IMG/VR virus record: IMGVR_UViG_3300025889_010712
Location: 1-41,744 of that record
DNA: 41,744 nt
Origin: a virus
Reading direction: 5' to 3' (one strand)
In this document: in pieces, positions 1 to 41,744 of the stretch
Numbering within the stretch: the stretch's first letter is position 1
Layout of the letters: every line of letters begins with the position of its first letter
Program-made: the position numbers and the translations under genes
The notes under the pieces: model-generated
Databases searched by the model: none
What the model was told of the DNA's origin: nothing
Seen by the model: only the letters and a program-made list of their open reading frames with translations

Positions 1-2
1 AT

Positions 3-545
3 GTTGACCAAGCTACAGGACAGTTGGTCACCAGCACATCAAGTGCAACACGAAATGCTATCCAACAACAACTTGATAATGCTACTCAAGAAAGAGATGA
101 AATATCATCCAGAATTGAGGAGGCAACGGATAGTATTACATCACTAGACATACAACGAATTGACCTAGAAGCAAACAACGAAGTGGCTGCCGAAATCGGT
201 CCACTCCGTTATCTTTCCAATCTTACAGGTTGGTCAATGGACAAGGTGGTCAATATATTTGCACTCTTAATTGTCTTTGTTTTTGACCCATTAGCAGTAT
301 CATTGGTCATTGGATATAATCGTCTATCATTAATGAAAACAACGGTCAAAGATGAAAAGAAGTATGAAATTTATAAAGACGTTGAAGAAAACTATACAAA
401 GGAACAAGTTACAAATCAAATTGTAACAGAAGAATCTGAACCACTTGACAATACAGAGGAAGATGTGTTATATTTAGAGAGTAAGCCAGAAGTAGACTTT
501 AAACCACCTGTTAGAAACAACTGGGGAATCTCTAGACAACCATAA
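3..545 (+). CDS. Membrane protein with N-terminal coiled coil (5' end cut by window)
   Basis: The reading frame is open to the left edge, so the true start lies upstream; the TTG at 24 is only an internal codon. The visible part begins with a Gln/Glu/Asp-rich helical, probably coiled-coil segment. It is followed by one long hydrophobic stretch (after the GPLRYLSNLTGWSMDKVV motif, roughly codons 75-100) that could form one or two membrane passes around a central Asp-Pro. The last 70 residues are charged and acidic, likely a soluble tail. Related proteins with the same 'TGWSMDKVVN...FDPLAV' segment are, from memory, common in marine T4-like phages and have no assigned function. It sits one base before the UvdE start, so it probably shares its transcript. 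I do not recognise a function; membrane location is inferred from hydrophobicity only. Confidence 0.75.
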   Translation, partial: VDQATGQLVTSTSSATRNAIQQQLDNATQERDEISSRIEEATDSITSLDIQRIDLEANNEVAAEIGPLRYLSNLTGWSMDKVVNIFALLIVFVFDPLAVSLVIGYNRLSLMKTTVKDEKKYEIYKDVEENYTKEQVTNQIVTEESEPLDNTEEDVLYLESKPEVDFKPPVRNNWGISRQP

Positions 546-546
546 T

Positions 547-1443
547 ATGACTAATTTGGGTTATTGTTGTATAAATCTTACTCTTGCTAACGAAGGTATC
601 AAAACTTCTCGTAGCATGATTCAACGCACCTTCAGAGCCAAAGGCATCAAGTATGCCTCTGAATTGGCGCTTGAAAATGTGTGTGATTTACATAAAATTA
701 TTACTTGGAATATTCAGAACAATGTGAGACTATATCGTATTACTTCTGACCTATTCCCGTGGGAAACCGAATACCAGATAGAAGACCTGCCAGACCAACA
801 TAAGATAATTAATAAATTACGAGAGATTGGGCAGTTGATTAAACTATCTGGTATTCGTGTATCCTTTCATCCTAGTCACTTTGTCAAGTTGGGTTCTGAA
901 CGCGAGTCGGTCATTCAAAACTCTATTCATAACATTGACCATCACGCAAAAATCTTTGACCTTATGGAACTACCTAAGACATATGAGTATCCTATCAATA
1001 TTCATATCGGTTCCAAAGGTTCCAGTAAGGAACAAACTATCAAGCGTTTTCTCAACAGCATTGACCAACTCTCCGATTCTGCTCGGTCACGCCTCGTAGT
1101 TGAGAACGACGACAAAGCCTCTCTATATTCGGTCAAACAACTATGTGATATCCTAGACGATACACCTGTTACATTTGACTATTTCCACCATACTTTTCAT
1201 ACCGATGATGTATCTGAGGAAGATGCATTCTTTATGGCGTATGATACTTGGGGTAACCATACACCCCTATTCCACTATTCAGATAGTAAGCGAGAATACG
1301 AAGACAACAAGTCCAAAAATACTGCACACGCGGACTATCTTTATAATCCTATCAACACATATGATATGCCCGTTGATATTGATTTAGAAGCTAAATCCAA
1401 AGAACTTGCGTTGTTCAAATATTGGAATGATTTTGGTACTTGA
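547..1443 (+). CDS. uvdE: UV-damage endonuclease UvdE/UVDE
   Basis: This 298-residue protein has the usual length of the UVDE family, TIM-barrel metal-dependent endonucleases that nick DNA 5' to UV photoproducts and start repair without glycosylase action. Visible family signatures are HPSHF (H108, H111), NIHIGSKG (H153), VVENDD (E186), FDYFHH (D211, H214), FHYSDSK (H243), HADYL (H261) and the C-terminal DIDLEAKSKE (E281). These match the His/Asp/Glu metal ligands known for the family, so the enzyme looks intact. The N-terminal 'LGYCCINLTL' start is also typical. T4 itself uses the unrelated DenV glycosylase, so this is a functional replacement in this phage. The gene starts one base after the preceding stop and is followed nine bases later by a glycosyltransferase. 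The assignment rests on motif recognition. Confidence 0.93.
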   Translation: MTNLGYCCINLTLANEGIKTSRSMIQRTFRAKGIKYASELALENVCDLHKIITWNIQNNVRLYRITSDLFPWETEYQIEDLPDQHKIINKLREIGQLIKLSGIRVSFHPSHFVKLGSERESVIQNSIHNIDHHAKIFDLMELPKTYEYPINIHIGSKGSSKEQTIKRFLNSIDQLSDSARSRLVVENDDKASLYSVKQLCDILDDTPVTFDYFHHTFHTDDVSEEDAFFMAYDTWGNHTPLFHYSDSKREYEDNKSKNTAHADYLYNPINTYDMPVDIDLEAKSKELALFKYWNDFGT

Positions 1444-1458
1444 CATAGGGAGTTGATT

Positions 1459-2073
1459 ATGATAAGTTATTTAGTAACAACAAAAAATGAAGGTAAATGT
1501 ATAGAAACATTGTTATCTCAAATATTAAAATATATGTCTAATGAAGATGAAATTGTTATAATTGATGATAACTCAACGGACCAAACGACTCTAAATATTT
1601 TAGAATCGGTTAAATCAGATAGAGTTCGTATTTTTAAACATGACCTAAATAAAGATTTTGCAAGTCATAAAAACTTTGGTAAAGAACAATGTAATAATAA
1701 GTGGATTTTTCAATTGGATGCCGATGAAACGGTTTCGGATTATTTGATGCGGAATATTCACACGTTATTGGAATACAATGAAGAAATAGAACTTTTAGCA
1801 GTACCACGGGTCAATATTGTAAATGGATTGACTCAAGAGGATGTAAATAAATGGCGTTGGAGAGTTAATGAAATGGGTTGGGTAATGTGGCCTGACTTCC
1901 AAACCAGAATCTTCCAAAACAAGCCAGAAATTAAGTGGAAAAATAAAGTGCATGAAGTCATTACTGGTCATAAAACATTCACCACATTACCAGAAGAAAA
2001 AGAATGGGCGCTTTACCACATAAAGGATATTGAAAGACAGAGAGCACAAAATGCCTTATACGATACTATCTAA
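1459..2073 (+). CDS. Family 2 glycosyltransferase
   Basis: The 204-residue protein has the GT-A fold signatures of glycosyltransferase family 2: the N-terminal ISYLVTTKNE strand, an EIVIIDDNSTDQT nucleotide-binding segment near residues 31-43, and the metal-binding DxD in FQLDADE (D87, D89). The later segment with WPDFQTRIF and KVHEVI is typical of small GT2 enzymes. Such enzymes move a sugar from a nucleotide-sugar donor to a glycan, protein or modified base; the acceptor cannot be read from the sequence. I chose ATG 1459 over the upstream in-frame TTG 1453 because AGGGAG at 1447-1452 is correctly spaced from it. The C terminus overlaps the start of the next gene by 23 bases. Possible roles are glycosylation of virion proteins, phage DNA or host surface, none demonstrated here. 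Confidence 0.85.
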   Translation: MISYLVTTKNEGKCIETLLSQILKYMSNEDEIVIIDDNSTDQTTLNILESVKSDRVRIFKHDLNKDFASHKNFGKEQCNNKWIFQLDADETVSDYLMRNIHTLLEYNEEIELLAVPRVNIVNGLTQEDVNKWRWRVNEMGWVMWPDFQTRIFQNKPEIKWKNKVHEVITGHKTFTTLPEEKEWALYHIKDIERQRAQNALYDTI

Positions 2074-3148
2074 AATAACACCAACATATACATTTGATGA
2101 TGTTCAGATTGTTCCACAGTATAGTGAGATTCAATCTCGTTCACATTGTGACACATCTACATTATTGACCGAAAATTATCACATTGATATTCCACTAATC
2201 GCTTCGCCAATGGCTTCTATTTGTGAATTTGATATGGCATTCAAGATGTGGCAATTGGGTGGAGTTGGGGTTATTCATAGATTTAATACCATTGATGAAC
2301 AAGTAGAAATGGTAAGTAAATTAAAGTCCAAACAGAAAGAATTGATTGATATGGGAACTGAGTGGACTAGTTATAGATATACGAATCCTGTTATCGCGGC
2401 CGCCATTGGAGCCAAAGAACAGGATATATATAGAGCAAGAGCGTTGGTTGAGGCTGGTGCCAACGTTTTGGTTATAGATATTGCACACGGTCACCATTCA
2501 TCCACGCGACATACCCTAGAAGAATTAAAGATGTTACGGGAGTCGCCAAACATGGAGTTTGATGTAATCGCAGGAAATATAGCAACCGCCAGAGCAGTTG
2601 AAGATTTGGAATACTGGGGAGCTAATGGACTACGAGTTGGAATAGGCGGTGGGTCAGTGTGTGAGACTCGCATTAGAACAGGAGTGGGAATCCCACAGGT
2701 TTCGTGTCTTTACGAAACCTCAACTGTCGCGAACACACCCATAATCTCATGTGGTGGAACTCGTTACCCCGGTGATGTGGCTAAAGCATTAGTCGCAGGT
2801 GCCTCTTCGGTAATTCTCGGTTCAATGATTTCTGGAACGGATGAAACTCCCGGCGATATTATGCACTTCGGGTCATACGGAAAGAGACAACGAATGAAAA
2901 TTTACCACGGGTCTGCCAGTGATGTTCAAAAAACTCTCTCCTCAACTGATATGAATAACATTGAGGGAACCGCGGCCATGGTTCCAATGAAGGGTTCTGT
3001 TGAGAGAATAGTAAATGAAATTATGGATGGAGTGAGGTCAGCAATGAGTTATGTGGGAGCTAAAACAATTGACGAGTTGTATGTCAATGGCAACTTTGTA
3101 TCGGTGACCACAAACGGGTTACGAGAGGCGATGCCCCACCTGTTATAA
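2051..3148 (+). CDS. IMP dehydrogenase / GMP reductase family protein (no CBS domains)
   Basis: A 365-residue TIM-barrel enzyme of the IMPDH/GMPR family. Visible signatures are TYTFDDVQIVP at the N terminus, the phosphate-binding and catalytic loop VGIGGGSVCETRIRTGVG with the nucleophilic Cys at 204 and Thr at 206, GGTRYPGDVAKAL, the second phosphate site GASSVILGSMISGT, and the C-terminal EGTAAMVPMKGSV flap-like segment. The CBS pair inserted in most bacterial IMPDHs is absent, which fits GMP reductase (about 345 residues) or a minimal IMPDH. 'GSVC.TR..TGVG' leans to GMPR, but the substrate direction (IMP to XMP, or GMP to IMP) cannot be settled by eye. The usual Thr between Cys and Thr is Glu here. 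ATG 2051 is preferred over TTG 2030; the 23-base overlap with the glycosyltransferase suggests coupled translation. Likely role: adjusting guanine nucleotide pools during infection. Confidence 0.88.
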   Translation: MPYTILSKITPTYTFDDVQIVPQYSEIQSRSHCDTSTLLTENYHIDIPLIASPMASICEFDMAFKMWQLGGVGVIHRFNTIDEQVEMVSKLKSKQKELIDMGTEWTSYRYTNPVIAAAIGAKEQDIYRARALVEAGANVLVIDIAHGHHSSTRHTLEELKMLRESPNMEFDVIAGNIATARAVEDLEYWGANGLRVGIGGGSVCETRIRTGVGIPQVSCLYETSTVANTPIISCGGTRYPGDVAKALVAGASSVILGSMISGTDETPGDIMHFGSYGKRQRMKIYHGSASDVQKTLSSTDMNNIEGTAAMVPMKGSVERIVNEIMDGVRSAMSYVGAKTIDELYVNGNFVSVTTNGLREAMPHLL

Positions 3149-3149
3149 T
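3141..3149 (+). promoter_or_regulatory. Possible extended -10 promoter (TGTTATAAT)
   Basis: TGTTATAAT at 3141-3149 is a perfect extended -10 element of the sigma-70 type and overlaps the stop codon of the IMPDH/GMPR gene. It lies 24 bases before the lysozyme-like gene, giving a short leader that holds AAGGAG. No convincing -35 hexamer is visible 16-18 bases upstream, although extended -10 promoters can lack one. In an AT-rich genome a chance match is possible. Confidence 0.3.
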
Positions 3150-3173
3150 TGTTTCACTTAACAAGGAGTCAGA

Positions 3174-3731
3174 ATGAAAATTAGACTTATGTTAAGCTTT
3201 TTAGCAGTAATTAGTTTAAGTAGTTTTACAACAAAAAATAAAATAGAACAACCAATTCCTGTCATAGAGATAGAAGAGGTAATAGTAACTGAACCACCTA
3301 CGATTCATGAATTACAAGAATTGATGGATGCTATTGGTTACTTTGAAAGTAATAATCGTTATGATATAGTAAACCCACATGGATTCATGGGTAGATATCA
3401 GTTTAGTCCAAGAACTGTGGCATATCTTGGGTATGATGTAACTAGGGAGGAGTTTCTAAACAACCCACAGTTGCAAGATAGTGTAATGGTTTCCTATATT
3501 AGAGACAATTACAATAGTTTACAAAATTATATTGATGAATATGCATATACCACCCACAATGGACTGTATATTACACCATCGTCTATATTGGCCGGAGCCC
3601 ATTATGCCGGCGCGGGTGGAATGAAAAAGTTTCTAACTAGTAATAAAGAAACAATTGATTCTAACGGTATGACAATCACAAGGTATATGAAAAAATTTAC
3701 AGATTATGAAATTAATCTAGAGGAGTTATAA
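3174..3731 (+). CDS. Secreted lysozyme-like / lytic transglycosylase protein
   Basis: The first 20 or so residues (MKIRLMLSFLAVISLSSF) form a typical signal peptide with no lipobox Cys. Residues 45-150 resemble the lysozyme-like superfamily. AIGYFESNNRYD carries a plausible catalytic Glu (E58), followed by GFMGRYQFSP (G73-Y75 region) and ILAGAHYAGAGGM near 138-150, the pattern of soluble lytic transglycosylases that cleave peptidoglycan in the periplasm. A strong AAGGAG lies seven bases before the ATG. Export by the host secretion system would place it at the cell wall, suggesting a lysis role rather than a virion-borne one, but no holin is identifiable beside it. The next gene starts four bases after its stop. 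It could alternatively act in superinfection control; the fold assignment is by motif only. Confidence 0.75.
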   Translation: MKIRLMLSFLAVISLSSFTTKNKIEQPIPVIEIEEVIVTEPPTIHELQELMDAIGYFESNNRYDIVNPHGFMGRYQFSPRTVAYLGYDVTREEFLNNPQLQDSVMVSYIRDNYNSLQNYIDEYAYTTHNGLYITPSSILAGAHYAGAGGMKKFLTSNKETIDSNGMTITRYMKKFTDYEINLEEL

Positions 3732-3735
3732 AGTT

Positions 3736-4029
3736 ATGTTTTGGGCATCGCTGGTTACGTCTATTCTTCTCAATGTTGTTTTAATTTATAGTTCATACAT
3801 TACATTGAAAAAGTTAGAACAATTTGAAGATATTACAGAGGAATATGAGAAACGTATTCTACAATTTTATGAAGAAGTTTCAGAAATATTGGCTATATCT
3901 AGAAGTTTAGACAAACGAGAAATGTTTGAAAAAGATGATGAGGTAGGACAACTTTTTGAACAATTAATTGACACCGTTGGTGGTCTAAGGAAGTTAATAT
4001 ATGTCACGGAAGAAACGGACAAAATCTAA
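3736..4029 (+). CDS. Small membrane protein of unknown function
   Basis: A 97-residue protein with one N-terminal membrane segment (about residues 4-24, SLVTSILLNVVLIYSSYITL), followed by a highly charged helical, probably coiled-coil domain. GAGGAG at 3720-3725 precedes the ATG at an acceptable distance. The C-terminal 29 bases overlap the sigma factor gene in another frame. Its position after the lysozyme-like gene makes a lysis accessory (holin-like or spanin-like) conceivable, but a single membrane segment plus coiled coil is not diagnostic. I do not recognise the family. Confidence 0.7.
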   Translation: MFWASLVTSILLNVVLIYSSYITLKKLEQFEDITEEYEKRILQFYEEVSEILAISRSLDKREMFEKDDEVGQLFEQLIDTVGGLRKLIYVTEETDKI

Positions 4030-4729
4030 GAATAGAGTTTATTGGACACAAGAAACAGAAGACGCCATTATTCGATACAATACAGAACAAGACGAATTAT
4101 TTAGAGAAAAAATATTTAGGGACCATATATACGAACCACTAGACAAGATGGCCGAAAATATAATTAATCGTTTTAAATTTCCTTATATGGACGGTTCGTT
4201 TGAGGATGTTAAAAGTGAGGTTATTTCTTATTTAATTTTAAAGCTCCCAAACTTCACTGAAGAGAAAGGAAAATCGTTCAGTTATTTTTCGGTTGTAGCT
4301 AAAAATTATCTAATACTCCAGAATAACAAAAGATACAAAGAAGAAAAACGAACTGTATATTTGTCAGATAAGACTGATGAAAGTTATTCCGTGCAAGACA
4401 CACTAATTTTGGACCCAAATGAATCCTATCATGAACCAGAACGTGTCGAGTTTATAAAATTATTTGTAAAATATTGGGATGGAAATTTACATCAAATTTT
4501 TCCAAAAGACAAAGACTTAGAGATTGGTTATGCAATTTTATTATTATTGAGCAAGTCTGGTCACATCAACAATTTTAATAAAAAGGCAATCTATTTAATG
4601 ATACGAGATATTACAGATTGTAAGACACAAGATATTACAAAAATCGTAAAAGAACTAAAAGTTATACTTGACCGACAATATAAATACTTTCAAAGAACCG
4701 GAAGATTATCCGAATACTTTGGTAAGTAA
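4001..4729 (+). CDS. gp55: gp55-like late-transcription sigma factor
   Basis: 242 residues (T4 gp55 is 185). The core resembles a reduced sigma-70 region 2: ETEDAIIRYN near residues 18-27, AENIINRFKFPYMDGSFEDVK near 51-71, EVISYLILKLPNF, and KGKSFSYFSVVAKNYLI (89-105), followed by a basic stretch NNKRYKEEKR. T4 gp55 directs host RNA polymerase to late promoters whose only core element is TATAAATA, together with gp33 and the gp45 clamp; neither of those is in this window. Two perfect TATAAATA boxes occur in this window ahead of the baseplate and fibre genes, one inside the 3' end of this gene. The start ATG 4001 lies inside the preceding gene. The family call is by recognition of the conserved block. 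Confidence 0.85.
   Translation: MSRKKRTKSKNRVYWTQETEDAIIRYNTEQDELFREKIFRDHIYEPLDKMAENIINRFKFPYMDGSFEDVKSEVISYLILKLPNFTEEKGKSFSYFSVVAKNYLILQNNKRYKEEKRTVYLSDKTDESYSVQDTLILDPNESYHEPERVEFIKLFVKYWDGNLHQIFPKDKDLEIGYAILLLLSKSGHINNFNKKAIYLMIRDITDCKTQDITKIVKELKVILDRQYKYFQRTGRLSEYFGK
4679..4686 (+). promoter_or_regulatory. T4-type late promoter box TATAAATA (baseplate operon)
   Basis: A perfect TATAAATA lies at 4679-4686, inside the last codons of the gp55-like gene and 69 bases before ATG 4756. In T4 transcription begins about six or seven bases beyond this box, so a leader of roughly 63 bases would precede the baseplate genes. It is one of only two perfect plus-strand copies I noticed in the window, and both lie just upstream of a structural gene cluster. 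No transcript data are available. Confidence 0.6.
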
Positions 4730-4755
4730 ATAATTATAGTAAATGGAGATTTACT

Positions 4756-5136
4756 ATGGAACAACCAGTATTTGATAATAAAACATTAGCCGATGTTTTT
4801 AAAGACATCTATAAAAATACAGAGAGTAAGAGAGAACAAATTAATCAATTTATTCTTAAACTTACACAACTCATTAGAACCCCCGAAGATGCGGCGGTGA
4901 TAGCTCCCGTCATCAAAGATTTTATGGAGGTCAATGTTAAAAACGACGAACACATTGTTCGTGTCGCTCAAATTGCACAAAGAGCTATGTCTATTGGAGC
5001 TAAGGCTTCTTCCTCTACTGACTTATTAACGGAAGAAGAAAAACAACAACTCTTAAACAATATCAGTTTTGAAATTGATGAGTTACAAGAAGAGGCAAAA
5101 CAGGTCGAAGAAGAATTACAAAACTTGAGAAGTTAA
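4756..5136 (+). CDS. Hypothetical helical protein at head of baseplate operon
   Basis: A 126-residue, mostly helical, acidic protein. The N-terminal half (to about residue 85) is a globular-looking helical region; the C-terminal 40 residues, ending in LQEEAKQVEEELQNL, look like a coiled coil. GGAG at 4745-4748 precedes the ATG. It is the first gene after the TATAAATA box and ends one base before the gp5-like gene, so it is probably made late with the baseplate. No family is recognised. A chaperone or assembly factor for the tail is possible by position only. Confidence 0.75.
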   Translation: MEQPVFDNKTLADVFKDIYKNTESKREQINQFILKLTQLIRTPEDAAVIAPVIKDFMEVNVKNDEHIVRVAQIAQRAMSIGAKASSSTDLLTEEEKQQLLNNISFEIDELQEEAKQVEEELQNLRS

Positions 5137-5137
5137 T

Positions 5138-6376
5138 ATGAGTAATTTATTCTGGAACCCATCAATATCAGGCAATATAAAATCATTTGGATTATACGCT
5201 ACCAGTGCTATTGTAATAGATGTAATAATAAACGAGGAACACCCCGACTACGGTAGTGATGGATTTGAAGTAGGACGTATTAGATTCAAATATCTTGATT
5301 ATGGTGGACATTCATCTACACCCCAAACCTCTTTTTATGCATATCCAATAGAAGTCGGTGTATTAGAATATCCTTTAATTGGTGAAACCGTAATGGTTCA
5401 AAAAATTCAAGGAATTCATTTTTATACTAGACGAGTCAATATTAATAAAACTTTACAATTAAATGGGTTTCCAAATATTGTAAATCGTTCAAATGCCCCC
5501 AAAACACAACAGAATAGAACCATACAATCTCAACAGGCCAGAGAGGGAATTTTAGCCCAAACAGATGGTGGTGTTCCAGAAGAAAATTTAACAAATGAAA
5601 AATATAAGGCCAGACCAAATCTTTATAATTTAAAGAGTTTTGATGGTGACGTAATATTTCAAAATCGTTATGGAGCTACAATACGTCTAGGTTCATCTCA
5701 GATGCAAGATGCCTTCAATCAAAAAGTAACGCCAAATTTATCAACCGGGACAAACGTTTTGGGTCCAACAAATTCTGAAAGAAACGATGCGATTATAGTC
5801 ATGAGGGTTGGTCAGAAAGAAAATTCAAATAAAACCAAAAATACTCCATATGCATTGACTGTAGAGGATATAAATTTGGATTCTTCTTGTTTTGTGATGT
5901 CAGAAAAACAAGACATAAATTTTTATTTTTCTTCAAATTTCACAACTCTTGAACAATTAAATGTATTTGATTATAAACCAACTATAAATGATGGAACTGG
6001 AAATAATAAAACCACACTATCAGAAAACCAAACAATATTGAATAGTGGAAGATTGGTTTTTAATTCCAAACAAAATGATATTTTATTTTCTTCGAATAGA
6101 CATCTGTTGATGACATCAAAAGAACATATGGTAGTTGACGGAGGAGACAATATTTATATCAATCCAGTAGGAGGCCAGTTATTTTTAGGAACTATATCCG
6201 ATATTAATTCCGTAGTTAAATATAATGAACTACGGTCAGTACTGGAAACGATAAAATCTTGTTTAACCATATTAGCTAATAGACCGGGGGTTCCACCCGC
6301 CACACAAATTAAAGTTTTGTTAGACATCATGTCTATTCCAACTATAAAAAGCAACCTAGTTAAAATAAGAGACTGA
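5138..6376 (+). CDS. gp5-like baseplate central spike protein (OB-fold)
   Basis: 412 residues. The N-terminal domain (about 20-105) has the OB-fold signature of gp5/VgrG hub proteins: VGRIRFKYLDY, then VLEYPLIGETVMVQ, then a strand-rich end. The middle (130-280) contains FDGDVIFQNRYGATIRLGSS, a motif also common in phage spike proteins. The C-terminal half has beta-strand repeats such as DILFSSNRHLLMTSKEHMVVD and NIYINPVGGQLFLG, resembling the start of a spike beta-helix. I see no lysozyme domain like that of T4 gp5; a separate lysozyme-like gene lies at 3174, but it has a signal peptide. The likely location is the centre of the baseplate, as the membrane-puncturing device. The gene abuts the preceding one and is followed by a 31-base gap. 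Confidence 0.75.
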   Translation: MSNLFWNPSISGNIKSFGLYATSAIVIDVIINEEHPDYGSDGFEVGRIRFKYLDYGGHSSTPQTSFYAYPIEVGVLEYPLIGETVMVQKIQGIHFYTRRVNINKTLQLNGFPNIVNRSNAPKTQQNRTIQSQQAREGILAQTDGGVPEENLTNEKYKARPNLYNLKSFDGDVIFQNRYGATIRLGSSQMQDAFNQKVTPNLSTGTNVLGPTNSERNDAIIVMRVGQKENSNKTKNTPYALTVEDINLDSSCFVMSEKQDINFYFSSNFTTLEQLNVFDYKPTINDGTGNNKTTLSENQTILNSGRLVFNSKQNDILFSSNRHLLMTSKEHMVVDGGDNIYINPVGGQLFLGTISDINSVVKYNELRSVLETIKSCLTILANRPGVPPATQIKVLLDIMSIPTIKSNLVKIRD

Positions 6377-6407
6377 ACTATTTATAAGAGAACAATAGGA
6401 GTATAGT

Positions 6408-6779
6408 ATGACTAGCAAAGAATTATCAAAATTAATTAGAGAATTTGTTAAAGCAGAAATCCAACATCAAAAGGCCGAAATTATTAAAGAGGTCAAAGCA
6501 GAAATGTTTGATATGATGATGTCTTCTAACAAATCACAACTACAAACCGAAACCGTTCAAGCACAATCAACATCAGAAATGACCCGTGCACAGTTAAGAG
6601 AAATGTTCACGCAAAAAATGGGAGCGGACACATTCAATTTCAATACACAGAATGTTCAAGTCGCGCCCGCTAAATTGCCTGAGACATTTCAGGGTGGTGC
6701 TATAACAGATAAACACCATGATGTATTGGACGCGATGAATAGAGATTATGGTGCGTTAATGAAAAAGATGGGAATCTAG
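6408..6779 (+). CDS. Hypothetical protein between spike and gp25 genes
   Basis: A 123-residue protein with a charged helical N terminus (KELSKLIREFVKAEIQHQKAEIIKEVKAEM, residues 3-32, coiled-coil-like), a polar linker, and a conserved-looking C-terminal tail. TATAGTATG is preceded by AGGAG at a good distance. It lies between the gp5-like and gp25-like genes and ends three bases before the latter, so a structural or assembly role in the baseplate is likely by position. I do not recognise its family. Confidence 0.75.
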   Translation: MTSKELSKLIREFVKAEIQHQKAEIIKEVKAEMFDMMMSSNKSQLQTETVQAQSTSEMTRAQLREMFTQKMGADTFNFNTQNVQVAPAKLPETFQGGAITDKHHDVLDAMNRDYGALMKKMGI

Positions 6780-6782
6780 TAA

Positions 6783-7157
6783 ATGGCTAGGGGATTTACA
6801 TTACCACTTGAAAGAGGAACAGGTGGATATTTTCAAATGTCTGAGACTGTATTAGAACAGGTCAAGAGTAATTTTATTAATTTGATTTTAACAATCCCCG
6901 GTGAAAGATTCAATAACCCAACATTTGGTTGTAATATTCATAGATTGGTTTTTGATTTTAATAATGATGACTTCTCTGTCAATGCAAGACAGTCGGTTGA
7001 AGACGCAGTTGAACGATGGATGCCTTATCTACAATTAGAGGAATTTGTTTTTCAACCAAACAATGATGACAAAAATAATTATAGAGCAAGTATGTATGTA
7101 AAATATAGGTTATCTGAAAATCCTAACTTCAGTGATGAAGTATTGATACAATTTTGA
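6783..7157 (+). CDS. gp25: gp25-like baseplate wedge subunit
   Basis: 124 residues, close to T4 gp25 (132). The family pattern is clear: an N-terminal FTLPLERGTGGYF, the central ETVLEQVKSNFINLILTIPGERFNNPTFGC block (the 'PGER..P.FG' signature near residues 41-51), then an amphipathic helical part SVEDAVERWMPYL and a C-terminal strand IQF. In contractile tails gp25 sits in the wedge beside gp6 and gp53 and helps nucleate the sheath. No strong ribosome-binding site is visible; translation may be coupled to the gene ending three bases upstream. The following gp6-like gene begins nine bases later, the canonical order. Confidence 0.92.
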   Translation: MARGFTLPLERGTGGYFQMSETVLEQVKSNFINLILTIPGERFNNPTFGCNIHRLVFDFNNDDFSVNARQSVEDAVERWMPYLQLEEFVFQPNNDDKNNYRASMYVKYRLSENPNFSDEVLIQF

Positions 7158-7166
7158 GGATATTAA

Positions 7167-9128
7167 ATGGCGATTAGTAAAACTTCGGCTGTTGTATTAT
7201 CTGACCAGATAGATAAAAAACAGGTCAAATATTTAAACAAGGATTATTCTGAGTTTAAGAAAAACTTGGTCAACTTTGCTAAGTTTTACTTTCCAGATAC
7301 CTATCAAGATTTTAGTGACGCGTCTCCCGGTAGTATTTTTATCGACATGGCATCATATATCGGAGATGTTCTTTCATATTATACGGATAATTCATTTAAG
7401 GAAAGTTTACTAGCCTATGCAGAAGAACGCGAAAATATAGTAGCAATTGCTCAAGGTTTGGGGTTTAAACCACGATTAACATCTCCTTCGTTCTGTAACG
7501 CTACTATTTCCGCTCTAGTTCCGGCTGATAGTGAAGGAAATATGGATACCAGATTTCTTCCACGCCTCGCTCCCGGTTCATCATTTAACGCAACAACACA
7601 GTTTGATGCCGGAACATTTTTAACACAAGATATTTGTGATTTCGGTGATTCTACAAACAGAACAGTTCAGGTATTTTCCTTAGATAATGTAACCGGATTG
7701 CCTTCTACATTCATAGTTTCTAAAATATGTAAATTAGTGTCCGCAACAGAAAAAACAATTGAATATGTTGTTGGAAATCCAAGTAAATTTTTAAAAATAG
7801 AAATTTCTAATAACAATGTTATAGAAGTAGTATCAGTTGTTGATAGTGAAGGAAATACTTGGTATGAAGTAGATAATTTGTCCCAAGACTATCGTTTTGA
7901 AGATATATTAACCAACCCACTAGGTTCGACTACTGCTCCGTTATATAGCATAAAATCTGTCAAGGTTAATCGTAGGTTCATCACCAGACTTAACAGAAAC
8001 AATAAAATAGAACTAGTATTTGGGTCCGGTACAGGTGACTTAGACGATGTGTATGAAAACCCAGATTACAAATCTGTCTATGACCAACAATATCTACAAA
8101 ACATGACTAATGTTGCATTAGACACATTAAACTTTACAAATAGTAATTCGTTTGGTCTTGCGCCAGGAAATACAACCCTGACTATAAAATATAGAATTTC
8201 AAATGGAATTAAATCAAATGTTCCATCTGGAACAATTACACAGATTAACCAATTGACTACACTAAATGAAACCAGAACGTTAAATACATCGGACTTAACC
8301 ACATTCAATACAATGGTGTCTAGTATAACAGTTATTAATGATGAGCCGGCCAATGGCGGACTAGATTCATTGAGCACAGAACAATTAAGACAAGCTGCCA
8401 TAGGATTTGTAAACTCTCAAGGTAGAGTTGTAACAACACAAGATTATGAAAAACGTGTATTGTCTATGCCATCTAAGTACGGTGCAATTGCAAAAGCATT
8501 TGCTATGAAAGATGCTCAAGTTAGTTCGATTGATGAATTTACAGAAATCGCAAATAGAACGGGAGACACAATTTCAATTGACGATGATATTAGATATGTA
8601 AAAGATGACCCCGTTAATAACAATATCAACTTATATGTTCTGGCATATGACAGTGACAAAAAATTAGTTTCATTAAATAATCAAGTTAAGTTTAATTTGA
8701 AAAAATTCCTGTCTGGGTATAGAATGATAACGGATAGAATTAATATTCTAGACGCATTTAGAGTTTCTATCGGGGTGAATTATACCATTGTTGTATATAA
8801 GGGTTATAATTCATATGAAGTATTAGCAAAATGTTCTGATGAAATTTCTAAGTACTTTAACATTGATAATTGGGAAATAAATCAACCAATATTATTGGAC
8901 GATTTATTACTACATATTGCTAAAATTGATGGAGTTCAATCGGTTAGTTCAATTGATATTGTAAACAAATATCAACAGAGAGATGGTAGAGACTACGCTC
9001 CATATTCATACAATGTATCTGCTACAGGTGGCAACAGAAGTAATAACATTATATATCCTTCGGCAGACCCGTGTATATTTGAGTTACGTTACCCACAAAA
9101 CGATATCGTAGGGACGGCACTACAATGA
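7167..9128 (+). CDS. gp6: gp6-like baseplate wedge protein
   Basis: 653 residues (T4 gp6 is 660). The N-terminal domain (about 15-110) carries the baseplate J-like signature: KYLNKDYSEFKKNLVNFAK, FPDTYQDFSDASPGSIFIDMASYIGDVLSYYTD and ENIVAIAQGLGFKPR. Later RVVTTQDYEKRVLSMPSKYGAIAKAF (near residue 425) is another family-typical segment, and the C terminus has VNYTIVVYKGYNSYEVL. gp6 forms the inner ring of the baseplate as a dimer per wedge and closes the iris around the hub. The ATG follows GAGGAT. Its end overlaps the next gene by four bases (ATGA), which indicates translational coupling. Confidence 0.93.
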   Translation: MAISKTSAVVLSDQIDKKQVKYLNKDYSEFKKNLVNFAKFYFPDTYQDFSDASPGSIFIDMASYIGDVLSYYTDNSFKESLLAYAEERENIVAIAQGLGFKPRLTSPSFCNATISALVPADSEGNMDTRFLPRLAPGSSFNATTQFDAGTFLTQDICDFGDSTNRTVQVFSLDNVTGLPSTFIVSKICKLVSATEKTIEYVVGNPSKFLKIEISNNNVIEVVSVVDSEGNTWYEVDNLSQDYRFEDILTNPLGSTTAPLYSIKSVKVNRRFITRLNRNNKIELVFGSGTGDLDDVYENPDYKSVYDQQYLQNMTNVALDTLNFTNSNSFGLAPGNTTLTIKYRISNGIKSNVPSGTITQINQLTTLNETRTLNTSDLTTFNTMVSSITVINDEPANGGLDSLSTEQLRQAAIGFVNSQGRVVTTQDYEKRVLSMPSKYGAIAKAFAMKDAQVSSIDEFTEIANRTGDTISIDDDIRYVKDDPVNNNINLYVLAYDSDKKLVSLNNQVKFNLKKFLSGYRMITDRINILDAFRVSIGVNYTIVVYKGYNSYEVLAKCSDEISKYFNIDNWEINQPILLDDLLLHIAKIDGVQSVSSIDIVNKYQQRDGRDYAPYSYNVSATGGNRSNNIIYPSADPCIFELRYPQNDIVGTALQ

Positions 9129-10144
9129 GTAGAGTATATTTAGAACCAACCAAAGACGCTAGTATTTATGAAGTATTTAGTACTCTGAATACAGGCTACG
9201 ACGAGATACTAGAAGTTGGTAAATTGAAAAATGATAGAGAACTTACCAATGGTGCCGTTCGTTCGTTAATACAATTTGATTTGACCGACTTACAAGGAGC
9301 TCCCACAACATCTGTGGTTTTCCTTAACTTGACTGTTGCACACGCAGAAAAACTCCGTCAAAATGAAATGATATATATCTGTCAAGTATCAAGTTCTTGG
9401 AACGAGGGTTCTGGATACTCAATGCAAACACCATTCGTTTCTGACGATGGCGTGACTTGGAAAATTAAGACAAGTGGTTCTACATGGAACGCCAGTGGAA
9501 GTGATTACTTAACAGACATCGTGGTCAGTCAATCTGTAACTGATTTAACCAACGATGAGTTAAGAATAAACGTAACAGACTTGATTGCACCAATGATTTC
9601 TGGGTCTTCGTTAACCGATAACTATGGACTAATCATGTTCTTCACAGGCAGTTCAGAAGATGATGTAGATAATGAAGGCAACATCAGATTTTTCTCAAGA
9701 CAAACACACACAGTACATGAACCAAGATTGGAACTTGCTTGGTCAAACCAAACATTTACAACGGGTTCATTATCGACATTATCAAATTTTGACATTGAGT
9801 TAGCGCCAAAGAACTTACGGTCAGAATATACAAAGGGCGATAAAGCAAAACTATATTTTACAGTGAGAGATAAATATCCCGCTAAAACATATACAAATAC
9901 ATCTAGATTTGTTAACAAATATTATCTACCAGTTACTTCACAATTTAACATTGTTGACGCCGGTTCGGGAACAACGGTTGTTCCATTTGATGAATATTCA
10001 CACGTTGATTGTGACGGAACCGCCTCTTATGTGTTAATTGATACAACGCCATTATACAAGAATAGACACTACGACTTAAAGTTAAAGGTTACTTTGGGTA
10101 GTGAGACATTAATAACAAAACCATTTAGGTTTAAAGTCGTATGA
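9125..10144 (+). CDS. DNRLRE-domain tail/baseplate protein with Ig-like C terminus
   Basis: 339 residues. The N-terminal 200 residues look like a DNRLRE-type beta-sandwich: PTKDASIYEVFSTLNTG at the start, SLIQFDLTDL near 67-76, EPRLELAW near 198-205. Such domains are often carbohydrate-associated or structural. The rest (about 215-339) has beta strands such as KAKLYFTVRDKYP and RHYDLKLKVTLGSETLITKPFRFKVV, resembling an Ig-like domain. It lies right after gp6, where T4 has gp7-gp10, so it may take an outer baseplate role. It overlaps both neighbours by four bases. No homology to a named T4 protein is apparent. Confidence 0.7.
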   Translation: MSRVYLEPTKDASIYEVFSTLNTGYDEILEVGKLKNDRELTNGAVRSLIQFDLTDLQGAPTTSVVFLNLTVAHAEKLRQNEMIYICQVSSSWNEGSGYSMQTPFVSDDGVTWKIKTSGSTWNASGSDYLTDIVVSQSVTDLTNDELRINVTDLIAPMISGSSLTDNYGLIMFFTGSSEDDVDNEGNIRFFSRQTHTVHEPRLELAWSNQTFTTGSLSTLSNFDIELAPKNLRSEYTKGDKAKLYFTVRDKYPAKTYTNTSRFVNKYYLPVTSQFNIVDAGSGTTVVPFDEYSHVDCDGTASYVLIDTTPLYKNRHYDLKLKVTLGSETLITKPFRFKVV

Positions 10145-10413
10145 GTGACGTAACAGTTGTAACATTAAGAAATGCGAATACATATCTTCCAAGTAGAACA
10201 AGGGAAGATGTTCCTGAACGAAATCTGTCGGTGGGAGTTCAATTAACTGGGTCCTTATTGGTTTACCCAACACAAGTAAAAAGAGTGGTGGTAAAAGATA
10301 CAAGTAACAGAAGATTACAAGCACAATCTTTGCATATACAAACAAATACATTCACCATAATTGAAAGAAATTATAATGAATTATTTTCAGATATAGAATT
10401 TACGGAATTATAA
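10141..10413 (+). CDS. Small hypothetical baseplate-region protein
   Basis: A 90-residue protein starting at an ATGA overlap with the preceding gene and ending one base before the next. It has no membrane segment or recognised domain; VGVQLTGSLLVYP and VKRVVVKDT suggest short beta strands, followed by a helix-like end with an acidic tail. Its tight embedding among structural genes argues for a late structural or assembly product. I do not recognise it. Confidence 0.7.
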   Translation: MSDVTVVTLRNANTYLPSRTREDVPERNLSVGVQLTGSLLVYPTQVKRVVVKDTSNRRLQAQSLHIQTNTFTIIERNYNELFSDIEFTEL

Positions 10414-10414
10414 A

Positions 10415-11383
10415 ATGCCTAATGCCAAAAATTATAAAGAAAATATATCAACGTTGACGCCCGGTCAAAAAATTGAAAGGGTTGTTATTGATGAAGAGTA
10501 TGTAATTAAACAAAATAAATCCGGCAAAGATGAATTTTATTATGGATTGGACCTGACCAGAGAATTTGTTGAATTACATTTTTATGTTCCAAATACTGAT
10601 ACTTTGGTATATACTGCAATTGTTCCATTAGACTCTCCACACTTTTTATTTGTAACGGAACAAAATGACACTGATAATATTGCTAATCTTGAGTTGGATT
10701 TTTGGACAGAAGGTCCACCTGAAGGTGAGATACAAAATCAGTTCGGACAAAAAATAAGATATTCAAACGCCGACAGTCTTCAGGACACCTATTTATCAGG
10801 TCTTCCTTCCGGTGATTATGATGTTATCATAAACTTTTTCGCAGACGAACTTGGAACATATGATGATATTAATTGGAGAATTAAAACTATATCTCCATCA
10901 AAAACAGAGATTGTATTACACGCAAACCCCGGTCAAAATGGTTCGGAAACCGTTGATTTTGATGCAAGAATTTCTAGAGATTATGAACAATTTTTACTTC
11001 CATCATTATTTTTACCTAAGTTTGGTGAGGCGTTAGACGAAATAGTTGGTGTAGATGATAACGCAGATAGAGTAGAAACCATAAATGATATACAATTGTT
11101 TCTAAATCAGTTTCAAAGAGAGAAAATATCTCTTATGGAGTCAAATCTTTCAATTTCATTTAATGAATACTTACAAAATATTTTGGACCATATTTTATAC
11201 GAAACCAGAACTTTTGCTAATGATGAAATAAGTGGAGAATTATCTGGTGGTGCCAGATACAGAATTCAACAAAATAGACTATATAGACATTTAAACTCAA
11301 TACTTACACAAATAGTTGGTGAACATGAAATATCATTAAATACCAACGATTCCGGCCCTGTTCCATTTATAGTTAATCTATGA
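10415..11383 (+). CDS. Probable baseplate/tail structural protein
   Basis: 322 residues. The first two thirds are beta-rich (EFVELHFYVPNTDTLVY, YDVIINFFADELGTYDDINWRIKTISPSKTEIVL), while residues 220-310 are helical (DIQLFLNQFQREKISLMESN, EYLQNILDHILYE, NRLYRHLNSILTQIV). The NWRIKTISPSKTEI segment resembles pieces seen in large phage baseplate proteins. It is coupled to the next gene by an ATGA overlap. I cannot assign it to a specific T4 protein; gp7, gp8 and gp10 analogues are the obvious candidates by position. Confidence 0.7.
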   Translation: MPNAKNYKENISTLTPGQKIERVVIDEEYVIKQNKSGKDEFYYGLDLTREFVELHFYVPNTDTLVYTAIVPLDSPHFLFVTEQNDTDNIANLELDFWTEGPPEGEIQNQFGQKIRYSNADSLQDTYLSGLPSGDYDVIINFFADELGTYDDINWRIKTISPSKTEIVLHANPGQNGSETVDFDARISRDYEQFLLPSLFLPKFGEALDEIVGVDDNADRVETINDIQLFLNQFQREKISLMESNLSISFNEYLQNILDHILYETRTFANDEISGELSGGARYRIQQNRLYRHLNSILTQIVGEHEISLNTNDSGPVPFIVNL

Positions 11384-13191
11384 GTATACAAATTCTTAAA
11401 AATGGTGCCGATGTCACCAATCAGACGAATAAATTAACCAAAGTATATACCAATGGATATGTTGCCCCAACTGGTGATATTGTAGAAAATTATTCAATTG
11501 TGTATTCCCCTGAAGATGGTGAGACTAATATTACTGTAACATTTCCTCCGACCAGAACAGAAACGGAAAGTTTTGAAATTTTATTTGAAACTCCAAACGG
11601 AGAATCATTGAATAGTCAAACAATACAACTGGAAGATTTTAATAATAATTCTTATAATTTTACAGTTCGTATTGCAAAATCTGTTGTTGATACGTTGGAC
11701 GGGGTAATAGCAGAAAATATCTTCAATAGACAGATTTGGATTAATAAAAAATCCTCTTCTACCTCTTACACATTGGGCTATAGATTCGCTCTTGATAAAA
11801 ATGAATTGTCATTTGAAACATTGGATATTTCTAAAGTTACTGTTGCCGCTCAATTATTTTTAGACCAAGAGGACGGAAACACACAATTGGTTCCTGTTTC
11901 AAATATAGCAGAAGCGGATAGAGGACAACTATATAAAGTAGAATACAAACCAAGTTATGCTAACCAAGTTCAAAGAACACAACCAACACTGAGAGGTTTT
12001 TCAGACACTACTAGACCAAATTCATTTATAATAGAATTTACAAGAACTAGCACCGCGGGTGATGTTGATGATAATTACGATATTATTTTTAATAAGTCTG
12101 GATACAAAGATGGTTTTGGAAATGAGTTGTTAGGAACAAAACAATTATTAAATATTATTAGTGGTCCAATCGTAGTTGAAAAAACAGAATATATAACACG
12201 AATGACTCAAGATGGCAGAGAAATTTTCAATGTTTCGTTGGACGCTCCTGAAGGAATAATAGATATATCAGGAATTTCTGTTTCACTATATGAACTCATG
12301 TCCGGCACACAAACAATTGGAGCACAGGTCAGACCAGAAGATATTAAAGAATATTATATTGTGGTTGGAGGGTCTGGTGTAGATTTGGGTGGAATAACAA
12401 TAAATGGTCAAGTGGCTTCGCCAGAATCACTAACTGGGACCAAAAGATTTGGTCCATTCTCGCCGGAACTGCCCGTTGAAATAATTGGAACAATGCAAAA
12501 TGGTTCAAATGTAGCATCTCTAAAATTAACACATTACGCCTATCTAAATGAAACAAATGTGGACGGAACTCCTATAGCATCACAAATGGATACACAACAA
12601 ACTATATTTAATATATCTAGGTCCAGTATAGGTGAACCACCACCTCCTATTTTCTGGCCACCAACAAGTCTGTTTACCATTAATACGGGTATTGAACCAG
12701 AATTAATAGATGTCAGTAGAATTACTTCAACCGGCACAGCAACATCGGTTCCAGAAGAACAGTGGACATTTGACCAATTGTTTGACCAATATAGTCAACT
12801 ACAACCCGTGGTTTTGACATATCAATTCACAATAGACCCACCAACATCACAACCACTACAAGACGGAAAATTACAATATAGACAATATAACCCATATACC
12901 AATACACGAACCGATTGGTATGATGTTTCTAGCAGTCCATTTGATATAGCTAGAGAAGGTATCGCATATAATCATAATAATCCATTGATTCTACCTGCAG
13001 AGTTTATGGCGTCAGGTCAAAGAAAAATTCAAGTGGGATTAGTTCCATTTGAATGGACAACATTACGAAATGTGTATGAATTTAGAACCGTGGGTCTAGA
13101 AGACCCAGAATCAATTAGATCTTTGGATTATGCTGATAGTTATATGATGATGGTATCTACGCCCGATAATCCAGATGGGAGTCTAATATAA
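11380..13191 (+). CDS. Large probable baseplate protein with repeated beta domains
   Basis: 603 residues, almost entirely beta-strand and loop, with Ig-like segments such as NYSIVYSPEDGETNITVTFPP near residue 40 and TVAAQLFLDQEDGNTQLVPV near 150. A proline-rich linker GEPPPPIFWPP (about residues 417-427) separates an N-terminal two thirds from a C-terminal domain rich in Tyr and Gln. No membrane segment, signal peptide or catalytic motif is visible. Its start overlaps the preceding stop (ATGA) and its stop overlaps the next start (TAATG), making it part of one tightly coupled run from gp6. A virion structural role is inferred from context, and the exact part is unknown. Confidence 0.7.
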   Translation: MSIQILKNGADVTNQTNKLTKVYTNGYVAPTGDIVENYSIVYSPEDGETNITVTFPPTRTETESFEILFETPNGESLNSQTIQLEDFNNNSYNFTVRIAKSVVDTLDGVIAENIFNRQIWINKKSSSTSYTLGYRFALDKNELSFETLDISKVTVAAQLFLDQEDGNTQLVPVSNIAEADRGQLYKVEYKPSYANQVQRTQPTLRGFSDTTRPNSFIIEFTRTSTAGDVDDNYDIIFNKSGYKDGFGNELLGTKQLLNIISGPIVVEKTEYITRMTQDGREIFNVSLDAPEGIIDISGISVSLYELMSGTQTIGAQVRPEDIKEYYIVVGGSGVDLGGITINGQVASPESLTGTKRFGPFSPELPVEIIGTMQNGSNVASLKLTHYAYLNETNVDGTPIASQMDTQQTIFNISRSSIGEPPPPIFWPPTSLFTINTGIEPELIDVSRITSTGTATSVPEEQWTFDQLFDQYSQLQPVVLTYQFTIDPPTSQPLQDGKLQYRQYNPYTNTRTDWYDVSSSPFDIAREGIAYNHNNPLILPAEFMASGQRKIQVGLVPFEWTTLRNVYEFRTVGLEDPESIRSLDYADSYMMMVSTPDNPDGSLI

Positions 13192-16100
13192 TGGCAATTT
13201 CTGATCCAAATGGAATGATAATAGACCCGAACGACCCATATGGAGCCCCAGGCGATGCAGTTCTCCCTGTATTTGCGGTTTTTGTTAATAAAAATAATGC
13301 AGAATCCGACAGTGATAGTGCCTGTGCAATCGGTTCGGAAAATCTTGATTATGTAAAAAATAATCCAGAACTATATTATGTGTATTTAAACCAAGAAACA
13401 GGTCTTCTCTATTTAAATGAACATGGAGTATATAAACTCGCAAAAGGATATTACTATGGTTATGAAGTAACTTCCACTGACCCGTTATCTGTTACTGTAA
13501 ATTGGGCGCGAGCCGGATATTATTATTATAATGGTGAGACTCTTCCACCAGATAGTCCAAATCCATGTGTTGTTGTTCCGCCATCAACCGGAGGAACCAA
13601 TCCACCGACACCCAGAAATACTAATACTACACAGACATCAAATCCAACGGAACTAATAATTCCATTTGGTGTTAGTATAACGGTTGAAAGACAAGTAACT
13701 ATTCCATTACGCACGATTATATCTGGAATATTACAAGAAAATTTTGATAGAAAATTTGAAGATGAGTACGATGACACTAGAATTGGTAAAACATTACTGA
13801 ATCTTCGTGACGATAGGCAAATTCCTGTATTAAATTGGAAAGTTGCGGGAGAACCAAAATATGCGACGAATGGAACACTAACAGGTTATCCAGAAATTGC
13901 ATTAAAACTAGCAGAACCATTAGATACTACACAATATCCACTTAATACTAGTGCGTTTGTTTCTAGAGAAATGTTAAGTAGTGTCTTTGATAAGTTGAGA
14001 TTTATAACAATTGATGATTTATTAATTCCACAACTTCGTCCTGCTATAAATGTTTCAGTAGGCAAATCATCCAGAGTGACCGCTACTTTGGAAGAACTTA
14101 TTACAAATATTGCAGGAGGAACGGGTGTCGCTGATAATATTGGTAGTGATTACAGAAACTTTGTTTCTAATGGAATTTTAGAAGATTTATATAATGAAAA
14201 TTCTGGAATGGATGTTAACATAAACTATTCCAGTTTTGATAAATTTGTTACCTTTGGTTCTGCACAAAAAAGAATTGATGTATTTACTGCAAAATTACAA
14301 CAGATAGAACAGTATATTGTTGATGCTCCTGTCTTTATTGAGAATTTAAATATTTCCGCTTCTTCTGCCGACCAAGGAACATATGAAACTGTATTTGGAA
14401 CCTTGGTAGTTGATAGTAATGGTAATTCTAGTTTAACTGGTTCGTCAAATGTGTATAATATGTTGACCAGTTCTGCAACACCACCAACCGATTTCGTCAA
14501 TAGTTCAATTAACACATCAATTAAGGTTCAGGAACTTATCCGTGGTTTTGATGGATATGAAAAAGAGTTGTGGTTTAGAACTGGATTACAATATACTGCA
14601 TCAAACGGCGAATACCACGCCCCAACACAATACCAAAAAGATGACTACACATATCCAAAAGTATTGGGTATACCTCTAGCAACTACACATACTTCCGCAT
14701 CTACTTGGTATACGGAAATGAGTTCTATTGCTACAGATTATGATAATGATAATCCAAATACACTAAGTAAAAATGTTCCAACATATATTCAGGAAGACCA
14801 ATTTTCTAGTGACTTTGTAACCTTCACAGAAATGATTGGTCACCACTTTGACAATGTAAAAACATATATTACAAACTTAGAAAACATATCTTCTAGATAC
14901 CCCAAGGTTGATGAAGAAATTTCTGGTGATATGGCTAAGAAAGTTCTTGAGTCATTTGGAATTAGCGCTCCAAGTATTGCTAGTGTAGAAAAATTGGTAA
15001 ACTATGTAACGGGTAATAATACAAATGCTCCATATAAAGATATTGCAAACGAATATTACAAGAGATATCTACACGCGTTACCATTTCTACTAAGAACCAA
15101 AGGAACTAAACAGTCGGTTAATTCTTTGTTAAATGTATTTGGAATAAATCCAGATATAATCACTATTAGAGAAAATATTTCAAATAGATACACAAGTCTA
15201 GAACCAAAGAAAGTAACAACCACAGAACAAGACTTTTCATTAACAATTGATAGTGGGTCTTACTTAGTTATTCCATTTAGTTCAAGTCTTAGAAGTCCAC
15301 AAACAATACAAGCTAGATTTGCCTTAAATGATATAGTATCTCAACCCGTATTTAAATTTGATAACGATTATACAGTCCAAGCAACTTTACATCCAAGTAG
15401 TTCTACCAATACCTATTATACTGAAACGGGTAGAATACAATTATTACAGGGAACAACACCACTGACATCCAGTGATTATTTTGATTTGTTTGACCAAAAT
15501 TATGTGTCTCTACAATTAAAATATAATTCGGGTGGTGTTATACTTGATATTAGAAAGATAGAAGGGGAAGATACAACCTTTACACAATCACTACAAGAAA
15601 CTCAAATGAGTATGAGTGCTGATTGGTCATCATTAAATGAATTATACATTGGTATACCTGCTGTTTCTGCTAGTGGTGGTCAGTATACTAGTGCATCTCT
15701 TGATGAGTTTAGAATGTGGGGAGACACAATAACACAGACTAAATTCATTGAGTTCGCAGAAAACCCCGGTATGTATTCCGGTAATACCTATACATCGTCT
15801 CTTGAAGACTTGTACGTAAGACTGTCATTTAACTTACCAACAGATGTTAATACAACTGGTTCTATTCCAAATACTTCTCCGTATGTAAGTAAATCTGTTG
15901 CACTAGACCTTACGAATATAACCGCGGCTGAATTCCCCGCCGGAACCACACCATTATATAATACAACAAGAAATATCAGAACTGTAATTCAACAATCATA
16001 TGACGTTGGCGCAACCAGTGAAACAACAGATATGATTAGAATTGCACCACAACCACCCGCAACAATGTCATTAAGTAGTACAGATACAACGGTTGGTATT

Positions 16101-17510
16101 TATGAAAAATTCTTATCTAGTAGTGTGGCTACAAATGAATTGGATATTTCCATATCGCCTATAGATTCGGTTGATAGAGAAATTATTCGTTCGTTTGGTA
16201 ATGTAAATATTGGCCAGTATTTGGGTGACCCACAAGATACAAATAGAGATAACTACTCTCAACTAGATGTTTTAGAAAACGTGTTCGTCAGAGAATTAGC
16301 ACCAACTATTAATTATAATGGATTTGTTAAGTTTTTTGATAAGTTCTTACATCTTTTCTATGAATCGGTTGAACAGTTCTTGCCCGCACGTTCTAAGATA
16401 AGAAAGGGTATTGTTATCAGACCAAATATTTTAAATAGAACCAAGGTTAACAACAGACAAAATATTAAATTTAGTGGCGAAACATCAAGACGTTCTCAAA
16501 ATTTTGAAAATGACGCGATTCATACATTTAATGTACAATTAAGTACATTGGACGGTTCACCGGATTCATTATTATCTAGTGATGTATATACCACCAACGG
16601 TAATATCTATCAATTAGATAATTGGGGAGCGGACCTAGATGTATCTGGGGTGTCATCATTAAACGCAAGATATGATTATTATGAAAATTTGGCTAGACTA
16701 AATCTTAATAATAATTTGGTTGTCGCAGACACAATAGGAAGTATTGATTCCTTTGGCGCGTTGGAAGCTGTATTGCCCAGAACTTACAAGGAAAATATCA
16801 CGACAAATGTTCAAACTAATTTAACGACAGTTGCATCATATGATGATATTTGGGCAGTTCTTCCAAATTCTCAATTTTCATATGTAAATGAAACATTAAC
16901 TTATTTTAATAGTCCGTATGGATTGTATTATATTGATGAACGAACAGATGTTCCAATAACATCCTCGTATATGTTAGAAAACGGTGGTCCAATTGATCAA
17001 GGAAATTGGGTCAGTGGTCAACCATATAGAAGGGGTGATGTTGTAACACAACCTGTTGGAACAACGGGTTCCTCTGGAAATATATTATCAAAAAATGGCA
17101 GACAGTTTGCATTCGTGGGAAGTGGTTATCCTGCCAATCAATATGTAACTAATATAATTCCGCCCGAACAAGATATAAATTGGATGTTGGTGGGACAACG
17201 TTCACAAATATCACAACAATTAGTAAGAGTTGTATATACAACTGGTTCTCTATATGGCGATAATGCAATAGTTACTACGGTTCTTACTGATTTAACTCAA
17301 CCTTGGGAAAATAATATTCCAATAGAATATACTCCTAGACATTTCATACATCATAGAGATGTAACTTTGGGTGGATTACGTAGAACATATCTTGGAACAA
17401 TAAATACAATTACAACCTCTGCCGACGGAGGTTATCCTTATGAGATATTTACTATTGAAGGAAATGAATTAACAGTTGGGTCGCCTGAACCGTGCCCCGG
17501 TTGTGATTAA
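13191..17510 (+). CDS. Giant baseplate/tail protein with LamG-like lectin domain
   Basis: 1439 residues. An N-terminal 120-residue domain is followed by a Pro/Thr-rich linker (about 127-150). A central region includes IPVLNWKVAG and the helical block YYKRYLHALPFLLRTKGTKQ near residues 623-642, which is a recurring signature of large phage baseplate proteins. Residues of roughly 680-880 read as a concanavalin/LamG-like sandwich: SGSYLVIPFSSSLRSPQTIQ, then SASLDEFRMWGDTITQTKFIE. A later conserved-looking block KFFDKFLHLFYESVEQFLPARSKI lies near 1044-1067. LamG folds usually bind glycans, so a peripheral, possibly host-contacting part is plausible. It is the last gene of the coupled run; a 48-base gap follows. 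It may be the functional counterpart of gp7 or gp10. Confidence 0.75.
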   Translation: MAISDPNGMIIDPNDPYGAPGDAVLPVFAVFVNKNNAESDSDSACAIGSENLDYVKNNPELYYVYLNQETGLLYLNEHGVYKLAKGYYYGYEVTSTDPLSVTVNWARAGYYYYNGETLPPDSPNPCVVVPPSTGGTNPPTPRNTNTTQTSNPTELIIPFGVSITVERQVTIPLRTIISGILQENFDRKFEDEYDDTRIGKTLLNLRDDRQIPVLNWKVAGEPKYATNGTLTGYPEIALKLAEPLDTTQYPLNTSAFVSREMLSSVFDKLRFITIDDLLIPQLRPAINVSVGKSSRVTATLEELITNIAGGTGVADNIGSDYRNFVSNGILEDLYNENSGMDVNINYSSFDKFVTFGSAQKRIDVFTAKLQQIEQYIVDAPVFIENLNISASSADQGTYETVFGTLVVDSNGNSSLTGSSNVYNMLTSSATPPTDFVNSSINTSIKVQELIRGFDGYEKELWFRTGLQYTASNGEYHAPTQYQKDDYTYPKVLGIPLATTHTSASTWYTEMSSIATDYDNDNPNTLSKNVPTYIQEDQFSSDFVTFTEMIGHHFDNVKTYITNLENISSRYPKVDEEISGDMAKKVLESFGISAPSIASVEKLVNYVTGNNTNAPYKDIANEYYKRYLHALPFLLRTKGTKQSVNSLLNVFGINPDIITIRENISNRYTSLEPKKVTTTEQDFSLTIDSGSYLVIPFSSSLRSPQTIQARFALNDIVSQPVFKFDNDYTVQATLHPSSSTNTYYTETGRIQLLQGTTPLTSSDYFDLFDQNYVSLQLKYNSGGVILDIRKIEGEDTTFTQSLQETQMSMSADWSSLNELYIGIPAVSASGGQYTSASLDEFRMWGDTITQTKFIEFAENPGMYSGNTYTSSLEDLYVRLSFNLPTDVNTTGSIPNTSPYVSKSVALDLTNITAAEFPAGTTPLYNTTRNIRTVIQQSYDVGATSETTDMIRIAPQPPATMSLSSTDTTVGIYEKFLSSSVATNELDISISPIDSVDREIIRSFGNVNIGQYLGDPQDTNRDNYSQLDVLENVFVRELAPTINYNGFVKFFDKFLHLFYESVEQFLPARSKIRKGIVIRPNILNRTKVNNRQNIKFSGETSRRSQNFENDAIHTFNVQLSTLDGSPDSLLSSDVYTTNGNIYQLDNWGADLDVSGVSSLNARYDYYENLARLNLNNNLVVADTIGSIDSFGALEAVLPRTYKENITTNVQTNLTTVASYDDIWAVLPNSQFSYVNETLTYFNSPYGLYYIDERTDVPITSSYMLENGGPIDQGNWVSGQPYRRGDVVTQPVGTTGSSGNILSKNGRQFAFVGSGYPANQYVTNIIPPEQDINWMLVGQRSQISQQLVRVVYTTGSLYGDNAIVTTVLTDLTQPWENNIPIEYTPRHFIHHRDVTLGGLRRTYLGTINTITTSADGGYPYEIFTIEGNELTVGSPEPCPGCD

Positions 17511-17524
17511 ACTAAACATACACA

Positions 17525-17537
17525 ATACTTATATTAG
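17525..17537 (+). promoter_or_regulatory. Motif ATACTTATATTAG in intergenic gap
   Basis: The 48-base gap before the gene at 17559 contains ATACTTATATTAG, which matches 12 of 13 positions with ATACTTATAGTAG at 25016-25028 in another intergenic gap. TATATT inside it could serve as a -10 hexamer, with a weak TTAAAC 16 bases upstream. Function is unproven; it may be a promoter or processing element. Confidence 0.25.
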
Positions 17538-17558
17538 AACAACTTAGGAGATTCAAGT

Positions 17559-18224
17559 ATGGCATATTTAGATAATACCGTAATTACAGTTGATGCTGTT
17601 CTTACAAAGTTAGGGAGAGAACGTCTAAGTCAAGGTGGTGCATTTTTTAATATCACCAAGTGGGCGGTTTCCGATGATGAGATTGATTATAGTTTATATA
17701 ATACTGCACATCCATTAGGGAGTGATTACTATTCAAATATTATTGAAAGTATGCCTGTCCTAGAGGCAATCCCAGATGAGACACAGGCACTAAGATATAA
17801 ACTTTATACCGCGGAAAATTTATCTGCATTGCCATATCTCAACACGATTAATTCAATTGCAACTCTAGCATTAAATAGCTCTAAAACTGAATCCGATCCG
17901 ATACTTCCGAAAACAGAAAATTTTTCAGAGGGTGAAAATTATGTAATTACATTGTTCAATGAGGACGCGGCAACCTTGGAGGGAACTTTCGTAGCTAACG
18001 AATTAACAAGTGTTCAAACCATGATTAGTGACGCCGGAAACACCAGACTTACTGGTCCTAAGAATATTTCTGGAACTTTGGTAAAGACGTTGCAAGGTGG
18101 ACAAAGCTTTGTGATTAAACCCAAAGACGTTCGTAGTAGTATCACAACAAAGATTAGAATTACTGGAGAAAAGACGGGTGTAACTCAGACCCTTTCTTTC
18201 ACAGTTGACCCAAGACAAACTTAA
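17559..18224 (+). CDS. Probable virion structural protein (LTKLGRERLSQGG family)
   Basis: 221 residues. The N terminus, VDAVLTKLGRERLSQGGAFF then ITKWAVSDDEIDYSLYN, is a block I recognise from uncharacterised structural proteins of T4-like marine phages. The C-terminal 90 residues are beta-rich (TSVQTMISDAGNTRLTGPKN, RSSITTKIRITGEKTG) and may form an Ig-like domain. AGGAG at 17546-17550 precedes the ATG at a good distance. It opens a four-gene set (17559-20518) after a gap, perhaps with its own promoter. Its location between baseplate and replication genes supports a tail or baseplate-associated role, not identified further. Confidence 0.8.
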   Translation: MAYLDNTVITVDAVLTKLGRERLSQGGAFFNITKWAVSDDEIDYSLYNTAHPLGSDYYSNIIESMPVLEAIPDETQALRYKLYTAENLSALPYLNTINSIATLALNSSKTESDPILPKTENFSEGENYVITLFNEDAATLEGTFVANELTSVQTMISDAGNTRLTGPKNISGTLVKTLQGGQSFVIKPKDVRSSITTKIRITGEKTGVTQTLSFTVDPRQT

Positions 18225-18243
18225 TAATTAGAGGTAAATAAAT

Positions 18244-19368
18244 ATGGCACATCAAGGAGTATTCCATAATTTTGGTTCGGAAACATTAGACGGAGTTGTT
18301 TCAGAAGACGTAGTAATGCGTGATGTTGAAGTAACTACGGGTCTTTGGTCAGGCGATACCGGATCTCTAACGACTTTTTATACATCAACAACACAATTAG
18401 CTAAAGCTAATTCAAAATATTTTGTGGATGTTTATAAAACTGATCCTGCAAGTGATTCAACCGCAACGGTTCAATATTCACTTGCATACGGTCATGTATC
18501 CGGTGCCGGTTCTCCCACATTAGCTCAAAGTGATACTTCTACTTTAGCTACAAAAGCTGTATATTATCAATTTAAGAATGCACTTCTTGATGACCCAGAG
18601 GACAGTTTATTTGAGTTTGAAAACTCAACTACATCGGAAGATGTCTATGCAATATCAGTTGCTAGGTCAAGATTCAAGAGTGTGGTTGACCCAGGCAATT
18701 GGCAATTAACTCTTTCTGGATCTAATGGTGTATTCACATTTATTGATGATAGTTTACAAACATTGGGAACGCGTAGAAGTTTTGCTAGAAGTGGTAATAC
18801 TTTTACAATTGTTTCTGGGTCCATTTCAGGTGTGAGTGGAAGTACCATTGCTAATCGTACAGCTTCCAATAGTGAAGGATACGGAACCTTCTATCCACAG
18901 AAGGGTATTTTAATTCTTAACCCAAGTGCTATTAGTAATACAGTTGGATTCTCTGCCGCCTCACAAAATACCACAGATAATGCCGCCACTGACTTAGCTG
19001 CCGCCACGGCACCAGAATTACCATATACTGGTAGTTCTGTATATGAACAACACAACTGGATTGGATTACATCGTTCCATAGTTCTTGGTGCAGACTTCCA
19101 AGCTCGTTCCGCAGAAACCATTTCTTCGCAACATTTCTTTATTAGATTAAGAAATAATCACGCTACAACATCAAACAATCCAACATGGATTAATGAAACA
19201 GATAAGAAAGTTCAGATTGAAGAATTTGAATACGATCCAAAAGTATTCATTACTACGGTTGGATTATACAATGAGCAAAATGAACTTTTGGCTGTGGCTA
19301 AGTTAAGCCGTCCATTAGAGAAGTCTTTAACCAAAGAAGCGTTGATTCGTGTAAGATTGGACTTCTAG
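18244..19368 (+). CDS. Probable tail/virion protein, paralogous C terminus with next gene
   Basis: 374 residues beginning MAHQGVFHNFGSETLDGVV. The sequence is beta-rich and low in Cys, with YFVDVYKTDP and DVYAISVARSRFKS segments typical of marine T4-like phage structural proteins. Its last 45 residues (FITTVGLYNEQNELLAVAKL...) are clearly related to the C terminus of the neighbouring protein at 19379, indicating a shared attachment or trimerisation domain. GAGG at 18231-18234 lies a little farther from the ATG than usual. No enzymatic motif is seen. Confidence 0.78.
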   Translation: MAHQGVFHNFGSETLDGVVSEDVVMRDVEVTTGLWSGDTGSLTTFYTSTTQLAKANSKYFVDVYKTDPASDSTATVQYSLAYGHVSGAGSPTLAQSDTSTLATKAVYYQFKNALLDDPEDSLFEFENSTTSEDVYAISVARSRFKSVVDPGNWQLTLSGSNGVFTFIDDSLQTLGTRRSFARSGNTFTIVSGSISGVSGSTIANRTASNSEGYGTFYPQKGILILNPSAISNTVGFSAASQNTTDNAATDLAAATAPELPYTGSSVYEQHNWIGLHRSIVLGADFQARSAETISSQHFFIRLRNNHATTSNNPTWINETDKKVQIEEFEYDPKVFITTVGLYNEQNELLAVAKLSRPLEKSLTKEALIRVRLDF

Positions 19369-19378
19369 GGGGGTGTAA

Positions 19379-20194
19379 ATGCCTGTCTATAAGGACGTTG
19401 GTGAATCGGGACATACCAAAGAACAAATTTTAGTTCATACACCATTTTCTATAGAATGGACCTCTGGGTCTAGTTTGATAGATGGGTTCAATATCAATTT
19501 AGCTATTGACCCATTATCAATCTATTCAACCTATCCTCTTGGACGAGATGATATGGGACCACAAACCAATAGTGGTTCTTATGCATACCCCTTGTTCAAT
19601 TCTGTTAAAAACTGGTTTTTTGAATCTGATATATATGGTTTTTATCCATCTCAATCAATGTTTGTTTGGAATATTGGTTCATTATATTTTGGAGAAGAAA
19701 TAGAACGAGGCAGTTTTAGAATTGATATTGATGGTGATAGTGATTATATTCAAGATGACACCGAAGGTAATTTAAAATTAAATGGGTCGGGTTCTACGAT
19801 TGGTCGAGTATTTTATGAAAATGGATTAGCGTGTGTTCAACGAGATAGTGGAACCGCTTCGAATTTTATATCTGGTTCCGGCATCGGCATAATAAATGGT
19901 GGTGTGGTCACAACAACTTTTAACTCCACTGTAACTATTTATGAACATACTATAGTTTGTAACATAAATCCAAGTGATTATAATTATACATTAAATCCAA
20001 CGGCGTTTCAAACTATTTCCGGTTCCAACCAAACATATAACAACTATGTGTCTAGTGGTTCTGCCAATCCTTATATAACTTCTATTGGATTGTATAATGA
20101 CCAAAATGAGTTACTTGCAACTGCCAAACTATCTGGCCCATTGACCAGAACAAAATATACTGACCAAACTTTTATAATTAAGTTTGACGAATAG
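19379..20194 (+). CDS. Probable tail/virion protein, paralogue of preceding C terminus
   Basis: 271 residues. The N-terminal half has HTKEQILVHTPFSIEWTSGS and aromatic-rich beta segments; Gly/Ser-rich stretches follow. The final 43 residues (YITSIGLYNDQNELLATAKL...) match the C terminus of the protein encoded at 18244, so the two probably share a binding or oligomerisation function. A G-rich AGGGGGGTG precedes the ATG. The protein is likely part of the virion by context. I do not know its T4 counterpart. Confidence 0.77.
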   Translation: MPVYKDVGESGHTKEQILVHTPFSIEWTSGSSLIDGFNINLAIDPLSIYSTYPLGRDDMGPQTNSGSYAYPLFNSVKNWFFESDIYGFYPSQSMFVWNIGSLYFGEEIERGSFRIDIDGDSDYIQDDTEGNLKLNGSGSTIGRVFYENGLACVQRDSGTASNFISGSGIGIINGGVVTTTFNSTVTIYEHTIVCNINPSDYNYTLNPTAFQTISGSNQTYNNYVSSGSANPYITSIGLYNDQNELLATAKLSGPLTRTKYTDQTFIIKFDE

Positions 20195-20206
20195 TGGAGA
20201 AACATA

Positions 20207-20518
20207 ATGTCTGATTTAGAAAAGTTGTATAATGAATCAAACGCCGATAATGTTGTTAAGGCCAGATTACAAAGTGAAGGGTCGGATTCGGTAGCCGTCA
20301 ATCATTTTGATACCACCAATTCATATTCACATGGGTTCATTCCTCGTTTGCTAGATAAAAATCCAGGCGAAAGAACAGAATTCAACAGTGGTGTAATGGA
20401 CCAACAATATGTGGTGGAACTTGGTAAAGTTGATTCTAGATATACCGAATACAATAGAGAAAATAAGTATACTGAAAAGAATCCAAATCTTCCAGGCGTA
20501 ATCAACAAATCAAGATAA
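20207..20518 (+). CDS. Small hypothetical protein closing the structural block
   Basis: 103 residues, hydrophilic, without membrane segment or recognised domain. GGAG at 20196-20199 precedes the ATG. It contains FIPRLLDKNPGERTEFN and a C-terminal basic NKSR end. It is the last gene of the structural block; the following gene belongs to DNA metabolism. A small virion or connector component is possible by position. Confidence 0.75.
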   Translation: MSDLEKLYNESNADNVVKARLQSEGSDSVAVNHFDTTNSYSHGFIPRLLDKNPGERTEFNSGVMDQQYVVELGKVDSRYTEYNRENKYTEKNPNLPGVINKSR

Positions 20519-20534
20519 AAATAAGTGAGGTTAT

Positions 20535-20882
20535 ATGAGGCCAAGTAGCGCGAAAGCCAAAGGTCGTAGGTTACAAAACCAAATACGCGAACTAATATTA
20601 GAAAATTTTCCACAATTACATCCAGACGATGTAAAGACTGCAATTATGGGCGAGTCGGGAGAGGACATTAAACTTTCTCCGGCCGCCCGTAATTTGTTTC
20701 CATATTCAGTTGAAGCTAAAAATGTAGAAAAGCTCAACATTTGGACAGCATTAGACCAAGCAAATGAGAATACTAAAGAAAACACACATCCTATCTTGTT
20801 TTTCAAAAGAAATCATTCCAAATTGTATGTAGCTTTTGAAGCGGAACATTTGTTTGAATTACTTGACAAGTGTGGAAAATAA
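20535..20882 (+). CDS. PD-(D/E)xK nuclease-like protein
   Basis: 115 residues. A basic N-terminal helix (KAKGRRLQNQIRELILENFP, with E19) is followed by MGESGEDIKLSPAARNLFP and YSVEAKNVEKLNIWTALDQA. D44 and E60-x-K62 fit the PD-(D/E)xK nuclease core, as in small Holliday-junction-resolvase-like or restriction-like phage nucleases. GEDI...SVEAKN is a pattern I recognise from T4-like and other phages. A role in recombination intermediate cleavage is inferred, and supported by the adjacent primase and gp47/46 genes. GTGAGG precedes the ATG. The exact substrate is unknown. Confidence 0.75.
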   Translation: MRPSSAKAKGRRLQNQIRELILENFPQLHPDDVKTAIMGESGEDIKLSPAARNLFPYSVEAKNVEKLNIWTALDQANENTKENTHPILFFKRNHSKLYVAFEAEHLFELLDKCGK

Positions 20883-20897
20883 TATTATATTCCATTC

Positions 20898-21818
20898 ATG
20901 GATAATATACTTTTTTCTTTAGAAGACATACTTGGAACATCTAAGAAGACCTCCAGTGACGAACGTCTGTTCCATTGTCCTTTTTGCTATCACCACAAAC
21001 CCAAACTTTCAGTTAACTTTGGCAAACGTTCTGGTTACTGGAAATGTTGGGTGTGTGATGAAAGTGGAAAGAAAATATCCTCATTGCTTTACAAGTTGGG
21101 ATATTCCAAAAAGGAAATTAAATCCATTCTTGGTGACTATGAGACATCGTATAAACCTGAAGAAAATCCAGAGGAATACACCGTCAAGATTACCCTGCCA
21201 AGGGAGTATAAACCCCTCTGGCGTGTCACAGAAAAGACATACGAGTATATGAACGCTGTTTGGTTCTTGAAGTCCAGAGGGGTCACTATGGAGGACATTT
21301 ACCGATACCAGATTGGGTATTGTGATGACGGTCAATATAAAAATCGTATTATTATTCCGTCGTTTGACCGACATATGCAAGTTAATTATTTTGTGTCTAG
21401 AACTTATTACGACGGGGGTATGAAATATAAGAATCCACCCGCGTCTAGAAACAATATTATCTTTGAAAACTTAATCAATTGGAAAATGCCAATTGTTTTG
21501 GTTGAAGGAATGTTTGACGCAATCGCGGTTCGTAGAAATTGTATTCCGTTGTTGGGTAAAATACTGTCTGACCGACTAAAACAAACTCTAATTGAAAAGA
21601 AACCACCAATGGTTTATGTGATGTTAGATAACGATGCACAAAAAGAAGCATTACAGATTGAAAATTACTTGAAATCTGTTAATGTAAATGTTAAATTGGT
21701 AGTTCCAACTGAAAAAGACGCAGGAGAGATGGGGTTTGAACAATCTTGGGTCAATATTAATAACGCTATTAATAGTAATTTCACAGATATGGTTGGAACG
21801 AAACTACAAATGGTATAG
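20898..21818 (+). CDS. gp61: DnaG-type DNA primase (gp61-like)
   Basis: 306 residues. An N-terminal zinc-binding domain has CPFC (C27, C30), HH at 32-33 and CWVC (C50, C53). A Toprim domain follows: VLVEGMFDAIAV (E203), YVMLDNDAQ with D244 and D246, and a further acidic EKDAGEMG near 272-279. This arrangement is that of DnaG-family primases such as T4 gp61, which make RNA primers for lagging-strand synthesis in complex with the replicative helicase. The protein is slightly shorter than T4 gp61 (342). No strong ribosome-binding site is visible. The gp47/46 gene starts four bases after its stop. Confidence 0.9.
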   Translation: MDNILFSLEDILGTSKKTSSDERLFHCPFCYHHKPKLSVNFGKRSGYWKCWVCDESGKKISSLLYKLGYSKKEIKSILGDYETSYKPEENPEEYTVKITLPREYKPLWRVTEKTYEYMNAVWFLKSRGVTMEDIYRYQIGYCDDGQYKNRIIIPSFDRHMQVNYFVSRTYYDGGMKYKNPPASRNNIIFENLINWKMPIVLVEGMFDAIAVRRNCIPLLGKILSDRLKQTLIEKKPPMVYVMLDNDAQKEALQIENYLKSVNVNVKLVVPTEKDAGEMGFEQSWVNINNAINSNFTDMVGTKLQMV

Positions 21819-21821
21819 TCT

Positions 21822-24800
21822 ATGCAAAAATTGCCTGTAAATTTTGATAAATTAGAAAAGGTTGTTCATTTAGCAGATATTCATATTCGTTTGTTTCAAC
21901 GGCACGGAGAATATCGGTCTGCCTTTGATAACTTATATACACAATTAAAGAAACTTGATTTGACCAATGGTGCAATCGTTGTTGCGGGTGATATTCTACA
22001 CGCCAAGTTAGATATGTCACCAGAAATGATTGACCTTGCTTCAGATTTTCTCAAAAAGTTAGCACAAATCGCTCCAACTATCGTCATTGATGGTAACCAC
22101 GACTTAAATTTGTCTAATCCTCATAGAATGAATAGTCTTTACCCCATCGTAAAGAACATTGACCACCCAAATCTGTTCTATCTAACAGAAAGTGGTGTCT
22201 ATGAGATGGCAGATACACAATTTGCTTTGTTTTCCATCATTGGTGACCCAGAAGATTGGCCTGATGTGTCAACTATGACAGGAAAGACCAACATTGGTCT
22301 TTATCACGGACCAGTTTATGGTGCAAAGACCGATACAAACTATACAATCAGCTCTAGACACGTTGAGGTAAGTCGTTTTGATGGATTGGATATTGTAATG
22401 TTGGGTGATATTCATAAACACCAAATATTGCAAGAGTCAAACACAAATCTAAACAAACCCGTTGTTGTTTATGCTAGTTCTCTTATCCAACAAAACCACG
22501 GTGAAACATTGGATGGTCACGGTTATGTTATGTGGGATATCGCAAACAAACAGTTTAAATTTGTTGAAGTCAAGAATGATACTGGTTATGTCACATTTGA
22601 TATTGACCCACAAGACCTAAATAAGTTCTCTGTTCCCGATGATTTGCCAAAAAATCTTCGTCTTAGAATATTTTCATCTGTTGAGAACACAAAATTAAAG
22701 AAAATTATATCTGTAATCAAGAAAAAATACAACATTATTGATGTTTCGGTCAGTCCAAGTAGAAATACACAACAGATAGGTCAAACTAATACAAATAATT
22801 TTGAAATCGGTGACCTAACTGATGTAAATCTTCAAAATACTTTAATAGCAGATTGGATTGAAGCAAATTATCCAATCGTTTCAGAAGAATTGATTGAACA
22901 ATGTTGTGCAATTAATAAAAAGATGAATGGTTTGATTAATCATTCTGACCAATCTAGAAATATTCACTGGAAACCATTAACATTTAGTTTTTCCAATTTA
23001 TTTTCTTACGGAGAAGATAATTTCATAGACTTTACTACTTTAAACGGAACCAACGGAATATTTGCTCCAAACGCAAGTGGTAAGAGTTCGTCTATGGAAG
23101 CACTCATTTATGCACTTTTTGACAAGACACCACGAGCATATCGGGGTGACCACATAATGAATATTCGCAAGAAGTCATTTGAATGTGAGTTAAAGTTTGA
23201 AGTTAATGGAACAACATATATTATTAACCGAAAGGGCAAGAAAAATAACAAGGGCACGGTGAGAGTTGATGTAAAATTCTGGAAAGAGAACGATGATGGA
23301 ACTGAAACTATCTTAAACGGTGAAGATAGATTCTCAACAAACGCAAATATTCGTGCAATTGTTGGAACTTACGAAGATTTCATCTTAACGACACTATCCG
23401 GTCAAACAGGCAATTCATTGTTTATTGATAAGTCAAACAGTGAAAGAAAAATTCTATTAAATCAATTCATGGGGTTGATTATTTTTGAATTGCTTGAGAA
23501 AGTTGCCAATGAGGAAAGTAAACAACTACAAGGAATATTAAAAAAATTCAATCGGGAGGATTTTACAGACCAATTGGTATCATTACAAAATGATATTGAA
23601 ACCCTAAATTTTCAGTTATTAGAAACACAGACCGAAATTGATAAACACGGTTGGGATGCTGACCAACATTCTGTCAAAATTGAACAACTTACTATGCAGA
23701 AACTGCCTGTGCCAAGTAATGTTCCCAGTAAGGATGTATTAATTAATAATCAAACTTCATTAGTTAAGAAAATTAATGCAATAACATCTAATTTAACTAT
23801 TCTTGAACAAGAAGAAACTGAAGTTCGTGCTCAATTTGCTTCTATAAAAGGTAAGTTGGATAGGGTCAATTTGACAGAACTAGAAACAAATTATAAAAAA
23901 TATCAAGAGTTAGAAAGAAGTTTGTCAAAACTTGAACAAACTTATACATTAGCATCAACAAACATAGATAGTAAACATCAAACAATTGAACAAATATCCA
24001 AGTTCAAACACAACCCAGAATGTGAAGTGTGTGTAATCAACAACAGGTCCAAGTTAGAACAGATTGCAGAACTTACGGGTTATATTGATGAGTTAAATGA
24101 GAAATCTTCTGAACTTGCGGAACAGATAGCTCTAACAAAAATTGAGTTGAATGACTTAAAGGTTGACCACGACAAGTTTATTTCTGCTAAAAATCTAACC
24201 GATGTTTATCAAAAGTTAAATTTAGATTTACATTCTGTCAAAAACAACATAGATAAGTCCAAGAATCAATTGGACACAATGAATGCAGAACTAAAAGTAA
24301 TTGAAAATCAATTTCAAGATTTGGATAAATACGCTAGTGCGTTGATTACTAATAAAAAAATTGATGAGGATATATTGGTCTATAAACAAGAATTACAAAA
24401 AATAAAGACAGAACTTAATAAATTAAATGAAACCAAGATGGACCTACATTCTTCCCAGAAAGTAAAAGAATCAAGTCGGTCAAACATCATGACACAATTG
24501 AAAGAAATTATAAAAATTGAAAAAGAGTTTGAGGCCTACCGATATTATATGGATGCTGTCGGGAAGGATGGAATTCCCTATCAACTTATCTCCAAAACTA
24601 TTCCAGTAATTGAAAGTGAGATTAATGTTATTCTTTCACAGATTGTACCATTCTCTATCGCCCTTGATGTTGATGGTAAGAACTTTGGTGGTCGTATTGT
24701 GTATGACCACGAACGGTCTTGGCCTCTTGAAAATAGTTCTGGAATGGAACGATTTATTAGTAGTCTAGCAATCCGTGTTGCACTTTTGAAGGCTTCAAAC

Positions 24801-25013
24801 CTACCGAAGTCAAATTTCCTTATCATTGATGAGGGTATGGGTAGTCTTGATAGTGAATACCTCCACGGTATGCAATTAATGTTTGACTTGTTAAAAGCTC
24901 AATTTGATTATGTCATCGTGATTAGTCACTTGGATAATATCCGTGATATGGTTGATAACATTGTGGAAATTAAAAAGGTCAACGGTTACAGTCATATAAA
25001 TACAATGAATTAA
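21822..25013 (+). CDS. gp47/gp46: Fused gp47-gp46 (Mre11-Rad50/SbcDC-like) recombination nuclease
   Basis: 1063 residues in one frame. The N-terminal part (about 1-370) is a calcineurin-like phosphoesterase: LADIHIR (D19, H21), VAGDILH (D57), DGNHDL (N92, H93), LYHGPVYG and LGDIHKHQ, as in T4 gp47 and Mre11. The C-terminal part (about 385-1063) is an SMC-like ATPase as in gp46/Rad50: Walker A FAPNASGKSS (K421), long coiled coils with a CEVC zinc hook (C734, C737), an SSGMERFISSLA signature near 972, and Walker B FLIIDEGMG (D1003, E1004). In T4 these are two proteins (339 and 560 residues) that resect double-strand ends for recombination-dependent replication. I see no internal stop, so the fusion appears genuine. 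Its end contains a TATAAATA box for the fibre operon. Confidence 0.94.
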   Translation: MQKLPVNFDKLEKVVHLADIHIRLFQRHGEYRSAFDNLYTQLKKLDLTNGAIVVAGDILHAKLDMSPEMIDLASDFLKKLAQIAPTIVIDGNHDLNLSNPHRMNSLYPIVKNIDHPNLFYLTESGVYEMADTQFALFSIIGDPEDWPDVSTMTGKTNIGLYHGPVYGAKTDTNYTISSRHVEVSRFDGLDIVMLGDIHKHQILQESNTNLNKPVVVYASSLIQQNHGETLDGHGYVMWDIANKQFKFVEVKNDTGYVTFDIDPQDLNKFSVPDDLPKNLRLRIFSSVENTKLKKIISVIKKKYNIIDVSVSPSRNTQQIGQTNTNNFEIGDLTDVNLQNTLIADWIEANYPIVSEELIEQCCAINKKMNGLINHSDQSRNIHWKPLTFSFSNLFSYGEDNFIDFTTLNGTNGIFAPNASGKSSSMEALIYALFDKTPRAYRGDHIMNIRKKSFECELKFEVNGTTYIINRKGKKNNKGTVRVDVKFWKENDDGTETILNGEDRFSTNANIRAIVGTYEDFILTTLSGQTGNSLFIDKSNSERKILLNQFMGLIIFELLEKVANEESKQLQGILKKFNREDFTDQLVSLQNDIETLNFQLLETQTEIDKHGWDADQHSVKIEQLTMQKLPVPSNVPSKDVLINNQTSLVKKINAITSNLTILEQEETEVRAQFASIKGKLDRVNLTELETNYKKYQELERSLSKLEQTYTLASTNIDSKHQTIEQISKFKHNPECEVCVINNRSKLEQIAELTGYIDELNEKSSELAEQIALTKIELNDLKVDHDKFISAKNLTDVYQKLNLDLHSVKNNIDKSKNQLDTMNAELKVIENQFQDLDKYASALITNKKIDEDILVYKQELQKIKTELNKLNETKMDLHSSQKVKESSRSNIMTQLKEIIKIEKEFEAYRYYMDAVGKDGIPYQLISKTIPVIESEINVILSQIVPFSIALDVDGKNFGGRIVYDHERSWPLENSSGMERFISSLAIRVALLKASNLPKSNFLIIDEGMGSLDSEYLHGMQLMFDLLKAQFDYVIVISHLDNIRDMVDNIVEIKKVNGYSHINTMN
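24995..25002 (+). promoter_or_regulatory. T4-type late promoter box TATAAATA (fibre locus)
   Basis: A perfect TATAAATA at 24995-25002 lies in the last codons of the gp47/46 gene, 55 bases before ATG 25058. Initiation about six bases downstream would give a leader of about 50 bases for the first fibre gene. It marks the switch from DNA-metabolism genes, expected to be expressed earlier, to late structural genes. It is the second of the two perfect plus-strand copies noticed. Confidence 0.6.
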
Positions 25014-25015
25014 AG

Positions 25016-25028
25016 ATACTTATAGTAG
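25016..25028 (+). promoter_or_regulatory. Motif ATACTTATAGTAG in intergenic gap
   Basis: This motif matches ATACTTATATTAG (17525-17537) at 12 of 13 positions; both lie in the two longest gaps of the window, 20-30 bases before a structural gene start. It sits just beyond the TATAAATA box, near the predicted transcript start. It might be a promoter element, an RNA-processing site or chance. Confidence 0.25.
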
Positions 25029-25057
25029 TAATCTGATTCAGACAAATTAGGGTATTT

Positions 25058-28000
25058 ATGGCTAGAACACCAAAACGTGTTATAGAACGAAATTTATTAA
25101 AAGTTCCCGTTCTTATAGAAGATACGGTTTCCTATTCAAAATATTTTGAAGTTTCTAGATTAAATCCAAACTTTCATGCAGGTAAGAATGGATTTTTAAT
25201 TCGCGGAACTCAATATTTGAAACAGGGTTCTACTATTCAAATAGAAGTATTGGATAGATATGGAAAACCAATATATTCAAACATTGTTGCTAATTATTCT
25301 GAGGGCGACGCGCGTCTTGTTTCAGTAGAAGTCACTCAAAAAACAAGAAAGGGCCCCGGAAAACTTGTTGTGGTTGGAACCGCGACAACGTATGAGAATG
25401 GAACTTCAATACCTGTTGCTCAACAGAATAGTCCTAATGTTCGTTGGATATTTCCAATTGATATTGACCCTTCACGAAAGAATATCAGCAAATTAATATT
25501 ACAAAATACCCCCGAGCAAATATTAAATAATTTTTCTGTAACTAGAACAGATTATAACACCACAAGTAGAACCGACACAACTGTAACTAATACTACATAT
25601 ACCGCCTCTTTGGATTATGACTTTGAAGGTCATAGGTCAGACGGTTACGCTATTACAATGGTGGATAGTAGTGGTAATGCAATACCATTTTTTAGTGATA
25701 TAAACACAGATGGATACTTTACTGGGTCAATATATAAAAGAGAAATTCGTAATTTATATGATACTGGAGTTTTAGTCCCAGATTCACAAAGCGTTGTTTT
25801 AGATTATGTAACTGCTAGTGTATACACACCTCTATTTAAAACCCTAAACGAAACATTAGCAATCACCGAAAAGTCAATTAAGTTTAATAACGGTGATGAT
25901 TATTTAAATCCACTATTGTATTCTGGGTCATATTCCAGAGTTGTAACCTCAGATGACTTGGGTGGCAATCTTGTCAGAAAATTGGAAGAAGAAATTACAT
26001 CTAGTGTAACATTTCAATACCCAACAGAAACACTGACGACTTCTGCTAATAATTCTTCCATTCTAAACTTTAGAATTCCCTATACAACTACTCATACGGG
26101 TGAGATTGCCAAGGTTAGAATTAATGCAAAAGAAGCGAATCCAGAAATTACTTCTTGGCAATTATTAACAGAATTCACACCAGGCGAACGAAACATTCTT
26201 ATTACCGATTCAAATACAGGAAATGTTTCTGTTGGTAGATTTCTACAAAATTCAACTCTTCAAGACCATTGGCAAGCGGGACTTCTTGATATTACAGATT
26301 ACGAAAATAGTGAATCTGTTTCTAATCCAAGAACCTTGGTCACCTCTTCTGCAGAAATATTAGAGGGATTTTACGTTGACCACACATCTAGTGCTGTGCC
26401 ATATTTCTTTGGAACAAAAGATTACTATCAATTATACAAGGGTGTGGAGTATACATTAAAGTATGACGCAGTATATAATCCCAGTTATGTATCAAGTTCA
26501 ACCACATATTCTACAACAGATGTAGGTTCACTTAAGGCATATCTAACAAGAATTGGAAGTGATGCAGAATCAAGAGCGAGTTCATCTGTAGTCATTGCTA
26601 CAAAAAACGGAGTAACGAATACCTACGGGTTGTTGGTAGATGAGGTCACCACAAAAGACAACGATAAAGCATTATATGAAAGACAAGTAAACTTTACCCC
26701 TGAACGAGATGGTGTTGCTTATCTTCGCTTCATCGTTGACAATGGTTTCTGGAATTTTAGTAACTTTGTAATCACCCCCTCGGTTGAATATGGATACAAC
26801 CCCGACGAAATCGTGGTTTATGCAGAAGATACAATTATAAAAGCAACAAGTTATTTGTTTAAAATAGAATTTATCGGGTGGGATGGCCAACAAACAGATG
26901 AATTTGTTAGTGATATCATAGAAATTCCAGAAAAAATTACTGGTGAAGCCGGTGTGGTAGTATTATTTGAATTAAACCCACCCACGCAGGCAATTTGTAG
27001 AGATACTGGTGATGCGATTTCAGACCCGATTCCAGATATTACTGTAACTGGATTTGAAAATGAAGGATTGTTGGCATATAATGCCGCAACTCCTGTCGGA
27101 GCCGGATATTTTAAAATTACAAATGTATATGGTATTCCAACTTCTTCTGGGGGTGTGACATGGGATTCCTCTGGTTCAATTTCAATTGATTATACTAAAG
27201 TCACACCAACCTCCAGTGCCACCTTTACGGGATATGTTGATATAGAATTCACTGCTTCTACTGGAGTTTCTGGTTCTAGAACTAGGTCATTTACATTAAC
27301 CAAACAAAATTGTTATGACCCATGTAGTGCTGTTTATGTTGACATATATCCGTCTTCTCAATTAGTATCACGAAGTGCTGATTTAACGATTGAACAACCA
27401 ATAGATTTTAGAACAGACGTAATTCAGGATTCTGACGCATTTACTTATGATTCAAATCCGTCTTTACCTTCTAACAAGACATTTCAATTCTTGACATTAC
27501 ACCAAACCAACACCTCGTCATTGAGTAGTATTACTGACAACGGTGATGGAACCATAACCCCCGCAGTTCCAAATGATATCAATCCATCAAATGTTTATGT
27601 TGATGTTAAATATAAAAATAATTGTGGACAAACAGGAATAGTTGCGGTTACTCATTCTATCCAAACAGTTCTAGACGGTGACCCCGGCCCCGGATTGGTG
27701 TTTAGAGGATTATGGACGGGTTCGGCTGAATACACATATAGTAGTGAAAACAGTAGACGAGATGTTGTACTTTGGAGTGGTTCGGGTGAGTTGCCAAACG
27801 TGGAAATAAATGGATATTATGCCGCGTTACAAACCAATACCAATCAACAACCAACATCTGGGTCAACAGACACATATTGGGAATTTTTGGGAGTGGAGGA
27901 CTTCTTTGTTGCTGCTAAGTTTGCAATTTTCCAAGAATCTTATGTGTATAATACCATTAATGTTGGTACAAATACAGATGTTCCAGAGGCAAATATTACA

Positions 28001-29275
28001 ATTTATGGTGGTAGTAATTATCCATATATCTCTATAGGCCAAACTAGTGGTCAGGCTTATTCAAGTGGTGGAATTTGGTTGGGCAAAGATGAAATTGATG
28101 AACAATATAAGCTTTCTCTGTCGGGGTCATATAATAGTACAGGAAGTGGACTTTTCTTTGATGGACAAGAACTAACAATTTCTGGGTCAATTCAAGCTCA
28201 ATCGGGAGATTTTACAGGAACGGTTAATGTTGGAAATAAAGTATTCATCGGTCCATCCGCCACAACGAATGCATTAGGGTCTAGTTTCTTTGCCAGTGAA
28301 TCAGTAACCCGTGATTTAAGCTATAGCGGTGGCGCAACAACTTCAATTCCAATAACAGATATTGTTAATTTTACAGCTATTACTTCCATAACCGCAAATC
28401 AACTTTATACGTTTGAAATAAATTTTGACGATATACAAACTGATTGGACAGTAACAGGAGGTTCTCCGGTAGTAGATGCAACACAATTTACAGAAATTAA
28501 TGTTTTGTTTATATCTGGTTCTACTATAACAAAATCAGAAAATATATTTAGTGGATTGTGGTCTTCTGGTGATGTATTACCATCAAAAACAATTTATTAT
28601 ACTCCCACATTCTCAGATGACCTGACTATACGACTTCAGTATACGGGGTCATTGGAAAATGAAAATCTCGATGACTTTGTGCCCGCCACCCAGACATTAT
28701 TTAGCGCATCTTACACAGCTAGTGCGTTAGATACCAGTGTTGCTATTCGTGGTGATGGAATTTTTATTGACCAAGGATACGGAGCGGTGAATATTCTTGA
28801 ATTGATAGACCCAACTGCAGCTACACCTTCGTCATTACAACAAGTAACAAATGTTGGGTCTTCTACCACCAATGCAATAACAATTGTAAATGGTACTAAT
28901 TCAACTTCTACAACAACAGGCGCATTAATTGTTTCCGGCGGAATTGGGATTGGGGGAGATGGATATGCAAACGATTGGATAGCTACTTCCGACATACGAC
29001 TCAAAAATGTAGAAAGTTATGTATCGGGGGGACTAATTATGGTAAATAACCTAACGCCAATACGATATACATGGGCAGATGGTAGGGATGCTAAAACGCA
29101 CATTGGATTTTCTGCTCAAGACGTTCTTAATTATGTTCCCGAGGCGGTTTACGGGTCGGAACAGGAACATTATGGCATATCATATGGAAAATTGGTGCCG
29201 GTTTTGGTTGATGCTATTAAAGAATTGACCACTCGTATAGAACAATTGGAAAAACAACTGGAAGATAAAGAATAA
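25058..29275 (+). CDS. Tail fibre/adhesin with C-terminal endosialidase-type chaperone
   Basis: 1405 residues. The N-terminal 600 residues are beta-rich domains without enzymatic motifs, probably the virion-attached part (VIERNLLKVPVLIEDTV start). Residues of roughly 640-860 contain Ig-like segments with Cys pairs. The C-terminal 95 residues form a Peptidase_S74 intramolecular chaperone: ATSDIRLKN (S1311), THIGFSAQDVLNYVPEAV, ISYGKLVPVLVDAIKEL and a terminal coiled coil. In this family the chaperone drives trimer folding and cleaves itself off at the conserved Ser. The gene follows a 44-base gap with a TATAAATA box just upstream; TTAGGG is a modest ribosome-binding site. Its stop overlaps the next start (TAATG). 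It is probably a trimeric host-recognition fibre. Confidence 0.85.
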   Translation: MARTPKRVIERNLLKVPVLIEDTVSYSKYFEVSRLNPNFHAGKNGFLIRGTQYLKQGSTIQIEVLDRYGKPIYSNIVANYSEGDARLVSVEVTQKTRKGPGKLVVVGTATTYENGTSIPVAQQNSPNVRWIFPIDIDPSRKNISKLILQNTPEQILNNFSVTRTDYNTTSRTDTTVTNTTYTASLDYDFEGHRSDGYAITMVDSSGNAIPFFSDINTDGYFTGSIYKREIRNLYDTGVLVPDSQSVVLDYVTASVYTPLFKTLNETLAITEKSIKFNNGDDYLNPLLYSGSYSRVVTSDDLGGNLVRKLEEEITSSVTFQYPTETLTTSANNSSILNFRIPYTTTHTGEIAKVRINAKEANPEITSWQLLTEFTPGERNILITDSNTGNVSVGRFLQNSTLQDHWQAGLLDITDYENSESVSNPRTLVTSSAEILEGFYVDHTSSAVPYFFGTKDYYQLYKGVEYTLKYDAVYNPSYVSSSTTYSTTDVGSLKAYLTRIGSDAESRASSSVVIATKNGVTNTYGLLVDEVTTKDNDKALYERQVNFTPERDGVAYLRFIVDNGFWNFSNFVITPSVEYGYNPDEIVVYAEDTIIKATSYLFKIEFIGWDGQQTDEFVSDIIEIPEKITGEAGVVVLFELNPPTQAICRDTGDAISDPIPDITVTGFENEGLLAYNAATPVGAGYFKITNVYGIPTSSGGVTWDSSGSISIDYTKVTPTSSATFTGYVDIEFTASTGVSGSRTRSFTLTKQNCYDPCSAVYVDIYPSSQLVSRSADLTIEQPIDFRTDVIQDSDAFTYDSNPSLPSNKTFQFLTLHQTNTSSLSSITDNGDGTITPAVPNDINPSNVYVDVKYKNNCGQTGIVAVTHSIQTVLDGDPGPGLVFRGLWTGSAEYTYSSENSRRDVVLWSGSGELPNVEINGYYAALQTNTNQQPTSGSTDTYWEFLGVEDFFVAAKFAIFQESYVYNTINVGTNTDVPEANITIYGGSNYPYISIGQTSGQAYSSGGIWLGKDEIDEQYKLSLSGSYNSTGSGLFFDGQELTISGSIQAQSGDFTGTVNVGNKVFIGPSATTNALGSSFFASESVTRDLSYSGGATTSIPITDIVNFTAITSITANQLYTFEINFDDIQTDWTVTGGSPVVDATQFTEINVLFISGSTITKSENIFSGLWSSGDVLPSKTIYYTPTFSDDLTIRLQYTGSLENENLDDFVPATQTLFSASYTASALDTSVAIRGDGIFIDQGYGAVNILELIDPTAATPSSLQQVTNVGSSTTNAITIVNGTNSTSTTTGALIVSGGIGIGGDGYANDWIATSDIRLKNVESYVSGGLIMVNNLTPIRYTWADGRDAKTHIGFSAQDVLNYVPEAVYGSEQEHYGISYGKLVPVLVDAIKELTTRIEQLEKQLEDKE

Positions 29276-31506
29276 TGGCTGACTACGAAGGTTCATTTAG
29301 TGGTTCGTTTACTGGTTCGTATGATATTTCAACGAATACAAACGAATATACCGGCGCCACATATGGATATGTGTTGCATCAACGTAGTGGCGTTGGTTAT
29401 GCCGAAAAAATATCATTAAGTAATTTTTTTAGAAATTGGCTAGGTTCTGAAAGTGGTTCTGCTGGTATTCAAGATTATAATGCCAACGGATATATTAATG
29501 ATAGTGACCGCATACTGATACGTTCTGGTTCATATGTGGGGTCTGCATTTACACCTATTATAAAAACCGCTACAATTTCCAATTTATTCGGTGGATATTC
29601 TAATAACGCATCACTAAGAAATACATTTGTATATGCCAGAGGTGTGGGAAGAAACACAGAAACTATAACATCTGTATCATCATCAATGGTATTGACCATC
29701 GGAGGTAAGGTCATATATGATAATGGCATATCTCCGGGTAATCAAAAAGGATTAACATTAACAATTGTAGATGGCAATAATTTTGATGTAGTTGCAACCA
29801 CTAGATATAATACAGTAGATTCTACCGCCGAATCTACTACATTGGCATCTGCGATAAACAATATTAAAACCACCGAATTTGGTATTATTACTTCTCTGGG
29901 CTACTGGGAAGTTAATATTAATGATGATTTAAGAACGGCCGCAATGAAAGTCGGCCTAACCAAACTGGGTGGATATAATTCAAGTGATTCTGGGTCCGCA
30001 TATTCTGCCGTTTTCTATGGAACAAGTGGAAGTGCTGGTGTTGGGGATTCACTTGAACGATTGGTGTCGTATAGATTTACAACGGGGTCTGAAGATGATA
30101 TCCCAACATCTACAATCACAACCAGAATTCAATCAAACGGACAGGGCCCTTATCCATTTATAAACATTTCTGATGCTTCATCAACAAATGCACTATATGC
30201 ATTTAACGCAAATACCGCCTCAGTTCTAACTCCGGCTCTCTTTGTGGATAGTGAAGGAAATATTAGTGCATCTGGTATAATATCTGCCAGTAGCTTTGTT
30301 GGTTCTGGAATTGGTGGCGGTGGTGCCGGTGGTCCATTTTATGAAACTGGGTCATTTTGGGCAACTACGAATGAAATTCAAATAACTGGGTCGTTAAAAG
30401 TAACAAGTGACAGTATAATCAATACATTAACGATAGGAACGGGTTCGGGAGATAGTACAAACAACACCGCATTAGGATATCAAACTCTTTTGGTCAACGA
30501 TACTGGCGTTGGAAATACCGCCTTGGGTTATCGTGCACTTTATAGTAATATAGATGGATATTATAATACTGCCGTCGGATATAGAGCATTATTATCAAAC
30601 GCTCACCCGTGGGCCACTGATAATACTGCGGTTGGATTCGAAACGTTAAGAAACAATACATCCGGGTCAGGAAATACCGCCATCGGCGGTGAGTCGTTGA
30701 GCTATAATACAATCGGAGCCTATAACAGCGCTATTGGATATTGGGCGATGATTAATAATCGTGTTGGAGACAATAATGTCGGCATAGGTGTCCAGGCAAT
30801 GTATGAAAATAGGTCTGGGAGTAATAATGTTGCTATAGGTAACGATGTATTTTATGACATGAGAGACGCAACTACCAATAGTAATAATACTATTATTGGC
30901 TACAATACAGGCAGGGGTATTGTAACTGGTAGTGCTAATACAATTATTGGAGCACAGGTAACGGGTCTTCCGACTAGTTTAAGCAACACAATCATTATTG
31001 CAGACGGTCAAGGTAATTATGGTTTGTATATTAGCTCTAGCAGAAATGCACAATTCTATGGCGATGTTGTAACGAGTGGTGATGTAACCGCTAGTGCCTT
31101 TATTGGTGACGGTTCTCAAATAACAGGGGTGGTCAGTTCCTCATATGCTGTAACTGCTTCATACGTAGATGGTGCTTCTATTACAGGTGTGGTCAGTTCT
31201 TCATACGCAGAAACCGCATCCCATGTTGATAATAGTTTTCTTGAGTTAAATGATACCCCAACAACATACACTGGTTCTGGTGGATATTTATTAACGGTAG
31301 ATTTAAGTGAAAATAGTGTAACTTTTACCAACGAAATTGGAATTGATGAATTAATCTTAGAAGCTACCACCGCACCAACCTCAGTAGCATCAGACTCAGT
31401 TTCAATGTATGTGACGGCTACAGGAACAACTCCAAATCGTGAAGTTGCATATAAAATTAAAAATGAATTAGGTCAAGAAATTATAATTTCGAGCATATTA
31501 GTATGA
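29275..31506 (+). CDS. Tail-fibre-like protein with YadA-type head repeats
   Basis: 743 residues. Residues 1-330 are Ser/Gly/Thr-rich beta sequence beginning YEGSFSGSFTGSYD. A GIGGGGAGG glycine hinge lies near 344-352. Residues of about 397-580 contain about eleven repeats of the NTALGYRAL...N type, the pattern of trimeric autotransporter adhesin (YadA-like) head domains, which form left-handed beta-rolls. The C-terminal part repeats GDGSQITGVVSSSYA-like segments and ends in ELGQEIIISSILV. No chaperone domain is visible, so trimerisation must come from elsewhere. It overlaps both neighbours by one to four bases. Likely a secondary adhesin or fibre part. Confidence 0.8.
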   Translation: MADYEGSFSGSFTGSYDISTNTNEYTGATYGYVLHQRSGVGYAEKISLSNFFRNWLGSESGSAGIQDYNANGYINDSDRILIRSGSYVGSAFTPIIKTATISNLFGGYSNNASLRNTFVYARGVGRNTETITSVSSSMVLTIGGKVIYDNGISPGNQKGLTLTIVDGNNFDVVATTRYNTVDSTAESTTLASAINNIKTTEFGIITSLGYWEVNINDDLRTAAMKVGLTKLGGYNSSDSGSAYSAVFYGTSGSAGVGDSLERLVSYRFTTGSEDDIPTSTITTRIQSNGQGPYPFINISDASSTNALYAFNANTASVLTPALFVDSEGNISASGIISASSFVGSGIGGGGAGGPFYETGSFWATTNEIQITGSLKVTSDSIINTLTIGTGSGDSTNNTALGYQTLLVNDTGVGNTALGYRALYSNIDGYYNTAVGYRALLSNAHPWATDNTAVGFETLRNNTSGSGNTAIGGESLSYNTIGAYNSAIGYWAMINNRVGDNNVGIGVQAMYENRSGSNNVAIGNDVFYDMRDATTNSNNTIIGYNTGRGIVTGSANTIIGAQVTGLPTSLSNTIIIADGQGNYGLYISSSRNAQFYGDVVTSGDVTASAFIGDGSQITGVVSSSYAVTASYVDGASITGVVSSSYAETASHVDNSFLELNDTPTTYTGSGGYLLTVDLSENSVTFTNEIGIDELILEATTAPTSVASDSVSMYVTATGTTPNREVAYKIKNELGQEIIISSILV
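30463..31017 (+). repeat. Tandem YadA-head-like coding repeats (about 11 units)
   Basis: Units of 16-20 residues begin with N-[TSV]-[AVIG]-x-G, for example NTALGYQTL, NTALGYRAL, NTAVGYRAL, NTAVGFETL, NTAIGGESL, NSAIGYWAM, NVGIGVQAM, NVAIGNDVF, and NTIIG or NTIII for the last ones. The repeats are diverged at DNA level, so the array is old rather than newly expanded. Confidence 0.8.
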
Positions 31507-33296
31507 GTATATTAAGAGTCAAGGGAACAGGTGTTATAGCAAGAACCGCCGAGCCATATACCTATGAAGAAGAATGGGTAAGACCTAGTGATTGGTTAGA
31601 TTTACCCACGATAAATGATTCTGAAGATAAGGTAGTTGGATTGTTTGCTGTATTTGATGACGAATCAAATTTCGTTGCCGTACGATTTCAAGGAAATTAT
31701 ACAGTTGATTGGGGAGACGGAACATCAGAAAATGTTAATAGTAATGTTACAGCACAACATTTATACGACTTCAATGATGCTAACTTAGATGGAACATTAA
31801 CTTCTAGAGGATATAAACAAGCAATAATAACAATAACTCCCAACGGTGGAACATTAACCAGTTGTGAACTTCAAATAGACCATTCCGGTCTTAGTGCTCT
31901 TTCAATAAACCATATAGTTAATTGGTTAGATATTCAAATAACAGGTACAAATTGGACGAATATGACCGTTGGTGGAACCACCTCCCAGTTAAGACTATGT
32001 GAAAGAGTTTATATTCATTCTATTGGGACAGAAAACAATCTAACTAATTTTTTTAGAGGTATGATGAGACTTAGGGAAATTAATTATTTTGATGTGTCAG
32101 GTGTAGTTAATACTACTAGTATGTTTCAAGATTGCACAAGTATAGCAAAAATACCAGAATATAATTTTTCGTCAAATTTGACAGCCGCGAATACTATGTT
32201 TTATAATTGTTTTTGTTTACAATCTATACATTTATTTGATACATCAAATGTTAGTAATTTTACATATATGTTTAATAATTGTAGAAGTCTAACAGAAATT
32301 CCAGATTTTGATACTTCCAATGGCGGGACGGGCGGAACCTCTCTCCTTTATATGTTTCAGGGGTGTTCTAAATTAACAAAGGCACCAAATTTAAATACTT
32401 CAAACGCTGTTAATACAACTAATATGTTCGCCTCTTGTGCCGCTTTAACATCCATTCCATTTTATGATTTGTCTAATGTAATAATTGCAACTAGTATGTT
32501 TCAGAGTTGTTTTGCACTAAGAACAATACCAAATCTTGATTTGTCAAGTGCAACGGCCACATCTAGTATGTTTTATAATTGTTATAATCTACGGTCATTA
32601 CCACCATTAAATATTAGTAATTCTACTAATACAAGTAATATGTTCAGAGGTTGTCATAACCTACGGTCAATTCCAGAAATAGATATTAGTAAATCAACAA
32701 ATACTTCATATATGTTTGACAGTTGCGTTTCTCTTGTATCGTTGCCTGAATTAAATACAAGTAGTTCATTAAACACCAGTTATATGTTTTCTGGTTGTTA
32801 TAGTTTGAAATCTGTTCCAACATTGGATACTAGAAATAGTACAACCATGACTGCTATGTTTCTGAGTTGTTATGCTCTACAAACCATTCAAACAGAATTT
32901 TCGTCATCTAACGTAAACAATATGTCAAGTATGTTTTATAACTGTTATAGTTTAGAAAAATATCCCATAATGGATACGTCAAACGTAACCATTATTACTG
33001 ATATGTTTAGAGCTAATTTTTGTGCAAAAGAAATACCCGCATACGATTTTTCAGGAGTAACAACTGCACCGCCCGCAACTACATTTGATGCACTTGGGGT
33101 TACTAGAATAAAAATGACCGGATTAAACCAAACATTTGATATTCAAGGTATGAGTTTAGGACCAGATGCATTGGACGAGGTTTATACCAATTTACCAACC
33201 GCATCTGCAAAAACAATAACAGTTACAGGTAACTGGGGAGTAAGTTCTGATGACCCAAGTATTGCAACTGCTAAAGGATGGACGGTAGTAGGATGA
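31503..33296 (+). CDS. BspA-like repeat adhesin with PKD-like N-terminal domain
   Basis: 597 residues. Near residues 55-95 YTVDWGDGTSENV has the look of a PKD-type beta-sandwich. From residue 207 there are thirteen 24-28-residue repeats with a MFxxCxxLxxIPxxDTSNxxxxx pattern, the signature of BspA-like leucine-rich surface proteins (DUF285 type). The last unit is degenerate and lacks the Cys in the normal position. A short C-terminal domain (about 525-597) follows. BspA-type proteins mediate surface binding in bacteria; here a host-binding role in the tail is inferred from the fibre-locus setting. It starts at an ATGA overlap and ends at another ATGA overlap, so translation is coupled through the locus. 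Confidence 0.82.
   Translation: MSILRVKGTGVIARTAEPYTYEEEWVRPSDWLDLPTINDSEDKVVGLFAVFDDESNFVAVRFQGNYTVDWGDGTSENVNSNVTAQHLYDFNDANLDGTLTSRGYKQAIITITPNGGTLTSCELQIDHSGLSALSINHIVNWLDIQITGTNWTNMTVGGTTSQLRLCERVYIHSIGTENNLTNFFRGMMRLREINYFDVSGVVNTTSMFQDCTSIAKIPEYNFSSNLTAANTMFYNCFCLQSIHLFDTSNVSNFTYMFNNCRSLTEIPDFDTSNGGTGGTSLLYMFQGCSKLTKAPNLNTSNAVNTTNMFASCAALTSIPFYDLSNVIIATSMFQSCFALRTIPNLDLSSATATSSMFYNCYNLRSLPPLNISNSTNTSNMFRGCHNLRSIPEIDISKSTNTSYMFDSCVSLVSLPELNTSSSLNTSYMFSGCYSLKSVPTLDTRNSTTMTAMFLSCYALQTIQTEFSSSNVNNMSSMFYNCYSLEKYPIMDTSNVTIITDMFRANFCAKEIPAYDFSGVTTAPPATTFDALGVTRIKMTGLNQTFDIQGMSLGPDALDEVYTNLPTASAKTITVTGNWGVSSDDPSIATAKGWTVVG
32121..33074 (+). repeat. Thirteen tandem BspA-like coding repeats (period about 72 bp)
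   Basis: Each unit begins with Met-Phe at a regular spacing: ATG codons at 32121 and at 33003 mark the first and last units. Counted unit lengths are 25, 24, 28, seven of 24, 25 and 24 residues before the final unit. A further degenerate unit (GMMRLREINYFDVSG) may precede the first. Cys at position 5 is present in units 1-12 and missing in unit 13. Confidence 0.88.
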
Positions 33297-33511
33297 TATA
33301 CTCGAACGGATTTTATAAGTTGGAGGGAACCAATCTTATCTTTGGTCCAAACTTTGTTTTAAATAAAGATTACGAACTAAGAAGTAGTTCAAAGGATACG
33401 TATACATATCCTGTTGATGGATGGTATTGGTTTGATTCACTTGAAGAAGCCTGTACTTTTTTAAATTTAGATATTAATGATTATCAACCTGTAGAAGACA
33501 ATGACAATTAA
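33293..33511 (+). CDS. Small hypothetical protein inside the fibre locus
   Basis: 72 residues from ATG 33293, which overlaps the preceding stop as ATGA; an in-frame ATG at 33278 is less likely because it lies inside the upstream gene without a ribosome-binding site. The protein is aromatic and acidic (IYSNGFYKLEGTNLIFGPNF, DGWYWFDSLEEACTFLN, acidic end). Its 3' end overlaps the next fibre gene by 11 bases. It could be a fibre-assembly chaperone such as T4 gp38-like or gp57-like proteins, by position only. Confidence 0.65.
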   Translation: MIYSNGFYKLEGTNLIFGPNFVLNKDYELRSSSKDTYTYPVDGWYWFDSLEEACTFLNLDINDYQPVEDNDN

Positions 33512-36158
33512 ACGATATGCCGGTGACAAATTAGTAGGTTTAAGTAGTGATACTAAACCAACAAATATACCTGACGGTGCCACTTTTTATGAAAGTGATA
33601 CGTTAACCTCGTTTTTATTGGAAGGTGGAAGTTGGTCTGCTATATCAGCCTCTTATATCAATCCATTAACTCAATCTGTAAATATAGACGGTGATTTAAC
33701 GGTAACTGGAATTCTAACCGCACAAGAATTCTATACTGAATTTGTATCATCTTCTATTATCTATGAAAGTGGGTCTACCAAGTTTGGTGATAGTGCTGAT
33801 GACACACATCAGTTTACGGGTAGTTTGTCAGTTGATGGCACCATTTCTGGATCTACTATTAGTGGTTCATTCGTTGGTGATGGTTCTGGATTGACCAACA
33901 TAGTTAGTGCTTCATTTGCCACAACCGCTTCATATGTAGAGGGCTCGGCCAGTGATTGGGATACATTAGCTAATAAACCCGCGGGGTTGGTCAGTAGTTC
34001 TGGTCAAGTAGACTACACAGGACTATCAAACATTCCATCAGGCATTGTCTCATCTTCCGGTCAAGTATCCTTTACTGGAATTACTGACGTACCAAGTGGT
34101 CTAGTATCCAGTTCTGGTCAAGTATCCTTTGATGGAATCAGTGATGTCCCTGTTGGTCTTGTATCTAGTTCTACCCAAGTAGACTACACAGGGCTATCAA
34201 ATATTCCATCAGGCATTGTCTCTTCATCACAACAAATTAATACGGGTTCATTTAGTGGTTCATTCGTTGGTGATGGAAGTGGGTTGACAGGAATTGATGT
34301 CCCTGTAATCAACAACGATGCAGACAACCGTATTGTTACTGCTCAGGGTGATGGAGATCTAAACGCAGAAGCTAATCTTACCTTCGATGGTACTGCCTTG
34401 TCAGGAAGTACCGGAACGTTGCTTTATTTCCCAAGTAGCATAGATGGTAACGTGATCGGGCAATTAGGTATTGATTACCTGTCTGGTGGTGATCCACAAT
34501 TGAGATCCAGGGGTGGAAGCAACATTTATATCTCTGATAACTTGGTAATGGACTCAGGTGGACAGAATATTCAAGCCAGAGCGACATATGCGGCTGATTT
34601 AAGATTCCAACACAAAAGAACTGCTGATTATGGATTTGCATTTGATACCAGAAATGATGCGGGAACATCTGATGTAAGAAGACTCAGAATTCCGGGTGGT
34701 GACGCTGATGACGCCATCTTCCTAATTGAGAATGTTGCTACTGTTGACATTGACGCAGACTTAGAAGTTCTAGGTACATCCACTCTTACAGATGTGGTGA
34801 ACATCGGTACCGCTCTAGACCTTCCAGACAATGTAGTTCTTCGGTTTGGTACTGCTGATGATATGCAAATTTACCACAATGGAACAGACAACATCTTTGA
34901 GGTATTTAACGGTGACTTTGTAATTAGTGGATCTGGAACAAAAGTCGGTATCAACACCACGACTCCTACGAGTGTATTTGAAGTTTTGGGTGGATTAACA
35001 GATACCACCACGATGAGGGCACAAGAACATCACCTCTATAGTGCTGGAAGCCCCAATTACGAATTGAGGTTCGTCGTCGGTCAACCGAATGGTGTGATTA
35101 TTGGTAACAACGGTGGAGCAGCGATAGCATACCAATCTGGTTCATTCTTGAAGGTGGGCGCATTTGATATAAATGGGGATGTAAAAACCATACAGACACC
35201 CAATCCAATTATGGAACTGTATAACCAAAACCAAGCTGTTGGCTTTACTGATACTCTGTACATCTTTGACAATAAGACCAACTACGCTAGAGGTGCAGCA
35301 ATCAAGATCAGTTCTAGCGCAAATACCGCAGTTGCATATGACCAGTTTGGTTTGGATGTATCGGTGGTTAACCAAAATGGAAATGCATACGCAATCTATT
35401 CTAGAAGTGGATCAAATTATTTCAATGATGAAGTTGGTATTGGCACCGCTTCACCAACCCATAAATTAGAAATAGTAGGTAACGTATCCGCATCTTCATA
35501 TACTGGTTCATTCTATGGCGACGGTTCCCAAGTAACAGGTGTAGTTAGTGCTTCATACGCCGTAACCGCATCTTATGTAAATCCATTAGTCCAAGATGTA
35601 AGTATAGACGGTGATTTAACGGTAACTGGAATTCTAACCGCACAAGAATTCCATACTGAGTTCGTTTCGTCTTCTATTATTTACGAAAGTGGGTCTACCA
35701 AGTTTGGTGATACCCTTGATGATAAACATGAATTTACTGGTTCCTTGGTGGTTAGTAGTTCTAACAATAATTACATTATTGGTGGAAATGTCGGTATCGA
35801 TACCACGAGTCCTGTTTATATCTTAGATGTAACTGGAACAATACGTGCTACAGATGACGTTATCGTAACTTCCGACATAAGATTAAAGAATGAATTACCA
35901 GATATAATTCAAGGTCTTGAAACAGTTGACAAGATGCGTCCAATCAAGTATACTTTAAAGGACGATAAAGATGAAAATCCAAAAATACATCTTGGCTTCT
36001 CTGCCCAAGAACTGTTAGATATCGTGCCAGAGGTGGTCAACTCAGACGAGGAAGGTTATCACAGTGTATCCTATGGAAAACTAGTACCTGTATTGGTCAA
36101 AGCAATACAAGAATTGACCGAAGAAGTTAGAGAATTAAAGAAAAAGACGGGGGAATAG
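33501..36158 (+). CDS. Mosaic tail fibre with C-terminal endosialidase-type chaperone
   Basis: 885 residues. The N terminus (1-50) is followed by an IDGDLTVTGILTAQEF block that recurs at about residue 695, and by a 19-residue SSS repeat array (about 160-245). The central 400 residues include FGTADDMQIYHNGTDN, a motif recurrent in marine phage fibres, and DNA of clearly higher GC than its surroundings. The C-terminal 95 residues are a Peptidase_S74 chaperone: VTSDIRLKN (S791), IHLGFSAQELLDIVPEVV, SVSYGKLVPVLVKAIQEL and a terminal coiled coil. It is probably a trimeric fibre with self-cleaving chaperone. Mosaic structure suggests repeated exchange of its middle part. It overlaps the preceding gene by 11 bases. 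Confidence 0.85.
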   Translation: MTIKRYAGDKLVGLSSDTKPTNIPDGATFYESDTLTSFLLEGGSWSAISASYINPLTQSVNIDGDLTVTGILTAQEFYTEFVSSSIIYESGSTKFGDSADDTHQFTGSLSVDGTISGSTISGSFVGDGSGLTNIVSASFATTASYVEGSASDWDTLANKPAGLVSSSGQVDYTGLSNIPSGIVSSSGQVSFTGITDVPSGLVSSSGQVSFDGISDVPVGLVSSSTQVDYTGLSNIPSGIVSSSQQINTGSFSGSFVGDGSGLTGIDVPVINNDADNRIVTAQGDGDLNAEANLTFDGTALSGSTGTLLYFPSSIDGNVIGQLGIDYLSGGDPQLRSRGGSNIYISDNLVMDSGGQNIQARATYAADLRFQHKRTADYGFAFDTRNDAGTSDVRRLRIPGGDADDAIFLIENVATVDIDADLEVLGTSTLTDVVNIGTALDLPDNVVLRFGTADDMQIYHNGTDNIFEVFNGDFVISGSGTKVGINTTTPTSVFEVLGGLTDTTTMRAQEHHLYSAGSPNYELRFVVGQPNGVIIGNNGGAAIAYQSGSFLKVGAFDINGDVKTIQTPNPIMELYNQNQAVGFTDTLYIFDNKTNYARGAAIKISSSANTAVAYDQFGLDVSVVNQNGNAYAIYSRSGSNYFNDEVGIGTASPTHKLEIVGNVSASSYTGSFYGDGSQVTGVVSASYAVTASYVNPLVQDVSIDGDLTVTGILTAQEFHTEFVSSSIIYESGSTKFGDTLDDKHEFTGSLVVSSSNNNYIIGGNVGIDTTSPVYILDVTGTIRATDDVIVTSDIRLKNELPDIIQGLETVDKMRPIKYTLKDDKDENPKIHLGFSAQELLDIVPEVVNSDEEGYHSVSYGKLVPVLVKAIQELTEEVRELKKKTGE
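33661..33790 (+). repeat. Direct repeat copy A within mosaic fibre gene
   Basis: This 130-bp block matches 35581-35710 at 117 of 130 positions by hand alignment, with an uninterrupted identical core of 49 bp (33683-33731). The two copies are exactly 1920 bp apart and in the same frame, encoding the SIDGDLTVTGILTAQEF-type block. Confidence 0.9.
33978..34235 (+). repeat. Tandem 57-bp (19-residue) SSS repeats
   Basis: Four full units and one partial unit follow the pattern P-x-G-[LI]-V-S-S-S-x-Q-V-x-[YF]-x-G-[LI]-[ST]-[ND]-[IV]. Units 1 and 4 encode nearly the same peptide (VDYTGLSNI), and their DNA is also very similar, which points to recent duplication or gene conversion. Confidence 0.88.
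35581..35710 (+). repeat. Direct repeat copy B within mosaic fibre gene
   Basis: Second copy of the block at 33661-33790, 117 of 130 positions identical. It lies just before the C-terminal chaperone part. With copy A it brackets the SSS repeats and the GC-rich block. Confidence 0.9.
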
Positions 36159-36161
36159 GGT

Positions 36162-37118
36162 ATGGGCGTTAGATTAAGTGGTTCACTTGGTTCAGGTGAT
36201 GTAAATGTTGGAATTCTTCTTGGAAAAACTGGGACTGTATCTTTGAAAGATGCGTCGTCGGTGATAGGAGGGGGTACTACCATTTACGGAAGAACTAATG
36301 CAAGTAGTGGATATAATAGAATTAATTATTATTCTTCCGCAAGTGCCGCGGACGGTTCAACCCCCCACGGGTTAGCAGAATTTACTGGTTATGTTCATAA
36401 TAATACTCCGTCAGGCACGGTTGATAGCGTGTCTAAGGGAATCAATACAGTTTCTTTTAATTGGACCAACCCTACTGGATTTAATGCAGATTCTGGGTCG
36501 GGAAACAATATATATTGGGACAGTACGGGGTATACTTCAGAAGCTAATGCTACTAATAATGGTGTTCCTACTACACTTTTAACTAATAGTACCTCTAATA
36601 CTTTTACTAAAAATACTGGATTGACTGCCGATAGGTGGTATGTTTTTGATATACAATCAACTTGGAACGATTCATCACAAACATTTGTTGATGGTGACCG
36701 CGCCGGTGCCGCCGGTGGGTATTCGGTGGCCGGGGGGATACCAATTTCTATTGGAGGTACCGGCGGAGGATTTATTATAGGTCCGGTGTGTAGTAGTGCG
36801 CCAGTCATAAATAGTGCTGTGCAAACCACTGACCCCGATTCTTGTTTTGTTGGTACAGATGTAAATATAAGAATAAATATAACATTATGTGAGGGTGCAG
36901 GAACAGCACAATTACGAAGAGCCACAAGTACAGGAACGAGTTGGCCAAGTGGTTGGACAGTAATTGATTCTTCTATTTCAGATGGGTTTAGTGGAAATGT
37001 AAATGACCCAAATGCGACTTCTGGTAACAATTATTATTATAGATTATACTATAATAGTGTTGGTTCTGGAACATACGTACAATCTGGTCCTATTAGTGCT
37101 ACCTGTAATCTAGTTTAA
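36162..37118 (+). CDS. Tail-fibre-associated protein with FnIII-like domains
   Basis: 318 residues, starting three bases after the mosaic fibre gene. An N-terminal GVRLSGSLGSGDVNVG and a Gly/Ser-rich part are followed by two segments resembling fibronectin type III folds: TVDSVSKGINTVSFNWTNP with YVFDIQSTW (about 85-175), and after a glycine-rich GGTGGGFIIG hinge a second with Cys residues (CSSAP, SCFV, LCEGAGTAQLRR, YYYRLYYNSVG, about 208-318). No enzymatic motif is seen. A role as distal receptor-binding tip or fibre accessory is inferred from context. It ends the fibre set; the next gene is a zinc-ribbon protein ten bases later. Confidence 0.75.
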   Translation: MGVRLSGSLGSGDVNVGILLGKTGTVSLKDASSVIGGGTTIYGRTNASSGYNRINYYSSASAADGSTPHGLAEFTGYVHNNTPSGTVDSVSKGINTVSFNWTNPTGFNADSGSGNNIYWDSTGYTSEANATNNGVPTTLLTNSTSNTFTKNTGLTADRWYVFDIQSTWNDSSQTFVDGDRAGAAGGYSVAGGIPISIGGTGGGFIIGPVCSSAPVINSAVQTTDPDSCFVGTDVNIRINITLCEGAGTAQLRRATSTGTSWPSGWTVIDSSISDGFSGNVNDPNATSGNNYYYRLYYNSVGSGTYVQSGPISATCNLV

Positions 37119-37128
37119 TAAATTAATT

Positions 37129-37437
37129 ATGAATAAGTTAATAGAACAAACAGAAAATATGTTTGAACGAGAAAAACAACAAACATATCCACCAAAAACA
37201 CAAATGTTGCGTAATTTTGCAAAAGAACTTTGGGAAAGTGCAAAACTTAAAGGTTCAAATTTACCTGTTATAGTCCCGATAGAAGAATCTCTAGCAAGAT
37301 ACGCTATATGCACTTCTTGTCCAAAACTAACAAATGAATTTAGATGTATAGAATGTGGATGTTTTATGAAAAAGAAAACACATTTAGCTAGCGCTAGTTG
37401 TCCGTTAGGTAAATGGGACAAGTTTAATAAAGAATAA
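37129..37437 (+). CDS. Small zinc-ribbon-like protein
   Basis: 102 residues. A charged helical N-terminal half is followed by a Cys-rich C-terminal motif ICTSCPKL...RCIECGCFM...ASCPLGKW (C61, C64, C73, C76, C78, C91), which looks like a zinc-binding ribbon. I recognise the RYAIC..CP...C.ECGCFM...CPLGKW pattern from many T4-like phages, where its function is unknown. No strong ribosome-binding site precedes the ATG. It could bind nucleic acid or stabilise a structural complex; neither is shown. Confidence 0.8.
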   Translation: MNKLIEQTENMFEREKQQTYPPKTQMLRNFAKELWESAKLKGSNLPVIVPIEESLARYAICTSCPKLTNEFRCIECGCFMKKKTHLASASCPLGKWDKFNKE

Positions 37438-37472
37438 ACACTATTTATTTATATACTTAAATGGAGGTAATT

Positions 37473-37628
37473 ATGAGCGTTGTATTAGGATTATTAGTTG
37501 TTGCAATAGTAGTCGGTGGATTTGTATTTTTTGTTAGACAAAAAAAGAGTTCCAGTGGAGGAACAGTAGCTTCCGGCGGAACAGGCAGTTCAAAATCTTC
37601 TGGTAGTCGTGGAAACACAGAAATTTAA
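37473..37628 (+). CDS. 51-residue single-pass membrane protein
   Basis: A short ORF that is easily missed: ATG 37473 preceded by a strong GGAGG (37464-37468), ending TAA at 37626-37628, two bases before the next ATG. Residues 2-21 (SVVLGLLVVAIVVGGFVFFV) form a clear membrane helix, followed by RQKKSSS and a Gly/Ser-rich tail rich in small residues. The excellent ribosome-binding site, tight spacing and sensible composition support a real gene. Possible roles are a lysis or membrane-anchoring peptide; the family is not recognised. Confidence 0.75.
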   Translation: MSVVLGLLVVAIVVGGFVFFVRQKKSSSGGTVASGGTGSSKSSGSRGNTEI

Positions 37629-37630
37629 TC

Positions 37631-40378
37631 ATGAAAAAAGTAGCAATATACACAGGAAGGTTCCAACCTTTCCACAAAGGACATTATAGTGCTTACAAAC
37701 ACCTCGTTGATAAGTTCGGCGAGGAAAATGTCTATATTGCTACTAGTGACCCGAAGGAAACTACTGAAAAGGACCCATTTGATTTCCACGGAAAGAAAGA
37801 AATCATGCATTCTATGTTTGATATTCCGTCTGACCGTATTGTTCAAGTTAAAAGTCCCTATAGTCCAAAGGAAATCTTAGATAAGTATGACCCAGAAACC
37901 ACTCAATTTATTACAGCGGTTGGTGAAAAAGACGGCGAAAGACTTTCGCAGGGTAAATATTTTAGAAGATATGATGATAAAGAACAGGACCCCGTTTCTT
38001 ATGGTAAGGGCGGTTATTTTGTAACCGTTCCTAACTTTAAAGTAGACGATGTGGTTATGAGTGCAACCCGAATTAGAGATACTTTGGGTAGTCCATCTGT
38101 ATCTATGAAAGATAAAGTAGATTTCTTTAAGAAATTATATGGAAAAATGGACCCAACTGTGTTCAAGATGATGACCAGTGGTATAGAAAGTGGATTACAA
38201 AAAACAAAAGAAAAGGTAGCTCTGAAAAAACAACAAGAAAAACCAAAAGACGGAGAAGAAACATCAACTAAACAAAAAGTTGACCGTTCTGCCTTGATGA
38301 AAAAGATTCACAATCCACAAACAAGACGAGATATCTTGGTCAAGACCGCATTAAACTATGATAAGGACCATCCTGCTTATAAATTAGCAAGAAAGATGTT
38401 CCAAACAGGAACTATGAATGAGATATTTGCTCCTGTATTGTTAGAAAATGCACTTATTAATCAATACAATTCGCTGGTTGATCAATATGTTGTTGGTGAA
38501 GACGAGAAAAAGAAATGTCGTATTGAACCAACTGATGATTACACAGAGATTGAGAAGAAATGTAAGAAGGCATACAAGAAAGGCGTCTTCTATTACCCTC
38601 TGGCATACGCCCTAAGAACCGCCAATCTACCAGATAACCCCAACGAAGACCCACAACCAGAACCTCAACCACAACCCGAACCAGAAGTTTCGGAGGCGGA
38701 GAGTTCTACTGAGCGTGTTAGAAAATACTATAAGAGACACCCAGAAAAAGTAAAGGCTTATCTTCGTAAGACTGTTGATGATAGAGTTGCTAGAAACCGT
38801 GACCGCGCTAAAGCCATAAAGAAATATGGTGAATCAAAAATGAAAAACCACGATGTCCATCATCCAAATGGTGCACAGAATGGTAATTGGAAACTAGCAA
38901 AGAAAGACCACGGTAGAGATAAGAAGAATGAACAGGCACTATTTGAAGGTGGTGCTGCCGGACATATGATGCATCCATATGAAGATATGGAATTGACCTT
39001 TGGTGAATACAAAGACATGATTACACAGGGTCTAGTGGGTTCGTTTGGTGAGGATTCACAAATGACAGAGAAACTAGACGGTCAAAATATCGCATTTACG
39101 GTGATTGATGGTCAAATTAGATTCGCTAGAAACAAAGGACACGTAAAAAATCAAGGTCAGGACTCCTTGACAGTCAAAGGAATAATAGATAAATTTGAAG
39201 GTAGAGGAGCAATTCAACGAGCGTTCGTTGGTGCCGCCGAAGATTTGGAAAGTGCGTTAAAACAATTACCCGCCGACCAAGTTCAAAAGATGTTTGGTAA
39301 TGGTTCTACCTATATGTCAACCGAAATTATCCTACCAGATAGTGAAAATGTAATTCCATATGGTAAGGCAGTCTTGGTTTTCCACGGAACAATGACCTAT
39401 GATGAGGATGGAAACAAGGTAGACCAGAATCCAGAACACGCTACAGAACTAAATGACTTGGTAAAACAGTATGGTCAACAACAACAAAAGGTATTTGGTA
39501 TCCAAGGACCACACGTAATTACATTTAGTGACGAAAATAGTGATGAATTGAAAGAAAGAGTTAGAGAATATCATAGCCAAATTGATAGATTAGCTGGTTC
39601 AATTAGTGCTGATGACAACACACCAGTTAGTGAATACTATAAAAAGTGGTGGGAAAACGAAATTAAACAATCATTATCCTCCGCGGGACTAGAAGCGGAT
39701 GTTGACGAATTAGATGCATTGGTCAATCGTTTTGCCTTTGATGATAAGTCAGTTAAAGCAGGAACATTTTCACCAGAAATGAGAAGATGGTTAGCTCAAT
39801 ATCAAACACAAGTATTTCCACAGAAACAAAAAGAAGCTAGAGCACCATTTGAAATGATATTCCTACGAGCCGGCCAAGATAGTTTAAGTAGAATTAAAGA
39901 TTTCTTGGGGTCAAATAATCCAGAAGCCGTAAGTAAGTTAGAAAGAGAAATAGAAAAGGTAAGAAGAGCACTCAAGGGACAAGATTTGGGTGACGCCGCT
40001 GAAAAATTAGCACAAGAATTTGAACGACTAGAACAGATTGGGGTTGATAGATTAGTTCCAAGTGAAGGTTTGGTCTTTATGTATAATGGAAGACCGTATA
40101 AATTCACAGGTGCTTTTGCTCCAATCAACCAGATATTAGGAACATTTAAATTTGGAACACCCGCTGGACAACAACAGGCACCAGCTGCACAACCCACAGG
40201 CGGTGCAACTGTCGGTGATAGAAACTTCATCAAACAGTTCTATGGTGAAAAGATTAGAAATCCAATGACAGGTAAACAAATTACACTACAATCTGCATTA
40301 ACATACGCAAAATCACATCCAGCTTATAAAGCTGCGTTACAATTCCTACAAGGAAAGGTAGGACAAAAGGAAGGTTAA
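37631..40378 (+). CDS. NMNAT-like nucleotidyltransferase / HNH-like / ligase-like fusion protein
   Basis: 915 residues with three catalytic-looking parts. Residues 1-185 are an HxGH-type nucleotidyltransferase (NMNAT/NadM or cytidylyltransferase family): YTGRFQPFHKGH (H15, H18) and SATRIRD (144-150). Residues 358-435 resemble an HNH nuclease segment: RVARNRDRAKAIKKYG then DVHHPNGAQN (H410, H411). Residues 445-840 read as a ligase-type covalent nucleotidyltransferase: EKLDGQN (K481), FARNKGH (R500), STEIILP (E565), EGLVF (E812) and PYKFTGAFAP (K824). An NP-x-T...AL-Y-K-HPAYK module occurs twice, at about 228-253 and 877-902. An acidic Pro/Gln linker lies at 339-354. Related phage proteins are usually called cytidylyltransferase or ligase; the substrate (NAD, RNA or DNA) is unknown. 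It starts three bases after the small membrane protein. Confidence 0.75.
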   Translation: MKKVAIYTGRFQPFHKGHYSAYKHLVDKFGEENVYIATSDPKETTEKDPFDFHGKKEIMHSMFDIPSDRIVQVKSPYSPKEILDKYDPETTQFITAVGEKDGERLSQGKYFRRYDDKEQDPVSYGKGGYFVTVPNFKVDDVVMSATRIRDTLGSPSVSMKDKVDFFKKLYGKMDPTVFKMMTSGIESGLQKTKEKVALKKQQEKPKDGEETSTKQKVDRSALMKKIHNPQTRRDILVKTALNYDKDHPAYKLARKMFQTGTMNEIFAPVLLENALINQYNSLVDQYVVGEDEKKKCRIEPTDDYTEIEKKCKKAYKKGVFYYPLAYALRTANLPDNPNEDPQPEPQPQPEPEVSEAESSTERVRKYYKRHPEKVKAYLRKTVDDRVARNRDRAKAIKKYGESKMKNHDVHHPNGAQNGNWKLAKKDHGRDKKNEQALFEGGAAGHMMHPYEDMELTFGEYKDMITQGLVGSFGEDSQMTEKLDGQNIAFTVIDGQIRFARNKGHVKNQGQDSLTVKGIIDKFEGRGAIQRAFVGAAEDLESALKQLPADQVQKMFGNGSTYMSTEIILPDSENVIPYGKAVLVFHGTMTYDEDGNKVDQNPEHATELNDLVKQYGQQQQKVFGIQGPHVITFSDENSDELKERVREYHSQIDRLAGSISADDNTPVSEYYKKWWENEIKQSLSSAGLEADVDELDALVNRFAFDDKSVKAGTFSPEMRRWLAQYQTQVFPQKQKEARAPFEMIFLRAGQDSLSRIKDFLGSNNPEAVSKLEREIEKVRRALKGQDLGDAAEKLAQEFERLEQIGVDRLVPSEGLVFMYNGRPYKFTGAFAPINQILGTFKFGTPAGQQQAPAAQPTGGATVGDRNFIKQFYGEKIRNPMTGKQITLQSALTYAKSHPAYKAALQFLQGKVGQKEG

Positions 40379-40382
40379 GGTT

Positions 40383-41003
40383 ATGTCATATAAAAAGAAT
40401 GAGTTAACGAATGTCCACAGGGGTGTTCAAGAAACTATTCAAAAGAAAATGAATACTTACGCCAACAAAATCGTTGTTGGTCAGTATACGGGCAAGAAAG
40501 AACCAATCAGACAAGACGGTGAAGTTTGGACAGACGATGAAAATCGTCAATGGGAAATGAAGGACGGTATAAAACAAAGAATCAGTCCTCTTCAGGGTGC
40601 TAAAACTCCTTGGTGGTGTCCTGTTTGTAATAAAACCATGAATAGTTATGATATCAAAGCGTGGAGAGTTCACGCACATTGTCTTGATTGTGTTGCCAAA
40701 GAAGAAACTAGAATGAAAATTGACGGTGTTTGGGAAGAACATCGTAAAAAAGAAATGTTAAAAAGTCAAATTTCTTATCTAACAGAAAAAATAGTTGAGT
40801 TGACATATTATCACGATACAGTTTCTAATCCAGAATTCATGACGTTTGATGACCAAACTGGTGCAATCCTAATGGTTGATAAATATCAAATCCCACTAGA
40901 GAAGGTCAAGAAAGACATTATGGAAGAAGTGGTTAGTATGAACAAAATTTTGAAGGAAAAGGAAAGAGAATTAGAAGAATTAATGGAGAATTCCGATGTT
41001 TAA
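40383..41003 (+). CDS. Zinc-finger-like protein upstream of terminase
   Basis: 206 residues. TPWWCPVCNKTMN...HAHCLDC (C79, C82, C100, C103, with H97 and H99 nearby) looks like a zinc-binding site, flanked by a basic N terminus and a helical, charged C-terminal half (about 105-205) that may be a coiled coil. Similar proteins occur in T4-like marine phages. Two genes upstream of the large terminase is a position where a small terminase (gp16) could lie, but I see no motif to prove that. The last eight bases overlap the next gene. Confidence 0.78.
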   Translation: MSYKKNELTNVHRGVQETIQKKMNTYANKIVVGQYTGKKEPIRQDGEVWTDDENRQWEMKDGIKQRISPLQGAKTPWWCPVCNKTMNSYDIKAWRVHAHCLDCVAKEETRMKIDGVWEEHRKKEMLKSQISYLTEKIVELTYYHDTVSNPEFMTFDDQTGAILMVDKYQIPLEKVKKDIMEEVVSMNKILKEKERELEELMENSDV

Positions 41004-41643
41004 AGCATTTTTACAATTATTGAAAGATAATTTGCATATAATTCCATTGGTGTTACTATCTGTTTTTCTTAGTTCTTATGTCACTTCTATGTTTAAGCAA
41101 GATGAAATGGACGTTTATATTGAACAATATAACGAATTTAAACAAAGAGCAGAACAAACCGAACAGTTTGCAGACAGTTTAGATAAATTGGTAGATGGAT
41201 ATAGGGAAGAAATAGAAGAATTAAATGATTCCATTTTTATACAAACTAATAAATTAAGTGATGCTGAGACTAGAGTTGCTGATTTAGGTAGAAGAACGGC
41301 TAATTTAAGAGAACAATTAAACGATTCTTTGATGTCTCATGTTCCAGAACCAGTAGTAGCATATATTGATGGATTGGAAGAAGAGAATATAGCATTAAAA
41401 GATAATGTAACTGCCGCTAATACATTGATTTTCACTCTCCAATCTCAGAACGATTTATTAAGTACATCACTAGCTCTTCAAACCACAAGAGCTGATTCAC
41501 TTGCGGCCATTGTAGCGGCTATTCCAGAACCACCTAAGAACCCAAATAAGGTGTTGGGTTTCCTTCCTAAACCAACTAGAACCCAAACATTCATACTTGG
41601 GGCAGTAGTTGGTGGTGTTGCCGCGTGGAAACTTATAGGATAA
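40996..41643 (+). CDS. Coiled-coil protein with membrane segments at both ends (spanin-like)
   Basis: 215 residues. An N-terminal hydrophobic segment (about 14-31, IIPLVLLSVFLSSYVTSM) is followed by a long coiled coil (about 37-180), a proline-rich IPEPPKNPN stretch and LGFLPKPTRTQTFILGAVVGGVAAWKLIG, a second membrane-like segment at the C terminus (about 197-214). The architecture, one anchor and a long rod, resembles a lysis spanin (Rz or unimolecular), but a C-terminal membrane helix is atypical. It may also be a tape-like or membrane scaffold protein. GGAG at 40985-40988 precedes ATG 40996. The terminase gene starts three bases after its stop. Confidence 0.7.
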   Translation: MFKAFLQLLKDNLHIIPLVLLSVFLSSYVTSMFKQDEMDVYIEQYNEFKQRAEQTEQFADSLDKLVDGYREEIEELNDSIFIQTNKLSDAETRVADLGRRTANLREQLNDSLMSHVPEPVVAYIDGLEEENIALKDNVTAANTLIFTLQSQNDLLSTSLALQTTRADSLAAIVAAIPEPPKNPNKVLGFLPKPTRTQTFILGAVVGGVAAWKLIG

Positions 41644-41646
41644 TCT

Positions 41647-41744
41647 ATGTCTACTGACTTAAAAACAATCATTAAACGAGAGTATACCAAATGTGCTCTT
41701 GATTGTGAATACTTTTTAAGAAAATATGTCTATATTCAGGTTCC
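41647..41744 (+). CDS. gp17: Large terminase subunit (gp17-like), N-terminal fragment
   Basis: The window ends after about 32 codons of an open frame beginning MSTDLKTIIKREYTKCALD, then CEYFLRKYVYIQ. 'IKREY.KCA.D..YF..KY.YIQ' is the N-terminal signature of T4 gp17-type large terminases. The ATPase and nuclease domains lie beyond the right edge. The enzyme would cut and pump DNA into the prohead. Confidence is limited by the short visible part. Confidence 0.8.
   Translation, partial: MSTDLKTIIKREYTKCALDCEYFLRKYVYIQV

Follow-up and report, generated by a model that had tools for sequence, protein, structure and literature searches.

A phage late-gene protein family joining NMNAT-like and divergent RNA-ligase-like domains

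A late gene of a T4-like environmental phage encodes a 915-residue fusion protein in which a nucleotidyltransferase domain of the HIGH superfamily, resembling the NMN adenylyltransferases (NMNAT) of the NadM type, is followed by a ligase-type covalent nucleotidyltransferase domain with a predicted, divergent RNA-ligase fold. The pairing is kept almost without exception across a viral family that has hardly been annotated, and the gene lies a short distance upstream of the large terminase gene. The reading that we favour, to which we give about an even chance, is that this is a two-enzyme late-gene protein of polyvalent type that would serve counter-defence by combining the sealing of RNA ends with adenylyl transfer by the HIGH domain.

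The window (the whole 41.7-kb stretch of a viral record that was analysed) contains recognisable baseplate, tail-fibre, primase, and SbcCD-like genes and comes from a contractile-tailed, T4-like phage; no tRNA genes were found in it. Elsewhere in the window, a 1063-aa frame at 21822-25013 matches SbcD (residues 13-368) and then SbcC (residues 354-1061), and represents a fused SbcD-SbcC of the T4 gp47/gp46-like kind with homologues upstream of the fusion gene in eight other loci, while two large frames of the structural region, at 13191-17510 (1439 aa) and 11380-13191 (603 aa), have no PHROG match. The first-pass annotation had described the fusion gene, from its letters, as a single frame carrying HxGH, HNH-like, and ligase-type motifs; the frame of 915 codons, its coordinates, and every motif quoted are present in the sequence, each at its described residue. 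From the N-terminus, the protein consists of a NadM/NMNAT-like HxGH domain, a first HPAYK module, an HNH-like segment, the ligase domain, and a second HPAYK module, and this whole architecture is shared by full-length homologues at 46-88% identity. An AlphaFold2 (AF2) model of the full-length protein, built from 11 rows, was poor (pLDDT 60), and nothing was taken from it beyond the sequence of secondary-structure elements and the NMNAT fold matches.

37631..40378, + strand: whole gene, 915-aa fusion protein (open reading frame and translation; full-length homologues)

The identity of the central domain is carried by its catalytic residues and by its predicted fold, for which the following features are needed.

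38942..40153, + strand: covalent-nucleotidyltransferase (RNA-ligase-like) domain, residues 438-841 (AF2, Foldseek, sub-threshold Pfam)
38963..38986, + strand: family signature GHxxHPxxD, before motif I (H445, H448, and D452 conserved in 107/107, 106/107, and 103/107)
39068..39082, + strand: motif I, EKLDG, with candidate AMP-accepting K481 (E480, K481, D483, and G484 in 107/107)
39128..39130, + strand: R500 (ARNK), motif Ia (107/107)
39323..39325, + strand: E565, motif III (107/107)
39539..40039, + strand: all-helical insertion, ~residues 637-803, between motifs III/IIIa and IV (AF2 secondary structure)
40064..40066, + strand: E812, motif IV, EGxVF (107/107)
40100..40102, + strand: K824, motif V, YKxTG (107/107)

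The five residues that had been put forward as a full set of ligase motifs (K481, R500, E565, E812, and K824) are all invariant in the 107 aligned sequences, some of which are only ~30% identical to the window protein; motif V carries a single lysine (YK-x-TG). AF2 modelling of the domain from 48 sequences gave a pLDDT of 89.3 and a pTM of 0.85, with insertion helices at positions 200-219, 230-247, 254-266, 278-315, 329-346, and 350-366 of the domain model and no OB-fold seen after motif V. When this model was compared with the PDB by Foldseek, ranks 1-31 were occupied by RNA or DNA ligases throughout, a Palaeococcus (archaeal) RNA ligase and T4 Rnl2 standing at the top, with low TM-scores and a best E of 3e-3, so that no match was obtained at E <= 1e-3; among the viral models of BFVD, close relatives named only 'cytidyltransferase-like' ranked first and RNA ligases appeared from 5e-5. 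Profile searches point in the same direction at lower scores. No Pfam family was above threshold for residues 438-841, RNA_ligase scoring 16.7 bits against a gathering cut-off of 27, and RNA_ligase was matched below threshold by 35 of 48 diverse members, with the next family matched by five. A comparison by hhalign with a small T4 Rnl2-containing alignment brought motifs I-III into register, weakly (probability 12%, P 0.0024), and a profile made from the ligase alignment found nothing meaningful in the PDB. Judged by sequence and predicted structure together, the domain is a new and divergent ligase-type covalent nucleotidyltransferase with a predicted RNA-ligase fold; the AlphaFold and Foldseek check that had been proposed predicts for this middle part a nucleotidyltransferase fold whose nearest structures are RNA ligases. 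Motifs I, Ia, III, IV, and V and the core are shared with the ATP-dependent RNA ligases (T4 Rnl2, archaeal Rnl3-type, and T4 Rnl1), from which the domain differs in its ~165-residue helical insertion between motifs III/IIIa and IV, the single lysine of motif V, its unique GHxxHPxxD signature, and its position under the Pfam cut-off.

The N-terminal domain is recognised more readily, and the HxGH nucleotidyltransferase proposed from FQPFHKGH and SATRIRD was confirmed at the levels of both profile and fold.

37631..38230, + strand: HIGH-superfamily (NadM/NMNAT-like) nucleotidyltransferase domain, ~residues 1-200 (Pfam, profile, Foldseek)
37673..37684, + strand: HxGH motif HKGH, residues 15-18 (H15-H18; alignment)
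38060..38077, + strand: SATRIR, residues 144-149, second HIGH-family signature S-[AG]-T-x-x-R (conservation in 40 sequences)

Residues 1-200 pass the cut-off of Pfam PF01467 (CTP_transf_like; 5.8e-7, 30.2 bits, cut-off 21), archaeal NMNAT structures are the first matches of the family profile (1.1e-8), TIGR01527 (archaeal NMN adenylyltransferase) is matched by 38 of 40 family members, and the best 27 Foldseek matches of the full-length model are NaMN/NMN adenylyltransferases. The last histidine of HxGH (H18) and S144 are invariant in 40 sequences, T146 and R149 are conserved in at least 90% of them, and SATRIR aligns with the SGTxxR of archaeal NMNAT. The phage 'cytidyltransferase' families phrog_395 and phrog_3041 have a homologous N-terminal HIGH domain, and it is only this region that aligns. 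The HxGH and S[AG]TxxR motifs, the NMNAT fold, and the best profile matches are thus held in common with NadM, both archaeal and in the NadM-Nudix form of phages. The domain differs from NadM in lacking Nudix, in being fused to a ligase, in having a clade with a variant active-site motif, and in scores far under the curated NadM cut-offs (29.2 bits vs 127; 25.4 vs 181.2), and because of these scores NMN is best described as a likely rather than a demonstrated substrate.

The variant motif is found in a sister clade that accounts for 38 of 104 HIGH domains, in which H15 is replaced by glycine or alanine (GxHH/AxHH for HxGH) and the last histidine is kept; with about a third of relatives altered in this way, the reaction of the HIGH domain may vary across the family. 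The GxHH clade includes L013, L048, L052-L062, and L071, among others, and retains SGTxxR as well as the last histidine. In two relatives, L055:5420-7453 (GGFKPLTGAH) and L099:2392-4440 (GSFKPMTGGH), a different HIGH subfamily stands where the NadM-like domain is expected, which suggests non-orthologous replacement beside the same ligase; the Lak-phage protein that the HIGH domain of L055 matches consists of HIGH on its own, with no ligase attached. It might be supposed from the GxHH variant, from this substitution, and from the low NadM scores together with the missing NadV (see below) that the HIGH domain is not an NMNAT at all, and that it activates some other 5'-phosphate, such as that of a sugar or a nucleic-acid end, or strips AMP from abortive App-ended intermediates. 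Since NMN/NaMN adenylyltransferases are nonetheless the best matches by both profile and fold, this seems unlikely.

Between and around the two catalytic domains lie three smaller elements.

38300..38404, + strand: HPAYK module copy 1, residues 224-258 (conserved in relatives)
38696..38926, + strand: HNH-like motif segment, residues 356-432 (HDVHHPNG...KKDHG; H411, H427; 19-sequence alignment)
40247..40351, + strand: HPAYK module copy 2, residues 873-907 (conserved in relatives)

The HPAYK modules had been noted as duplicates flanking the HNH/ligase region, and they are true repeats: their alignment scores 90 with BLOSUM62, whereas 2000 shuffled versions averaged 19.6 and never exceeded 40. 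They are common to the nearer relatives of the window protein. The HNH-like DVHHPNG segment usually lies shortly before the ligase domain in the family, and H53, D54, H56, H57, P58, G60, D72, and H73 (segment numbering) are invariant in the 19 aligned sequences, so that the claim of a conserved motif segment stands. Its identity as HNH does not have the same backing, as neither these sequences nor their profile matched an HNH family or structure in Pfam and PDB profile searches, and an order of elements compatible with beta-beta-alpha (E407-410, E421-424, H434-440) appears in the low-confidence full-length model only. Searches by tblastn with the HNH-like segment and with the HPAYK module found no annotated phage. 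A report on jumbo phages (PMC7824862) describes HNH-fused Rnl2 ligases, which resemble the window protein in having an HNH-like motif segment before the ligase domain; in the present family, however, the HNH identity is unconfirmed by profiles, the ligase is not of the Rnl2 type, and an NMNAT-like domain is added. With PF01467 passed, the five ligase residues invariant, and the HPAYK repeat score far above shuffled sequences, the motif set of the window protein is far beyond chance.

The ligase domain was found in only three annotated phage records, those of Microcystis phage Mel-JY01 and two jumbo-sized uncultured phages, and scans of uncultivated viruses gave at least 594 and at least 582 confirmed relatives; the family is large, abundant, and almost unannotated. 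Genome contigs contained only seven relatives; the contigs in question are small, belong to metagenome-assembled genomes, and appear to be viral sequence that was binned together with the host. Among 72 intact non-redundant proteins, 71 join the ligase to a HIGH nucleotidyltransferase, which stands before it in 51, after it in 17, and on both sides in one (L043), the remaining two being those with the other HIGH subfamily (L055 and L099). The sole exception is L015, a stand-alone ligase of a jumbo phage, and this protein has no PHROG match at all; L114 (L114:2405-3661) was left out of the 72 because a stop codon divides its ligase region between two successive frames. On a quick ligase tree with several long branches, a couple of changes suffice to account for the domain order, and L043 branches beside the ligase-first proteins, as would a duplication-and-loss intermediate of the order change. 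Retention of the fusion in 71 of 72 proteins and in both orders suggests that the HIGH and ligase activities work together, which extends the coupling of two nucleotide-transfer domains proposed in the first-pass annotation beyond the single protein on which it had been based. No description of a HIGH-ligase fusion was found in the literature searched; the accessible portions of the three closest surveys have no apparent mention of it, and an earlier description elsewhere is possible.

How the two activities might be coupled bears on NAD+ metabolism. The published route of NAD+ salvage in phages needs NadV, and all surveyed phages with NadM have NadV (PMC9503650). NadV (PF04095) is absent from the two large records that carry the fusion, those of Mel-JY01 (190 kb, in a record titled complete genome) and LR756508 (484 kb), both of whole-phage size, which differ in this from the surveyed phages with NadM. 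Among 40 records, NadV occurs in one, that of the phage with the stand-alone ligase; most of these records are fragments, so that its absence from IMG/VR records says little. A complete, plain NAD+ salvage pathway was rejected given the absence of NadV from both large records, and the suggested NAD rescue is not supported in the form known from phages. A LigA-type NAD+ ligase was likewise rejected, since PF01653 (Ia/adenylation) matches none of the fusion genes searched; a match was present only in a separate gene of one jumbo phage.

The absence of NadV does open another reading, in which the ligase would take AMP from NAD+ instead of ATP and release NMN, from which the fused NMNAT would remake NAD+ with ATP, giving a single catalytic cycle in which sealing continues at low NAD+ or during host NAD+ depletion. 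Such a ligase would provide one reason for a near-obligate fusion in either order and would explain why Mel-JY01 and the 484-kb record have an NMNAT but no NadV. The phage with the stand-alone ligase, in turn, has a NadV of its own, and the invariant GHxxHPxxD before motif I could hold the leaving group. This signature nevertheless lies only ~36 residues before K481, and domain Ia of LigA is longer than ~36 residues; an Ia domain is missing, as the PF01653 search indicates, two members use a different HIGH subfamily, and an NAD+-dependent RNA ligase was not found in the literature searched. We therefore regard a ligase cycling NAD+ in this way as improbable.

The gene neighbourhood places the fusion in the late virion gene region.

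40383..41003, + strand: downstream neighbour +1, 206 aa, zinc-ribbon-like with CPxC...CxxC (homologue at +1 in 42/45 loci)
40996..41643, + strand: downstream neighbour +2, membrane-anchored coiled-coil protein, spanin-like by appearance (neighbourhood comparison)

The 206-aa neighbour matches no Pfam or PHROG family above threshold. In 41 of 45 loci there is a homologue of the gene that the annotation of Mel-JY01 calls 'large terminase', most often at +3, and the fusion gene lies two or three positions upstream of it in most loci, the terminase standing at +3 in relatives that extend further. This position would suit a function on DNA, in which the protein seals or marks DNA ends at packaging or just after injection, and DNA ligases are also among the Foldseek matches. 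The best structural matches are, however, RNA ligases, and the model has no OB-fold, so that a role on DNA ends appears very unlikely.

The favoured counter-defence reading draws further on the company that the two domains keep. A P-loop kinase module (GGPGSGK[ST]) is present in about 27 relatives, with a Zeta_toxin match of 3.7e-11 in L062; the module resembles Zeta toxin or polynucleotide kinase (L062, L058, L121, L128, and others). An HExxH zincin-like protease module occurs in 17 relatives (L021, L044, L059, L081, L094, and others), of which L021 and L044 have a PGDYG segment besides, and ParB_N and Peptidase_M78 are matched below threshold in relatives. Kinase, protease, and ParB-like domains are all absent from the window protein, and L004, a close homologue of 916 residues, has no HExxH, this module being confined to some relatives. 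As described by Iyer et al. 2017 (PMC5512222), polyvalent proteins are multidomain mosaics encoded beside late genes that join disparate activities and are proposed to be injected with the DNA. The present proteins resemble them as large mosaics near late virion genes, in the zincin-type HExxH, ParB-like, and kinase modules of the relatives, and in the joining of disparate catalytic domains (HIGH and ligase) in one large chain. Since homologues carry these additional kinase, protease, and ParB-like parts, the family is probably a 'polyvalent' late-gene effector. PMC5512222 does not list 'ligase' as a domain or use 'cytidylyltransferase', its one remark being that its 2H domains were never linked to RNA ligases, and the HIGH-ligase pair differs from the modules of polyvalent proteins in being constant instead of optional.

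This difference also bears on whether the two activities belong together. Restoration of NAD+ after attack by host NADases and repair of RNA after host ribonucleases could be two independent counter-defence activities, chemically unlinked, as the disparate activities joined among late genes in polyvalent proteins (PMC5512222) and the kinase, protease, and ParB-like parts of the homologues would allow. The constancy of the pair nevertheless far exceeds what would be expected of a loose mosaic, and NadV, the companion of NadM in published phage surveys (PMC9503650), is missing; two unlinked activities are, in our estimate, a somewhat unlikely but by no means far-fetched arrangement.

In the favoured reading of a late two-enzyme effector, the ligase domain would take AMP onto K481 and pass it to a 5'-phosphate, sealing a broken nucleic acid that is probably RNA, for example tRNA cleaved by the host, although the acceptor may be DNA or protein. 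The HIGH domain would use ATP to adenylylate an NMN-like 5'-phosphate substrate within the same response to damage, and the P-loop kinase of homologues might heal ends. The protein would be made late and perhaps packaged and injected, so as to counter host defences at once. Of the roles first suggested, counter-defence or RNA repair is made plausible by the kinase, zincin, and ParB-like company and by the late-gene position beside the terminase, whereas NAD rescue of the known form is not supported, given the absence of NadV.

In an abundant and almost unannotated viral family, an enzyme of NMNAT type and one of divergent RNA-ligase type thus appear to be inseparably joined in a single chain, whichever comes first. 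The fusion links two themes of phage counter-defence, NAD+ metabolism and RNA repair, that were previously known from genes of their own. Should substrates pass between the two sites, the family would represent a new kind of ligase cycle; otherwise it would be a widespread two-activity late-gene effector, the targets of which could show which defences matter in the infections of aquatic phages.
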